A stretch of 64,000 nucleotides of DNA from Humidesulfovibrio sp. (lineage in GTDB: Bacteria > Desulfobacterota > Desulfovibrionia > Desulfovibrionales > Desulfovibrionaceae). The stretch is taken from assembly GCA_031292175.1 (NCBI GenBank), contig JARLHQ010000028.1:62001-126000 (forward strand), in the 5' to 3' direction. This document shows positions 1 to 64,000 of this stretch, piece after piece (positions within the stretch are counted from its first letter, which is position 1; each line of letters starts with the position of its first letter). The notes beneath the pieces were generated by a model that made no database searches, was not told where the DNA came from, and saw only the letters and a list, made by a program, of their open reading frames with translations. Made by a program: the position numbers and the translations under genes.

Positions 1-224
1 CCCGCTCCTTGGTTGCACCTTGCTCAAAAGCCGTGGTCAAGGCACGGCGCTTCCCTTATCAATTCCTTGCAGTATTGCGGCGCATTGTCAACGCCTTTCT
101 CGAAAACTCAGCAGGGCCTAGCCTCCCCGCGCGGGTTTGACGGGCGCTGGGGAAACAGGTAACGAACGCATAACGCATCGGCCGATTATGGCCTTAACTT
201 TACACTTGCAAGGAATTTAAGCGC

Positions 225-458
225 ATGGGCCAATTCGCTATCTCCGAAGACTCTTTCACCCTTGAGGAGCAGATCAAGTCCCTGGGGGATGATGAGCTTC
301 TGGACTTCTGGGAGGAGACCCAGCACATCTCGCGCATCATGAGCGCGGACCCGTTCATCGCCAGCGAACTTCCCAACGACGAGCAACTGCACCCGGAGTA
401 CGAGCGGCTCATCCTGCAGGAGCTGCAGGTGCGTTCAAGCCGCGGCGAACTGCGTTAA
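225..458 (+). CDS. conserved small hypothetical protein (77 aa, acidic)
   Basis: ORF track; ATG start; followed by a hairpin terminator at 493-520. Confidence 0.7.
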   Translation: MGQFAISEDSFTLEEQIKSLGDDELLDFWEETQHISRIMSADPFIASELPNDEQLHPEYERLILQELQVRSSRGELR

Positions 459-492
459 GCGGCGTCCGCCACTTTCCCGAACTGCCAAAGAA

Positions 493-520
493 AAAGGCCG
501 GTCCTTGCGGAGCGGCCTTT
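493..520. terminator. hairpin terminator, possibly bidirectional
   Basis: aaaggccg/cggccttt stem with A-rich and T-rich flanks between the 225..458 CDS (+) and the tRNA cluster (-). Confidence 0.6.
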
Positions 521-531
521 CTTTGTGTCTT

Positions 532-606
<75 letters not shown>

Positions 607-679
607 TCATCATAATCGGAACGCCCCGCATGGGGGATTTCAAAGGGGACCGGCCGAGGCCGATCCCCCATCAAGGACC

Positions 680-754
<75 letters not shown>

Positions 755-759
755 TCGTT

Positions 760-834
<75 letters not shown>

Positions 835-842
835 TTTTCTTT

Positions 843-917
<75 letters not shown>

Positions 918-931
918 TCAAAAGGGAGCCC

Positions 932-960
932 CTTTTACCTTTGCCCCCACAACCTGTCAA
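932..960 (-). promoter_or_regulatory. candidate sigma70-type promoter of the tRNA cluster
   Basis: Minus strand TTGACA - 17 nt - TAAAAG, about 15 nt upstream of the first tRNA-Gly 5' end. Confidence 0.6.
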
Positions 961-1206
961 GCGGACATCCGCTAGTTTTCCAGATTTTCTCAAAACCAGC
1001 GCTGCGGTTTCGAGGGTGGCGCAAGTCTTCGGTGAACCGGGTGAACCTCTACACAAGGATGGCCCCTCTGACAACCCTCGCGGGGTGTCATTTTTCAGGG
1101 TCTTTACAACTCCTCTGGTTTTGGTTTATCAGGCGCATTCGTTTGTACTCGGAGGGGCCAGCTGCGTTTTTAGGCAAGGCCGTCCCTCCCATCCAGGAGA
1201 TTGCCC

Positions 1207-1569
1207 ATGGAAGCTAAGGATATTCAGTTCTTCCGGGACATGCTCAACTCCATGCTGGAGGATATTCTCCAGAAGGGGCAGGCCACCATCGACGACATGA
1301 CCGAAACCGTCGAGGTGTACGCCGATCCAGCCGACCGCGCCACGGCCGAGTCCGACCGGGCCTTCACGCTGCGCCTGCGTGACCGCGAACGCAAGCTCAT
1401 CAAGAAGATCCAGCAGGCTCTGACCCGCATCGAGGAAGGCGAATTTGGCGTTTGCGTGGAATGCGGCGACGAGATAGGCATCGCCCGTCTCAAGGCCCGC
1501 CCCATGACCACCCTGTGCATCAACTGCAAGAGCAAACAGGAAGAAGACGAGATGGTCCGGGGCGACTAG
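1207..1569 (+). CDS. dksA: DksA/TraR-family zinc-finger transcriptional regulator
   Basis: 120 aa with CVECGDEIGIARLKARPMTTLCINCK zinc finger and N-terminal coiled coil. Confidence 0.9.
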   Translation: MEAKDIQFFRDMLNSMLEDILQKGQATIDDMTETVEVYADPADRATAESDRAFTLRLRDRERKLIKKIQQALTRIEEGEFGVCVECGDEIGIARLKARPMTTLCINCKSKQEEDEMVRGD

Positions 1570-1634
1570 CCTCCCCCGAGCCGTAACGCCCAGGAAAACG
1601 CGTTTTTGGAGGTATCCGGCCAGGAGGTCGACGG

Positions 1635-3143
1635 ATGGAAGCAAACTTCTTCCGCTTCCTGGCAGGAGAACTGGCGACGGCCCTCACCGGTCAGCGCGTT
1701 GAAAAGGTCCACGGTCCGGCGGATGGGGTATTGATCCTCACGCTTTACGGACAGGGCCGCAAATCGAACTTGGTCTTCAGGCCCGTCAAACAGGCGGGCC
1801 TTCTCTTTGTCACGGACGAACGTCCGCAGAATCCCCTGGCCGCTCCGGCGCGGGTCATGTGGCTGCGCAAGCGGCTCACTGGTCGGCGTCTGCTCTCTTG
1901 CCGCGCCGACTGGCCCAATCTTCGCCTGGCCTTCTCCCTCTCCCCACGCGACGTGCCCGACGCGGGCCAATGGCTTGTGCTGGACCTGCGCGAAGACCTC
2001 ACCCTGACCGAGGATTTTCCGCTCCAGCCAGAACCCGGCTGGCCCGATCTGCCCCGTCTGCTCGATGGGGTGGACGTTTGGCGTGAATTTCCTCAAGCCA
2101 CGCCGCCTCTGCGCAAGCACCTGGCCGCTCTGGCGCAAACCAACCCTGATCAGGCCGAGCGTCTGCTCGCACGACTTGCCGCAGGCCAGTCCGACGGTTT
2201 TTATCTGCCGCAGTCCGGTCCGCCCCAGGCGTGGCCGCCCCTTCCCGACGCGCGGGAAAGCACCCGCTACGAATCGGCACGGGAGGCGGCGCAGGCCTAT
2301 GGTGAACGCGCCCTGTTCGCCCACCTGGGACAGCTCGAAGCGCGTGAGGATCTGGACCAGGCCGCAACCGCGCGCAAGCGCCTGACGCGGCAACTGGCCC
2401 TCCTGGACAAGGACGAGACACGCCACCGCGCCCTGGCCGAACTGGCAATACCGGCCGAGGCGCTTCAAATCGCTCTTTCCAGCATGAATTCCACGCCGCA
2501 AGTCCAAAGCATCACCCTGGACCATCCCGTGCACGGTCCGCAACAGGTGCCCCTCGCCCCACGCCTCAGCCCTGTCGAAAACATGGCGCAGTTGTTCCGG
2601 CAAGCCGCCAAGGGGCGCCGGGGCCTGGAACACGTGGCCCGCCGCCGCACACAACTCCTTGCGGGCATTGGGCCGGAGATCCTGCCCGCCAGAAGCGCCG
2701 GATCCCCGGCCAAGGCCGCCCCCCCTGCCCCCGTCGCCCTGCCCAAGCGCTACCAGGGCTTGGCCGTGGCCATGTTCCGCACCTCAGACGGTTTTCTCGT
2801 GCTGCGCGGCAAAAGCAGCCAAGCCAACCACGACATGCTCTCACGAGCGGCCTCGCCCCACGACTACTGGCTACACGCCGCGGGCGGCCCCAGCGCGCAT
2901 GTCATCTTGCGGCGCGACTATCCGGACCAGCCTGTGCCCGAGCAAAGCCTCGTCGAAGCCGCCATCCTCTGTGCGCTCAAGAGCTACCGCAAGGACGACG
3001 CCAAGGCCGAGGTGCTCCTCGCCCGCGTCAAGGACGTGCGCAAGGTCAAGGGCGCGGCCATCGGCTCGGTGGCCGTGGACGAGGTGGAGCGCATGCTGCT
3101 GGTGGGGCTGGACCCGGAGTTGGAAAAGCGCCTCACCGTGTAG
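1635..3143 (+). CDS. NFACT-family RNA-binding protein (RqcH/Rqc2-like)
   Basis: N-terminal EANFFRFLAGELATALTGQRVEKVHGP and C-terminal NFACT-R-like region (HDYWLHAAGGPSAHVILR). Confidence 0.85.
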   Translation: MEANFFRFLAGELATALTGQRVEKVHGPADGVLILTLYGQGRKSNLVFRPVKQAGLLFVTDERPQNPLAAPARVMWLRKRLTGRRLLSCRADWPNLRLAFSLSPRDVPDAGQWLVLDLREDLTLTEDFPLQPEPGWPDLPRLLDGVDVWREFPQATPPLRKHLAALAQTNPDQAERLLARLAAGQSDGFYLPQSGPPQAWPPLPDARESTRYESAREAAQAYGERALFAHLGQLEAREDLDQAATARKRLTRQLALLDKDETRHRALAELAIPAEALQIALSSMNSTPQVQSITLDHPVHGPQQVPLAPRLSPVENMAQLFRQAAKGRRGLEHVARRRTQLLAGIGPEILPARSAGSPAKAAPPAPVALPKRYQGLAVAMFRTSDGFLVLRGKSSQANHDMLSRAASPHDYWLHAAGGPSAHVILRRDYPDQPVPEQSLVEAAILCALKSYRKDDAKAEVLLARVKDVRKVKGAAIGSVAVDEVERMLLVGLDPELEKRLTV

Positions 3144-3148
3144 CCGCG

Positions 3149-3186
3149 AAAAAAAGGGCGGACGGGAGATCTCCTCCCGTCCGCCC
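3149..3186 (-). terminator. Rho-independent terminator of the minus-strand TauE gene
   Basis: Perfect 13-bp stem GGGCGGACGGGAG/CTCCCGTCCGCCC followed on the minus strand by a T tract. Confidence 0.8.
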
Positions 3187-3226
3187 CAACCGGCTTCACT
3201 TGAATTATCGCCCGAAATGCGCGCGG

Positions 3227-3988
3227 TCAGCGCACCAGGTAGAAGATTCCGACAATAGTGCCGATGACGATGACGATCCGCCGCAGGACAAGCGGCCGGA
3301 TGCGCCCAGCCATACGTCCGCCGAGCACACCACCCGCTATCGCGCCCACGGCCATGACGAGCGCGGCGGGCCACACGACCTGCCCAGAAAAGAGGAAAAA
3401 CACACCAGCGGCGATATTGATGACGAGGGACAGGGCCTGTTTCAAGGCGTTCAGACGCGTCAATGAATCCGCAATGATCAGCCCCAGCACGGCGATAATG
3501 ATGACGCTGACGCCCGCTCCGAAGAAACCGCCGTATATGGCCGCAGGCAGAACGGGCAGAATGGACCAGGCGTCGTGCAGCGAGCCCCCCTCCCCCTTGC
3601 CCGCGCTGCGCATGAGCCACGCGCGGATACGGTCTTGCTGGGCCATGAGGATGACGGCCATGAAAATGAGGTAGGGCACGACCTTGTGGAACATCTGGTC
3701 CTCAGTGTGCAGCAGCAGCACTCCGCCACCAAGGCCGCCAAGCACGCCCACCGGAAGAAGAAGAAGCATGCGCAGCCGCTGCCCGCGCAGATCCTTCAGC
3801 TGGGCCAGGGTTGCGCCCAGGTAGCCGGGACACAGGGCCACGGTGTTCGTAATATTCGCCGCGACGATGGGCACGCCCACCGCCGTGAGCACGGGGAAGG
3901 TGATAAGCGTGCCGCCGCCAGCCAGCGCGTTCACCGCGCCGCCAAAAACCGCGGCTATTCCAACGATCAGCAACTGCCAGATTTCCAT
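3227..3988 (-). CDS. TauE/SafE-family sulfite exporter-like membrane protein
   Basis: 253 aa multi-TM; GGAVNALAGGGTLITFPVLTAVGVPIVAANITNTVALCPGYLG typical of TauE/SafE. Confidence 0.9.
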   Translation of the reverse strand: MEIWQLLIVGIAAVFGGAVNALAGGGTLITFPVLTAVGVPIVAANITNTVALCPGYLGATLAQLKDLRGQRLRMLLLLPVGVLGGLGGGVLLLHTEDQMFHKVVPYLIFMAVILMAQQDRIRAWLMRSAGKGEGGSLHDAWSILPVLPAAIYGGFFGAGVSVIIIAVLGLIIADSLTRLNALKQALSLVINIAAGVFFLFSGQVVWPAALVMAVGAIAGGVLGGRMAGRIRPLVLRRIVIVIGTIVGIFYLVR

Positions 3989-4106
3989 GACTGCCTTTTG
4001 TGGAAGGTGTGGGGTCGCGCCGTCCGGACGCAGGGGAGGACGACATTTTCTTATTGGTCCTCTATGGCATCTGGGCTATAGTCGTCTGTCGCCGAAACGA
4101 CAAAAG

Positions 4107-4931
4107 ATGTCGCCAAACAGACAAGTGCTTATGGAACGCATCCTGCCCTCGTTCTCCACCCTGCCCCGGCCCGTGTTTCCGCGTGTCGAGGCCCTGACGC
4201 GCCCCTCATGGGTGCGCGAGCACGCCCATGACTGGATACAACTCTCCTACGCCACCAGAGGCGTGCTTGGTGTGCGCACACGCCAGGGCAGCTATCTGGC
4301 GCCGCCACAGCGAGCCATCTGGATTCCACCGGGCCTGCCGCACAGCGTGGTCACCACCGAACGCACGCAGATGCGCAGCCTGTACATCGCCCCGTCTGCC
4401 GCGCCCTGGGGCTGGCCCCAGTGCCGTGTGCTTAGCGTCACGCCTCTGGTGCGCGAACTGATCCGCGCGGTGACGCATCTTCCGGAGGACTATGACGAGA
4501 CTGGCCCAGCCGGGCGGCTTGTTACTGTGTTGTTGGATCAACTGGCCGGTCTGAAGGAAGTGCGCTTCTCCCTGCCGCTGCCCGTGGACGAGCGGCTTCT
4601 TCGGGTAAGCGCAGCCCTGGAAAGCCAGCCCGACGACCGGCGCACGCTGACTGAAATGGCGAAATGCGCAGGCCTTTCCTCACGCACGCTGACGCGGCTT
4701 TTCCTGCGCGACACGGGGCTCTCCTTCCGGGCCTGGCGCAGACGGTTGCGGCTGCTCAAGTCCCTGGACGGGCTGGAGGCTGGCAACAGCGTTACGGCTG
4801 TGGCGCTGGATTCCGGCTACACATCCACCTCGGCGTTCATCGCAGCCTTCCGGCATGAATTTGGCGTTACGCCGCGCGGAGCCGTGCAGGATCTGCCGCA
4901 ACCCGACATGCCATGCCAGGATCTCAAATAG
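4107..4931 (+). CDS. AraC-family transcriptional regulator with N-terminal cupin
   Basis: C-terminal HTH (TLTEMAKCAGLSSRTLTRLFLRDTGLSFRAWRRRLRLL...); start at 4107 or 4131. Confidence 0.85.
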   Translation: MSPNRQVLMERILPSFSTLPRPVFPRVEALTRPSWVREHAHDWIQLSYATRGVLGVRTRQGSYLAPPQRAIWIPPGLPHSVVTTERTQMRSLYIAPSAAPWGWPQCRVLSVTPLVRELIRAVTHLPEDYDETGPAGRLVTVLLDQLAGLKEVRFSLPLPVDERLLRVSAALESQPDDRRTLTEMAKCAGLSSRTLTRLFLRDTGLSFRAWRRRLRLLKSLDGLEAGNSVTAVALDSGYTSTSAFIAAFRHEFGVTPRGAVQDLPQPDMPCQDLK

Positions 4932-4955
4932 GCGCGCACTGCCGAACCTGAGCGC

Positions 4956-4985
4956 AAAAAAAGACGCGCTGGGGCGCGTCTCTCG
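4956..4985. terminator. bidirectional hairpin terminator
   Basis: AGACGCGC-TGGG-GCGCGTCT stem between convergent genes, A tract and T-rich flank. Confidence 0.7.
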
Positions 4986-5010
4986 TTTTGCAAAGACTGA
5001 CGGGATTTGG

Positions 5011-6057
5011 CTACACAATGCGGTTCATGTTTTGTTTTTCCAGCATGGCGAGCACCATGCCCTTTTCCTGCTCAAGCCTTCCGCGCACACTAGCGCGCAC
5101 GGCGTCGGTGGAGCCGCCGAACTGGTGCTGACGCTTGTTGTACACCTCGCTCACAAGGGCCTGCTCAAATCCGGTGGCGGCGCCGGACAGAGCATTCGTG
5201 TGGGTGCCGGTCTTGCCCAGGAACTTGTCGATCGCCTGATTGAAGATGCGCGCCGCGCCGCTGGCCCCGTGCTGCACGGCGGTGCTAAAGAGCGCCTCGC
5301 GCAGGGCGGGTTTGGCGGTCTCAATGTCCACGCCGGTCTGCTCCAAAATCTTTTCACGGGCAGGCTGGTAGTGGTCCTTCTTGATGAAATCCGTTTGCAG
5401 CTTCTCGAACTTGTCCGGACTCTCCGCCGCGATCCTGGCCCACTCGGCAGGCATGCGCCCCTGGGATGAGCCGGTGTTGGCCGGACCGGAACGACGCAGG
5501 CGATCAGCCATCGCAGGCTCACGCTCGGCCAAAAAACTCAAAAAACGGTTCATGGTTCCGGCACGGGAAGAAATCTGGAATTTGCCGTAGCTGGTGCCGC
5601 CGGTGCGGTCGTACCCGATCGCCGCGATGCCCTTGTCGCCGGACTCGAAGAGCGCGGCGATGGACCCGAGGTCTTGAGCGCTCGGGTTGCGCGTCAACGC
5701 TTGCTCCGGAATCGCCGCGAGGTCCGGCTTCTTCAAGGCGGGCATCCCCTGCCCGGTCAACCTTGCGATGGTGGACAGGGCGTCCATCATCATGGAGTCG
5801 TTCATCATCCCGCCATCCAGGCCCATGGCGGGGTTGGCTGCCTGCTCATCCGTGGACTGACTGGCGTTGATAGCCTGCTGGGCCATGCGCATCTGCGCCT
5901 GAAAGGCGATGGTCTTGGGATCCAGCTTCTCGCCCGCCGCGGCCCCAAGCGAAAGCCCAGACAGACCGCCTTGCCCGCCCAGGCCATTAAGCCCCCCGCC
6001 GGACTCGGCCTGCTGCAGGATGCGAATGGTATCCGAAATATTCATGTTGCCGGACAT
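5011..6057 (-). CDS. predicted lysozyme-like / peptidoglycan-active protein
   Basis: MSGNMNISDTIRILQQ start; AALFESGDKGIAAIGYDRTGGTSYGKFQISSRAGTMNRFLSFL resembles lysozyme-like catalytic folds; family not certain. Confidence 0.55.
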   Translation of the reverse strand: MSGNMNISDTIRILQQAESGGGLNGLGGQGGLSGLSLGAAAGEKLDPKTIAFQAQMRMAQQAINASQSTDEQAANPAMGLDGGMMNDSMMMDALSTIARLTGQGMPALKKPDLAAIPEQALTRNPSAQDLGSIAALFESGDKGIAAIGYDRTGGTSYGKFQISSRAGTMNRFLSFLAEREPAMADRLRRSGPANTGSSQGRMPAEWARIAAESPDKFEKLQTDFIKKDHYQPAREKILEQTGVDIETAKPALREALFSTAVQHGASGAARIFNQAIDKFLGKTGTHTNALSGAATGFEQALVSEVYNKRQHQFGGSTDAVRASVRGRLEQEKGMVLAMLEKQNMNRIV

Positions 6058-6182
6058 CTGCTCCCTCCGGTGTCGGCTCCTGCGGGACGTAGCCCATGTC
6101 AGGAGGTTGGCGTCGACACGTTCTCGGAGGGAGGCAAAGCATGGACCGTGCCTATAACGAATCACAATGCAATATTGGGATG

Positions 6183-7346
6183 TTACAGCAAAGCGTCACC
6201 GACCAGAAAGGCCGACAGACGCAGGTCCGTCAGAACCTTGGCCAGCAGCCGGGAATGCCCCGAGGGAAAGGCGAAGCGCGAAAGCTCCGCCGGAGTGACG
6301 AAACGCGCCTCGTCGGCCTCGTTGAGGCGGAACTGCGTTTCCGGGTCCACGCCGGGCGCGGCCTGACAAAAATAACCGTGCAGGGTGATGCGGTAGCGCG
6401 TGTAGCTGGTGCGCAACACGCCGATCTTGGCACCCGCCGCGACGCGCAACTCCGTCTCCTCCCGGTACTCACGCACCAGAGTCTCTTCCGGCGTCTCGCC
6501 CTCCTCCATCACCCCGCCGGGAAACTCCCACAGGCCCGGCCACACATCGCCCAACCGGCGCTTCTGGATAAAGATCCGGCCACGGCTGGCCAGCACGCCG
6601 CAGGCCATGTTCACGCGGATGATCTCCGGCCCCGGCTTCAGCACCGGCCGCAACTCCGCCGTGCCATGTGCGCGGCCCAGGCAATGCGGGGAAATGGGAC
6701 AGCCCGGACAGTTAGGCTTGCGGGGCTGGCAGACCAGTGCGCCGAGTTCCATGAGCGCCTGATTGAAGGCGCGCGCACGGTGCGGATCAAGGAGTTCCGT
6801 AGCGGCAGCCTCGATGCGCCGCCTGACCGCAGGAACGCCCACAGGCTCGCCGATGTCCAGCACGCGCGAGAGCACGCGCAAGACATTTGCGTCCACTGCG
6901 GGCACGGGCGCGTTGAAGGCCACGCTGGCGATGGCCCCGGCCGTGTACGGCCCCACGCCAGGCAAGGCGCGGATGGCGCTGGCGTCGCGCGGGAATGCGC
7001 CGCCGTGCCGTTCCATGATGCTCCGCGCGGCGCGGCGCAGATTACGGGCGCGGGAATAGTAACCCAGGCCCTCCCAGAGCTTGAGCACCTCGTCCTCGCT
7101 CGCGGCGTCCAGGCTTTGCACGTCCGGGAAGCGCGCCACAAAGCGCTCGAAGTAGGCCACGCCCCGTTCCATCTGCGTCTGCTGGAGCATGATCTCCGAC
7201 AGCCAGACATGGTAGGGGTCGAGCGTGCGGCGCCAGGGCAGGTCGCGCGCGTTCGCCGCGAACCAATCCAGCAGATCCTGGCGAAAGACTGCGACATTGA
7301 TCACCCCGGCGATGCTTTCCGGGGACAGGGGAATACTGCGGGGCAC
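6183..7346 (-). CDS. mutY: A/G-specific adenine glycosylase
   Basis: HhH-GPD (LPGVGPYTAGAIASVAFNAPVPAVDANVLRVLSRV), Fe-S cysteines CQPRKPNCPGCPISPHC, C-terminal NUDIX-like domain. Confidence 0.95.
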   Translation of the reverse strand: MPRSIPLSPESIAGVINVAVFRQDLLDWFAANARDLPWRRTLDPYHVWLSEIMLQQTQMERGVAYFERFVARFPDVQSLDAASEDEVLKLWEGLGYYSRARNLRRAARSIMERHGGAFPRDASAIRALPGVGPYTAGAIASVAFNAPVPAVDANVLRVLSRVLDIGEPVGVPAVRRRIEAAATELLDPHRARAFNQALMELGALVCQPRKPNCPGCPISPHCLGRAHGTAELRPVLKPGPEIIRVNMACGVLASRGRIFIQKRRLGDVWPGLWEFPGGVMEEGETPEETLVREYREETELRVAAGAKIGVLRTSYTRYRITLHGYFCQAAPGVDPETQFRLNEADEARFVTPAELSRFAFPSGHSRLLAKVLTDLRLSAFLVGDALL

Positions 7347-7347
7347 G

Positions 7348-8091
7348 CTAGCCTTTGGCCTGATTGGCCACGGCCTGGGCGGCTGCGGCCACGGCCTCCG
7401 GATCGCCCAGGTAACGGCGGCCCAGGGATTTGAGGTTGTCGTCCAAGGTATACACCAGGGGCACGCCCGTGGGGATATTCAACGCCGCCACGTCGGCGTC
7501 GCTCATGCCGTCAAGGTACTTGACCAGACCGCGCAGGGAGTTGCCGTGCGCGGCCACGATAAGACGCTGGCCGCTCTTGATCTGCGGAGCCAGCACCTCG
7601 TGCCAGTAGGGCATGACCCGCTCGATGGTGAGCTTGAGGCTCTCCGCGCGGGGCAGTTCGGCATCGGTAAGCTTGGCGTACCGAGGATCGAAACCGGGGA
7701 AACGCGAATCCGTCGGATCGAGCGGCGGCGGCGGCACGTCAAAACTGCGCCGCCACTGGAACACCTGCTCCGCACTGTACTTGTGCGCCGTCTCGGCCTT
7801 GTTCAGCCCCTGCAACGCGCCATAGTGGCGTTCATTGAGCCGCCAGGTGGTCTCAACCGGCAGCCACATGAGGTCCATGCGCTCCAGCACCACCCACAGG
7901 GTGCGGATGGCCCGCCGGAGGTAGGATGTGTGGCAGCGGTCGAAGGTGAAGCCGCCCTCCTGCAGCAAACGCGCGCCCGACTCAGCCTCAAGAAGCCCCT
8001 GGTCGGAGAGGTCCACGTCGGTCCAGCCAGTGAAGCGGTTCTCCAGGTTCCACACGCTCTGGCCATGGCGGATGAGCACAAGGGTATGCAT
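7348..8091 (-). CDS. gpmA: 2,3-bisphosphoglycerate-dependent phosphoglycerate mutase
   Basis: [55 protein letters not shown]. Confidence 0.95.
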
Positions 8092-8133
8092 CGCGAACCT
8101 CCTGCCGCCGTGCTGGCGGGTTTGGGTGAGTGG

Positions 8134-10920
8134 CTATTTCTTGCCTTGGGCCCCCGGCTTCGCGGCAGTCTTGCCCGTGGATTTCGTTGCAGACTTGGCA
8201 CCGGGCTTGCCGGCCTCAGCGGATTTGGCCGCAGCGGTTGGCCTGGCGGCGAGCTTCTTCTGCTCGGCCTTCTTCAACGCCGCCCGCTTCTGATCGGCCC
8301 GCCGGTCGGCGTCAGCCTCAAAGAGCTTCCGCTTCTTCCTTTCAAAGCTCATGACGCTAAATAGCGAGGCCAAGCCAAGTGAAAAGATCGTCACGAGGAA
8401 GAGGAGCCCCTTCTGAAAGGCCCATTTCTGGGCCAGGATGGTGTCCACAAGCCAGTTGCTGGCCATTTTTTTTGAATAGAAAAGCAGCACCGGGATGGTC
8501 AAGAGCGCCAAGGCCAGCCCGACCACCTCCAGCCAGATGAAATTCTTGCCCAGAATCATGGTGAAGAGCGTGCTGTCGCGCACGATGCGCAAGGTAACGA
8601 GCCGGTTGGACAGCGAGGTGAGACGCTCCTCAATCTCCGGCACATGGCGGCGCGCGGTGCGGAAATTATCCGCCGTGCGCAACGACTGCGTCATGATCCA
8701 GTTGATGCGCTTGACGCTGTAGTTGAAGTCCTTGTTGAAGTCGTGCAGAAGCTTGGGGAACGGGAACCATCCCGCCTCATATTGCACGTCGCGCAGGCGT
8801 TGGGCGTAGGTGGACGCGCGGTCCTTGATGCGCTTGATCTCCTCGTCGATCTGCTTCTGCATCTCCAGGGTGAAGCCGTCCATGCCCCGGCCCACCTCGC
8901 GGAAGGCCACATAGTTATCCGTCTTGGCCAGCGCGTCCATACGCTCGAGATGCGCCTGCGCGGGCGCCCGGAACAGATGGTCCTCCTCGAACCACTTGGG
9001 CAGCTCCGTGAGTTGCTCCGTCACCTTAAGCCCCACGGCCGCGGCCCGGGCCTGGGATTCCCGCCAGGAATCCCACAGGCCGGAGAGCACATGCACGCGC
9101 CCCCGGTCGATCTCCGTGTCCACCAGAATGCGATTGAACAGCGTGGGCTCGCGGGCCACAAGATCGGCAAAAATATCAAGAGACTGCCCAGTGAATCCCA
9201 TTTTGACCATGCACACGCCCTCGCGGTACGTGGGCTCCAGCCACTTGGACGATCCCATGAGCACTTGGCGATACATGCTCAAGGCCTCGCGGAATTCGCC
9301 CGCGATTTCGAGCAGGCGCGCCTGAAGAAATTGTACGTAGCACTGCTGCACATTGCTCTGGCCGATCCGCCCGGCCTCCTGCCAATAAAACTGCGCCATG
9401 TGCTGGTCCTCGGACTCCAGTGAGACGAAGCCCTCCAGGCAGGCGGCCTCGAAACTGCGCCCGCTCTTGGCGCTCACTGCGCGCAGCACCTCCTTGGTCT
9501 TGTCCAATTCGCCGCTCAAAAGAAAGGCGTGGGCATCGGCCAAAGGCCAAGGCTCCTCCGGGTTCAGCTGATCCGGCTCCACGGGCCACTCCCGGTTTTT
9601 GATGCGCGGCAGCACGGGCAGCATCCCCGGCTGGTAGGGTGCGCCAATGGCGAACATGGCGCGCACCAGGATGGACTCCAGGCCAGTCCCGGCCTTGAGC
9701 AGTCCCGCGGTCTGTTGCAGGAACTTCGCGGGTTCCACTGGCTCGTCCATGCTCTTGAAGGTCGTGGCCATGTCGGTGAGGTCTTTGCGGCCAAGCTCGG
9801 CCCAGACTTCGGACCGGAATGGCGGCAGGACTTTGCTGGGGCAGTCGACAGCAGCGTGATTGAGGAGCCCGCAATAGAAGCACGGCTTGCGTGTTCCGGC
9901 CAGCCAGCGGCGCGGCAAGGGCATTTCGATGGTGCCCTGGCCGCCCTGCCCCTCTCCCTGGCGGATGTTCACGTTGCACCAGGAGTCGAGCGACTCCTGT
10001 TCCCCGCCGTAGCTCAGCTCGTTGACCTTGAAAGCATCGTACAGGGCGTAGCCATCGCGGTAGCGCATGTGCAGAAAGTCCGGGGTGAGCCGGTTCCAGT
10101 CCAAACCGAAGCGGTGCGGCAGATCCATGGAGAAGGACATGCCACGCTGCTCCGAGATGGCGAACACGCAAGGCCAATACGCGCGCTGGGTGCTTTTGAG
10201 TTCCGCGAGCAGGGTCGAGACTTCCGTGCAGTAGAGCCGCATCTGGCGATAGTTCTCCAGCGGAAAGATGACGAACCCCTCGGCGTCGTCGGAAAGATAT
10301 TTTATGTTCAGGCGCTGAAAAACATCCTGCACTTCGGAAAAGAAGGCGCGCCACCCTGCGATGGCTTCGCGTTCGCCCAGCCGCCCCAGGGGGCGGATAA
10401 CGCCATACCAATTGGCGGGGGAAGAGTAGTCCAGCCCCTGGTCGGCGCTCAACGAGACCCAGCCAAGGCTGGCCAAGCCCTGCATGGAGACCGGCTGGCC
10501 AAGGGACAGCCCGTTGATGCTCTTGACCGCTTCCTGCAGCTTGGGGTGCACGAGCACCTCAAGATCCTCGGCCACGCCGGCCTGCTGACGCAACAGCTCG
10601 CGCGGAACCGAGGTGGACAGGCTCATGTCATAGCCCACCAGAGCGGTGAGAGGAAACACCTGGCAGAACAGCGGCAGGGGGTTCAGTTTGGCCCAGATCT
10701 GGAGCTTGGCCAGAGCACGGAACACCTCCGGGTTGAAGGACACCCAGAAGCCCTGGCAGGGGTCTTCCACCAGCTGCACCAGGCCGTGGTCGCGCAGGGT
10801 ATGCCCCACGGCGTTGTTGAACGAGCCCGACCACACCAGCCACAATCCGTAGCCGGAGCTGATGAGCCGCGCCTGAGAGACACTCGGCAGTCTTTCCATC
10901 AAGGTCGAAAGCGTGTACAT
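8134..10920 (-). CDS. large TPR-like protein with CCHC zinc knuckle, two C-terminal TM segments and Lys/Ala-rich tail
   Basis: 928 aa; CFYCGLLNHAAVDC matches CX2CX4HX4C; TM segments WLEVVGLALALLTIPVLLFY and GLLFLVTIFSLGLASLFSV. Confidence 0.8.
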   Translation of the reverse strand: MYTLSTLMERLPSVSQARLISSGYGLWLVWSGSFNNAVGHTLRDHGLVQLVEDPCQGFWVSFNPEVFRALAKLQIWAKLNPLPLFCQVFPLTALVGYDMSLSTSVPRELLRQQAGVAEDLEVLVHPKLQEAVKSINGLSLGQPVSMQGLASLGWVSLSADQGLDYSSPANWYGVIRPLGRLGEREAIAGWRAFFSEVQDVFQRLNIKYLSDDAEGFVIFPLENYRQMRLYCTEVSTLLAELKSTQRAYWPCVFAISEQRGMSFSMDLPHRFGLDWNRLTPDFLHMRYRDGYALYDAFKVNELSYGGEQESLDSWCNVNIRQGEGQGGQGTIEMPLPRRWLAGTRKPCFYCGLLNHAAVDCPSKVLPPFRSEVWAELGRKDLTDMATTFKSMDEPVEPAKFLQQTAGLLKAGTGLESILVRAMFAIGAPYQPGMLPVLPRIKNREWPVEPDQLNPEEPWPLADAHAFLLSGELDKTKEVLRAVSAKSGRSFEAACLEGFVSLESEDQHMAQFYWQEAGRIGQSNVQQCYVQFLQARLLEIAGEFREALSMYRQVLMGSSKWLEPTYREGVCMVKMGFTGQSLDIFADLVAREPTLFNRILVDTEIDRGRVHVLSGLWDSWRESQARAAAVGLKVTEQLTELPKWFEEDHLFRAPAQAHLERMDALAKTDNYVAFREVGRGMDGFTLEMQKQIDEEIKRIKDRASTYAQRLRDVQYEAGWFPFPKLLHDFNKDFNYSVKRINWIMTQSLRTADNFRTARRHVPEIEERLTSLSNRLVTLRIVRDSTLFTMILGKNFIWLEVVGLALALLTIPVLLFYSKKMASNWLVDTILAQKWAFQKGLLFLVTIFSLGLASLFSVMSFERKKRKLFEADADRRADQKRAALKKAEQKKLAARPTAAAKSAEAGKPGAKSATKSTGKTAAKPGAQGKK

Positions 10921-10955
10921 TCCCTCTCCAGGTCAACCCCTATTGGAGGTCGTGT

Positions 10956-11318
10956 ATGGACATAAGCCAGGCAATCGCAGAACTCAAGAAGGAGCCGGGC
11001 TTCGCCGACCATGTTGGCATGATCCTGGTGCACAACGGTACAGTGCGCGGCTGGTCAAGAAAAGACCATTCGAACGTCATCGCCGTGGAAATCACCCCGG
11101 ACCACGCCAAAATCAAGGCCTTGTGCGCGGAATATGAGAAGCATCCCGGCATCTTTCGCGCCTTCGCAGAGGCCAGGAGCGGTCTGCTCAAGCCTGGGGA
11201 CGACGCGTTGTTCATCGTCGTGGCCGGAGACATCCGCGAAAACGTCAAGGCCGTCCTGTCCGACCTGCTCGACCGCATCAAGAGCGAGGCCATGGCCAAG
11301 CGTGAAGTCTTTGCGTAG
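10956..11318 (+). CDS. MoaE-family molybdopterin synthase large-subunit-like protein
   Basis: 120 aa; MILVHNGTVRGWSR...GDDALFIVVAGDIRENVKAVLSDLLDRIKSE. Confidence 0.8.
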   Translation: MDISQAIAELKKEPGFADHVGMILVHNGTVRGWSRKDHSNVIAVEITPDHAKIKALCAEYEKHPGIFRAFAEARSGLLKPGDDALFIVVAGDIRENVKAVLSDLLDRIKSEAMAKREVFA

Positions 11319-11376
11319 CGCCCGCCCCCCACGCTTCTCTCTTCGGCCGCACTGGCGCAAAGCATAAGGCCCGGAC

Positions 11377-12483
11377 ATGGTTATCATCCAGGTCGTCAAC
11401 GTGCGCTGGTTCAATGCCACCGCCTGGTACGCGCTCTATCTCTCGCGGCTGCTGCAAGAGGCCGGACACACGGTTGTCGTGCTCACCCTGGCCGGCACAG
11501 AGAGCCACAAGAAGGCCCTGGAATGGGGGCTCGACGCGCGCCAAATGGACCTCAACACCGCGAACCCGCTCCGCCTCGCCGTCACCTTGGGCAAAATCAT
11601 TGGACTCGTGCGCAGGCTCAAGCCGCAGATTGTCAATTGCCACAGGGGCGAGGGCTTCATCCTCTGGGCCCTCTTGAAGGCGCTGGGCGCCGGATTCCGG
11701 CTGGTGCGCACGCGCGGCGACCAGCGACCGCCCAGAGCCGACGCCCTGAACCGCTTTCTGCACGCCCATGTGGCCGACGCCGTTGTGGTGACCAATTCAC
11801 GCATGGCCCGGCATTTTCTTTCCGCCATGCGCACGCCGGAGGACCGGGTCTGGCTCATCCACGGGGGCGTGGACCGCGAACGCTTCCGCTTTGACGCGAG
11901 CGGACGCGAACGGGTGCGCGCGGAGTTCGGCTATGGCCCGCGCGAGACGGTGATCACCCTCGTGGGCCGGTTTGACAAGGTGAAAGGCCAGCGCGAGACC
12001 CTGGAGGCCCTGGCCCGGCTGGTGCACAAGCAAGGCTACCGCCACGCGCGGCTCCTGCTGCTCGGCTTCGGCAGCGCCACGGGCGAGGGCGAGGTGCGGG
12101 CCTGGATCAAGGAGCTGAAGCTGGAGCGTTTTGTGGCCATCACCGGCCACCGGGAGGACGTGGCGGCCTGCCTCTCGGCCGCGGACATCGGCATCGTCGC
12201 CTCCCTCTGGTCCGAGACCATCGCCCGCGCGGCCCTGGAGCTCGTGGCCGCCGAACGGCCGCTCTTGTCTTCGGATGTGGGGGTCATGCCCGACCTGCTG
12301 CCCCCGGAAGCGCTGTTCCCGGCGGGCGACGTGAACGCCATGACCAGACTGCTCGCCCGGGCCATCGACGATGCTGGCTACCGGAAGGAGTTGCTCAAGG
12401 CCGGAAACCTCACGCTCTCGCAGCTCTCGGGGCACGACTTCCTGCAGCGCACGCTCACGCTCTATGAGGGCTTCTTCGACTAG
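11377..12483 (+). CDS. glycosyltransferase family 4-like
   Basis: GT-B fold motifs: TLVGRFDKVKGQRETLEAL, ITGHREDVAACLSAADIGIVASLWSETIARAALELVAAERPLLSSDVG. Confidence 0.9.
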   Translation: MVIIQVVNVRWFNATAWYALYLSRLLQEAGHTVVVLTLAGTESHKKALEWGLDARQMDLNTANPLRLAVTLGKIIGLVRRLKPQIVNCHRGEGFILWALLKALGAGFRLVRTRGDQRPPRADALNRFLHAHVADAVVVTNSRMARHFLSAMRTPEDRVWLIHGGVDRERFRFDASGRERVRAEFGYGPRETVITLVGRFDKVKGQRETLEALARLVHKQGYRHARLLLLGFGSATGEGEVRAWIKELKLERFVAITGHREDVAACLSAADIGIVASLWSETIARAALELVAAERPLLSSDVGVMPDLLPPEALFPAGDVNAMTRLLARAIDDAGYRKELLKAGNLTLSQLSGHDFLQRTLTLYEGFFD

Positions 12484-12557
12484 CACGGCACGCGTTCCTG
12501 CACTTCTTCAGGGGACCAAGCCCCAACCAAGCGGTCGCGCACAGGTCTTTCGACGAC

Positions 12558-13514
12558 CTACCAGCCAGCGGTGTCTGCTTCGGGTGGACTTTCGGCGTCG
12601 CGCAGGCGATCGGCCACGGCCATGATCGTGCGCGTGTAGGACTGCGAGTGGTTGTAGCGGTAGAGAACCGCCATCTGCCCCTCGCGTGAAAGATTGGGAC
12701 GCCAGCCGTTGGCCGAAAGGAACCGCGCGGTGCTGAGAACAGCGTCCGAGGGGCTGAAAAGATCCACCCGGCCGTCACCATTCAGGTCCATGCCATAACG
12801 CAAGGCGTTTGAGGGCATGAATTGGCAGATGCCGATGGCCCCGTAAACGGAACCGGGAATGCTGGCGGGATCGAAGCCGGCGTTCTTAGCGTACACAAGC
12901 AGGGCCTTGAGCTCCTTGTAGGCCCAAGCGGCCTTCTGAGCCGTGCGCCAGCGCAGCCACAGGGATAATTCTGGAGTCAGGTCGCGGCGCTCAATATGCG
13001 GGGCCACCAGGGAGAAATCACCGGCCAGGGCCATGCTGGCCAAGGTGGCCAAGGCGCTCTTGCTGCCCACGTTGCGCCCAAGCTTGGTCTCCACCAGCAG
13101 CAGGGCCGTTAGGATCTCTTCCGGTACGCTGAAACGCACTCTGGCCTCACGCAGGGCCGTGCGCTGGGTATCCAGAAAGCTGCGGGCTTGCATGAGCAGA
13201 AACGGATTCAGATAGCTGATGTAGAGTTCCGGGGCTTCCGGCTTGGGCTTCCTGGCGGAGAGCTTGACCTCAAGCAGCGCGTTCATCTTGCGGGCCATGA
13301 TGAGCGGATCGAAGCGCACCTCCGCTCGGGAAAACAGCGCGGCGAGGCTGGCTTGGTCAAAGCCGTCGGAAACCAAACGCCGCGTGAGGGGGGTCCACAC
13401 GTCCGGGCCGGGTGGCTGCGTCTGGGCCTGGGCGGTAACCGGGAGCAAGAACGCGGCAAGCAAAAGCGCGACCCCAAAAGGCCGCGCCAGGAGGCTCAAC
13501 CCGCGCGGCGGCAT
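12558..13514 (-). CDS. lytic murein transglycosylase (MltB-like)
   Basis: Signal peptide; SKSALATLASMALAGDFSL, AIGICQFMPSNALRYGMDLNGDGRVDLFSPSDAV. Confidence 0.9.
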   Translation of the reverse strand: MPPRGLSLLARPFGVALLLAAFLLPVTAQAQTQPPGPDVWTPLTRRLVSDGFDQASLAALFSRAEVRFDPLIMARKMNALLEVKLSARKPKPEAPELYISYLNPFLLMQARSFLDTQRTALREARVRFSVPEEILTALLLVETKLGRNVGSKSALATLASMALAGDFSLVAPHIERRDLTPELSLWLRWRTAQKAAWAYKELKALLVYAKNAGFDPASIPGSVYGAIGICQFMPSNALRYGMDLNGDGRVDLFSPSDAVLSTARFLSANGWRPNLSREGQMAVLYRYNHSQSYTRTIMAVADRLRDAESPPEADTAGW

Positions 13515-13548
13515 CACGGCGCGGGCTGACAGGTGAAATGGCTGGCGT

Positions 13549-13767
13549 TCACAGACGGTCCAGGGGCACAAAGCCCACCTCCTCCTCAAACCCCTCATCC
13601 ATCTGATCGATAAAATCCTGCAACTGGTACTTTTCGCCACACCCCGTGCAACGCAGGCTTGTCTCGCGTCAGGCCCGGTTCAAATAGATCCCCCCGCCGC
13701 AGGCTGGGCACTTCAGGCCGGGCAGCGTCTTGGCCTCGGGCCTGCGGCGGGACGAGAACAGCCCCAC
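13549..13767 (-). CDS. putative dual-CXXC small selenoprotein (72 aa, in-frame UGA = Sec33)
   Basis: Manual translation from GTG 13767: MGLFSSRRRPEAKTLPGLKCPACGGGIYLNRA[UGA]RETSLRCTGCGEKYQLQDFIDQMDEGFEEEVGFVPLDRL stop; UGA at 13669-13671; SECIS-like hairpin starting immediately 3' of UGA. Confidence 0.8.
13635..13668 (-). promoter_or_regulatory. candidate bacterial SECIS element
   Basis: Directly after UGA: CGC-gag-ACA-ag-CCUG-[CGUUGCA]-CGGG-g-UGU-g-GCG, an imperfect stem-loop whose loop begins 15 nt after the UGA. Confidence 0.65.
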
Positions 13768-13769
13768 GC

Positions 13770-15188
13770 CTAGTGGATTTCCAGGGGCGGGTTCTTCTCG
13801 CCCATGGCCACGTAAAGGTTGGAGAGCGCGGTCTCGTAGTCGGCCAAGGCTTGGGACAGGGAGGCCTCGCTGCTGCTGACGGAGGCCTGGGCAGTGAGCA
13901 GATCGGTATTGGTGCCGACCTGGGCCTGATACCGGGCCAGGGCCATGCGGTAGCTCTCACGCGCGGTTTCCACGGACTTCCGGGCCACGTCGATGCGGTC
14001 GGCAGCCTCGCGCTGGCTCAAGAGGTACTGCTTGACCTCGAACCCGGCGTTCAGCTTGGTGTTGTCCAGGTCGGCGCGCAGCTTGTTCACGGTCTCTCCG
14101 CCGCTCTTATACTTGTTGTAGGTGCTGCCCCACTGGAAGAAGGTCCAGGAGGCGTTGACGCCCACAGTCCAGTATTCCTTGTTCTGACTGGACATGTACT
14201 TGCTTTCGCTGACAGAGGGGCTGTCGCCCTTCTTGTAGTAATCGTAGTCTGCTCCGACCTGCGGATAGAAGGAGCTTCCAGCGATGGTCTGGTCCTTCTC
14301 GGCCATGGCCACACTCTTGACGCCGATCTGGATGTCTGGGCGATTCTTGTACGCCTGGGTCAGACAGTCGTTGAGCGGCATGCTGAACGGGCTGTAGGTG
14401 AGATCGCCCACATACTCCACCGGTGCCTCAAGCTGCAGGTTCAACAACGAGTTGAGCTTGGCGCGGGTGGTGTCCAGGGAGTTCTTCGCGATGAGCTGGG
14501 CTTGCTGCGCCGTCGCCAGATCCACCTGGGCCTGGAGCACGTCGAGCTTGGGCTTCAGCCCCACCTCGTAGAAGGCTTGCGTCACCTTGAGCTGCGACAG
14601 GAGGCGCTCCACGGAGTCGTTGGCGCTCTTCACGTCCATCTTGGCCTTCAGGTGCGCAAGGTAGTTGCCCTGAATGGAGCTGATGAGGGCCAGCTCGGTC
14701 TGTGTAAGCTTGGCCTCATTCTGTTCCTTGGCCAGCTTGGCCTTCTGGTAGGTGGAAAGCAGGTTGAAGCCTGTAAAGATCGGCTGGTGCAAGTTCAGCT
14801 GGCTGTACCAAGTGGTCTGGTCGGCCGTGGCCATGCTAGCGGTCTTGGGCTGTCTGTCATAGGTCAAAAATCCATAGGATGCCGTGGCGGTCGGCAGAAA
14901 ATCTGCCCTGGCGGAATTTTTGTCATACTCGCTGCCAAGCAACTGGGCGCGCGCCGAGACCATGGTCGGGTTGTTGGCCAGGCCGAACTCCACCGCGTGC
15001 TGGAGATCAAAAGACGAGGGAACGCCCGGGGCCTGCGCCTGAGCCGGGGCGGCAGCCGGTGTGCTGGCCGGGACCGCTTGCGTCGCAGCAGGAGCCTTAT
15101 CCTGGGCCAGCGCCAGGGTCTGCGGGCCCGCCAGGCAAAACGCCAGGGCTACGACGGGGAAGATACGAAGGGATTTGTTGCGTGTCAT
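13770..15188 (-). CDS. TolC-family outer membrane efflux protein
   Basis: Signal peptide MTRNKSLRIFPVVALAFCLAGPQTLALAQ; OEP-type repeats and coiled-coil composition. Confidence 0.9.
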   Translation of the reverse strand: MTRNKSLRIFPVVALAFCLAGPQTLALAQDKAPAATQAVPASTPAAAPAQAQAPGVPSSFDLQHAVEFGLANNPTMVSARAQLLGSEYDKNSARADFLPTATASYGFLTYDRQPKTASMATADQTTWYSQLNLHQPIFTGFNLLSTYQKAKLAKEQNEAKLTQTELALISSIQGNYLAHLKAKMDVKSANDSVERLLSQLKVTQAFYEVGLKPKLDVLQAQVDLATAQQAQLIAKNSLDTTRAKLNSLLNLQLEAPVEYVGDLTYSPFSMPLNDCLTQAYKNRPDIQIGVKSVAMAEKDQTIAGSSFYPQVGADYDYYKKGDSPSVSESKYMSSQNKEYWTVGVNASWTFFQWGSTYNKYKSGGETVNKLRADLDNTKLNAGFEVKQYLLSQREAADRIDVARKSVETARESYRMALARYQAQVGTNTDLLTAQASVSSSEASLSQALADYETALSNLYVAMGEKNPPLEIH

Positions 15189-15315
15189 GCAATGTCCTTG
15201 TGGCTGCTCTTTGGGGTAAGTGGTGCAGCACTGTTCATATGTATCGGCAGCTTTCAAACAACTGTTTATACTCTTTCCCGCGGCGAACCGCAAGACGCAA
15301 AAAATAGCTTTACCC

Positions 15316-16104
15316 TCAAATGGTTGCGCAATCGGTTGGATCGCCCTGGAGCTTTTCGATGGTGTGCGCCACCGCCGGAAGCACCGCCCCAAGGCATTCG
15401 CGCACGGCCTTCGGGCTGCCGGGCAGATTCAAGACCAGCGCTCCGCCGAGGGTGCCGCACACCGCGCGCGACACCGCGCCGCGCGGTGTCTTGGCCAAGC
15501 TGGTCAGCGTCATGGCGCGTTCGAAGCCCGGCATGCGCTTTTCTATGACGCGCAAGGTGGCCTCGGGGGTTACATCACGCGGTGCCACGCCCGTGCCGCC
15601 CGTGGTGCAGATCAGGTCGAAGCCGTCCGACAGGGCCAGTTGGGACAGCAGCGCGGCAATCTGCCGCTCCTCGTCCGGCAGCACAAAGCCGCGGGCCAGG
15701 CAAAGAGGCATGGCCGTGCTCGCCAACGCCTCAATAAGCGGCCCGGAGGCATCCTCTCGCTGTCCCGCCGCACCTTTGTCGCTCAAGGTGATCCAGGCGA
15801 GAGCGAAACCAGTGCGCGAAAGTGCAAGCTCCCGCACATCATCCAGACCCATGGGAGCCGGCAACCGCGTCTCCAACAGCCAGCACGGAGCATCGATCCG
15901 CGTGCCCAGGCCCGGCCACCAGAAGCGGCCCAACACCAGATATTCTTCCAACTCACCACGCAGCATGTGTCCGGCGCGCAAGGCCGGCAGCACGTTCGCC
16001 TGAGCGCAGGGCAATCCCAGCGGCAGCGTGGCCGTGGAGAGGAAAAACCGCTGTCCGGCCGTCTCGCCCGTGTGCTTGGCGAAGCGCAAGGTCACGTCGC
16101 TCAT
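15316..16104 (-). CDS. MogA/MoaB-family molybdenum cofactor protein with ~100-aa N-terminal extension
   Basis: C-terminal LICTTGGTGVAPRDVTPEATLRVIEKRMPGFE...GALVLNLPGSPKAVRECL. Confidence 0.85.
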   Translation of the reverse strand: MSDVTLRFAKHTGETAGQRFFLSTATLPLGLPCAQANVLPALRAGHMLRGELEEYLVLGRFWWPGLGTRIDAPCWLLETRLPAPMGLDDVRELALSRTGFALAWITLSDKGAAGQREDASGPLIEALASTAMPLCLARGFVLPDEERQIAALLSQLALSDGFDLICTTGGTGVAPRDVTPEATLRVIEKRMPGFERAMTLTSLAKTPRGAVSRAVCGTLGGALVLNLPGSPKAVRECLGAVLPAVAHTIEKLQGDPTDCATI

Positions 16105-16119
16105 GAGGCCTCCCTTGTG

Positions 16120-16887
16120 CTATGCCAGCAGCACGGCGATGATCCCTGCCAAAAATATGCCATCAAAAGTACCCGCCCCCCCGATGGACAGAAGCGGCGC
16201 ATCAAGCAGAGCCAGAGTGCGGCGATTCAGCATATGCCCCAGGTCCGCGCCGATGAGCGTGCCCAGCGTGCCTGCCATGTACGCCGCGCGGGGCGCGAGG
16301 GAGTCGTGCCCTGCTAGCACGGGCACCACAAGGAGCGCCGTGATGGCCGCCACGGCTGGAGGCAGCAGCACCGGCACGGCGATGCCGATGCCCGGCATGG
16401 GCCGCGCCAACAGATAGCACGCCAGCGCGGGAATGAGCACACAGAGGATCATCCAGCCGCCCAGCACACCCGAGAGCTGCATCTGCCACAGAAACCAGGC
16501 CGAGAGCGCGCAGGGCACGAGGCATCCGCCCACGTTCACGGCCAGCACCTGCTCTGAGAGCAGCAGGCCTGGGTCCTGCGCCGGGCCAAAGGGATTCTGG
16601 CCGAAGCGCACGCGGCCGAGCTGTCCGGAAAAGCCCCCTCCGAAACTGAAGATGCGGCTGGCCGGCGCGGCTTCGCCGCGCACCAGGCGCGTGGTGCGCC
16701 AGATCGGAATGTTCCACCGGCTGCCCACGACGGTGAGCAGGAACACGGCCAAGCCCTGCGGGCCCGTGAGGCCCAGCTTGCCGAAAGCCGAAGCGACGAG
16801 GCTCACCGGCACGATGATGAACAGGCCGAGCAGCACAATGGCCACCAGGGAAAGCAAAAAGATCGGCGGTCTGGCCTGGAAAAACAT
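16120..16887 (-). CDS. DUF1614-like integral membrane protein
   Basis: Multi-TM; NIPIWRTTRLVRGE and GTLIGADLGHMLNRRT. Confidence 0.7.
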   Translation of the reverse strand: MFFQARPPIFLLSLVAIVLLGLFIIVPVSLVASAFGKLGLTGPQGLAVFLLTVVGSRWNIPIWRTTRLVRGEAAPASRIFSFGGGFSGQLGRVRFGQNPFGPAQDPGLLLSEQVLAVNVGGCLVPCALSAWFLWQMQLSGVLGGWMILCVLIPALACYLLARPMPGIGIAVPVLLPPAVAAITALLVVPVLAGHDSLAPRAAYMAGTLGTLIGADLGHMLNRRTLALLDAPLLSIGGAGTFDGIFLAGIIAVLLA

Positions 16888-17023
16888 CGGGGCTCCTTAT
16901 TGGGACGCGGGGCCGGTCCCGGCTGTTGCCAGGCACGGGCCAAACAGGGTATCCAGCCCCGGAGACTAGCAACCCCGGAGCGCGATGTAAACTGCGCCCA
17001 CGATTCAAACATGCGGAGCGAAC

Positions 17024-17890
17024 ATGAAGGGCATCATTCTGGCTGGCGGCTCGGGCACGCGGCTGCACCCTCTCACCCGCGTCATCAGCAAGCAGCTGCT
17101 GCCGGTGTACGACAAGCCCATGATCTACTACCCGCTCTCCACGCTCATGCTGGCGGGCATCCGCGACATCCTCATCATCTCCACCCCGGCCGACCTGCCC
17201 CGCTTCGCCGAGATGCTGGGCGACGGCTCAAGCCTGGGCCTCAATATCTCCTATGTGGCGCAACCCAGCCCGGACGGTCTGGCGCAGGCCTTCGTCCTTG
17301 GCGCGGAGTTCATCGGCAGTGACACGGTGTGCCTGGTCCTGGGCGACAACATCTTTTACGCCCAGGGACTTTCTGGCGTGTTGCAGCGTTGTGCCACGCT
17401 CAAAAAGGGCGGCACTGTCTTCGCCTACCCGGTGAAGGACCCGGAACGCTTCGGCGTGGTCGAGTTCGACGCGGCCCAGAAGGTGCTCTCCATCGAGGAA
17501 AAGCCGAGCCAGCCCAAGTCGCGCTATGCCGTGACCGGGCTCTATTTCTATGACAACGACGTGGTGGACATCGCCAAAGGGCTCAAGCCCTCGCCGCGCG
17601 GGGAACTGGAGATCACGGACGTGAACAACGCCTACCTGAAGCGCGGCGACCTGTCTGTGGAACTCACCGGGCGCGGCTGGGCGTGGCTGGACATGGGCAC
17701 GCACGAATCGCTGCTGCGCGCCGCCAACTTCGTGCGCATGGTGCAGGAGAACCAAAGCCTGCGCATCGCCTGCGTGGAGGAAATCGCCTACCGCATGGGC
17801 TACATCGGTGCCGCCCAGCTGGAAAAGCTGGCCTGCTGCATGCTCAAAAATGATTATGGGCAGTATTTGATGGAAGTGCTGCGGGGATAA
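17024..17890 (+). CDS. rfbA: glucose-1-phosphate thymidylyltransferase
   Basis: [55 protein letters not shown]. Confidence 0.97.
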
Positions 17891-18132
17891 CACCCCTGAA
17901 CATCTGGATTTTTACTGGAAATCAAGCACACCCTCAAACGCCATATTTTGCACAACGAGCCGAGGCGTTGGGATAGAAAAAAGGATCAAAAAACAGATCC
18001 TTGAGGAAAAACGAGACGCCGACATCAACAACTCAAAACAAATGCTCAAATGAGACGGCTCTCCCGACCCCACCAGCCTTCTCACCAGATCCTGCGTCGC
18101 CACGAAGCTTTTGCGACCAGCCTTGCCCTCGC

Positions 18133-19089
18133 CTAATACTCCCCTTCCCTGATCGGCGTCGTCCGCATGTTTCCGTCCGGCACCGTGTACGTGGTGAGCG
18201 TCATGACGTCCGAGCGCACGCCCTCAGCCGTCCGCGCCTCGTGGAGGGTGAAGGGGTCCGTCTTCATGGTCACGCCAGTGGCCGGGTTCCTGTAGCGTAC
18301 CTCGTAGGTGCCCGGCTCCACATTGCGCACGTTAACCGTGCCCGAGGCTGGGATGCTGAACTCCCGCACCACCTCGGCCCGACCCTCCCCAAGCCGCACC
18401 AGCCGCGCCACCAGCGCAGCGTGGCCCTGGCGGTTGTCCACAACCACCCGGCAACGGGCGGAAAGGGGCGCGGTTACGGCGCCTGGTTGCTCGGGCTCCA
18501 GCGGGGCAAGGACGGGCGACGGCGTAGGCAGCTCGCGCTTCGGCGCAACGCGCTTGGTCGCGGGCTGCGTCTTGCGCGCCTGCTCCTGCTGATTCTGCGA
18601 CGGCACGGATGGCGGCGTGGCGCTCTGGTACCACAGCTTCCAGGTCAAGAGCGCGGCAACGACAAAAAGAAACCAGTACTTGCGCACGAACGGCCGCAGA
18701 CTCCGAACAGTCTGAGCGGACTTGTCCGCTGTGGCACTCGTCGCCCACGGGCGCTGGCTCGAATGAGTCTTATTGGTTTGGGCCTGCCCCGGCGGGGCTT
18801 GACCTGCCTGGCTTTGACCGGGTTCGGCCTGACCGGGCTGGGCTTGGCCGGACGGCCGCGCAGCCTCCTGCCGAACGATCCACGCGTCATGCTCGGCGCG
18901 CTTGGCCGGATCAGAGAGCACCGCATAGGCGGCGTTCACCACGGCCATGATGCGCGCAGCCTCCGGATTGTCCGGGTTCCTGTCGGGATGATATTTGAGG
19001 GACAGGGCGCGGTATGCGGCCTGGATGACCTCGAACGGAGCGTTTTGGGCCACGTTCAGGTTGTCGTAGTGCGTATGCAGCTTGCCCAT
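18133..19089 (-). CDS. membrane-anchored J-domain (DnaJ-like) protein
   Basis: N-terminal J domain HYDNLNVAQNAPFEVIQAAYRALSLKYHPDRNPDNPEAA; low-complexity GQAxPGQA linker; TM YWFLFVVAALLTWKLWY. Confidence 0.85.
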   Translation of the reverse strand: MGKLHTHYDNLNVAQNAPFEVIQAAYRALSLKYHPDRNPDNPEAARIMAVVNAAYAVLSDPAKRAEHDAWIVRQEAARPSGQAQPGQAEPGQSQAGQAPPGQAQTNKTHSSQRPWATSATADKSAQTVRSLRPFVRKYWFLFVVAALLTWKLWYQSATPPSVPSQNQQEQARKTQPATKRVAPKRELPTPSPVLAPLEPEQPGAVTAPLSARCRVVVDNRQGHAALVARLVRLGEGRAEVVREFSIPASGTVNVRNVEPGTYEVRYRNPATGVTMKTDPFTLHEARTAEGVRSDVMTLTTYTVPDGNMRTTPIREGEY

Positions 19090-19138
19090 GCCCTGTGTGC
19101 GGTTGTGACGCGTTTTTGAACCGGTGCGGACGTGCGCT

Positions 19139-20218
19139 TTACTCCACGAGTCTTCGCGCCAAATCCAGCGCCGCCACGAAGCTCGTGAGCCTGGCCTTGC
19201 CCGTGCCCACGAGGTCGTAACCCGTGCCGTGGTCCGGCGAGGTGCGGACGATCGGCAGGCCAAGGGTCACATTCACCGCCTCGCCGAAGTGCAGGAGCTT
19301 GAGCGGTGCGAGCCCCTGGTCGTGGTACATGGCCAGCACGGCGGCATAGCGCCCGTGCGCGGCGAAATGGAACAGCGTGTCCGCGGGGATCGGTCCCTCG
19401 ACGTTCAACCCCGCCGCCTTGGCCTCGCGCACCGCTGGCCCCACGACCTCCAGATCCTCTCGCCCAATGCGCCCGCTCTCTCCTGCGTGCGGGTTGAGCC
19501 CGCACACGCCAATGGGGCCACTCAGGCCGAGCCGAGCCACAAAGTCCGCCGTATGCCGGAGCGCACGCAAAATGGCCGCGCGCGTCACCAGCCTCGGCAC
19601 GTCTGCCAGGGGCGGATGCGTGGTCACGAGGCTGACGCGCAGAACCATGGGCTGGGGCTCGCCAGGGACAACGGGGAGCGGCATGGGCCCGCACAGGTGC
19701 ATGGTCACGTTGCCCGCGCCCACGCCCAGGCCCTCGGCCAGAAATTCCGTGTGGCCGGGAAAATGGAACCCGGCCTCCTGTAGACAGGCCTTGTTCAGCG
19801 GGCAGGTGACAAGCCCTTGGATGACGCCTGCCTTGGCTAGGCGCACGGCCAGTTCCAGACTGCGCCCGGCGGCGAGTCCTCCGGACGTGGCTGCCTCGCC
19901 CAAGGGATAATTGAGCCCGGAGAGCCCCTTGGGTTCGACGAAGTAGGCCCCAGGGCCGCGCGCGGCCAACTGTTCGCCCAATTGTTCGCCCAATTGCTCG
20001 ACAGGCCATGCGCTGGCGTCGAGCACCTCGAAGAAGCGCGGACGGCCCTTAAGCGCGTGCATCAGAGGGGACAGAGGCCCGATGATGAGGAGCTTTTCGC
20101 CCTGCTGCTCGTAGTGCTGGGGGGCATCCGCCAGGGTGCGGACCACCAGCTCTGGCCCCAGGCCGCAGGGATCGCCCAGGGTAATGGCCAGCACGCGGCC
20201 CTTCGGCGTTTCCGTCAT
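19139..20218 (-). CDS. pdxA: 4-hydroxythreonine-4-phosphate dehydrogenase
   Basis: ITLGDPCGLGPELV; GHTEFLAEGLG; CGLNPHAGESGRIGREDLEVVGPAV; AMYHDQGLAPLKLLHFGEAVNVTLGLPIVRTSPDHGT. Confidence 0.95.
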   Translation of the reverse strand: MTETPKGRVLAITLGDPCGLGPELVVRTLADAPQHYEQQGEKLLIIGPLSPLMHALKGRPRFFEVLDASAWPVEQLGEQLGEQLAARGPGAYFVEPKGLSGLNYPLGEAATSGGLAAGRSLELAVRLAKAGVIQGLVTCPLNKACLQEAGFHFPGHTEFLAEGLGVGAGNVTMHLCGPMPLPVVPGEPQPMVLRVSLVTTHPPLADVPRLVTRAAILRALRHTADFVARLGLSGPIGVCGLNPHAGESGRIGREDLEVVGPAVREAKAAGLNVEGPIPADTLFHFAAHGRYAAVLAMYHDQGLAPLKLLHFGEAVNVTLGLPIVRTSPDHGTGYDLVGTGKARLTSFVAALDLARRLVE

Positions 20219-20232
20219 TGTTTCGCCTCCGG

Positions 20233-22137
20233 CTACTGGCCTTCGTCACCGCGCGTGAACGCAATGGCGGCGAGCGGCGGCAGGGTCAGAGTCAGAAAGC
20301 TTGCGCCGTCGTGTTGAGCGGCCTCTTGTCCGCCCCCGTTGCCCACGTTGGAACCGCCATAGATGCCGGCGTCGGTGTTCAGGATCTCGCGCCACCAGCC
20401 CGGGCCGGAGCAGCGCACGTTGTAGCCCTCACGCACCACGGGCGTGAAGTTGAACACCCAGAGCACGGGCTCACGGTTCGGGGCCTTGCGCGCAAAGCTG
20501 ATGACGGAGTTGCTCCAATCGCGGAAGTCCATCCACTCGAAGCCTTCCCAGGTGGTGTCGGCCTCATGCATGGCCGGGCGGCTCTTCAGCAGGTGGTTCA
20601 GGTCGCCCACCAGCCGCGACACGCCCGTGTGCGTGGCGAAATCGTGCAGGATCCAGTCCAACTCCTTCTTGCAGTCCCACTCGTTCCACTGGCCGAACTC
20701 GCTGCCCATGAAAAGCAGCTTTTTGCCTGGGTGCGCCCACTGATAGGCCAACAGAAGACGCAGGTTGGCGAACTGCTGCCATATGTCGCCGGGCATTTTG
20801 GAGAGCAGCGCGCCTTTGCCGTGCACGACCTCGTCGTGGGAAAGCGGCAGCACGAAGTTCTCGGTAAAGGCGTAAAGCATGGAGAAGGTCAGGCTGTTGT
20901 GGTGGTATGCGCGGTGGATGGGCTCCTTGCTGAAGTATGTCAGCGTGTCGTTCATCCAGCCCATGTTCCACTTGAAGGTGAAGCCAAGACCGCCGGTGTA
21001 CGTGGGACGCGAAACGCCGGGCCAGGCGGTGGACTCCTCGGCGATCATGAGCCCGCCCGGATAGTCGGAGTGCACGACCGTGTTGAGTTCCTTCAAGAGC
21101 TCAATGGCCTCCAGGTTCTCGCGCCCGCCGAATTCGTTGGGAATCCACTGCCCCTCCTGGCGCGAGTAGTCCAGGTAGAGCATGGAGGCCACGGCGTCGA
21201 TGCGGATGCCATCGATGTGGAACTCCTTGAACCAGTAAAGAGCGTTGGCCAGCAGGAAGTTTTTGACCTCGTGGCGGCCGTAGTTGAAGATGAACGTGCC
21301 CCAATCCTGGTGTTCGCCCTTGCGCGGATCCTCATGCTCAAAAAGCGCGGTGCCGTCGAAGCGGCCCAGGCACCATTCGTCCTTGGGGAAGTGCCCCGGC
21401 ACCCAATCCAGGATGACGCCGATGTCCGCCTGGTGGCAGCGGTCGATGAAATACCGCAGGTCGTCGGGCTCGCCGAAACGCGACGTGGGCGCGAAGTAGT
21501 GACTGGTCTGGTAGCCCCACGACTCGTCCAGCGGGTGCTCGGCCAGGGGCATGAACTCGATGTGCGTAAAGCCCAGCTCCTTCACGTAGCTGATGAGTTC
21601 CTCGGCCAGTTGACGGTAGGAGAGGAACTTGCCGTCGCGCATGCGCCATGAGCCCGCGTGGACCTCATACACGGACTGCGGGCGACTGAGCGGCGGATTG
21701 TGCCGCGCGCGCTCGTCCAGCCAGACGGTGTCGTTCCACTGGTACCCGTCCAGCGGGCATGTGCGCGAGGCGTTGCCCGGCCGCATCTCGGCAAAGAAGG
21801 CGAAAGGGTCGGTCTTGAAGATGGTGTGGCCGTTCTGGGCCTTGACCGCGAACTTGTACAGTTCACCACTCGCCAGCCCGGGCACGAAGCCCGCCCAGAT
21901 GCCTGAGGAGCCTACGGGATACAGCGGATGCGCCTTGCCGAGCCAGCCGTTGAAGGGCCCCACAAGGCTGACCTTGCGGGCGTTCGGAGCCCACACAGCA
22001 AAGCGGTAGCCCCTCGCGCCTGATTGCTCATGCGGGTGCGCGCCCAGAATGCGGTACAGATCCCAATGCTCGCCCTTGCCGAAGAGATAGAGGTCGAAGG
22101 GTTCGATGAACACCGGCTGGGTCGCGTGCTGGGTCAT
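20233..22137 (-). CDS. glgB: 1,4-alpha-glucan branching enzyme
   Basis: GH13 motifs: FTHIEFMPLAEHPLDESWGYQ, GIRIDAVASMLYLDYSR, ESTAWPGVSRP, LPLSHDEVVHGKGALL. Confidence 0.97.
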   Translation of the reverse strand: MTQHATQPVFIEPFDLYLFGKGEHWDLYRILGAHPHEQSGARGYRFAVWAPNARKVSLVGPFNGWLGKAHPLYPVGSSGIWAGFVPGLASGELYKFAVKAQNGHTIFKTDPFAFFAEMRPGNASRTCPLDGYQWNDTVWLDERARHNPPLSRPQSVYEVHAGSWRMRDGKFLSYRQLAEELISYVKELGFTHIEFMPLAEHPLDESWGYQTSHYFAPTSRFGEPDDLRYFIDRCHQADIGVILDWVPGHFPKDEWCLGRFDGTALFEHEDPRKGEHQDWGTFIFNYGRHEVKNFLLANALYWFKEFHIDGIRIDAVASMLYLDYSRQEGQWIPNEFGGRENLEAIELLKELNTVVHSDYPGGLMIAEESTAWPGVSRPTYTGGLGFTFKWNMGWMNDTLTYFSKEPIHRAYHHNSLTFSMLYAFTENFVLPLSHDEVVHGKGALLSKMPGDIWQQFANLRLLLAYQWAHPGKKLLFMGSEFGQWNEWDCKKELDWILHDFATHTGVSRLVGDLNHLLKSRPAMHEADTTWEGFEWMDFRDWSNSVISFARKAPNREPVLWVFNFTPVVREGYNVRCSGPGWWREILNTDAGIYGGSNVGNGGGQEAAQHDGASFLTLTLPPLAAIAFTRGDEGQ

Positions 22138-22261
22138 GCGTCGCTCCTGTTTAGGCGGGAGAAAATCTCCACGGCGGCAGGTCAAGTCCGTCCTACTAAA
22201 ATAAACGATACCCCACTTGCGTGCCGCAGACAATCTCCAGGATGCGGCTTTCTGCCCGTCT

Positions 22262-22846
22262 TTACAGCCCCATGAGTTCGACCAGGGGACTCCAGCGGCG
22301 CAAAAGCTCCGCCATTTGCTCATAGCCCGCGGCGTTCGGATGAATGCCGTCCGCCACGAGCGAGGCCATGTACGAAGCGTTTGCAGCAAGCGGCGCGTGG
22401 AAGTCGAAGGTGGGCACCGCGATTTCATCGCAGATGCCGCGCAGGTGCTGGCCCACATTCTCGATATGCGCGGACCAGTCCGGGTCGTGCGCGGGCGGCG
22501 GGGCGATGTAGAGCGTGCGGCCCAGCCCGGCGGCGGTGGTCAGAATCTCGCGGGAGGCGCGCAGGGTCTCCTCGTGAGGGATCTTGTGCAGGCCATCAGC
22601 CGCGCCGAAGCTGAACACAAAGGCCATGTCCTCGTTCGGGCGGCGGCGGCGGTCGGATTCCTCGCGCCAGCGCGCGGCGATGCGCAGGGAGGAATCACTG
22701 CGCAACCCGAGGTTGCACACTGTAAGCGTCCGCGACCGCTGCACGTCTTGCGCGAAGCTGAGCCGGGCCAACCGGCCCACCCAACCCATGGCGTACTCGT
22801 CGCCGATACCCTGGGTCAGCGAATCACCGATGAAACAAATGACCAT
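22262..22846 (-). CDS. SGNH/GDSL-family hydrolase
   Basis: MVICFIGDSLTQGIGDE and DGIHPNAAGYEQMAELL. Confidence 0.85.
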   Translation of the reverse strand: MVICFIGDSLTQGIGDEYAMGWVGRLARLSFAQDVQRSRTLTVCNLGLRSDSSLRIAARWREESDRRRRPNEDMAFVFSFGAADGLHKIPHEETLRASREILTTAAGLGRTLYIAPPPAHDPDWSAHIENVGQHLRGICDEIAVPTFDFHAPLAANASYMASLVADGIHPNAAGYEQMAELLRRWSPLVELMGL

Positions 22847-22858
22847 GCGCAGAACTCC

Positions 22859-23326
22859 TTAATCCAGTTTGAGCCGGGCCGTGGCTTTTTCCACGCGGAT
22901 GGCGACCACGGCGGTTTTGGCAAAAATATTCTCGTCGTAGGGGAAATTGTCCGCACCAGCGTATTTCTTCATAATGGCGCCAAGCCCGGCCCGCTTCTCC
23001 TCCAGGGACTCCACAAGGCGCACCGGGCCTGAGCCTAGCACGCAACGGAACTTGTAGCCCCATTGGCAGGCCTTCGCGCCGGTCTTCATTTCCAGGTCCG
23101 CGGCGGCGGAAAAGGCCACGCTGGTCTCTTCGGCCTCGGCGCGGCGCAGCGCCTCGAACTTGCGCCCCTTGCGGGCCGAATGGAAATACACCATGCCGTC
23201 GGCGTAGGCGAAGTTCACGGGCACGCTGTACAGCCCGGCCTCGTCCTTGAGGGCAAGACTCAGGTATTCCGCGCAGTCCAGGACATCGGCCACTGCCGTC
23301 CAATCCTCGGTCACGTCTTTACGCAT
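22859..23326 (-). CDS. pyridoxamine 5'-phosphate oxidase-related protein
   Basis: 155 aa; YLSLALKDEAGLYSVPVNFAYADGMVYFHSARKGRKFEALRR. Confidence 0.8.
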   Translation of the reverse strand: MRKDVTEDWTAVADVLDCAEYLSLALKDEAGLYSVPVNFAYADGMVYFHSARKGRKFEALRRAEAEETSVAFSAAADLEMKTGAKACQWGYKFRCVLGSGPVRLVESLEEKRAGLGAIMKKYAGADNFPYDENIFAKTAVVAIRVEKATARLKLD

Positions 23327-23493
23327 GAAGTCTCCGAAAGGTTGCGGTTTGGCTTCCGGGCCGGTTTTTATCCCCTTTGCCAGAGGGCATCAAGAGGGCT
23401 GGATTTGAGGAAATATCCGTTCCTGGGATTGCCAGCCGGGGGGCTTGCGCTTACTTTTGCGGGGCATTGATTCCAGCACGCCAGGAGCGCTCC

Positions 23494-24165
23494 ATGAAAT
23501 CCGCCATTCTGCTTTTTCTCGACCAGCCTCTGCCCGTCTTAAGCCAGCTCGCCCCCGGTGAAAGCCCAGACCCGCTCGCCGTGGCCCTGGTGCGCGACAC
23601 CCTGCGCAACCTGGCGGACCTTGAGGCGGATGTGTTCGTTTTTCTCACGCCCGACGAAGACAAGGACAAGGCCCGCGAGGTGCTGGGCAAGGGAGCGTTC
23701 AAACTGGCAAACGCGCTCGGCCGCAACCTGCAGACCCAGCAGCGCAACGCCTTCCGCCTTGTGTTTGCGCGCGGCTACGAGCGGGCCATCCTGCTGGCCA
23801 ACGCCATGCCCGACCTTCCCGGCCACGCGGTGCAGTCCGCGCTCGAATCCCTGGGCTGGAAATGCTGCTGCCTGGGGCCGGTTCCCAGCGGCCTGGATGG
23901 CGCTCCCGACGGGCTGTATGCCATGGGCTTCGACTTCGAGGGCTACACCACCGACGCCCTGGACATGGTGGACCAGGAGAGACCCAATGTCTTCGGCCGG
24001 CTGGAGACCCTGCTGCTGTTCTACGAACGCAAGGTCAAAGTGCTTGCGCCCTATAGTCCTGTGGCCTCCCTGGACGACGCCCCGGCTTTGGCCACGCGCT
24101 GCAAGGACACCCGCTTCTCGCTGCTGCCCTCGGTGCGCCTGGCTACGGAACGCGCCGGTCTCTAA
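23494..24165 (+). CDS. DUF2064-like (glycosyltransferase-fold) protein
   Basis: Pattern ...QTQQRNAFRLVFARGYERAILLANAMPDLPGHAVQSALESLGW...GPVPSGLDGAPDGLYAMGF. Confidence 0.6.
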   Translation: MKSAILLFLDQPLPVLSQLAPGESPDPLAVALVRDTLRNLADLEADVFVFLTPDEDKDKAREVLGKGAFKLANALGRNLQTQQRNAFRLVFARGYERAILLANAMPDLPGHAVQSALESLGWKCCCLGPVPSGLDGAPDGLYAMGFDFEGYTTDALDMVDQERPNVFGRLETLLLFYERKVKVLAPYSPVASLDDAPALATRCKDTRFSLLPSVRLATERAGL

Positions 24166-24171
24166 GCCCCG

Positions 24172-25554
24172 TCAGACGATCGCCCGGCCCGGCCGGGGCG
24201 CCTCGCGCAGCAGTTCCGCCAGCACGGTCAGGCCGCGCTCCAGTTCCTCGCGGTTGCGCGCCGCTGAAAGCGACACGCGCACCGCGGCCGGAGCCGGGGT
24301 CTGCCCCACAGCGAAGGCGTCGCCCGCGATGACCACCACCCCGCGCAGAGCCGCCGCGCGCTCGAAATCCGCGGCGCGCCAGGGCTCCGGCAGCATGAGC
24401 CAGATGAAATAGCCATGCGGCAGAGCTGCGAACGCGCATCCGGCCAGCACCCGGTGCGCCACTTCATTGCGGCGCGCGGCCTCGGCCAGTTTGCGGCGCA
24501 GTACGCTCTCGGCCGTGCCGTCAAAGATCCAGGACGCAGTGATCTCCGCGCACAGGGGCGAGGCCATCCACATGGTGCTCGTAATGCCAAGACCCAAACG
24601 CTCCACGTACTCGTGCGGGCTGGCCACAAAGCCGACGCGCAGGCCTCCGTCCACCATCTTGGACACACTGCACACAAGAAAGGCGCGCTCCGCCGCGAAT
24701 TCCGCCAGCGGAACGCAGGGCTCTCCCGTGGTCAGCGCATAGGCCGCATCCTCCACCACCAGGAGATTGCGGGCGCGCGCAAGTTTGGCCAGCCGCTCCT
24801 GCCGCTCCGGGCTTGGCGAGGCCGTGGTCGGATTATGCGCTCCGGGCATGCAGTATAGCCCGCGCACGCCTTCACGCGCGCAGGCCTCTTCCAGGGCCTC
24901 CGGGATAATGCCCTCGCCGTCCATGGCCACGGGCACGAGCTTGATCCCCAGCAGGGACGAAGCCGAGATGAGGCCGGGATAATTGAGCTGCCCCACGGCC
25001 ACGCGGTCGCCGTGCCGGAACAGCACGGAAAACAGCACAAACAAGCCGTGCTGCCCCCCCGCCGTCACCAGCACCTGCTCGGGCGAAGTCTTGACTCCGT
25101 AGAGCCCGCACCACTTCGCCCCGGCTTCGCGGTGCCGCGCCATGCCGCGCGAGGGCTGATAGCGCAGAAATTCCTGCACATCGGAACGTCCGGCCAAGTC
25201 GCGCAGGGCCGCGCCCAGATCCGGATCCAGACCGTACATGTCTGTCACCAGCCCGAGATCGATGTTCGCCTGCGCGCCAGGACCGCCGCCCCACCAGGGC
25301 CCGCCGCCCTCCGGGACCGGTCGCACGATGGTGCCGCGCCCGACCTCGCCGCGCACCGCACCACGTCGGGCGGCCTCGGCGTAGCCGCGCGTGACCGTGC
25401 CCACGGTGACGCCAAGGGTGTCGGCCAGATCGCGGTGGGTGGGCAGGCGCTGCCCAGGTGCGAGGTTTCCGCTCGCGATATCGGCCTCAATGGCATCGGC
25501 CAGCCCAAGGTACTTGGGGCGGTCTTCCGGCAGGTGTGGCGTCCAAATTGTCAT
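24172..25554 (-). CDS. MocR-type GntR regulator with aminotransferase domain
   Basis: N-terminal wHTH (LAPGQRLPTHRDLADTLGVTVGTVTRGYAEAARRG) plus fold-type I PLP domain (VVEDAAYALTTGEPC, CSVSKMVDGGLRVGF). Confidence 0.93.
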   Translation of the reverse strand: MTIWTPHLPEDRPKYLGLADAIEADIASGNLAPGQRLPTHRDLADTLGVTVGTVTRGYAEAARRGAVRGEVGRGTIVRPVPEGGGPWWGGGPGAQANIDLGLVTDMYGLDPDLGAALRDLAGRSDVQEFLRYQPSRGMARHREAGAKWCGLYGVKTSPEQVLVTAGGQHGLFVLFSVLFRHGDRVAVGQLNYPGLISASSLLGIKLVPVAMDGEGIIPEALEEACAREGVRGLYCMPGAHNPTTASPSPERQERLAKLARARNLLVVEDAAYALTTGEPCVPLAEFAAERAFLVCSVSKMVDGGLRVGFVASPHEYVERLGLGITSTMWMASPLCAEITASWIFDGTAESVLRRKLAEAARRNEVAHRVLAGCAFAALPHGYFIWLMLPEPWRAADFERAAALRGVVVIAGDAFAVGQTPAPAAVRVSLSAARNREELERGLTVLAELLREAPRPGRAIV

Positions 25555-25569
25555 GGTTACAATAAATAC

Positions 25570-25582
25570 ATTGACCGTCAAT
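25570..25582. promoter_or_regulatory. candidate operator between mocR-like and lysE-like genes
   Basis: ATTGAC-C-GTCAAT inverted repeat, followed by another TGTCAA half-site. Confidence 0.4.
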
Positions 25583-25744
25583 ATCTGTCAACATACAAGC
25601 TGAGACAGTAGCAAATAGCTTCAACAAAACCTTTTTACCAGGAGATTTAATCATGATGACAATTACAAATTGTATCCATCCAGCAGGACGAGCGCACATC
25701 ATGCCCCAGCAGATCAGCACCCGGCACAGAGACAGGAGGAAACA

Positions 25745-26413
25745 ATGACCACGCAGCTCTTCACCTCGCTTTGCCTTTTCGCTTTCGCCACCTCCATCAC
25801 CCCCGGCCCGAACAACGCGCTGCTCTTCGCGTCCGGCGTCAACTACGGCATCCGCCGCACCATGCCACACCTGCTCGGCGTAACGCTCGGCTTCACCTTC
25901 ATGCAGCTGGCCCTTGGCCTGGGCGTCGGCTTCGTGTTCAAGGCCGTGCCCGGACTCTACCCCACTCTGCGCGCGCTCGGCGCGGCCTATCTGCTGTACC
26001 TGGCCTGGCGCATCGCCACCGCCGCGCCGCCTCCTGAGATGGCTCTGGGCCTAGCCGACGAGACCGTGCGTAAAGAGGGCTCCCCCACACAACGCGCCGC
26101 CGCGCGCCCCATGACCTTTTTCGAGGCCACAGCCTTCCAGTGGGTAAACCCCAAGGCCGTGCTGATGTGCGTCACCGCCATCAGCACCTATGTCCCGCCA
26201 GAGCAGCCCGTGGCGGGCGCCCTGCTCGTCACCGGCGTGTTCTTTTTCGCGGGAATGCCCTGCGTGGCCCTCTGGGCGATGCTCGGTTCGGGCCTGCGCG
26301 GCTTTCTGCGGGACCGCGCAAGACTGCGCGCCTTCAACATTGGCATGGCCGTGCTGCTGGTGGCCAGCATGGCCCCCCTGGCCAAGGACATTCTGCCCGG
26401 CGGGCTTTTTTAG
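25745..26413 (+). CDS. LysE-family amino acid exporter
   Basis: FATSITPGPNNALLFASGVNYGIRRTMPHLLGVTLGFTFMQLALGLG. Confidence 0.92.
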   Translation: MTTQLFTSLCLFAFATSITPGPNNALLFASGVNYGIRRTMPHLLGVTLGFTFMQLALGLGVGFVFKAVPGLYPTLRALGAAYLLYLAWRIATAAPPPEMALGLADETVRKEGSPTQRAAARPMTFFEATAFQWVNPKAVLMCVTAISTYVPPEQPVAGALLVTGVFFFAGMPCVALWAMLGSGLRGFLRDRARLRAFNIGMAVLLVASMAPLAKDILPGGLF

Positions 26414-26438
26414 AGCCTGCAAGGAAGGAGAACGCGCC

Positions 26439-26618
26439 ATGGTGCCATTGCTATCGGAATGTTGGAGATTCGTTGAGTATTTGTTGCGCCCGGAGGATGA
26501 GACGGAAGGCGCGAGATGGCCGAACGCCCCGGTCTGGGCCCTTGCGGGCGCGGCCAAGGCCCTGTTCTGGGCCGGTGTCGCGCTTCTGGCCGGGCTTGGC
26601 CTGGCGCGGCTCGGCTAG
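26439..26618 (+). CDS. small predicted membrane protein (59 aa)
   Basis: ATG preceded by AAGGAAGGAG; MVPLLSECWRFVEYLLRPEDETEGARWPNAPVWALAGAAKALFWAGVALLAGLGLARLG. Confidence 0.6.
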   Translation: MVPLLSECWRFVEYLLRPEDETEGARWPNAPVWALAGAAKALFWAGVALLAGLGLARLG

Positions 26619-26627
26619 GGAGTAGAC

Positions 26628-27260
26628 TTAAGGCTGCTTGCGGGTCAGTGCGGCGCGCAAATCGGCCTCAAGGTCGGCGTAAATGCCGGCCACGGCTTCA
26701 CGCTGGGCGCGCACAAGCTCCTGCGGGGAATTGGCGGCCAGCGCCACGCGCCTGCTGTACTCGCGGGTAAACACCACCTGGCGCTCCTCGCCCGTGGACT
26801 TGAACAGGATGAACTGCATCTCGGCCACGGCCTGGGCGGGCTGCACGGCGAAATCGCCGTGCAGGGCCGAAACATTGCCCTCCAGAATGTAACCGGATTC
26901 GGCGAGGCTGCCCGGACCGACGACATTGGCGAAAACACATGCGGAGGTGAGCCAGGCCCGGAGATCCTGGGTCAGCATGTCCGCAGGGCTCACGAAGAAC
27001 AGGTTGTAATAGTCCGCCGACCAGGCCGAGGGCGCGGTGCGATACACCAGCTCTCGGCCTGCGGTGCGCGGCGCCGCCTGCAAACGCCGCACGAGCAGCG
27101 TGGTCGGAGAGACGGTGGGAATGACAACCGCCTGCGCGGAGGCCGGGCGCGTGACCTCGAGCGCATAAAAATGCTGGTCCAAGGGCTGGCGCTGCAGCTT
27201 CACGCAGGAGGCGGCCAGGAGCAGAGCCAGGCACAGGGAAATAATCGCGGCGATGCGCAT
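26628..27260 (-). CDS. ABC-type transport auxiliary lipoprotein (PqiC-like)
   Basis: Lipobox LLLAASC; last gene of the MCE operon. Confidence 0.85.
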   Translation of the reverse strand: MRIAAIISLCLALLLAASCVKLQRQPLDQHFYALEVTRPASAQAVVIPTVSPTTLLVRRLQAAPRTAGRELVYRTAPSAWSADYYNLFFVSPADMLTQDLRAWLTSACVFANVVGPGSLAESGYILEGNVSALHGDFAVQPAQAVAEMQFILFKSTGEERQVVFTREYSRRVALAANSPQELVRAQREAVAGIYADLEADLRAALTRKQP

Positions 27261-27275
27261 TGGGGCGGCCTCCGT

Positions 27276-28424
27276 CTACTGCCCGACCACGGGCGATTTT
27301 GCCGGCGGCGGGCCGAAAAGCACGCCCGAGGGGTAGCGCTTGGCCTCGCCGGTGAGTTCCTTCAGGTTCTCCACAAGACCGCGCGCGCTGTCCAGAATGC
27401 CCGCCACGTTGTCCTGCTGTGAGGCGGTCAGCTGCTCCACGCGGCCCAGGACGGCGTTCAGACGCTTGGCGGCGGACCGGAGTTCGGCCACAGTTTCCCG
27501 CGCCTGCTGCATGGCCCCGGGCATGGCAGCCAGTTGCTTCGCGGTCTGCGGGTCGCCCAGGAACCTTTCCAGGGCCTTGGCCGAAACCTTGAGGCTGGCC
27601 GCAGTCTCGCGGGAATCATGCACGAGCTTCACCGCATCGGGCCCGGCACCCTCCACCACCTTGCGCATCCCGGTCAGGGTCCGCGCAGCCTCAGGCACGA
27701 TCCTTTCGGCAGAGGGGTCGGCCAGGAGCACATTGATGCGGGCCAGCAACAGGCGCGTCTGGTCCAGGGTTGCGGCAAGCTTCGGCCCTACGACCTGGGG
27801 ATCCGTGTTGTTCAGGAACTGGCTGGCGCTGTCGGCGAATCGACGGAAGCTCTTCACGGCCTCGGGCAGATCCGCATGGTCTAGGCCGGACAACGTGTTG
27901 CTGATGCCAAGCACGGCCTGCTCCACCTGCGAAAGCGTGCTCGGTGCGGCCGGGATATAGATGCTCACGGGCTCCCAGTCGATAGGCAAGGGCGGATTGC
28001 GCAAAGAGTCGACATAGTCGAGTCCAAGAAAAAGCTGGCCCGTCAGTCCTTGGGAGATGGTGCGTGCGCGCAGGCCGCGCTTCACCTCGTCCGCCGCCTG
28101 GTCGCGCGCGGACTTCGGCCCCATGGTGCCGAAAAGATCCTTGTCCAGGGTGCAGAGCACGTAGACGTAGCGATACCCTTCGGCCTTCTGGCCATATTTG
28201 CCGCCCACAAAGCCTATCTCGGACACGCTGCCCACGCGCACGCCCCGGAACTTCACGGGGGAGCCCACCTCAAGGCCGTTCACGGACTCGTTGATGTAGG
28301 TTTCCATCTGGTAGGTGCGCTGGAACAGATTGCCCGCGCCAAGGGCGAAGAGCACCACGAAGAGCAGCACCACTCCGCCGATGACGAAAAGCCCCAGCTT
28401 GAAAAAATCGCCGCCCTGGATCAT
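27276..28424 (-). CDS. MlaD/MCE-family lipid transport protein
   Basis: N-terminal TM then VNGLEVGSPVKFRGVRVGSVSEIGF (MCE domain). Confidence 0.92.
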   Translation of the reverse strand: MIQGGDFFKLGLFVIGGVVLLFVVLFALGAGNLFQRTYQMETYINESVNGLEVGSPVKFRGVRVGSVSEIGFVGGKYGQKAEGYRYVYVLCTLDKDLFGTMGPKSARDQAADEVKRGLRARTISQGLTGQLFLGLDYVDSLRNPPLPIDWEPVSIYIPAAPSTLSQVEQAVLGISNTLSGLDHADLPEAVKSFRRFADSASQFLNNTDPQVVGPKLAATLDQTRLLLARINVLLADPSAERIVPEAARTLTGMRKVVEGAGPDAVKLVHDSRETAASLKVSAKALERFLGDPQTAKQLAAMPGAMQQARETVAELRSAAKRLNAVLGRVEQLTASQQDNVAGILDSARGLVENLKELTGEAKRYPSGVLFGPPPAKSPVVGQ

Positions 28425-29245
28425 GGCCGCATCTCCACAGGTAATGCAGAAACAGGTTGTGCCGCCTCCTGAGCGACGGGCGAAGACGGCACGCGCGCCT
28501 CACGGTCAAAGAAGCGCCGCACACGGGGGTCGGTGCTTGTGGCGTGCATCTCGCGCGGGTCGCCTTCGGCCACTATGCCCTTGGCGTGGTCGTCCAGCAG
28601 GATCACGCGGTCGGCGATGGACAGGATGCTCGGCAGTTCGTGGGACACGATGACGAAGGTGATGCCCAGGTTCTCGGCCAGGCTTCGCACCACGCTGTCC
28701 AGCTCGGCGCTGGTCACGGGGTCCAGCCCGGCGGAGGGCTCGTCCAGAAAGAGGATGGCCGGGTCGAGGGCCATGGCCCGGGCGATGGCCGCGCGCTTGA
28801 CCATGCCGCCGGAAAGCTCCGAGGGCATGACCTGGCCGAAGCGCTCCAGCCCCACCAGGGAAAGCTTCACCCGGCTGACGACCTCGATGGCCTCGTCGGG
28901 CAGGTCCGTATACTCCTCCAGAGGCAGGCCCACATTGCGCGCCACGGTCATGGAGCCGAACAGCGCGCCGCCCTGGTACATGACGCCGATGCCCTTGAGG
29001 ATCGTCAGCCGCGTCTCACCCCGCGCGGTGACGATGTCGCGGCCATCCAGAACGATGCTGCCGGAAAGCGGGCTAAGCAAGCCGATCATGTGCTTGAGCA
29101 GGGTGCTCTTGCCGCAGCCGGAGCGCCCAATGACCACGAAGACCTCGCCGGGCGCCACGTCAAAGGCCACGTCCTTGAGCACGGGCTCCGGGCCGTAGGC
29201 ACAGGTGAGGTTACGCACGGTGATAATGGGTTCGCTTTTCCGCAT
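28421..29245 (-). CDS. ABC transporter ATP-binding protein (MlaF-like)
   Basis: Walker A GRSGCGKST, signature ELSGGMVKR, Walker B AILFLDEPSAGLDP. Confidence 0.95.
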   Translation of the reverse strand: MRKSEPIITVRNLTCAYGPEPVLKDVAFDVAPGEVFVVIGRSGCGKSTLLKHMIGLLSPLSGSIVLDGRDIVTARGETRLTILKGIGVMYQGGALFGSMTVARNVGLPLEEYTDLPDEAIEVVSRVKLSLVGLERFGQVMPSELSGGMVKRAAIARAMALDPAILFLDEPSAGLDPVTSAELDSVVRSLAENLGITFVIVSHELPSILSIADRVILLDDHAKGIVAEGDPREMHATSTDPRVRRFFDREARVPSSPVAQEAAQPVSALPVEMRP

Positions 29246-29270
29246 GGCTATCGCTTCCGCCGACTTTCTA

Positions 29271-30413
29271 TCAAATCTTAAAGTAATAGAACAGCACGGC
29301 GAACAGGCCGTCAGCCACGGTGATGAGGATGAGTCCGCTGACCACGGCCGCCGTGGTGGACCGGCCCACGGCGCTGGCCCCGCCGCCCGTGCGCAGGCCG
29401 CGCAGGCAGCTCACCCCGGCCACCAGCAGGCTGAACACCATGATTTTGACGAAACTGCCGAACAGGTCCGCGTGGTGCACGTTGGCGAACACGCGCGAGG
29501 TGAACGTGACCAGCGGGAAGCCGATGGAGAGCATGACCAGAGCGCCGCCCACCAGGCTGGCGAAGTTGAAAAAAAGCGTCATGATCGGCACCACGGCCAG
29601 GGACGACAGGATGCGTGGCCCCACAAGGAAGCGCACCGGGCTGATGCCCATTGTGGTCAGCGCGTCCAGTTCCTCGTTCACACGCATGGTGCCGATTTCA
29701 GCCGCAAAGGCCGAGCCGGAGCGCGCCGCGAGCAGGATCGCCGTCACCAGCGGGCCCATCTCACGGAACATGACAAGCCCCAGCATGTTCGGCACGTAGA
29801 TCTCCCCGCCGAAGCGCTGCAGGGTGATGACGGATTGGAAGCTCATGATGAGCCCCATGAGGAAACCGATCAAAATGAGGATGGGCAGGCTCTCCACGCC
29901 AATGGCCAGGGCCGAGCGCAGCACGTCTGCCCAACGCACGCGCCTTGGCTGGCGCAGGGCATCGAAGACCACCAGCGAGCATTCGCCGATGAAGCTCACA
30001 AGCGTGCGCAGGTTTTCCAGCACATCGGCAAGGCACGGACCGCGCAAAAAAAGGCCGCCACAATGCTCCGCCCCGGCGGCCGGTTCCGGGGATTCCGCCT
30101 TCTCCGCCAGCAGGAGCAGGGACTTGTAGCGCTCCGGCAACCCCTGGATTTCCACCTTGGCTCCGGCGGCCAGCCCCACGGCCCGGAGTTTCACCAAAAG
30201 CGCCAACCCCGCGCCGTCCACATACTCGGCCTGAGTGAGCTCAATGCGCAGGGTGGCGAAGGAACGCCCGCGCACTCCGGCCAGGGTCGGCTCCCAAAAC
30301 CGGGCCACGGTGCTGGCGTTCAGGTCGCCGACAAGCCGCACGGCAAGCGTTCCGGCGGCGTCCTCGCCAAGGGCGAGTCCCTGAGGTAAAGCGGTTTGGA
30401 CGGTGTGGCGCAT
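29271..30413 (-). CDS. MlaE-family permease with N-terminal STAS domain
   Basis: STAS-like N-terminus (RIELTQAEYVDGAGLALLVKL) fused to MlaE permease (GEIYVPNMLGLVMFREMGPLVTAILLAARSGSAFAAEIGTM). Confidence 0.92.
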   Translation of the reverse strand: MRHTVQTALPQGLALGEDAAGTLAVRLVGDLNASTVARFWEPTLAGVRGRSFATLRIELTQAEYVDGAGLALLVKLRAVGLAAGAKVEIQGLPERYKSLLLLAEKAESPEPAAGAEHCGGLFLRGPCLADVLENLRTLVSFIGECSLVVFDALRQPRRVRWADVLRSALAIGVESLPILILIGFLMGLIMSFQSVITLQRFGGEIYVPNMLGLVMFREMGPLVTAILLAARSGSAFAAEIGTMRVNEELDALTTMGISPVRFLVGPRILSSLAVVPIMTLFFNFASLVGGALVMLSIGFPLVTFTSRVFANVHHADLFGSFVKIMVFSLLVAGVSCLRGLRTGGGASAVGRSTTAAVVSGLILITVADGLFAVLFYYFKI

Positions 30414-30553
30414 GATGTCCTTCTCGCTAGCCCAAACACGCGGGAAAGGCAAAGCCCGCGCACACACCAAAACCTGCGGCCCAGTAACCGCCGTCAAGGC
30501 TGGATAAATTTCGCCAACGTTTCAAATTGCGGCTCGGTCGCCGCACTTCAGAC

Positions 30554-30582
30554 TTGACATTCGGCACAAAACAGAATTTTAT
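30554..30582 (+). promoter_or_regulatory. candidate promoter for lrp-like/putA transcription unit
   Basis: TTGACA - 17 nt - TTTTAT, about 24 nt upstream of the start codon. Confidence 0.45.
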
Positions 30583-30605
30583 TCGAGAAACAGAGGGTGA
30601 ACAGA

Positions 30606-31118
30606 ATGATCGACAAGATAGACATGACCATCTTGAGCATTCTTCAGGACAGCGGCCGCACCTCCAACGCGGACATCGCCCGCGCCGTGGGCATGGCGCC
30701 TTCAGCGGTGCTGGAGCGCATGCGCAAACTGGAGCGCAAGGGCATCATCCGCGGCTTCGAGGCCGTGCTGCGGCCCAAGGACGTGGGCTTCACCCTTACC
30801 GCCTTCACCTTTGTGCGCGCGGACGAGGGCGTGGGCTCCACGGACATCGGCAAGGCCCTGGCGCAGGTGCCCGGAGTGCTGGAGGCCCACTACACCGCGG
30901 GCCAGGACTCCTACCTCGTCAAGGTCCGCGCGCGCGATACGGAGCACCTGCAGCACATTCTCCAACAGTTTGGAGCCATCCCCGGCGTGCGCGACACGCG
31001 CACCACGGTTGTGCTCACCACCCTCAAGGAAACCCGCAGCCTGCCCATCCTAGAGGATGCGCAGGCCAGCGGCAACGATACAGCAACATCGGGCGCCAAA
31101 GCCCAGACCAAGGAGTAG
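30606..31118 (+). CDS. Lrp/AsnC-family transcriptional regulator
   Basis: IDKIDMTILSILQDSGRTSNADIARAVGMAPSAVLERMRKLERKGIIRGF. Confidence 0.95.
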   Translation: MIDKIDMTILSILQDSGRTSNADIARAVGMAPSAVLERMRKLERKGIIRGFEAVLRPKDVGFTLTAFTFVRADEGVGSTDIGKALAQVPGVLEAHYTAGQDSYLVKVRARDTEHLQHILQQFGAIPGVRDTRTTVVLTTLKETRSLPILEDAQASGNDTATSGAKAQTKE

Positions 31119-31120
31119 CA

Positions 31121-34100
31121 ATGTCTATCGACGCGAGCGCACTTGATCCGAAAATCGTCGCCAGAGGCAAGGAATTCTTCCAGAGCATCGCGGGCGAAGC
31201 CCCTTCGATCTTCAACAAGGGCTGGTGGACCGGCAAGGTCATGGATTGGGCCATGAAGAACGAGGACTTCAAGATCCAGATGTTCCGTTTTGTGGACGTC
31301 CTGCCCTATCTGAACACCTCCGAGTCCCTCTCCCGCCACATCGAGGAGTACTTCGGCGACAAGGACGCCAACATCCCCGACGTGCTCAAGTGGGGCGCTG
31401 GAAAGACCGGCTTCGGCGGCGGCCTCGTGGCCATGGTGCTGAACAAGGCCATCCGCACCAATATTGAGGGCATGGCCCGCCAGTTCATCATCGGTGAAAA
31501 GGCCTCCGAGGCCGTGAAGGGCATCCGCCAGCTGCGCAAGGATGGCTTCGCCTTCGTCATCGACCTTCTCGGAGAAGCGCCGCTGAACGAAAAGGAATGC
31601 GACGAGTACCAGGCCGGTTACATGGAGGTGCTGAACGGCATCCAGGCCGAGTACAAGAAGTGGGACGCGCTCGACGCCAAGGGCGACCTGGACTGGGGCA
31701 ACGCGCCCAAGGTCAACGTGGCCGTGAAGCCTTCGGCCTTTTACTCCCAGGCCAAGGCCGTGGACGTGGCGGGATCCGTTGAAGGCATCTACCGCCGCGT
31801 TGAACCCATCTTCCGCAAGATCAAGGAGATGGGCGGCTTCATGTGCATCGACATGGAGCAGCTCAAGTACAAGGAAATCACCATTGAGCTCTACAAGCGC
31901 CTGCGCAGCGCGCCGGAGCACCGCGACTATCCGCACCTGGGCATCGTGTTCCAGTGCTATCTCAGAAGCACCGAGTCCGACGTCACGGAGATGATCGCCT
32001 GGGCCCGCAAAGAGAACCTGCCCATCTCCATCCGCCTGGTGAAGGGCGCCTACTGGGATTCCGAAACCGTGCTGGCCAAGCAGAACGGTTGGGAGATCCC
32101 GGTGTGGACCATCAAGGCCGAGAGCGACATGGCGCACGAGCGCATTTCCCGGATCATCTTGCAGAACCATGACATTTGCCATTTCGCCTGCGCCTCGCAC
32201 AACATCCGCACCATCTCGAACGTCATCGAGACGGCCAAGGCCCTGAATGTGCCCGACAGCCGCTATGAGTTCCAGGTGCTCTACGGCATGGCCGAGCCCG
32301 TGCGCAAAGGCCTGCGCAACGTGGCCAAACGCGTGCGCCTGTACTGCCCCTATGGCGACCTGATCCCCGGCATGGCCTATCTGGTGCGCCGCTTGCTCGA
32401 AAATACCGCCAACGAGAGCTTCCTGCGCCAGAGCTTCGCCGAGGGCGCGGAGTTGGAGCGTCTGCTGGAGAATCCCGAGACGACCTATCAGCGCGAACTG
32501 GCCGCCAAGAAGGCCCCGGCCGCGCCCAAGGTCGGCCCCGGCGGATATCCGGCTTTCGTCAACGACCCCGGTGTGGACTTCTCCATCCCCGCCAGCCGCG
32601 CGTCCATGAGAAGCGCCCTGGACAAGGTGCGCAAGGACTTCGGCAAGACTTACCCGCTGGTCATCGGCGGCAAAGAGATCAAGACGGCCGACACCCTGGA
32701 CTCTTACAATCCCGCCAAGCCGTCGGAGATCGTCGGCAGTGTGTGCCAGGCCGGCGTGAAGGAAACCCAGGAAGCGCTCGCCGTGGCCCGCAAGGCGTAT
32801 CTGGCCTGGCGCGATGTGGAGCCTCTGGAGCGCGCCAAGGTGCTCTTCAAGGCCGCGGGCATCATGCGCCGTGACATCTTCGAGCTCTCCGCCGTGCAGG
32901 TGCTTGAGGTCGGCAAACAGTGGGACCAGGCCTACGCCGACCTGGGCGAAGCCATCGACTTCCTTGAGTACTACGGCCGCGAGATGATCCGCCTGGGTGC
33001 GCCGAAACGCATGGGCAACGCCCCCGGCGAGATGAACCAGTACTTCTACCAGGGCAAGGGCGTCACCGCCGTCATAGGCCCCTGGAACTTCCCGCTCGCC
33101 ATCAGCGCGGGCATGGCCGCCGCGGCCATCGTCTGCGGCAACGCCGTGGTCTACAAGCCCTCCGGCCTGTCCAGCGTTGTGGGCTACGGCTTGGCGCGCA
33201 TCTTCAAGGAAGCCGGCCTGCCCGATGGCGTGTTCAACTACCTGCCCGGCCGCGGCTCGGTCATGGGCGACGCCCTGGTGGAGCACCCGGACGTGTCCGT
33301 CATCGCCTTCACCGGCTCCATGGAAGTGGGCCTGCGCATCCAGGAGAAGGCCGCCAAGGTGCAGCCCGGACAGGTGCAGTGCAAGAAGGTCATCGCCGAG
33401 ATGGGCGGCAAGAACGCCATCATCATCGACGACGATGCCGACCTGGACGAGGCCATAACCGGCGTGCTGTACTCCGCGTTCGCCTTCCAGGGCCAAAAGT
33501 GCTCGGCCTGCTCGCGCGTCATCGTGCTCGACCCCATCTACGACCGCTTCGTCTCCCGCCTCGTTGAGGCCGCCAAGTCCATCAAGATCGGCCCGTCCGA
33601 GGATCCCGCGTTCTCCATGGGCCCCGTGGTGGACAAGGCCGCGCAGGCGAACATTATGAAGTACGTGGACATCGCGGCTTCCGAGGGCAAGGTGCTCGTG
33701 AAGCGCACCGACGTCCCGGCCGATGGCTGCTACGTGCCGCTGACCATTGTCGAAGGCATCACCAAGGACATGCGCATCGCCCAGGAGGAGGTCTTCGGAC
33801 CCGTTCTGGCCGTCCTGCGCGCCAAGACCATCGACGAGGCGCTGGAGATCGCCAACTCCACCCGCTTCGCCCTCACCGGCGCCATCTACAGCAGAAGCCC
33901 CAAGCACCTGGAAAAGGCGCGCAAGGAGTTCCGCGTGGGCAACCTGTACCTGAACAAGGGCAGCACGGGCGCCATGGTCGAGCGCCACGCCTTTGGCGGC
34001 TTCAACATGTCCGGCGTGGGCTCCAAGTCCGGCGGCCCCGACTACCTGCTCCAGTTCATGGACCCGCGCCTGGTCTCCGAAAACACCATCCGCCGCGGGT

Positions 34101-34138
34101 TCGCCCCCGTGGAGGAAGGCGACGACTGGGTAGCCTAG
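31121..34138 (+). CDS. putA: bifunctional proline dehydrogenase / 1-pyrroline-5-carboxylate dehydrogenase
   Basis: PRODH region (IRLVKGAYWDSETVLAKQNGW) plus ALDH region (VIGPWNFPLAISAGMAAAAIVCGNAVVYKPS, QGQKCSACSRVIV); ATG 2 nt after the lrp-like stop. Confidence 0.95.
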   Translation: MSIDASALDPKIVARGKEFFQSIAGEAPSIFNKGWWTGKVMDWAMKNEDFKIQMFRFVDVLPYLNTSESLSRHIEEYFGDKDANIPDVLKWGAGKTGFGGGLVAMVLNKAIRTNIEGMARQFIIGEKASEAVKGIRQLRKDGFAFVIDLLGEAPLNEKECDEYQAGYMEVLNGIQAEYKKWDALDAKGDLDWGNAPKVNVAVKPSAFYSQAKAVDVAGSVEGIYRRVEPIFRKIKEMGGFMCIDMEQLKYKEITIELYKRLRSAPEHRDYPHLGIVFQCYLRSTESDVTEMIAWARKENLPISIRLVKGAYWDSETVLAKQNGWEIPVWTIKAESDMAHERISRIILQNHDICHFACASHNIRTISNVIETAKALNVPDSRYEFQVLYGMAEPVRKGLRNVAKRVRLYCPYGDLIPGMAYLVRRLLENTANESFLRQSFAEGAELERLLENPETTYQRELAAKKAPAAPKVGPGGYPAFVNDPGVDFSIPASRASMRSALDKVRKDFGKTYPLVIGGKEIKTADTLDSYNPAKPSEIVGSVCQAGVKETQEALAVARKAYLAWRDVEPLERAKVLFKAAGIMRRDIFELSAVQVLEVGKQWDQAYADLGEAIDFLEYYGREMIRLGAPKRMGNAPGEMNQYFYQGKGVTAVIGPWNFPLAISAGMAAAAIVCGNAVVYKPSGLSSVVGYGLARIFKEAGLPDGVFNYLPGRGSVMGDALVEHPDVSVIAFTGSMEVGLRIQEKAAKVQPGQVQCKKVIAEMGGKNAIIIDDDADLDEAITGVLYSAFAFQGQKCSACSRVIVLDPIYDRFVSRLVEAAKSIKIGPSEDPAFSMGPVVDKAAQANIMKYVDIAASEGKVLVKRTDVPADGCYVPLTIVEGITKDMRIAQEEVFGPVLAVLRAKTIDEALEIANSTRFALTGAIYSRSPKHLEKARKEFRVGNLYLNKGSTGAMVERHAFGGFNMSGVGSKSGGPDYLLQFMDPRLVSENTIRRGFAPVEEGDDWVA

Positions 34139-34162
34139 ACCGCATTCACCGCACTGATTCCA

Positions 34163-34194
34163 GGGGCCGGGGGCGCATGCTCCCGGCCCCTTTT
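34163..34194 (+). terminator. terminator after putA
   Basis: GGGGCCGGG/CCCGGCCCC stem followed by TTTT. Confidence 0.75.
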
Positions 34195-34286
34195 ATTTCC
34201 GCCCTTGCCAGATGCCGCCAAACCGGCGACAATGCGCCTCCCGACACGGAAACAGCCCACAGAGAAGCAATCGACCAGAGGAGCCC

Positions 34287-34925
34287 ATGCGCAAGCCCAA
34301 GTCCTATGACCATTCCGATCCCCGGCCACCCAGCCGTTCCCAAAAAAAGCGCGATAGCACCGCACTCCAGGTGCTCGGCGGCAAGCTGGCCGAGCTGCCG
34401 GACTCCGCGCTCAAACGCCTGGATCTGCCGCCCCGCATGGAAGAGGCCATCCGCGAGTACAAGGCGCTCACCAAGCACGAGGCCAAGCGCCGACAGCTGC
34501 AATTCATCGGTGCGCTGATGCGCGAAACCGACACCGACCCGCTCGCCCGGGCTGTGGAGGACATGGAGGCGGGCAACCGCAGCCAAGCCCATGAGTTTCA
34601 CGCCGTGGAGGCCCTGCGCACCGCCTTGCTCGAAGGCGATGAATCCGAGCTGGAGGGACTGGTGACCCTTGCCGTTGAGGAGAACCGCGCCGAGGTGCGC
34701 AGCAAGATCCGCCAGTTGACGCGCAACGCGCGCGCCGAGGCCGAGAAGAACAAGCCGCCGCGCTCCAGCCGCGCGCTGTTCCGCCTGCTGCGCGACCTGC
34801 GCCAGAACGGGGCGGAGGCCGCACCTTCTTCCGGGCATGCTGCGGGCGATGCGGATCTCGACGAAGAATACGAGGGCGAGGACGTACCTGAAGACACCAG
34901 CCCCCTGGTAAAGAACACCTTCTAG
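34287..34925 (+). CDS. darP: DarP/YjgA (DUF615) ribosome-associated protein
   Basis: SRSQKKRDSTALQVLGGKLAELPDSALKRLDLPPRMEEAIREYKALTKHEAKRRQLQFIGALMRE. Confidence 0.9.
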   Translation: MRKPKSYDHSDPRPPSRSQKKRDSTALQVLGGKLAELPDSALKRLDLPPRMEEAIREYKALTKHEAKRRQLQFIGALMRETDTDPLARAVEDMEAGNRSQAHEFHAVEALRTALLEGDESELEGLVTLAVEENRAEVRSKIRQLTRNARAEAEKNKPPRSSRALFRLLRDLRQNGAEAAPSSGHAAGDADLDEEYEGEDVPEDTSPLVKNTF

Positions 34926-35022
34926 ACCGAGCGTCGCGCCCGGTCCTTGACGTTGCGCGTCCAAGTCTTACATTTACGGGCGACCAATAGCCCACTATCA
35001 ATACAGCACCAAGGAGCGCCCC

Positions 35023-35286
35023 GTGATCCACGAATATGCCGGCATCGTCACTGAACTGGAAGACCGCGTCTGCCCCCATTGCCACAAGCCCATGGAGGCG
35101 TGGCTCGCCCCGCCCGAGAGCGGCTGGGGGGTCATCGTGGTCTGCTTCAACAACGAATGCTCCCACTACAAAGGCTCCGCCGCGGACATTATCAACAAAC
35201 GTGACGAATCCCGCATGGGCTGCCGTTACGCTGAAAACCCGGACAACAACTACACTTCCTTCAACCTCGTGGCCGTCTGTTTTTAG
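35023..35286 (+). CDS. small zinc-ribbon-like conserved hypothetical protein
   Basis: GTG start; VCPHCHKPMEAW...VCFNNECSHYKG, four cysteines in paired knuckles. Confidence 0.65.
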   Translation: MIHEYAGIVTELEDRVCPHCHKPMEAWLAPPESGWGVIVVCFNNECSHYKGSAADIINKRDESRMGCRYAENPDNNYTSFNLVAVCF

Positions 35287-35311
35287 ACGCTGGACAAGAA
35301 TATTCTTCGCC

Positions 35312-35349
35312 AAGGGCGTTGTGGAGCGATCCGCAACGCCCTTTCTTTT
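35312..35349 (+). terminator. hairpin terminator
   Basis: AAGGGCGTTG/CAACGCCCTT stem followed by T-rich tract. Confidence 0.75.
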
Positions 35350-35439
35350 CAGCAGGTTTACGTTTGCGCTTGCTACATCTTCTGGACAAGAGTAAGTTTT
35401 AAACAAAGCGCTACAATTCCCGCAAACAATGGAGTTGCC

Positions 35440-36363
35440 GTGGAGCCGGATTTTTACAAGGGCATTCTGAATTGCATCTCCGATGGGGTTTACTTTGTGG
35501 ACCCAAACCGGAGGATCACTTTTTGGAACCAGGGAGCGGAGAGGATCTCCGGCTACAGTGCTGGCGAGATGGAGGGAAAATCCTGCGCGGACAACCTCCT
35601 CCGGCACATTGATGATTCGGGCTCGCAGCTATGCAACGGCATGTGTCCTCTGGCCCAGACCTTGAAAGACGGCAAGCCCAGCGAAAACGATGTTTTTCTG
35701 CACCACAAGAATGGACACAGAGTGCCGGTGACCGTGCGCGTCTCCCCCATGCGCGATGACAAGGGCGCAATCATCGGGGCAGTGGAGATATTTTACGAGA
35801 CGCTCCAGCGGCAGAATCTCCTTTGCGAATTAAGCGAGTTACGCCACAAGGCCATTTGCGATCACCTTACAGGACTTGGCAACCGCCTGGCCGCTCATGA
35901 GGAATTCGCGCGCCGCGTCTACGAACTGCAACGCTACGACATTCCCTTCGGCCTCATCTTCGTTGACGTGGACCATTTCAAGTCCGTCAATGACACCTAC
36001 GGCCACGAAACAGGCGATCAGGCGCTCGTTGTGGTGAGTAGAACCCTGGTCAATTCCCTGCGTGCGGACGACACGGTGTGCCGCTGGGGCGGCGAGGAAT
36101 TCCTGGCCATTCTGCCCCAGGTGAACGAAACGACCTTCCGGGCCGTGGCCGAACGCATGCGCCGCTTTGTGGAGTCTTCAACCGTGCCGGTGCCAGACGG
36201 CGAGATCAAGCTCACCGTGTCCATTGGCGGGGCCATGGCCGTGCCCTCGGACAGCATAGAGTCCCTGGTGGCCCGGGCCGATGCCATGATGTACCAGGCC
36301 AAGGATTCCGGCCGCAACTGCTGGGCCCTGGACTGCGGGACCGGCGGCGTAATCTGCGCCTAG
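35440..36363 (+). CDS. PAS-GGDEF diguanylate cyclase
   Basis: PAS (DGVYFVDPNRRITFWNQGAERISGYS) and GGEEF active site (CRWGGEEFLAILP). Confidence 0.95.
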   Translation: MEPDFYKGILNCISDGVYFVDPNRRITFWNQGAERISGYSAGEMEGKSCADNLLRHIDDSGSQLCNGMCPLAQTLKDGKPSENDVFLHHKNGHRVPVTVRVSPMRDDKGAIIGAVEIFYETLQRQNLLCELSELRHKAICDHLTGLGNRLAAHEEFARRVYELQRYDIPFGLIFVDVDHFKSVNDTYGHETGDQALVVVSRTLVNSLRADDTVCRWGGEEFLAILPQVNETTFRAVAERMRRFVESSTVPVPDGEIKLTVSIGGAMAVPSDSIESLVARADAMMYQAKDSGRNCWALDCGTGGVICA

Positions 36364-36998
36364 AGCCGAAGCGCCGCCCAGGCCTCGCGGCCGATGCCCG
36401 CGGCCAGCCCCCACATGGAGAGACAGACCAGCGCGTCGAGCACGCGCCAAGCTTGCGGACGGCGCAGCAACGGGGCCAGAACACGCCCTCCAAGGCTCAA
36501 GGAATAGAACCAGCAGGCCGAGGCCGTGGCCGCGCCCAGGCCGAATGCCAGCCGCGCCCCCGCGTCCAGCCGACTGGCCAAGCCGCCGATGAGCACCACC
36601 GTGTCCAGCAGCGCGTGCGGGTTGAGCAGGCTCACGCCCAGCGCGGCCGAAACAATCGCGCGCACGCCTGGCTGGTTCACGCTCTCATCCAGCCCCAGAC
36701 TTTCGCCGCGCAGGGCCTTCCTGAAGGCGCACAGGCCGTACGCCCCGAGAAATGCCGCACCGGCCAACCCCAACACGCCGGAAATCTCCGGACGGCCAGC
36801 CGCCATCCCCCCCACACCGCCCACGCCCGCGGCGATAAGCAATACGTCACAGGCCGTGCATACGCCCGCCACCAGCCAGGGCCGGTGCCGCCGCGCACCC
36901 TGGGTGAGCACAAACACATTCTGCGCGCCAATGGCCATGATGAGCCCGGCGCTCAACGCGAATCCCTGCGCGTACACCATCCATCCCGTTCCTGACAT
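36360..36998 (-). CDS. argO: LysE/ArgO-family amino acid exporter
   Basis: GFALSAGLIMAIGAQNVFVLTQG; divergent from an ArgP-like regulator. Confidence 0.9.
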   Translation of the reverse strand: MSGTGWMVYAQGFALSAGLIMAIGAQNVFVLTQGARRHRPWLVAGVCTACDVLLIAAGVGGVGGMAAGRPEISGVLGLAGAAFLGAYGLCAFRKALRGESLGLDESVNQPGVRAIVSAALGVSLLNPHALLDTVVLIGGLASRLDAGARLAFGLGAATASACWFYSLSLGGRVLAPLLRRPQAWRVLDALVCLSMWGLAAGIGREAWAALRL

Positions 36999-37104
36999 TC
37001 CTGACTCCTGGGCGCAGAAGCGCACGCCTCCACCTACTCTCCCGCGCGAGCCACGGTCCAATTCATTATTTGCAGCATTCATAAGTTGTGCTAATACTCA
37101 AGCC

Positions 37105-38034
37105 ATGCTGGACTACAAACTCTTGGAAGCCCTGGCCACCGTGGCCGAAGAGGGAGGATTCGAGCGCGCGGCCAAACGGCTCAACATCACGCAATCGGCG
37201 GTATCACAACGCATCCGGCAGTTGGAGGAAACGCTCGGGCAGCCCGTCCTGGCACGCACCCAGCCCCCAGCGCCAACCATCCCCGGACGTTTGCTCCTCC
37301 GCCATGCGCGGCGCGTGGGCCTGCTGGAGACCGAGCTTGCGCGCGGGCTGGGCCTTGGGGAGGCGCAGCACCAGTCCGGCCAAGCGCCCTGGCTGACCAT
37401 CGCCCTGGCCATCAACGCTGACACGCTCGCCACCTGGTTCGCGGGCGCGGTTCTCCCGCTGCTCGCCCAGGAGCGCTGGGTGCTTGACCTGCGCGTGGAT
37501 GACCAGGAACGCACGCACGAATTTCTCCGGGCCGGCGAGGTGACGGGCTGCATCAGCACACGCGCCACGCCGATGCAGGGCTGCCGTGCATTGCTCTTAG
37601 GCCACATGTGCTACCACTGCGCCTGCGCCCCCGGCTTTGCCCAGCGCTGGTTTCCGCAAGGGCTTAATCCCGAAGCCGCCCGCGTGGCCCCGGCCGTCGT
37701 GTTCAACCGCCAGGACACCGTCCATGACCGCTTCCTTGAAGGCCTGCACGGCGCCAGTCCACGAGAGGCTCCCCGGCACCATGTGCCCGATTCCGAACGC
37801 TTTGTGGACTTCGTCGTCGGCGGCGCGGGCTATGGACTCATCCCGCACCTTCAAGCCGCCACGCGTCTCGACTCTGGCGCGCTCGTGGACCTTGCGCCTG
37901 ACGCGCCCATGCTCGTGCCGCTCTACTGGCACAGCTGGAACATCCCCTCCGCCCTGCTGGCCCGGCTCACCAAGGCCCTACGCAAGGCCGGACGAGAGCA
38001 GCTTGCGCAACCCCTTCCCGACACCTGCGCTTAA
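37105..38034 (+). CDS. argP: LysR-family regulator, ArgP-like
   Basis: MLDYKLLEALATVAEEGGFERAAKRLNITQSAVSQRIRQLEETLGQPVLAR. Confidence 0.92.
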   Translation: MLDYKLLEALATVAEEGGFERAAKRLNITQSAVSQRIRQLEETLGQPVLARTQPPAPTIPGRLLLRHARRVGLLETELARGLGLGEAQHQSGQAPWLTIALAINADTLATWFAGAVLPLLAQERWVLDLRVDDQERTHEFLRAGEVTGCISTRATPMQGCRALLLGHMCYHCACAPGFAQRWFPQGLNPEAARVAPAVVFNRQDTVHDRFLEGLHGASPREAPRHHVPDSERFVDFVVGGAGYGLIPHLQAATRLDSGALVDLAPDAPMLVPLYWHSWNIPSALLARLTKALRKAGREQLAQPLPDTCA

Positions 38035-38119
38035 AACGTTTTGCATCTTGCAAAGTTACCGGCAACGCCATACCCTCCCCCCGTATTCACTTCCAGCAAC
38101 CGCAAGCAAGGAGCCAGCC

Positions 38120-38500
38120 ATGATCACCAGCACCAGCCTGCCCGAAAAGTATTGCGCCCGGTTCACCGATGGCAAACACGAAGCCCTGGCCGACGCGCCT
38201 GTGGAAATGGGGGGGCAGTTCGCCGGCTTCAAGCCTGTGCAGATGCTCGAAGCCGCCTTGGCCACCTGCATCACCATTGTCCTGCGCATCGCCGCAGATA
38301 AACGTGAGATTCCGCTCGAAGGCGCCGAGGCTGTCGTCAAGCTCAACCAGGACAACAAGGACGAGAGCGTGTTCGAATACCGCGTCGAATTAAAGGGCAA
38401 ACTCACGGACGACCAGCGGACCACCCTCTTGCGCGCCGTGGCCGGATGCCCTGTGAAGAAGATCATGGGCGGGGCCGTGTCGTTCAAGGAAATGGCCTAG
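38120..38500 (+). CDS. OsmC-family protein
   Basis: 126 aa; GGQFAGFKPVQMLEAALATCITIVLRIAADKR and C-terminal AVAGCPVKKIM. Confidence 0.88.
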   Translation: MITSTSLPEKYCARFTDGKHEALADAPVEMGGQFAGFKPVQMLEAALATCITIVLRIAADKREIPLEGAEAVVKLNQDNKDESVFEYRVELKGKLTDDQRTTLLRAVAGCPVKKIMGGAVSFKEMA

Positions 38501-38553
38501 AGAAAAGCCTCCTGTGGCCGAGGGGCTTCCTCCTCCTCCCCGTCTCCAATCAC

Positions 38554-38591
38554 AAAGGCCCAGGATGCGCTTCCGCACATCCTGGGCCTTT
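38554..38591. terminator. bidirectional hairpin terminator
   Basis: 14-bp stem AAAGGCCCAGGATG/CATCCTGGGCCTTT between convergent osmC-like and ahcY genes. Confidence 0.75.
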
Positions 38592-38609
38592 CGATTGCCA
38601 TGAGGGAGG

Positions 38610-38632
38610 CTGGGGGGGAATTATCCCCCCAG
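38610..38632. repeat. G/C-tract palindrome
   Basis: CTGGGGGG-gaattat-CCCCCCAG. Confidence 0.7.
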
Positions 38633-38652
38633 GGAAATTCCCTCGCCTTTTC

Positions 38653-40071
38653 TTAGTACCTGTAGTGCTCGGCCTTGTACGGGCCGTCCGGTGACACGCC
38701 GAGGTAATCGGCCTGCTGCTTGGTCAACTTGTCCAACTGCACGCCCAGACGCTCCAGGTGCAGCCGGGCGACTTCCTCATCGAGCTTCTTGGGCAGGATC
38801 ATGACCTTGGGCTCGTACTTGTTGGCGGCCAGGTCGAGCTGGGCCAGCACCTGGTTGGTGAAGGAGTTGCTCATGACGAAACTGGGGTGGCCGGTGGCGC
38901 AGCCCAGATTCACCAGACGGCCTTCGGCCAGGACGATAAGGGACTTGCCATTGGGCAGGGTCCATTTGTCCACCTGGGGCTTGATCTCAAGCTTGGTGCA
39001 CTTGGGATTGGTCTCCAGGAAGGCCATCTCAATCTCGGAGTCGAAGTGCCCGATGTTGCAGAGGATCGCCTCGTCCTTCATCTTGAGCATGTGCTTGGCG
39101 TTGATGACGTGGTAGTTGCCGGTGGCGGTGATGAAGATGTCGCCCAACTCGCAGGCTTTCTCCATGGGCATGACTTCGTAGCCTTCCATGGCGGCCTGCA
39201 GGGCACAGATGGGGTCGATCTCGGTGATGATGACACGGGAACCGAAGCCGCGCATGGACTGGGCACAGCCCTTGCCCACGTCGCCGTAGCCCACCACAAC
39301 GCTGACCTTGCCGGCGATCATGACGTCGGTGGCGCGCTTGATGCCATCGGCCAGAGACTCGCGGCAGCCGTACAGGTTGTCGAACTTGCTCTTGGTCACG
39401 GAGTCGTTGACGTTAAAGGCCGGGAAGAGCAGTTCGCCCTTTTTCTCCATGTCGTACAGGCGATGCACGCCGGTGGTGGTTTCCTCGGAAACGCCACGCA
39501 CCTTGGCGGCGATCTTGGTCCACTTCTGGGGATCGAGCTTGTAGCCATCGGCCAGGCGGTCCATGATGATCTGGAATTCCTTGTTGTCGACCTTCTTCTT
39601 CAGCAGAGCGGGGTTCTTCTCGCATTTCACGCCCTGGTGGATCATGAGGGTGGCGTCGCCGCCATCGTCCACGATGAGGTCGGGGCCGGAGCCGTCGGGC
39701 CAGGTGAGGGCCTGCTCGGTGCACCACCAGTATTCCTCAAGGCTCTCACCCTTCCAGGCGAAGACGGCGGAGCTCTTGTTGGCGGCGATACCAGCGGCTG
39801 CGTGGTCCTGGGTGCTGAAGATGTTGCAGGAGGCCCAGCGCAGGTCCGCGCCCAGGGCGTGCAGGGTCTCAATGAGCATGGCGGTCTGAATGGTCATGTG
39901 CAGGGAGCCCATGATCTTGAGGCCTTTGAGGGGCTTCTTCTTGCCATATTTCTTACGCAGGGCCATCAGGCCGGGCATCTCGTTCTCGGAGAGCTGCATT
40001 TCCTTTTTGCCCCAATCGGCCAGGGCCATATCGGCCACGCGGAACTTCAGTTTGGGATCCAGTGCGAGCAT
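38653..40071 (-). CDS. ahcY: adenosylhomocysteinase
   Basis: SAHase motifs: [60 protein letters not shown]-terminal [12 protein letters not shown]. Confidence 0.98.
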
Positions 40072-40102
40072 CGGGTCATCCTCCACGGTTGTCGGGCTTG
40101 GT

Positions 40103-41026
40103 CTACTCTATCGCCGCCTCGGCAACGAGCACCGTAAGTCCCTGGTTTACGGGGAAAGCGTCCACCCGGCGCGGGTTGAACCCAGCCGTTTGGAGCCATT
40201 CATACAATGTTTCCTTGTCCACGCCCAGCCGCGCATCGCCGTATTTGATGCGCATGGCCTCGTTGTCGTGGCGGTCGAATTCGGCCACCAGAAGCAGACC
40301 GCCTGGGGCCAGCACGCGCCGGGCCTCGGCCAGGGCGGTCTGAGGATCGTCCACATGATGCAGCACCAGGGAAAGCGTCACGGCCTGGGCCTCGGCCTCG
40401 CGCAAGGGCAGGTGCTCGAGTTCGCCCAGGCGCAAGCTGACGTTGGGCCGGTCGGCCAGGCGTGCGGCGGCCAGCTCCAGCATGCGCGGGGAGCCGTCCA
40501 CACCGATGACCCGCCGGGCCGAATCTGCAAGCCGCGCCAGAAGTTCGCCAGGGCCGCAGCCCAGGTCGGCGACGATCATGCCAGGGTGCAGACGTCCCGC
40601 CAGCTCTTCCGCCAGATTAAAGTCGCCCAGGAGTTCGCGGGAAAGATCAGGCCACTGCCCGGCCACGGCGTCGAAGAACCTGCGCGTGGCCAGGAGGCGT
40701 TCACGCACGGCTGACTGGGCACGCTCACGGTCCTGCGCGTGCTGCGGGATATCGGCAAACAGCGGAGCGTGGCGGTCGAGGAACCGGCGGCCCTCGCCTT
40801 GGCCAGCGGAACGGTAAAAAGCCCAGAGCCCCTCGCGACGACACGCCAAGAGTCCCGCGTCGGCAAGTATTTTGAGGTGGCGCGAAATGCGCGGTTGCCC
40901 CATGCCGAAAACGCTGACCAGTTCGCCGACGTTCAGTTCAAAGGCGAAGAGCACGGCCAGGAGCCGGAGCCTGGTCTCATCCGCCAGGGCCTTATGGATG
41001 CGCAGCAAGTCCATCTTGTCTTCCAT
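40103..41026 (-). CDS. sahR: ArsR-family regulator fused to SAM-dependent methyltransferase domain (SahR-like)
   Basis: w[50 protein letters not shown]; methyltransferase [32 protein letters not shown]; 31 bp upstream of ahcY on the same strand. Confidence 0.85.
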
Positions 41027-41030
41027 CTTT

Positions 41031-41049
41031 ATATCAAGATATATCGATA
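41031..41049. promoter_or_regulatory. candidate SahR-like operator
   Basis: ATATC-AA-GATAT overlapping TATCGATA, 5-23 nt upstream of the sahR-like start. Confidence 0.45.
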
Positions 41050-41213
41050 CAAGGATTGATTACCGAATCATTACGCATTCGTCAAGTATCAGTAGCACAA
41101 TTCCCGTCACAAGCCGACTCGCAGCGGCTGACCGGCTTGCTTTGGCTATGGAGTTGGAGTAAAGTTCATAATTATACCAAATAAGTTCCATTTATGTAAT
41201 TATGGAGGACGTC

Positions 41214-43127
41214 ATGAAAAATCTGCGCCTTGCCATGAAGCTCGGCATTGGCTTTGGGGTGGTACTCGCCTTGACCGCCCTTCTGTCGATCTCCAGTTGG
41301 TCCGGCATGTCCTCAATTCTGGACCGTGTGGACAAGGCCGACGCCATGACCGACATCATCAAGATGGTGTTGGAAACCCGCCGTCAAGAGAAGAACTTCC
41401 AGATCCGGCACGATCAGGCGAGCCAGGAGGAAGTGACCAAGAATGTGGCGGGGATTTTAGCCAAGGCCCAAACATACAAAGGCAAATTCAGCGACTCCGG
41501 TAACCGTGAGAAAATGGAGCAGGTGCTCGTCGCAACCAAGGCGTATGACACGGCGTTCAAAAGCTATGTCGGGCGTGAGACCACCCGGGCGCAAGTTCAG
41601 AAAACTATGGCCGGGGACGGGCTTTCCGCGCTGGCGAGCACCGAGGCCTTGCAGCAGAGCCTCAAGCAGGAAATTGCCACAGAACTTGGATCAAAGCACG
41701 CTGCCACCGGGCTGGACGCGCGCGTAAACGCCCTGAACGATTCCGGCCAGCTCGTGGCGCAGATCTGGAGCATGCGCCTCGCCGTCATGTACTTCCTCCA
41801 GACCTCAGACGAGACATACTCTAAGAAGGGTGTCGACATCGGCGCCAACGCGGTGAAGCTTGCGGAGGATCTCAAGTCACGTCTCAAGGACAAGACAAGC
41901 ATCGACCAGGCCGAGCAGGTCAGCCGCAACACGGCCGCCTATATTCAGAGCACCAGTGACCTCGTGCAGGCCGTGCGCGACAAGAAGACCATGGAGGCCC
42001 AGCTCATCGAGAGCGCGCGCCAGATGCTGAAGGTCTGCGAAACGGCCCGCCAAGACATGAAGGACAAGATGTTCGCCGAGATCTCCTGGTCGAGGAGCCT
42101 TCTCGCCATTGGCGCCATCCTGGCCCTTGTCCTCGGCGCGTTTGCCGCCTTGCTCATCACCCGCGCCATTACCGGACCGGTCCGCAAGGGCTTGGCCTTC
42201 GCCAAACAGTTGTCCGACGGCCATCTTGATGTGCGCATCGACGTGGACCAGAAGGACGAGGTCGGCGCGCTTGCCGCGGCGCTCACGGACATGGCCGGGC
42301 GGTTGCGCACCGTGGTGCTGCAGGTCAACGCCTCTGCGGAATCCGTGGCTTCCGGCTCACAGGAGCTTTCCGCTTCCAGTGAGACGCTCTCCCAAGGCGC
42401 GACCGAGCAGGCCGCCAGCGTGGAGGAAATTTCCTCCAGCGTAGAGGAGATGGCGTCCAACATCCGCCAGAATGCGGAGAACGCCCTGCAGACCGAGTCG
42501 TTGGCTAAAAAGAGCGCCGATGACGCGCGCCAGGGCGGCCAAGCCGTCATCCAGACCGTGGACGCCATGCGTCAGATCGTGGAGAAGATCAGCTTTATTG
42601 AGGAGATCGCCCGGCAGACCAATCTTCTGGCGTTGAACGCGGCCATTGAGGCCGCACGCGCCGGAGAGCACGGCAAGGGCTTCGCCGTTGTCGCCGCCGA
42701 GGTGCGCAAGCTGGCCGAACGCAGCGGCGCGGCCGCGGGCGAGATCGGGCAGCTCTCTGCCGCCAGCTTGGCCGTGGCCGAGAAGGCGGGCGGCATGCTC
42801 GCCACCATCGTGCCGGACATTGAGCGCACCAGCGAGTTGGTGCAGGAAATCAGCGCCGCCTGCCGCGAGCAGACCACCGGCGCGGACCAGGTGAACAAGG
42901 CCATCCAACAGCTGGACCATGTCATCCAGCAGAACGCCTCGGCTTCCGAGGAAACCGCCTCCACCAGTGAAGAACTGGCGGCCCAGGCCCAGCGCCTCAC
43001 CCAGGTCATGCAGTTCTTCAAGCTGAGCAAGGGCCGCCAGGGCCCTCCCCTGGCTATCGAGGCCGCGCCCGCGCCTCGGGACGCCGACGAGGAGCCGGAG
43101 GACAACAGGGGCTTCGAAAAGTTCTAG
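41214..43127 (+). CDS. methyl-accepting chemotaxis protein
   Basis: N-terminal TM, periplasmic helical sensor, HAMP, and signature [43 protein letters not shown]. Confidence 0.97.
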
Positions 43128-43150
43128 TCCGTTACGGCAGAATGCAACCA

Positions 43151-43185
43151 AAAGGCGGGGGAGACGACTCCCCTGCCTTTTTTTT
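43151..43185 (+). terminator. Rho-independent terminator after the MCP gene
   Basis: AAAGGCGGGGGAG-ACGA-CTCCCCTGCCTTTTTTTT. Confidence 0.85.
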
Positions 43186-43214
43186 CGTCCCCGGCGGGGC
43201 GTTCACCTCGGTGC

Positions 43215-44195
43215 TCAGCGGATGAGCGCCCAGGTGAGTTCGTGCTTGTTGTGCGAAAGGTGCAGGACACGTGAACCGGGAATGGCCGCAAAGGCCTGGA
43301 TGGTGGCGTGATCCGTCTCGCCCTGGCACTTGAGGGTACAGATGAAGTTCCGGCAGGCGTCGGCCTCGAGCCAGCGTGTCACCAGTTCCAAAAGCCGCGC
43401 CGGATAGCAGGCCATGTCCGAGCAGAGCCAGTCCACCCGAGCCTCCGGCCCGCCCGCGGTCTTGGGCTCCAGCCCGAAACCGGAGCCCTGGCAGAAATCG
43501 ACCTCCGGCATGGCCGCGATCTTCGGCTCGATGGGCGCCTTGTCGATGCTGAACACCCTCGCGCCACAGCTCGCCAGCACCCAAGTCCAGCCGCCGGGGC
43601 AGGAGCCCAGGTCCAGGCACAGCTCGCCCGGCTTCGGGAAGACGCCAAGCAGCGTCAGCGCCTCCCACAATTTCAGGTACGCCCGGCTGGGCGCGGAAAA
43701 CCGGTCTTCCACAAAGCGCACCTGGCCGTCAGGATAGGGACTCGCGCAGTCCGACGCGGCGATGAGCGTCGTCTCGTCCCAGAGGGTGAAGGAGCCAAGC
43801 GGCGCGGAGGGCGCGGCCTCGCCAAAGACTTGCGCCTTGGCCGAGACCTTGGGCAATTTGTCGGTGATGAGCGCGGCGCGCCGGGCCAGGCGCACAGGGT
43901 GCGCCCACCAGTTGCGTTGGATTTCACGCAGGGCCTTGGCCCCCTGGCCGATGCTCGGTGCGGGCAGGAGGCGCGCATTCCGCCAAATGTTCTGCGCCCA
44001 GACTGCGGGAAGTGCCTTGCGGGCGAAGACCATGTCGCCAAAGACCAGATGCCCGGCCCCGGCAGGTCCTTCAAAATCGAGTTCCGCCAGGAGCTCCGCC
44101 AGAAAGCCCGGCGCGGCCAGATAACCGGTGAACGCGCCCTCGCGCATCCAGCCGGGCAAGGACTCCGGCAAGGGGAACAGCCAGTCCTCGCTCAT
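43215..44195 (-). CDS. RlmM/FtsJ-like SAM-dependent methyltransferase
   Basis: PKPGELCLDLGSCPGGWTWVLASCGARVFSIDKAPI and DWLCSDMACYPARLLELV. Confidence 0.88.
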   Translation of the reverse strand: MSEDWLFPLPESLPGWMREGAFTGYLAAPGFLAELLAELDFEGPAGAGHLVFGDMVFARKALPAVWAQNIWRNARLLPAPSIGQGAKALREIQRNWWAHPVRLARRAALITDKLPKVSAKAQVFGEAAPSAPLGSFTLWDETTLIAASDCASPYPDGQVRFVEDRFSAPSRAYLKLWEALTLLGVFPKPGELCLDLGSCPGGWTWVLASCGARVFSIDKAPIEPKIAAMPEVDFCQGSGFGLEPKTAGGPEARVDWLCSDMACYPARLLELVTRWLEADACRNFICTLKCQGETDHATIQAFAAIPGSRVLHLSHNKHELTWALIR

Positions 44196-45853
44196 GCGCC
44201 TGCCCCACTTTCAGTTGGCCCGCCCGCTTCCAAATCGCCAACCGGCAAACCGCAAAGGGTCAGCGCCACGGCCTCGGCCACGCGCAGGCCGTCCACCGCG
44301 CTGGAGACAATGCCCCCCGCGTACCCCGCGCCCTCGCCCGCCGGGAACAGGCCGGGCAGGCTCACGCTCTGCATGTCCGCGCCGCGCAGGATGCGCAGCG
44401 GCGAGGACGAACGCGTCTCCACGCCCGTGAGCAACGCGTCCGGGTCTGCAAAACCGCGCAGCTTGCGGTCAAAGACCTGAATGCCCTCGACCATGGCCGC
44501 GCACACATAATCCGGCAAACAGCGGCGCAGATCCTGGGGCACCACGCCCGGCGCATAGCTTGGGGCCACCGCGCCCAGGCGCTTGGCCGCGCGCGCGGCC
44601 AGGAAATTGCCGACCGTCTGCGCCGGGGCCCTGAAGCTCCGTCCGCCCAGCTCGAAGGCCAGACGCTCCCACTGGCGCTGAAAATCTACGCCCGCCAGGG
44701 GATGCGCACCGCCCAGATCCTGCGGCCCCACGCCCACCAGAAGCGCGCTGTTGGCGTTGACCCCGTCGCGCGCGTGCAGGCTCATGCCATTGGTCACAAC
44801 GCCGCCAGCCTCGGACGCCGCAGCGATGACCTGCCCGCCCGGGCACATGCAGAAGGTGTACACGCTACGCCCGTTGCCCGCCTGGTGCGCCAGCTTGTAG
44901 TCCGCCGGGCCGACCGCCGGATGCCCCGCCAGATCGCGCAGTTGCGCTTTGTCGACAAGCGCCTGCGGGTGCTCGATGCGGCAGCCGATGGCGAAGGGCT
45001 TCTGCTCCAGGCGCAGGCCGCGCTCGTGCAGCATGGCGAAGGTATCGCGCGCACTGTGCCCAACGGCCAGGATCACGCCCGCCGCCGCGATTTCCTCGCC
45101 CCCCGCCAGGACCACGCCGGTGGCGCGCCCCTCATGTTCCAGCACGCCCTCCACCCGCGCGCCAAAGCGCACCTGCCCGCCCAGCCGCAAAATGCTGGCG
45201 CGGATGCCCGCCACAACACCACGCAGGCGGTCCGTACCCACATGGGGCCGGTTGCGCCACAGAATCTCCTCCGGCGCGCCGTGCGCCACTAATTCAGCCA
45301 GCACCTTGCGGCAGCGGCCCCGGCGCTCCTTGATCTGCGTGGTGAGCTTGCCGTCGGAGAACGCGCCCGCGCCGCCCTCTCCAAACTGCACGTTGGAGTC
45401 GGGCAAGAGCTCGCCCTCCCGCCAGAAGGCGTCCACCACGCGCGCCCGGTCCTCAATGGACTGGCCGCGCTCCAGCAGAAGGGGCGCAAATCCGGCCTGG
45501 GCCAGGGCCAATGCGGCGAAGAGCCCGCATGGGCCAGCGCCCACGATTACCGGTCGCGCCGTCTGTGCCTCTGGGGCCTCCACCGGAAAGCGGTACGGGC
45601 GTTCGTCCACCAGCGACACGCCCGGGTCCGCATGCGCAAGCACCCGCGCCTCGTCCGCACAGGACACGTCGAGGCTGTACAGGAGCACGGCGGCGTTCTT
45701 CTTGCGCGCGTCAAGCGAACGTCGCGACAGCCGCAGGGACGAAATGTCCTCCGCGCACACGTGCAAACGCTCGGCGGCGGCGGCGCGCAACTCGGCCTCC
45801 GAATGGGCGGGACCGTCAGGCAGAGGCAGGCGCAAGTCGGTGAGTCGGAGCAT
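44192..45853 (-). CDS. NAD(P)/FAD-dependent dehydrogenase (COG2509-like)
   Basis: PVIVGAGPCGLFAALALAQAGFAPLLLERG; VQFGEGGAGAFSDGKLTTQIK; GLFPAGEGAGYAGGIVSSAVDGLRVAEAV. Confidence 0.92.
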   Translation of the reverse strand: MLRLTDLRLPLPDGPAHSEAELRAAAAERLHVCAEDISSLRLSRRSLDARKKNAAVLLYSLDVSCADEARVLAHADPGVSLVDERPYRFPVEAPEAQTARPVIVGAGPCGLFAALALAQAGFAPLLLERGQSIEDRARVVDAFWREGELLPDSNVQFGEGGAGAFSDGKLTTQIKERRGRCRKVLAELVAHGAPEEILWRNRPHVGTDRLRGVVAGIRASILRLGGQVRFGARVEGVLEHEGRATGVVLAGGEEIAAAGVILAVGHSARDTFAMLHERGLRLEQKPFAIGCRIEHPQALVDKAQLRDLAGHPAVGPADYKLAHQAGNGRSVYTFCMCPGGQVIAAASEAGGVVTNGMSLHARDGVNANSALLVGVGPQDLGGAHPLAGVDFQRQWERLAFELGGRSFRAPAQTVGNFLAARAAKRLGAVAPSYAPGVVPQDLRRCLPDYVCAAMVEGIQVFDRKLRGFADPDALLTGVETRSSSPLRILRGADMQSVSLPGLFPAGEGAGYAGGIVSSAVDGLRVAEAVALTLCGLPVGDLEAGGPTESGAGA

Positions 45854-45885
45854 GGTGATCCTGTTGTTAGAGCGATGAGGCACAG

Positions 45886-46079
45886 CCAGGGGCGCTGCCC
45901 CTGGAACCCCGCCAGAGGGCCTCAAGGCCCTCTGGACTCCCCCATGCGCCGGGATGTCCGGTCCGCAAAGCCAGACCGGACATCCCGGCGCTAGAGGGCC
46001 AGGTGAAACGGATGTTCATTCAACCGCACGAAGGGGAGGGGGAATGATTCCCCCGATTGAGGCCAGGGGCGACGCCCCC
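45886..46079. repeat. cluster of five palindromes in the intergenic region
   Basis: CCAGGGGC/GCCCCTGG; CCAGAGGGCC/GGCCCTCTGG; perfect 18-bp GCGCCGGGATGTCCGGTC/GACCGGACATCCCGGCGC; GGGGGAAT/ATTCCCCC; GGGGC/GCCCC. Confidence 0.85.
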
Positions 46080-46086
46080 TAGTCCC

Positions 46087-47022
46087 TTATCTCTCCCACC
46101 GGGCGAAGAGCGAACGCGGCAAAAATCTGGCTTCGGCTCCGGGCGCGGTATGCGGCACGGCCAACTCACCCACGGTAATGGTGCCGGGCAACCCACGCAG
46201 CGCATCGTCCATGAGGTTGCCGAGCATGAGCGCCGAGGCCTCGATGTTGTACATGGTGAGCAGCAGCAGGCGCGCATCGCCGGATAGGAGTTCGCGGCAG
46301 TCCACAAGCAGGTCGCGCACCATGCCCTCCACCTTCCAAACCTCGCGGTTGGGCCCGCGTCCGAAGGACGGCGGATCGAGCAGGATGGCCTCGTAGCGGT
46401 TGCCGCGCCGCTTTTCGCGCGCCACGAACTTCACCACATCGTCGAGCATAAAGCGCACGGGGGTGTCGTTCAGTCCGGACAGCTCCTGGTTGCGCTTGGC
46501 CCAGGCAATGGCCGGGCGCGAGGCGTCCACGTGGGTAGCGGCGAAACCGGAAGCCTGCGCGGCCAGACTGGCCGCCCCGGTGTAGCCGAAAAGGTTCAGC
46601 AGGCGTGGCCGGGCGGCTTTATTCACAACGCCAGACGACGCGGCGCGCGTCAATTCATCGCCAAGCTTGGCGATGAGCCGCCAATGCGGGGCCTGTTCCG
46701 GGAACAGGCCGATATGACGCGAGGTCTCGGAAACGCGGGCCTCCAAGGTGATGGCGCGGGCCGACTTGCCAATGCCGAGGCCCAGGTCGAGGCTGAGCGG
46801 CCAGGCCTTGGGCAGGCCCTTTCGGATGACGAGGCGGCCTTCCTCGTCCTGCGTGGCGTGGGCCTCGGTCCAACGCGCCTCGGGCAGCGCGGGCCGCCAC
46901 CAAGCCTTGGGCTCGTGGCGCACAATGAGATATTTGCCGAAGCGTTCGAGCTTGCGGCTGTTGCCGGAGTCGAGGAGCTCATACTCCGGCCATTCGGGGG
47001 CGACGATGGGAATAGTGGTCAC
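46087..47022 (-). CDS. class I SAM-dependent (rRNA) methyltransferase, RlmI-like
   Basis: RLLNLFGYTGAASLAAQASGFAATHVDASRPAIAWAKRN; YEAILLDPPSFGRGPN. Confidence 0.9.
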   Translation of the reverse strand: MTTIPIVAPEWPEYELLDSGNSRKLERFGKYLIVRHEPKAWWRPALPEARWTEAHATQDEEGRLVIRKGLPKAWPLSLDLGLGIGKSARAITLEARVSETSRHIGLFPEQAPHWRLIAKLGDELTRAASSGVVNKAARPRLLNLFGYTGAASLAAQASGFAATHVDASRPAIAWAKRNQELSGLNDTPVRFMLDDVVKFVAREKRRGNRYEAILLDPPSFGRGPNREVWKVEGMVRDLLVDCRELLSGDARLLLLTMYNIEASALMLGNLMDDALRGLPGTITVGELAVPHTAPGAEARFLPRSLFARWER

Positions 47023-48665
47023 GCAAGCACTCCAAAATCTTCTTCATTGAACCACGTGCCCAGCACATAGGAACTTTCACCCGGAACGTAGTCCGGTTCC
47101 GCGCCGCCGCCGTGGTGGTACGCGCAGAAGAATTCTCCGTCCGCCGTCTCAACCCAGCCGGAGTAGCCGAAGTCGGCAGGGCTGGCCAGCCGGTCGTTCT
47201 TGAGCTCCAGCACACGGGTGTCCACATAGGCGTCGGGGAACCCCTCCGTGTGGTCCCAGCGCCAGGCATACTCACGGCCCAGGCGCGGCTCGCTGGTGCT
47301 GAGCGCCATGCGCCGCCAGACGACCTCGCAGGCGTTGTCGGTCTTGCGGGACACGGAGCCCACGAGGATGGGCCGCGAGTCGCCGTCCAGGGGGTCCACC
47401 GGGTACGCGCCGCGCGCTTCGCCGTCAATGAACAAACGGCACAGACCAGGCTCATAGACGATACGCACGGTGTGGAAGCGGTCCGGCTCCCAGGCCACCA
47501 GCCCGGCCCCGCCCTCGGCATCCGTGACGTCGGGCAGGATGCCGTCCGGAAAGAGCTTCCACCAGATGCCCAGGCGAATGCCGCAGCCGTTTTCGTCCGC
47601 GTGGCGCACCAACACATCGGCCTGGAACTCCGCGCGGGCGAATTCCGGGTCCGTGAGCGGGCGCAGAAAGTAGCGCACCAGATCGTCCGGGCCGTCCGCG
47701 CTGTTCACCAAGAGGCCGTCCGGGGTGAGGACCGGCGAATGCGCTCCGTGATGCAGACCATGCACAGCGAAATCCGAGCACAGCTCATCCAGGTCGCCCA
47801 GCCAGGCCTTGGTGCCGGGGTCCGCGCCGATGTCGCGGTAGGTGACGAGCAGCTTGCCGGAGCGCGTCCAGCCCAGGGTGGGCCGATGCCCGATGAGCGG
47901 CGTGGGCAGCGGCGCGGACCAGTTGATGCCGCCGTCCTCGCTGATGCTGTAATACATGGGTTCGCCCGCGAAGGAGTTCTCGCGCATCAGGGCCAAAAGG
48001 CGTGGAACGCCGGCCGAAGCCGTGACGCGCGGACCGGACTGTTCCGGCGCATCCACCGGGCCGACGCTTCTCACCGGTTCGGTGGCGCACAAGCCCGGCA
48101 GGCGGATCACCGAGGCCTCGCACAGCACCAGGCATTTCTCGTTGGCGATGACCGAGAGCGCCTCCCAGCTTCGGCCCAGGTTGCGGGAGATATAGGCCAT
48201 CTGCTCGCTCGGGGCCTGGCGGATCTTGACGCGCGGATGGCTGCCCCGGTGCTGGTGTCCGGCGGTGAAGAGCGTCTGGCTGTCCAACTCCAGCGCCCGG
48301 TCCATCAGGCCGTGGAGCAGCCCCGCGCCGGGGTGCTGCACCCAATGTTCGCCGTTGTCCGTGCTCCACAGGATCACTGGGCCGGCGTCGTCGATGAGGC
48401 AGAGCGTGCCGTCCCGCAACGCGGACAGGCGCGGGCAGTGCGAATCATCGGCCCGCAGCATGCGCCGCCCGCTCCAGGTGCGCCCGTGGTCGGAACTGGT
48501 GCGGAGCAACAGCCTGCGCCGTGTGCCCACGTGGCGGTCGAATTCGTTGTAGACGCAGAGGATTGTGCCGTCATCGGCCAGGCAGACATCCGGGAAGCAC
48601 AGATAGTGGCCGGGGCGGCGGTCGATGACCACGTGCCGGTCGGCAAAAGAGTCGAGGCTCGGCAT
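47019..48665 (-). CDS. BNR/Asp-box sialidase-like protein
   Basis: 548 aa; Asp boxes SSDHGRTW, STDNGEHW, SEDGGINW; VCLADDGTILCVYNEFD. Confidence 0.8.
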   Translation of the reverse strand: MPSLDSFADRHVVIDRRPGHYLCFPDVCLADDGTILCVYNEFDRHVGTRRRLLLRTSSDHGRTWSGRRMLRADDSHCPRLSALRDGTLCLIDDAGPVILWSTDNGEHWVQHPGAGLLHGLMDRALELDSQTLFTAGHQHRGSHPRVKIRQAPSEQMAYISRNLGRSWEALSVIANEKCLVLCEASVIRLPGLCATEPVRSVGPVDAPEQSGPRVTASAGVPRLLALMRENSFAGEPMYYSISEDGGINWSAPLPTPLIGHRPTLGWTRSGKLLVTYRDIGADPGTKAWLGDLDELCSDFAVHGLHHGAHSPVLTPDGLLVNSADGPDDLVRYFLRPLTDPEFARAEFQADVLVRHADENGCGIRLGIWWKLFPDGILPDVTDAEGGAGLVAWEPDRFHTVRIVYEPGLCRLFIDGEARGAYPVDPLDGDSRPILVGSVSRKTDNACEVVWRRMALSTSEPRLGREYAWRWDHTEGFPDAYVDTRVLELKNDRLASPADFGYSGWVETADGEFFCAYHHGGGAEPDYVPGESSYVLGTWFNEEDFGVLA

Positions 48666-48730
48666 GAGGGATCCTCCGGTGGTTGCGCGCCATGCCGCGA
48701 TGAACACGGCGCGGCGGGTCGCTGGCTCTG

Positions 48731-50053
48731 CTAGTCCTTGTCGCGGGCGTCCACGACGCGCTTGGTCTTGGCGAAGCTGCGCGGCAAGGTGCCGGGCTCC
48801 AGCACCTCGACCTTGCTGCGCACCAGAATCTGGTTGCGGATGTCCTCGGCCACGGCGCGCGACAGGTTCTCGTCCACGCAGGCGCAGGCATCGAAGGCCC
48901 CGGCAGCGGGCGAGACGCCGGGCCGCTTCTCCACGCGCACGACCATGTGGTCCAAGCCATCCACGCGGGAAAGCTCGATCTGATATTCGCTGTTCAGCTC
49001 GGCGTGCTTCTCCAACACGGCGGCCACCTGGCCGGGGTAGATGTTCACGCCACGGAAGATGATCATGTCGTCGCTGCGGCCCTGGATGCGCTCATGCCGG
49101 GGCATGCCGCAGCCGCAGGGGCACGGGGCGGGAATAAGCCGGGTCATGTCGCGCGTGCGGTAGCGGATGAGCGGGCTGGCCTCCTTCTTGAGGCTAGTGA
49201 TGACCATCTCGCCAAGTTCGCCGGGGGCCACGGGCAGAAGCGTCTCCGGGTCGATGATCTCCAGGATGTACATGTCCGCCCAGTAGTGGATGCCCTCGTG
49301 GGCCTCGCACTCGATGCCCGCGCCGGGCCCGTAAATTTCGGTCATGCCGGAGATGTCGAAGCTGTGCTCCAGGCCGAGCGCCTCCTCGAAGCGCTGGCGC
49401 ATGCGCCGGGAGTGGGCCTCGGCCCCAAAAATGGAACGCTTGAGCTTGAGCTTGCCGCGCAGGTGCTGCTTTTCCACCTCCTCGCCCAAAAGCAGGGCCA
49501 TGCTGGCCGTGGAGCACAGGCAGGTGCTGCCGAGGTCGGTCAGCATCTGCAGCTGGATGTCGAGCATGCCGGGGCCCACGGGCATGGCCATGGCCCCGAA
49601 GTGCTCACAGCCGAGTTGGAAGCCCGCGCCAGCGGTCCACAGACCGTAGCCAACGCAGATCTGCACGCGATCCAGCACGGTCAGCCCGGCCAGCTCGTAG
49701 CAGCGGGCGAACATCTCCGCCCAGTCGTTGATGTCCTTCTGGGTGTAGGTGAGGATTTTACGCTTGCCGGTGGTGCCGCTGGAGCCGTGGATGCGCACCA
49801 CGCGCTCCTCCGGCACGGAGAGAAGCGGCAGAGGATAACCGGCCTGCAGGTCCTGGGCCGTGGTAAAGGGCAGTTTGAAGAGGTCGTCCAGGGTCTTGAT
49901 GTCACCGGGGGCCACGCCCTTTTCGTCCAGCCGCGCCCGGTAGAACGGGCTGCCCGCGTAAGCGTGCCGCACGGTCCATTTGAGGCCCGTGAGCTGCGCC
50001 TCGGCGATCTCGGCGGCGGAAAGTTTCGGGATGAAACGGGCGGTCTTGGACAT
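48731..50053 (-). CDS. paaK: phenylacetate-CoA ligase family protein
   Basis: VRIHGSSGTTGKRKILTYTQKDINDWAEMFARCYELAG; RYRTRDMTRLIPAPCPCGCGMPRHERIQGRSDDMIIFRGVNIYPGQV. Confidence 0.93.
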   Translation of the reverse strand: MSKTARFIPKLSAAEIAEAQLTGLKWTVRHAYAGSPFYRARLDEKGVAPGDIKTLDDLFKLPFTTAQDLQAGYPLPLLSVPEERVVRIHGSSGTTGKRKILTYTQKDINDWAEMFARCYELAGLTVLDRVQICVGYGLWTAGAGFQLGCEHFGAMAMPVGPGMLDIQLQMLTDLGSTCLCSTASMALLLGEEVEKQHLRGKLKLKRSIFGAEAHSRRMRQRFEEALGLEHSFDISGMTEIYGPGAGIECEAHEGIHYWADMYILEIIDPETLLPVAPGELGEMVITSLKKEASPLIRYRTRDMTRLIPAPCPCGCGMPRHERIQGRSDDMIIFRGVNIYPGQVAAVLEKHAELNSEYQIELSRVDGLDHMVVRVEKRPGVSPAAGAFDACACVDENLSRAVAEDIRNQILVRSKVEVLEPGTLPRSFAKTKRVVDARDKD

Positions 50054-50206
50054 GGTCTCCCCCTGGGTGCGGCGTACGTTCCGGGCTTGTGGACACGGGC
50101 GAAATGCGCTAGCTGGCCTCAAGGCAGCGCAGGGTCCACCGGCCCGGCGCATCATGCAGCAGAACGCGTCATTCGGCAAGCCTGCCCGGCGCCCGGAAAG
50201 GACCCC

Positions 50207-51043
50207 ATGCCCGAATCCCTCTTCCTCTCGACCGCCCTGTTTCTGGGCTTCGCGGCCCTGGCCGGATTGGTTCTGGGCAGCTTTGCCACCTGCGCCGGAC
50301 ACCGTCTGGCGAAAGGCGGCAGCGTGCTCTCCCCTGCGTTTTCCTACTGCCCGGCCTGCGGGCACACCCTGACCCTGCGGGAGAACATCCCCTTGCTGGG
50401 CTATCTGTTCCAATGGGGCAAGTGCCGCTTCTGCGGCGGACGCATTCCGGCCCGTTACCCGCTGACCGAGCTTTTGAGCGGCGGCTTCGCCCTTGCGGCC
50501 GCTTACGTATTCGGCCCCACGCCGCATCTGCTCGCGGCGCTCGTCTTCGCCACCCTCTGCCTCGTGCTCTCGCTCATCGACCTGGAGACCTACCTGCTGC
50601 CGGACGTGCTCACCCTGCCTGGAGCAGTGGCCGCATTCCTCTGCTCGGCGCTCCTGCCGCCCCACTGGACCCTCGGCATCGGCTGGGAAATGGCTCTCTA
50701 TGGCGCGCTTGCCGGCGGAGGGGGCTTGTGGCTCATCTCCGAACTGTACCGGCGCGTCCGGGGAGTGGACGGCCTGGGCCTGGGCGACGCCAAGCTCATG
50801 CTGCTCTTTGGTGCGCTCCTGGGGCCCGCCGCCGTGCCCGTGATCCTCTTCGCCGGGGCCTGCCTGGCCCTGCCCGCCGGGCTTTTGGCCATGCGCCGCA
50901 ACGCGGCCGAGGGCGGAGAAGGCAGCGAAGGCGGCCTGCACACACGGTTGCCCTTCGGCCCCTTCCTCTGCGCCGGAGCGCTCGGCTTTCTGCTGGCCGG
51001 ACCGCTGCTCTTTCACGCCTGGCTGGGGCTGCCCCTGCCCTAG
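50207..51043 (+). CDS. prepilin peptidase (A24 family)
   Basis: CPACGHTLTLRENIPLLGYLFQWGKCRFCGGRIPARYPLTELL; LIDLETYLLPD; GLGLGDAKLMLLFGALLG. Confidence 0.95.
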   Translation: MPESLFLSTALFLGFAALAGLVLGSFATCAGHRLAKGGSVLSPAFSYCPACGHTLTLRENIPLLGYLFQWGKCRFCGGRIPARYPLTELLSGGFALAAAYVFGPTPHLLAALVFATLCLVLSLIDLETYLLPDVLTLPGAVAAFLCSALLPPHWTLGIGWEMALYGALAGGGGLWLISELYRRVRGVDGLGLGDAKLMLLFGALLGPAAVPVILFAGACLALPAGLLAMRRNAAEGGEGSEGGLHTRLPFGPFLCAGALGFLLAGPLLFHAWLGLPLP

Positions 51044-51112
51044 ACCGGCCAATCAGGCACCGTTGACACACCCCGCCTCCTGTGCGATTTTATCGTTATA
51101 GGAGGGTCCTCC

Positions 51113-51631
51113 ATGCGCACCGACCGCCGCCAGGGTTACGGCCTTGTTGTTCTCGCAATGCTATTGCTCGCGTTTGCCGCTCCGATTGCCTATGCAGCGG
51201 AGGCCAGCCCCGCCGGGAGCGTGAAGAGCGTCACCGGGCAGGCCCTGGTGCTGCGCAAAGGCGCAGCGGCCGCGTCGCTCAAAGCCGGCGACCGCATCTT
51301 TGAGAAGGATGTGCTGACCACGGGCAAGGCCAGCTCCATCGGCATTGTGATGCGCGACAACTCAGTCCTGTCGCTCGGCCCCTCCAGCAGGCTTGTGGTG
51401 GAGAGCTTCCTCTTCGCGCCGGAAAAGGGCGCGCTGGCCCAGGTGCTCAAGCTTTCGCGGGGGTCCATGGACGCCGTGTCCGGCGAGATCGTGAAGCTCA
51501 ACCCCGAAGCCGCCAGGGTGGAGACGCCCATTTATACCATCGGCATCCGGGGCACGCACTTCCTGCTCAACGTGGAGCCAGGCAACGAGACCCCGGCGGA
51601 GGCCGCCGAGGGCGTGGAGGTGGTCAAATGA
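51113..51631 (+). CDS. secreted FecR-domain protein
   Basis: Signal peptide; GDRIFEKDVLTTGKASSIGIVMRDNSVLSLGPSSRLVVESFLF...IYTIGIRGTHF. Confidence 0.9.
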   Translation: MRTDRRQGYGLVVLAMLLLAFAAPIAYAAEASPAGSVKSVTGQALVLRKGAAAASLKAGDRIFEKDVLTTGKASSIGIVMRDNSVLSLGPSSRLVVESFLFAPEKGALAQVLKLSRGSMDAVSGEIVKLNPEAARVETPIYTIGIRGTHFLLNVEPGNETPAEAAEGVEVVK

Positions 51632-52230
51632 ACGCGCGCGGCATCTTCCTCCCGCTACTGCTGGCCCTGGCTCTGCTGGCCGCCTGCGCCAAACCGCGCA
51701 ACGTGGTGCAACTCGTGCCCGACCCCGACGGACACGTGGGCGTGGTGCGGGTGACCACTGCCGCGGGCGCCGCGGAATTGAGTCAGGCGGGCAACGCCGT
51801 GCGTGTGGCGGACGCGAAGTCAATGCCATCGCCCCCGGAGGTCCTGTCGGAAGCGGAGAGCGACGCCTTGTTCGGCATGGCTAAGCGCGCCCTGCCCTCC
51901 AAGCCTGTGCGGTTCATCCTCTACTTTGAAAACGAAGGCACCAAGCTCACGCCGGAATCCCAGGCCCTGCTGCCGCAGGTGCTGGCGACGGCGCAGGAGC
52001 GCCAGTCGAGGGACATCGCCATTGTGGGCCACGCCAGCCGCCAGGGCGACGAAAGCCTCAACATCACCCTCTCGAGGCGGCGTGCGGAATTCGTCAGCAG
52101 GCTCCTGGAAAAGCAGGGGCTGTCTCCCGAGGACCTGGAGATCACCTCCCACGGCTCGGCCAACCCGCTGGTCGTCAGCACCCGCAAGAATGAACCGCGC
52201 AACCGGCGCGTGGAAATCACGGTGCGCTAG
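51628..52230 (+). CDS. OmpA-family lipoprotein
   Basis: Lipobox LALLAAC; OmpA-like VRFILYFENEGTKLTPESQALL...VGHASRQGDESLNITLSRRRAEFV...NEPRNRRVEI; 4-bp overlap with FecR gene. Confidence 0.92.
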   Translation: MNARGIFLPLLLALALLAACAKPRNVVQLVPDPDGHVGVVRVTTAAGAAELSQAGNAVRVADAKSMPSPPEVLSEAESDALFGMAKRALPSKPVRFILYFENEGTKLTPESQALLPQVLATAQERQSRDIAIVGHASRQGDESLNITLSRRRAEFVSRLLEKQGLSPEDLEITSHGSANPLVVSTRKNEPRNRRVEITVR

Positions 52231-52325
52231 CGTGACCTGGCCTCGACAAGCGTAGGGCTTTCCACTAAATTGCTTCCGGACGGCGCGGGACGCGCCCGCC
52301 AGCAAACCCACGCCCGGAGGCCTTG

Positions 52326-53192
52326 ATGATCCTGCTCGACGGTAAAGCTACCGCCCAATCCATCCGTACCGAACTGAAGGCCGAAGTGGCCGAACTGGCC
52401 GCCAAACACGGCCGCGCCCCCGGCCTCGCCGTCATCCTGGTGGGCGATGACCCGGCTTCCCAGGTCTACGTGCGCAACAAGGAACGCGCCTGCACCGAAG
52501 TGGGCGTACTCTCCGTTCCCCACCGGCTGCCCGCAGAGACCACCCAATCCGCCCTGGAGGCGCTCATTGCGGAGCTGAACGCCGACGCCCGTGTGGACGG
52601 CATTCTGCTCCAGTTGCCCGTGCCCAAGGGGTTGGACAGCCGACGCTGCCTGGAGCTGATCCGCCCGGACAAGGACGTGGACGGCTTCCACCCGCAGAAC
52701 ATGGGTCGGCTCGCCCAGGGCCTGCTCGGACTGCAGCCCTGCACCCCGGCAGGAGTCATCGAACTTTTGAAGCGCTACAACCTGCCCACCCAGGGCAAGA
52801 CCGCCGTGGTCGTGGGCCGCAGCAACATCGTGGGGCGCCCGCTGTCCATCATGCTCTCGCAGCCGGGCCGTTTCGGCGACGCCACAGTGACGCTCTGCCA
52901 CTCCCGCACACCGGACCTTGAGGAGCAGTGCCTGCGCGCGGACTTCGTGTTCTCGGCCATCGGCAAGCCCAAGTTCGTCACCTGCGACATGGTGAAGGAG
53001 GGCGCGGTGGTGGTCGACGTGGGCATCAACCGCGTGGACGATTGTCTGGTGGGTGACTGCGATTTTGAAATCCTGTGCGCCAAAGCGAGCGCCATGACCC
53101 CGGTCCCCGGCGGCATCGGCCCCATGACCATCGCCATGCTCATGAAGAACACCGTGCAGGCGTACAAGGAGCACGTTGGCGCGCAGGCCTGA
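52326..53192 (+). CDS. folD: bifunctional methylenetetrahydrofolate dehydrogenase/cyclohydrolase
   Basis: [76 protein letters not shown]. Confidence 0.98.
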
Positions 53193-53279
53193 TCCCGGCC
53201 TGCAAGAACGTCCAAGACCGCGCGGGCGGCTTTTTGGCAAAGGGGAGGCGTAACACCAACCCCAATCCTTGGAGCCGCA

Positions 53280-53672
53280 ATGAACGTCGATCTTTCGCAT
53301 CTTCCCGGAGCCGTCTGGCTGGCTACTCCCGAAGCGGACGCGGATCTGTCCGCCCTGCCCTGGAACCCGCACCCGCGCTTTCCGGGTGTGGCGCTCAGAC
53401 ATCTCGTCACCGGGGCGCAGACAGGCGGCGCCTTGAGCGCGCACCTGGTGCGCATCGAGGCCGGATGCCGTCTGGAGGAACACATCCACCCGGACAGCCT
53501 GGAGCTGCACGAGGTGGTGCGGGGCGCGGGCGGCTGCGCCCTGGCCTACAAGACCGTGCGCTACGCGCCGGGAGTCTGCGGACTCATCCCTGCGGGTGTG
53601 CCACACAGCGTGAGGGCCGATGCCGGAGAAGACCTCTATATCCTCGCCAAATTCGCGCCAGCACTGCTCTGA
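53280..53672 (+). CDS. cupin-domain protein
   Basis: HLVRIEAGCRLEEHIHPDSLELHEVVRGAG...GLIPAGVPHSV. Confidence 0.8.
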   Translation: MNVDLSHLPGAVWLATPEADADLSALPWNPHPRFPGVALRHLVTGAQTGGALSAHLVRIEAGCRLEEHIHPDSLELHEVVRGAGGCALAYKTVRYAPGVCGLIPAGVPHSVRADAGEDLYILAKFAPALL

Positions 53673-54483
53673 GTGCTGCGCGGGCGGCCCAGCGCGCCTC
53701 ATCTGCCCAGAGGGACTGCCGGGGCTGGAGCTCTGCGTCGCGCACAAAAGCGCGCGGGTCCAGCCCCGCCATGCCCACGACTCATTTATTATGGGTCTGG
53801 TGACGGCGGGAGTGCGGCGCATTGAGACCGCAGGGCAAAGCGTGGTCGTGCGCACAGGCGAGGCCTTCGCCCTGCCGCCCGGTCTGGCCCACAGCTGCGC
53901 CCCGGCGGGCGGCGTCTGCTCCTACCTGGCCTTCAGCCTGACCAGGGAGGCATTGCCCAAGGACGCCCGCTGGTGGCCGCCGCTGCGCATGGCCGATGCG
54001 GGTCTGGCCCGGGCGCTGCTGCGCTTGGCAGAGGCCTGCGATACGCCGTGCGGTCCTCTGGAACGTCAGTCACTGTTGGCGGGACTTTTGGAGGGGATCG
54101 GCACCGTCGGCACAAGCGCACAGCCGCCAAGCCAGGAGGATGCGGGCATGGACGCGGCCGTGCTTGCGGCCAAAAGCCTGCTGGCCGCAAACCTGGAGCC
54201 GGGGCTTGGGTTGCCCGCTTTGGCCGAGGCCTGCGGCGCGGACATGTACGCCCTGCACCGGGCCTTCACCCGGATTGTTGGCCTGCCGCCCCACGCCTTC
54301 CAGACCCAGCAGCGTCTGCGCCGGGCCAAGGCGCTGCTGCGCGCGGGTGCGAGCCTTACCGACGCCGCCTTGGCCGCTGGTTTCTGCGACCAGAGCCACA
54401 TGCACCGGCACTTCACCCGTCTGGTGGGTTTCACGCCCGCCCAGTACGCTTGCGCGCACAAGGCCCGAGGCGAAACCTCCTAA
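53620..54483 (+). CDS. AraC-family transcriptional regulator
   Basis: C-terminal HTH ALAEACGADMYALHRAFTRIVGLPPHAFQTQQRLRRAKALLRAGASLTDAALAAGFCDQSHMHRHFTRLVGFTPAQY; start uncertain. Confidence 0.85.
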   Translation: MPEKTSISSPNSRQHCSECCAGGPARLICPEGLPGLELCVAHKSARVQPRHAHDSFIMGLVTAGVRRIETAGQSVVVRTGEAFALPPGLAHSCAPAGGVCSYLAFSLTREALPKDARWWPPLRMADAGLARALLRLAEACDTPCGPLERQSLLAGLLEGIGTVGTSAQPPSQEDAGMDAAVLAAKSLLAANLEPGLGLPALAEACGADMYALHRAFTRIVGLPPHAFQTQQRLRRAKALLRAGASLTDAALAAGFCDQSHMHRHFTRLVGFTPAQYACAHKARGETS

Positions 54484-55070
54484 ACCTTGCGGCAGACCAG
54501 CAGACCGGAACCGATGGGCACGATGAGCGCGTCCACGCGCGGATCCTTCTGCGCGTCGTCCAGAAAGTCCTGAAACTCCTCGGCGTGGCTGATGGCGTTG
54601 TCCACGGCGATGACGCCGCCCGTGGGCAATGCGGCCAGCGCCGTTTCGTAAGCCGCGCGGGCCAGACCACGCTCGGCGTCGATAAAGCAGAAGGAAAGCC
54701 TGGGCAGGGACTTGAGGCCCTCAAGGGCGTCGGCCTCACGCAACTCCACAACATCCAGCACATCGGCAGCGCTGAAGCTCTGACGCGCCAGTTCGACTTT
54801 GGACGGGTCCAGCTCGAAGGTGGTGAGCATGCGGTGCGTGGCCCGGCAGGCCAGGGCCAGCCACAGGCCGGAATAGCCAGCGCCTGTGCCCACTTCCGCA
54901 GCATCGCCGGGAGGACAGTTGGCCAACAGGATGGCCAGCAGCTTGCCGGTCTCGGGCGGAATCTGGCGCAGCAGCCGTTTGCGTTCCATGCCCTGAGCCT
55001 TGCGCCAGGCTTCCAAGGCCTTCAGGTGGCCCTGGGTGACTTCTATGGCCTGCGGAATATCTCTAAACAT
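54480..55070 (-). CDS. O-methyltransferase-family protein
   Basis: AEVGTGAGYSGLWLALACRATHRMLTTFELDPSKVELARQSF; SFCFIDAERGLARAAYETAL. Confidence 0.85.
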   Translation of the reverse strand: MFRDIPQAIEVTQGHLKALEAWRKAQGMERKRLLRQIPPETGKLLAILLANCPPGDAAEVGTGAGYSGLWLALACRATHRMLTTFELDPSKVELARQSFSAADVLDVVELREADALEGLKSLPRLSFCFIDAERGLARAAYETALAALPTGGVIAVDNAISHAEEFQDFLDDAQKDPRVDALIVPIGSGLLVCRKV

Positions 55071-55148
55071 CGAGGACCTCCGGGTTGGCGAGCTCTGCGC
55101 GGTTGCGCCGCGCCTATGTACCCGGATTCGGTCTCAGCGGGAAGGGGT

Positions 55149-57821
55149 TCACCCCACGCGCGAAAGCTTGGCCAGCACCTCGTTGAGTTCCGACTCCTGC
55201 ACGGGCTTGCCGACATAATCGTCCATGCCCGCGTCCATGAAGCGTTCGCGGTCGCCGGGCATGGCATAGGCCGTGAGCGCCACCACGGGTACGCGGGGCC
55301 TCTCCGAGCCCTTCTGCAACTCGCGGATGCGCCGCGTGGCCTCCACTCCGTCCAGCTCTGGCATCTGGATGTCCATGAAGACACAATCAAAATCATGTGA
55401 CTCGTAGGCACGTACGGCTTCAAGCCCGTTGGACACAGCCGTCACCTCATGCCCCAGGCGCACAAGCATGGTGTGCATAGCCAAACGGCTCACGGCCTCG
55501 TCCTCGGCCAACAGAAGGCGCAGCCGTGCAGGCGTCGCGCCCTTCGAGTCCTGCGCGTGCGCGGCGGAGGCGGCGGCGATGGCGGGCAACTCCGGCTTCA
55601 GGTGCAGATAAACGGTGGTGCCGCGCCCCACTTCACTCTCCACCACAACGGAGCCGTTCATGAGACTCGCCAGACGCTTCACGATAGCCAAACCAAGGCC
55701 TGCGCCCTCATACTTACGGGTGAAGCTGGCGTCGGACTGCGTGAAGCGTTCGAACACGTAGCAGATCTGGTCGTCCGGGATGCCAATGCCCGTGTCAGCC
55801 ACGCTCACGTACAGGTGGGTCCGCCCGGTTTCGGGCGCCATCGGCACGCTCCAGGCCTCCAAGCTTACGCTGCCCCTGGCGGTGAACTTGACCGCATTGC
55901 CCACCAGGTTGAACAGGATCTGGCGGATTCTCGCCTCGTCGCCCAGCAACACGGGCGGCACGCCAGGCCAGATGCGGAAGCCCAGGCTTATCCCCTTGGA
56001 GGCGCAGGCCAGCCGGAAGATGTTGCCCACGGAATCGAACATATCCTCCAGGCTGAAGGGCGCGCGGTGCAGCACCAACCGTCCGGCCTCTATGCTGGAA
56101 AAGTCCAAAATGTCGTTCAACAGGCCGAGCAGACGCTTGCCAGCGTCCAGGGCCATGTTGACGAACTCCTGCTGATTTTCCTCTGGCGCGCCACCTTGCA
56201 TGAGCTGCAACATGCCCAGCATGCCGTTGAGCGGCGTCCTGATCTCGTGGCTCATGTTGGCCAGGAACTCGCCTTTGGAACGGTTGGAGGCCTCGGCCAC
56301 ATTCTTGGCCTCCTCCAGAGCCAGCTCCATGCGCTTTCGGTCCGTGATGTCTGTATTGCACACGCGCCGCCCCAAGGGGGTGCCATCGTCGCGGGCGATG
56401 CTTTCGCACTTATGATTTATCCAGATAACCTCGCCCGAGCGCTTCACAATGCGGATGTCCATGCTGCAAGGCTGACCCACCAGGCTGTCGATCTCGCCCA
56501 GATGCCGGGCGAAGAGTTCGCGGTCATCCCGGTGCACGATGCGGTATGCGAGCATGCTGTCGGCCTGGAATTCCGCCGCGGAATACCCGGATATTCGTTC
56601 GCAGGAGGGCGAAACCCAAACGATATCCCCCTTGACGCCGCGCCAGTACTCCCAGTCGTAGGTGAAGTCCGCGACGGTGCGGAACTTGAGTTCGCTCTGA
56701 CGCAGGGCCTCCTCGGTGCGCAACCGCTCCGTGACGTCATCGAAGGAGGCCACGAAACCATCCGCTGTCGTTATGCCGGAGATGAGGCAATCGTGGACCA
56801 CGCCGTTTTTGCTGGTCACATGGTAGACCCGTGGGGAAACCTCCGTGGAGTTACGGGCCGCGGCCAGGACATCATGCACCCACGTCCCCCGCGTCTGACG
56901 CCGGTATTCCGGGTCCGGGAAGGCTAGCCGCCACCAATCCTCCACGCCGGGGATGTCTTCCAGCGTGTAGCCGAAGGTGGACATGAACCGCTGGTTCAAG
57001 TTCACGAGCTTGCCATCGTTGTTGGCGAAACAAAACGGGATTGGCGCGCGGTCGAAAAGGTCTCGGAAGCGTTTTTCACTGGTTTCCAACGCTTCCTCGG
57101 AAAGCTGCCGCAGGGTGGTGTCCTGAAAGATGACAGCGAATGTGTCGCCTTCCACAGGGAAGGCGGATACCTGCAGATACTTGTTGAGTTCCGGCAGGAA
57201 CCTCGAAAAACTGATCGGGCGTTGCTCTTCCACCAAAGGGCCGAATTTATCAAGGTCGGGCGCCTGCGCGAAGGAAAAGACCTCTGTTACCCGCTTGCCC
57301 AGAACCGCCTTCCGTTCGACCCCCAGGATGGCCTCATAGGCCGGATTGACCTCTCGCACGATGTAGTCGATGGGCGCGCCGTCCGGATCGCGCATCATCT
57401 CCAGCACGCAAAGCCCCTCGGTCATGGAGTTGAAGAGAGTGCTGTAGCGGGCCTCGCTCTCCTTCAGCCAACGGCTCATGCTCAGCAGGCGGTCGCTCAT
57501 GACGCTCACCAGGACGCCGGAGCCCACCAGGACCAGCCATTGCGCGAGATCATATCCGGCCGAGATGCCCAAGCTGTCGACTGGCGGAACGGCGAGATAA
57601 TCAATGCCCAGCGCGGAGATGGCCGTGGCCAGAAGTCCTGGCCAAAGCCCGCCGGTGAGGGAGCAGAAGATAATGGGAAGCATGAAGAAGATGAGCAGCG
57701 GCCGATTGCCGAAGTCCTCGGCAACGCTCATGCGCAAGCCCAGTGTCGCCACGGGGACGGCCACAGCCAAGGCGTAGACCACCCAGCGGGGTATGCGTGT
57801 GCGGAACAGTTCTTTCGGCAT
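55149..57821 (-). CDS. hybrid sensor histidine kinase (DUF4118-like TM region, PAS domains, HisKA/HATPase, receiver)
   Basis: [44 protein letters not shown]; receiver [23 protein letters not shown]. Confidence 0.95.
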
Positions 57822-57963
57822 CGACGCCCCAATCAGTACTGCGGCCGAGACGTCAAGCTGTGGGGTCAGGTTGACGCGCAACAGAATGGCATCACATTAG
57901 AGCATCGCGGAAATTATGGCAAGATATCCATGCGCCACGGAGGGCTGCCCCGCGTGACCGCGC

Positions 57964-59187
57964 TCAGACCGAGCGGCTTTCCAACTGCGAGATGTAACTT
58001 TCGATATCGCCGGAAGCCAAGCCTTCGGGAAAATCGCCACCCGGAGCAGGCAGGCCCGGCACACAATCGCTGGAGTTGACGGCTGGAAGGCTGTTCTCTC
58101 GCAGTGCGGCACTGGCGTCGTAATTGAAGATCCGCGAGGAATACTCCTCCGGCGCGCCTGAGAGCGTGGCCACGGCCTGCTTCACCGGCGTGTGGAACTC
58201 CTTGCGGGTGAAAAGATAGTCGTCGCGGTAGCCGGTGAAGGTAAACATACCCTTGTCCTTGCAGGACTCCAGGTAACCGTCCAGCTGGGAGAGCTTGTTC
58301 TCGCGGATAAGGGTGGCGATGGCCTTGGTGTTGCGGAGGACCGAGAGCAACGGCACAGAGTGACGCAGCCTGGGCATGTAGAGCAGCTGTTGGTTGATGA
58401 TGCCAGCCAGGCTGTGGGAAAGTTGCAGGCGGGTGTGTTCATTGGAGAGGGACTTGGTGAGGTTGCACATGCGGTGCACAGCCTCCTCGTGCGAACCCGC
58501 GTGCATGGTGGTGATGACCAAATGCCCGGATTCCGCAGCGTCCAGCGAGAGCTGGATCGTCTCCGCCGCGCGCATCTCGCCCACGACGATGACATCGGGC
58601 GCTTGTCGAAGCACATCAAGCAACCCGTGCTGGTAGGAATGGAAATGCTTGCCCAGCTCACGCTGTTCGATGAAGGCCTGTTTCGACGCGAACAGATATT
58701 CAATGGGATCTTCCAGCGTCACGACATGGCAGGCCCTGCTGTTGTTGATCTCATTGATGAGCGCGGCGATGGTCGTGGTCTTGCCACTGCCTGTCGAGCC
58801 GCAGATGACCAGCAGACCGGACTTTAGCCCACAAAAGTCGCGCAGGGATGGATGCAGGTTCAAGCTGTCCAGATCTGGAACAACGCTGGGCAGAAAACGG
58901 ATGGCCAAACTCACGCCGCGATGGGAGCTGAACACGTTGAGGCGCATCCGCTTGCCGGAAACGGTCAGGGCCAGGTCCGTGGACCATTGCTCCTTGAGCT
59001 GGCGCTTCTGGCGCGGGTTCAGGATGGTCTCCACCAACGCGTCGACGTACTGGGGGGCAAGCACGTGCTGTTTTTGGAAACAGACCTCGCCATCGCGACG
59101 GCACACGAGAGGGTGGCCGCCGGTGATGTGCAGATCCGAGAAGCCCCGCTCGTGGCAGGCGTTGATGATCTTCGTGAAGGTTTCCAT
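57964..59187 (-). CDS. pilT: PilT-like ATPase
   Basis: Walker A GSTGSGKTTTIAALI; VVTLEDPIEYLF; VGEMRAAETIQLSLDAAESGHLVITTMHAGS. Confidence 0.93.
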   Translation of the reverse strand: METFTKIINACHERGFSDLHITGGHPLVCRRDGEVCFQKQHVLAPQYVDALVETILNPRQKRQLKEQWSTDLALTVSGKRMRLNVFSSHRGVSLAIRFLPSVVPDLDSLNLHPSLRDFCGLKSGLLVICGSTGSGKTTTIAALINEINNSRACHVVTLEDPIEYLFASKQAFIEQRELGKHFHSYQHGLLDVLRQAPDVIVVGEMRAAETIQLSLDAAESGHLVITTMHAGSHEEAVHRMCNLTKSLSNEHTRLQLSHSLAGIINQQLLYMPRLRHSVPLLSVLRNTKAIATLIRENKLSQLDGYLESCKDKGMFTFTGYRDDYLFTRKEFHTPVKQAVATLSGAPEEYSSRIFNYDASAALRENSLPAVNSSDCVPGLPAPGGDFPEGLASGDIESYISQLESRSV

Positions 59188-59376
59188 GCGATGTCGTCCT
59201 GATAAATGTGGTACATGGGCGATGGGCCATGGTGCGGCTCGCCCCGGGAAGCCCTTTTCCCGACGGGCCTCAGACTGCAAAAGACGTATTCAGGCTGCGC
59301 TCAATGCATTGCGACAGCCTATATATCGTCAAAAATTACTGATAGCTACAAAATACTCTAAAGGCATAGAAATACC

Positions 59377-59409
59377 TAAAAAAGCCCGGTATCCTTGAGG
59401 AAACCGGGC
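59377..59409 (-). terminator. terminator of universal stress protein gene
   Basis: Stem GCCCGGT/ACCGGGC followed on the minus strand by TTTTTT. Confidence 0.7.
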
Positions 59410-59459
59410 CAGATGTCATATCCAAGTCCCCGCATCAAAAAACAAACAGCCAGTTGGAG

Positions 59460-59885
59460 CTAGCGTATGAGCAGCACCGGGCAGTTGGCTTCGGAGAGCA
59501 CAGCGTGGGCCGCGCTGCCCATGAGCAAGCCCCCCAGGTCCGACCGCCCGTGCGACCCCATGACGATGAGGTCATAGTCACCGCCATTGGCCTCACCGAT
59601 GATGACGTCACCGGGATGGCCCTCTTTGATAATGAGCGCCGGTTCCGAGCCGATCTCCCTCAATTTCTTGGCGTAGGGCGCCAGCAGCTTCTCCGCCTTC
59701 TGCACATACTCGTGTACAAGCCCCTCTCGCGCTCCCCCGCCAACGAGCATGGGAATGTGGCTGTAGCAATGCAGCAGCGCCACATGGGCCCCTTGCGTCT
59801 GAGCCAGACCCAGGACGTAGCGGAAAGCGTGCTTAGAATGTTCGGAATCGTCAATGGGCACGAGAATCTTCTTGAATGTCAGCAC
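59460..59885 (-). CDS. universal stress protein (UspA family)
   Basis: KKILVPIDDSEHSKHAFRYVLGLA; DLIVMGSHGRSDLGGLLMGSAAHAVLSEANCPVLLIR. Confidence 0.95.
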   Translation of the reverse strand: MLTFKKILVPIDDSEHSKHAFRYVLGLAQTQGAHVALLHCYSHIPMLVGGGAREGLVHEYVQKAEKLLAPYAKKLREIGSEPALIIKEGHPGDVIIGEANGGDYDLIVMGSHGRSDLGGLLMGSAAHAVLSEANCPVLLIR

Positions 59886-60004
59886 AGCGGTCCCCTTTTG
59901 CCTTGTGTCATCTTGAGAGAGGAATGCCTGAGGCGCATGGGGGAGTCAATACGGCGGGCGCAAAGGCAAATCCCAGCCAGCTTGCTGCCGAAGCCCTGCT
60001 TTTG

Positions 60005-61378
60005 TCAGCAATTCGCCACGATGGCGGCGAGACCGCCCTGCGCAGTCTCCTTGTACTTGCAATTCATGTCCTTGCCCGTGGCCATCATGGTCTCAATAGC
60101 CTGATCCAGCCCGACCTTGTATCTCGCCGGAAGCACATCCGTGGCGATGATAAAGGCGGTATATGCTTTCACAACGCTCATCGCGTTGCGTTCGATGCAC
60201 GGGATCTGGACATACCCGCCAACGGGGTCGCAGGTCATCCCCAGATGCTGCTCCAGGGCCGTCTCGGCCGCATTTTCGGTGACGTCCGCATCATAACCCG
60301 TCGCGTGGGACAACATGGCGGCCGCCATGGCCGAGGCCACGCCTATTTCGGCCTGGCAACCGCCCTCGGCCCCGGCAATGGTGGCGTTGTGCTTGGCCAG
60401 AAAACCAACAGCGGCAGCCGCCAAAAGACCCTCCCGGACGGATTGCTCCGAGAGGCCAAGCCGGGTGCGCATGATCTTGGCTATGGCCGGAATGATCCCG
60501 GCCGAGCCGCAGGTCGGGGCCGTGACGATGATGTGCCCGGCCGCGTTCTCTTCCGCGGCAGCAAAGGCGAAGGCGCACATCTGTCCAATGATGTTCTCGT
60601 GGGTCTGGCGCTTGATCTCGGACCGTTCAAAGAGATGATTCGCCTTGCGGTGCAGCCCGATGGGCCCCGGCAACACCCCCTCCGCCGCAAGGCCAGCGTT
60701 CACGGCTTCGTCCATAACCCGCAGGATGGTGTCGAGCCCGTCCATTATCTCCAGCTCGCCAGCTCCGGTCACGGCCATCTCGTTTTCCAAGATTAGCCGG
60801 TGCAGGTGCAAACCATTCTCTTTAAGCTGCCTCTTCAGTCCCAGCATGTTTTCATAGGGATAGGTGGGGACCCCGCGTGGCACTATCGGCTGCCCCTTGA
60901 ACTGGATAAACCCGCCCCCCGGAGAGGCGTACTCACGTTCAAACACGGGCGCGGCCGCGCCGTCCGGTCCGGTCAGCCGGATGATCATGGTGTTATTGCA
61001 GGGATAGTCATGCTCAATCGCGTCGAAGACGACCGTATCGGCGTTGATGTTCAGGCGCACAGCCCCAAGGTCCAGGGGACGCTCAACGAGAGGGTCACTG
61101 CCCAATTCATCGAGAAATTCCGGGGAACAGGACTCGGGCGAACGCCCCAGCAGTCCGGCAAGGACGGCCCGAACCGTCCCATGCCCCTTTCCTGTGGCCG
61201 AGAGGCTCCCAAAAAGATGCACCTGCACCCCGGAAACACTGGAGAGCGTTGCGGCAGGAAGCGCCCTGGCGGCCTGGATGAAATCGTATGCGGCCCTCAT
61301 GGGCCCGATGGTGTGCGAACTGGAGGGCCCAGGACCGATTTTGAAGAGATCAAAAATGCTCAAATCAATGGCAGACAT
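60005..61378 (-). CDS. sdaA: L-serine ammonia-lyase (iron-sulfur type)
   Basis: SIFDLFKIGPGPSSSHTIGPMRAAYDF; TAPTCGSAGIIPAIAKIM; AEGGCQAEIGVASAMAAA; TCDPVGGYVQIPCIERNA. Confidence 0.97.
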   Translation of the reverse strand: MSAIDLSIFDLFKIGPGPSSSHTIGPMRAAYDFIQAARALPAATLSSVSGVQVHLFGSLSATGKGHGTVRAVLAGLLGRSPESCSPEFLDELGSDPLVERPLDLGAVRLNINADTVVFDAIEHDYPCNNTMIIRLTGPDGAAAPVFEREYASPGGGFIQFKGQPIVPRGVPTYPYENMLGLKRQLKENGLHLHRLILENEMAVTGAGELEIMDGLDTILRVMDEAVNAGLAAEGVLPGPIGLHRKANHLFERSEIKRQTHENIIGQMCAFAFAAAEENAAGHIIVTAPTCGSAGIIPAIAKIMRTRLGLSEQSVREGLLAAAAVGFLAKHNATIAGAEGGCQAEIGVASAMAAAMLSHATGYDADVTENAAETALEQHLGMTCDPVGGYVQIPCIERNAMSVVKAYTAFIIATDVLPARYKVGLDQAIETMMATGKDMNCKYKETAQGGLAAIVANC

Positions 61379-61931
61379 GGTGCCCCTTCGTGTCGCGGTG
61401 GAGTGTGCCGGTCCGCCGGCATGCGAAAATTGCAACGTATTTTCCTTCCTGGCACGCCAGCGGGCGAGCCCCCCGGAGAAGGGTTTGTCCGCAGAGCATT
61501 ACCCCCTCCTAAACGTCCAGGACCGCCACGATGTCCCCTGCCCTGCCACGTTTATCCCGGCAGCTTCCTCTCTGCGTCCAGCTCGTATCATACAGCGTGC
61601 AAGCAAATTTGCCAACTCTGCGCTGCGCTCGGAAGGGTACAGGTGCGGGGTACAATTGCCCCGAAAGCCTGATTTTGGACACCTGATAGGGCTACGATTT
61701 GCACCGTAACCCCTTGGTATCAGCCGGAGAGGGAGGGAGTTGAGCCTTGATAGGCTTATAAAGCCTATATCCGTTTAGCAGGCGGAATTACGTATTCAAA
61801 ACCGCCGACGAAATAAAACAGAACGGTAGCCCGATTGAACTCAGCGTCATTGGATGACGCGGGGTATCATAGGTCGGCATTACAATGAGCGGAATGAAGA
61901 ACCAAATGCGCCGTCTTCATCTGGAACTGGT

Positions 61932-61967
61932 GCCGTTAGCCACCGCTTAAACGTGTTGGCTAACGGC
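61932..61967. repeat. hairpin-forming inverted repeat
   Basis: GCCGTTAGCCA-(14 nt)-TGGCTAACGGC, perfect 11-bp arms. Confidence 0.8.
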
Positions 61968-62174
61968 TTCGCGAAGGTGACTATGCTCCTCTGGGGAACA
62001 CAACGTATCCAGAGCGATCATGATGCGTAGCCGGTCCTTGAGCGTGCCCACCCCGCTAACATACTCAGAATCAAGACTGACATGATGCGGGGTGCTGGCT
62101 CCACCGCAGACGCCGGAATGCGCAATACGTGCTGTGCTCCTAATGGCCTCCGATCGTTCAAGCCATTGCGGCAA
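61947..62174 (-). CDS. hypothetical ORF, possibly a gene remnant
   Basis: 75-aa ATG ORF in an otherwise empty interval; no recognised family. Confidence 0.25.
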   Translation of the reverse strand: MPQWLERSEAIRSTARIAHSGVCGGASTPHHVSLDSEYVSGVGTLKDRLRIMIALDTLCSPEEHSHLREAVSQHV

Positions 62175-62201
62175 TTGCTGTCATGCGCTTGGTCCCAACA
62201 G

Positions 62202-63962
62202 CTAAGCGCCGGACTTCATCCGCTCGATGAGCGTTCGCAGGCTCTGCGTCTGATGGGCCATCTCTGCAATTGCCTGGGCGGACTGGTTCATGGCGCTGGC
62301 CGTTTCGCTGGCGATGCGGCTGACATCTTCAATGCTCCGGTTGATCTCCTCGCTGGCGGAGGACTGTTCCTCGCTGGCCGTGGCGATGGAACGAACCTGG
62401 TCAGTTGCGACCTCCACGAGGCGCACGATCTCCTGGAGGGCTTCTCCGGACTGATTGGCGAGATGGGTCGCGTGCTCGATGCTGTGCACAGCGTGCCCCA
62501 CGTTCTCCAAGTTCTTCTTGGTACCATCCTGAATCCCTCGGATGGCGTCACCGACCTCCTTGGTGGCGGTCATGGTCTTTTCAGCCAGTTTGCGCACCTC
62601 GTCGGCAACGACGGCAAAGCCGCGCCCCGCATCACCGGCACGCGCGGCTTCTATGGCCGCGTTCAAGGCCAACAGGTTGGTCTGGTCCGCGATATCGGAG
62701 ATGACGTTCATGATTTGGCCGATGCCCTCGGCCTGCTTGCCCAACTCGCCCATATCCTGCTTCATGGTGTTGGACACGGTCTGCACAGAGTCGATGCCCG
62801 CGACCACCTGGCCCACAATCTTCGCGCCTTCCAGGGCCTTGACCCTGGCTGTTCCCGAGGAGTCCGCCGCCTGCGAAGCGCTCTTGGCCACCTCCAGCAC
62901 CGTGGCGTTCATCTCCTCCATGGCCGTGGCAGTCTCGGCGATGCGCTGAGACTCTACCTCGGTGCCGCGGCTGGACTGCTCCACCTGGGCCGAGAGCTCT
63001 TCAGAGGCCGAACTGATGACCTCCACAACCTTCTCCAACTGACTGGCCGCCTCCATCATGCCCTCGGCCTTGGCGCGCTCGGCCGCGGCCTTGGCCACAT
63101 TCGCCTCGTCCGTGGCGATCTTGGCCAGGCGCGCCTGCTCGGCGGCCTCAGCGGTCTTCTGATCCGCCTCGGCGATCTTGCCCTTCATGGTCTTCACCAT
63201 GCCCTGCAACACGTGGTAGACGCCGCCCACCCTCTTCTGCGGGCGGAAGGCCACGTCCAGGTCGCCACCGGCGATCTTGCTCGAAACGTCTTGCAGGTAG
63301 CCAGGGTCCTCGCCCAGTTGGGCCAGCACGCTGCGGATGAGCAGGACGGCGATGCCAGCGCCCACCAGCGCCGCCAGGATGATGATGGTAAGGCTCAGGC
63401 TCTTTCCGCGCTCGTACGTCGCCGCAGCCAGCTTGGCCTCATCCGCGCCGCCCTTGTCGTTGATGGCGACGTCCTTCTGGATTAAGCTTAAACATTGGCT
63501 GAACTCATCCTTGAGACTGCCGCTCAGGGCCAGGGCCTCCTGCTCACGCCCGTTGCCCGCCAGTTCAAGAATCGTCGGAATTTTCTCCGCATAGACCTTC
63601 CAGTGCGCACCGAATTCTTCATACGCCGCGCGCTCCTCGGGCGAGGAGATGAGAGGCTCGTAAATCTTGCGCACCTTCTCCAGGGCGCCCAGGCGCTCCT
63701 CTATGGCCTTGCGCGACGCTTCCCGATCTTGATCGGCGGTCTGCGTCAGGTAGAGCAGCTGGTAACGCCGCACACCCTGGGCGAACCTGTCCAGTTTCGA
63801 GACCTCGCGGATGCTCGGCAGCCAGTTGTTCGCCAGCTGGTCGGCGTTGTAGTTGAGCGAATTGAGGGCGTTCAGCGCCACCGCTCCGCTCACAAGCATC
63901 AGAAGCACTATAACACCGAAACCCAGGCTGAGCTTTGTTGAGAGCTTGAGCGAGGAGAACAT
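62202..63962 (-). CDS. methyl-accepting chemotaxis protein
   Basis: 4HB-like sensor, HAMP, and [46 protein letters not shown]. Confidence 0.97.
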
Positions 63963-64000
63963 GGCCAGGACCTCCATAATTGGATCAAGTCCGAAAGTTG

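Follow-up and report, generated by a model that had tools for sequence, protein, structure and literature searches.

We find that an unannotated gene on the minus strand of the window (the whole 64,000-nucleotide stretch of DNA that was analysed) very probably encodes a selenoprotein of the NCBIfam family NF041197, its UGA at 13669-13671 being decoded as selenocysteine (Sec) via a hairpin and its product having a predicted zinc-ribbon-like core with a selenol. The identification of the locus as a genuine unannotated selenoprotein gene, and the Sec reading of its UGA, are well supported. The original prediction had already interpreted the locus in this way, and that interpretation held up in the exchange of Sec and Cys among relatives, the continuation of homologs past the UGA, the Sec machinery of the genus, the presence of a SECIS-like hairpin and the family name. 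Its coordinates, strand, GTG start, internal and terminal UGA codons and translation all match the sequence. The translation is VGLFSSRRRPEAKTLPGLKCPACGGGIYLNRA-U-RETSLRCTGCGEKYQLQDFIDQMDEGFEEEVGFVPLDRL (minus strand, 13549-13767); the UGA at 13669-13671 is preceded and followed by open frame, and every invariant residue is retained downstream. The features of the locus are as follows.

13549..13767, minus strand: NF041197-family selenoprotein gene; GTG start, 72 codons, terminal UGA at 13549-13551
13669..13671, minus strand: in-frame UGA, read as Sec at residue 33 on the basis of the Sec/Cys column in relatives
13699..13710, minus strand: first CXXC knuckle, C20 and C23; columns invariant in 79 relatives
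13639..13650, minus strand: second CXXC knuckle, C40 and C43; invariant in 79 relatives; overlaps the SECIS stem
13635..13653, minus strand: SECIS hairpin, from the genus RNAalifold consensus and covariation over 50 Sec forms
13770..15188, minus strand: TolC-family outer membrane efflux protein, upstream neighbour (PF02321, E = 1e-66)
12558..13514, minus strand: SLT_2 (MltB-like) lytic transglycosylase, downstream neighbour (PF13406, E = 5e-49); start codon approximate

The profile of NF041197 matched the translated product with 73.5 bits (E = 1e-20), against a curated cut-off of 40, when Cys was read at the UGA. The alignment runs from residue 20 to residue 72, thus spanning the UGA, and covers profile positions 1-53, which is the whole profile. 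The defining trait of the family, a pair of CXXC motifs flanking a Sec or Cys, is present (C20, C23, U/C33, C40, C43). The name put forward when the gene was first noticed, "dual CXXC motif small (seleno)protein", proved to be that of this very family, and the description of its function as unassigned still applies to NF041197. Searches of viral contigs, plasmids and Rfam gave no matches. A composition scan of the window for other in-frame UGA codons was so strict that it missed even the selenoprotein gene at 13549-13767.

The gene occurs in 14 of the 15 genomes of the window's genus, which includes Humidesulfovibrio. The UGA falls at the identical codon in 13 of these 14 copies, the remaining one (genome G054) having Cys (TGT). 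Two named records (L084, "Desulfovibrio sp.", and L085, "Humidesulfovibrio sp.") encode proteins identical to genus members over the compared stretch. Of 297 genomes sampled from the order, 258 had an NF041197-type match, as did 123 of 396 genomes of the phylum; among the matches listed from outside the window's family, most contain one TGA. Twelve loci came from a contig search with a closely related query. Across an alignment of 79 relatives, invariance was confined to C20, C23, position 33 (Sec/Cys), C40 and C43, although the rows had been chosen by a pattern (Cys or TGA between two CXXC motifs) that biases them toward Sec/Cys invariance; the profile matches L119, L120 and L139 did not fit this pattern. 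Mapped on a sparsely resolved tree, the Sec/Cys label requires six changes. The in-frame UGA is matched by Cys in homologs, with coding sequence on either side, and the expectation that relatives would carry Sec or Cys at position 33 and extend past the UGA was borne out. Among the 13 Sec forms of the genus, pN/pS (as a ratio of means) was lower downstream of the UGA (0.37) than upstream (0.47), and the stop codon lies 39 codons past the UGA in all 13. The codons past the UGA are under purifying selection.

In the G054 copy (L048) the Sec codon is TGT and the hairpin has decayed, in a genome that retains selA, selB and tRNA-Sec. It looks like a recent Sec-to-Cys change. Elsewhere, one clade of Cys forms (L130, L132-L134, L136, L137 and L140-L142) ends in IIYD rather than CDR(I/L), and the genes of this clade start about 40 nt or less from an orotate phosphoribosyltransferase-like gene.

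In the mechanism that we favor, the hairpin at 13653-13635 would serve as a bacterial SECIS that lets the UGA at 13669-13671 be decoded as selenocysteine, and the product would be a protein of 72 residues built on a zinc-ribbon-like core. One structural metal, probably zinc, would be held by the knuckles C20/C23 and C40/C43. Sec33, replaced only by Cys in relatives, would sit near the turn of a predicted β-hairpin between the knuckles and act as a redox-active or nucleophilic selenol. The AlphaFold model of the protein has a pLDDT of 68.6, rising to 81-85 over residues 21-50. Between the two knuckles it has strands 26-32 and 35-40, so that residue 33 falls at the turn. Fold and sequence searches gave weak zinc-ribbon matches, to the ribbons of RNA polymerase subunits, topoisomerase I, HypA and ZifS; the best fold match had E = 0.098 and none was at or below 0.001. 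Zn_ribbon_6 (PF07191) was matched by 36 of the 79 members at E ≤ 0.01. Our best guess is that the NF041197 protein would be a zinc ribbon bearing, between the knuckles, a redox-active selenol.

How the selenol might be used is a matter on which we are more cautious. A thiol/selenol redox role is close to an even call. Tentatively, the chemistry could be of another kind, with Sec33 serving as a metal ligand, or with the protein being a non-enzymatic zinc ribbon that binds nucleic acid or protein and senses redox state through its selenol. The weak similarity to the ribbons listed above would fit such a role, as would the lack of a metabolic neighbour common across lineages; metal ligation is opposed by the model, itself of limited confidence, in which residue 33 lies between the two strands and away from the knuckles, and none of the results argues against a sensor. 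More specifically, the selenol of the ribbon might be displayed at the tip of the β-hairpin, away from the metal, as a housekeeping redox tool or sensor of sulfate-reducing bacteria. We regard this as an unlikely guess; the occurrence in 258 of 297 genomes of the order, together with changing neighbourhoods, would fit it.

The gene neighbourhood was of little help in assigning function. The original prediction had placed a TolC-family gene directly upstream and a lytic transglycosylase gene directly downstream, and both are confirmed by the Pfam matches given above (the start codon of the TolC-family gene was picked from a signal-peptide-like N-terminus, and is likely rather than certain). These genes flank the selenoprotein gene and neither is part of the selenoprotein. 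The neighbours of the proposed operon-like setting stand, but conservation of the TolC and MltB flanks is limited to the window's genus, Pseudodesulfovibrio (with a Cys form) and a few relatives, where they lie inside a larger conserved block, and the setting says little about function. In other lineages the gene has different neighbours, housekeeping genes as named by sequence reading, with no common pathway. Because the neighbour genes differ between lineages, function from neighbours was rejected as an approach, and because they share no pathway, functional assignment rests on the anatomy of the protein.

The hairpin at 13653-13635 has the sequence CGUUGCAC-GGG-GUGUGGCG. Its stem consists of 8 bp (13653-13646 with 13642-13635), including three G-U pairs, and its loop, GGG (13645-13643), begins 23 nt past the UGA. 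RNAalifold of the 13 Sec forms of the genus returned a single hairpin with a three-base loop starting at the same 23-nt distance. Covariation was analyzed in an ungapped alignment of all 50 distinct Sec-form sequences available, three near-duplicates included. The 8 pairs (columns 19-26 with 30-37) were paired in 88.3% of cases; 34 double-change cells were observed, against 11.2 ± 3.9 in shuffles, a number reached in 0 of 500 shuffles, and the covariation score was 0.338, whereas slid partners reached 0.148 at most. In 7 of the 50 sequences (L152, L153, L155, L156, L157, L159 and L160) the best hairpin is in another register or there is none, so the structure does not hold for all of them. The limits given for bacterial SECIS elements are a stem of at least 4 bp, a loop of 3-9 nt with G in its first two positions, and a loop 16-37 nt past the UGA (PMC13188914); the window's hairpin lies within them (8 bp, loop GGG, 23 nt), with an energy of -6.5 kcal/mol, which is weak by itself. 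When all sequences were scanned within these limits, the median was -9.9 kcal/mol for the 50 Sec forms and -1.65 kcal/mol for 58 Cys forms (Mann-Whitney p = 1e-10, or 9e-8 without the genus; as the sequences are related, these values serve as a guide only). The Cys form of G054 has 7 of the 10 pairs of the genus stem left.

Some conservation of the stem is protein-driven, because part of it also encodes the second CXXC motif; coding for CXXC does not explain the double changes or the contrast between Sec and Cys forms. Folded by itself, the window sequence is no more stable than its shuffles (z from 0.10 to 0.81); the proposed folding check on the window gave z = 0.10. Under a synonymous-recoding null, the individual Sec sequences had P values ranging from 0.005 to 0.50, with 0.50 for the window itself. 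The original prediction had drawn a three-helix hairpin (CGC/GCG, ACA/UGU and CCUG/CGGG around a CGUUGCA loop). Covariation upholds the existence of a SECIS-like hairpin past the UGA but not the form in which it was drawn, since other helices are the conserved, covarying ones.

The Sec machinery is well represented in the genus. We found selA in 13 of its 15 genomes, selB above cut-off in 12 and tRNA-Sec, at 81-87 bits, in 13; all 8 genomes that are at least 90% complete have selA, selB and tRNA-Sec. An incomplete congener (G297) is without selB and tRNA-Sec. In the window's own draft genome (81% complete, 2.6 Mb), selA, selB and selC were not found, and selD is the only Sec-machinery gene. 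On the proposed check for selA, selB, selC and selD, selD is there and the full set is present in all eight near-complete congeners, but the other three were not found in the draft. Seven matches to the tRNA-Sec model were obtained in the draft, and the five loci checked with ARAGORN are ordinary tRNAs. The draft's selD (L008, C2:127661-128590) itself contains a UGA in frame close to its start (AAG-U-AAKVAPGDL), with a strong hairpin after it, and is probably a second selenoprotein gene of the genome. The selAB region of a congener has no clear counterpart in the draft, and the selAB-bearing region of G112 was not found on the examined part of contig C15. Synteny was considered as an account of the missing selAB and set aside as uninformative, since collinearity with G112, as with G085, stops near C15 105 kb (about 43 kb in the window), before the place where selAB would be expected.

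These absences leave room for a relic, in which selA, selB and selC have been lost, the UGA now acts as a stop that yields a 32-residue peptide, and the downstream part is a recent pseudogene tail. Such a history would agree with the machinery missing from the draft, with a hairpin that is the weakest among the Sec forms of the genus, and with a pN past the UGA of 0.232 for the window against the others, above the genus mean of 0.171. We consider it improbable: the draft is 81% complete, another incomplete congener lacks parts of the same machinery while the near-complete ones have all of it, selD, likewise a UGA gene, is intact, and the frame past the UGA is open with its invariant residues all retained. 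A gap in the draft is the likelier cause of the missing genes than true loss, even though selAB and selC lie at separate loci in congeners and the gap must therefore have hit both. Because the draft has only selD, Sec insertion in this strain is something that we infer. Reading of the UGA as another residue (e.g., Trp, by suppression or an altered genetic code), or programmed readthrough that does not involve Sec, would also fit a frame that is open on either side, but is hardly credible, as homologs have Cys and never Trp at position 33, the gene terminates in UGA like most genus copies, and the genus possesses Sec machinery.

Many genomes outside the window's family have a second, weaker-scoring NF041197-like locus, also with one TGA. 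The 20 regions of this second type (L165-L184) mostly read CxxCGGxAxIxG(R/T/N)U and then A(R/K)VxC. Of three loci tested with the UGA read as Cys, two passed the NF041197 cut-off and one failed; several fall below the curated cut-off if the TGA is left unread. Judging by its motif, this paralogue is probably the reported DW form (GxU). In a third variant (L176 and L178), CxC replaces the first CxxC (C-x-CG..L.L.R(R/K)-U), again with one TGA.

Standard gene calling truncates genes of this kind at the UGA, and they are easily missed, as here, despite presence in 14 of 15 genomes of the genus. The family could be used to ask why Sec is kept or lost. Most of the listed matches outside the window's family have TGA, many of those inside it are Cys forms, the SECIS covaries in a mostly fixed register, and one Cys-form congener still has selA, selB and selC.

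Compared with known systems, the protein resembles the zinc ribbons of ZifS (8yoz) and the RNA polymerase III small subunit (9fsr_J) in its CXXC knuckles on a predicted β-hairpin, and 9fsr_J aligned at 1.8 Å over 32 columns; it differs in that the resemblance stays short of a fold match at E ≤ 0.001. The ZifS, RNA polymerase III and Zn_ribbon_6 ribbons are not known to carry a conserved Sec/Cys between their knuckles. Much closer is NF041197 itself (CxxC_Se_CxxC), which corresponds to the predicted selenoprotein OS_HP3, with motif RxU (2026 review, PMC13188914; also PMC9312934); as cited in that review, OS_HP3 goes back to Zhang and Gladyshev (2007) and a symbiont of Olavius algarvensis. The window's protein shares with it both CXXC motifs, Sec in RxU between them and small size. 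The C-terminus differs, being FVP(L/M)DRL in the window's clade, whereas most other lineages have an extra Cys, xCDR(I/L); apart from this, nothing separates the two. A GxU form, "hypothetical protein DW", was predicted with deep-Sep (PMC12013277) and is placed under the NF041197 model (PMC13188914). It is of the same fold-size class, has Sec between two CXXC motifs and matches the same model, but with GxU instead of RxU and another C-terminus. The family is thus already catalogued and predicted, and the window's gene is an additional, well-supported member of it rather than a new kind of gene.
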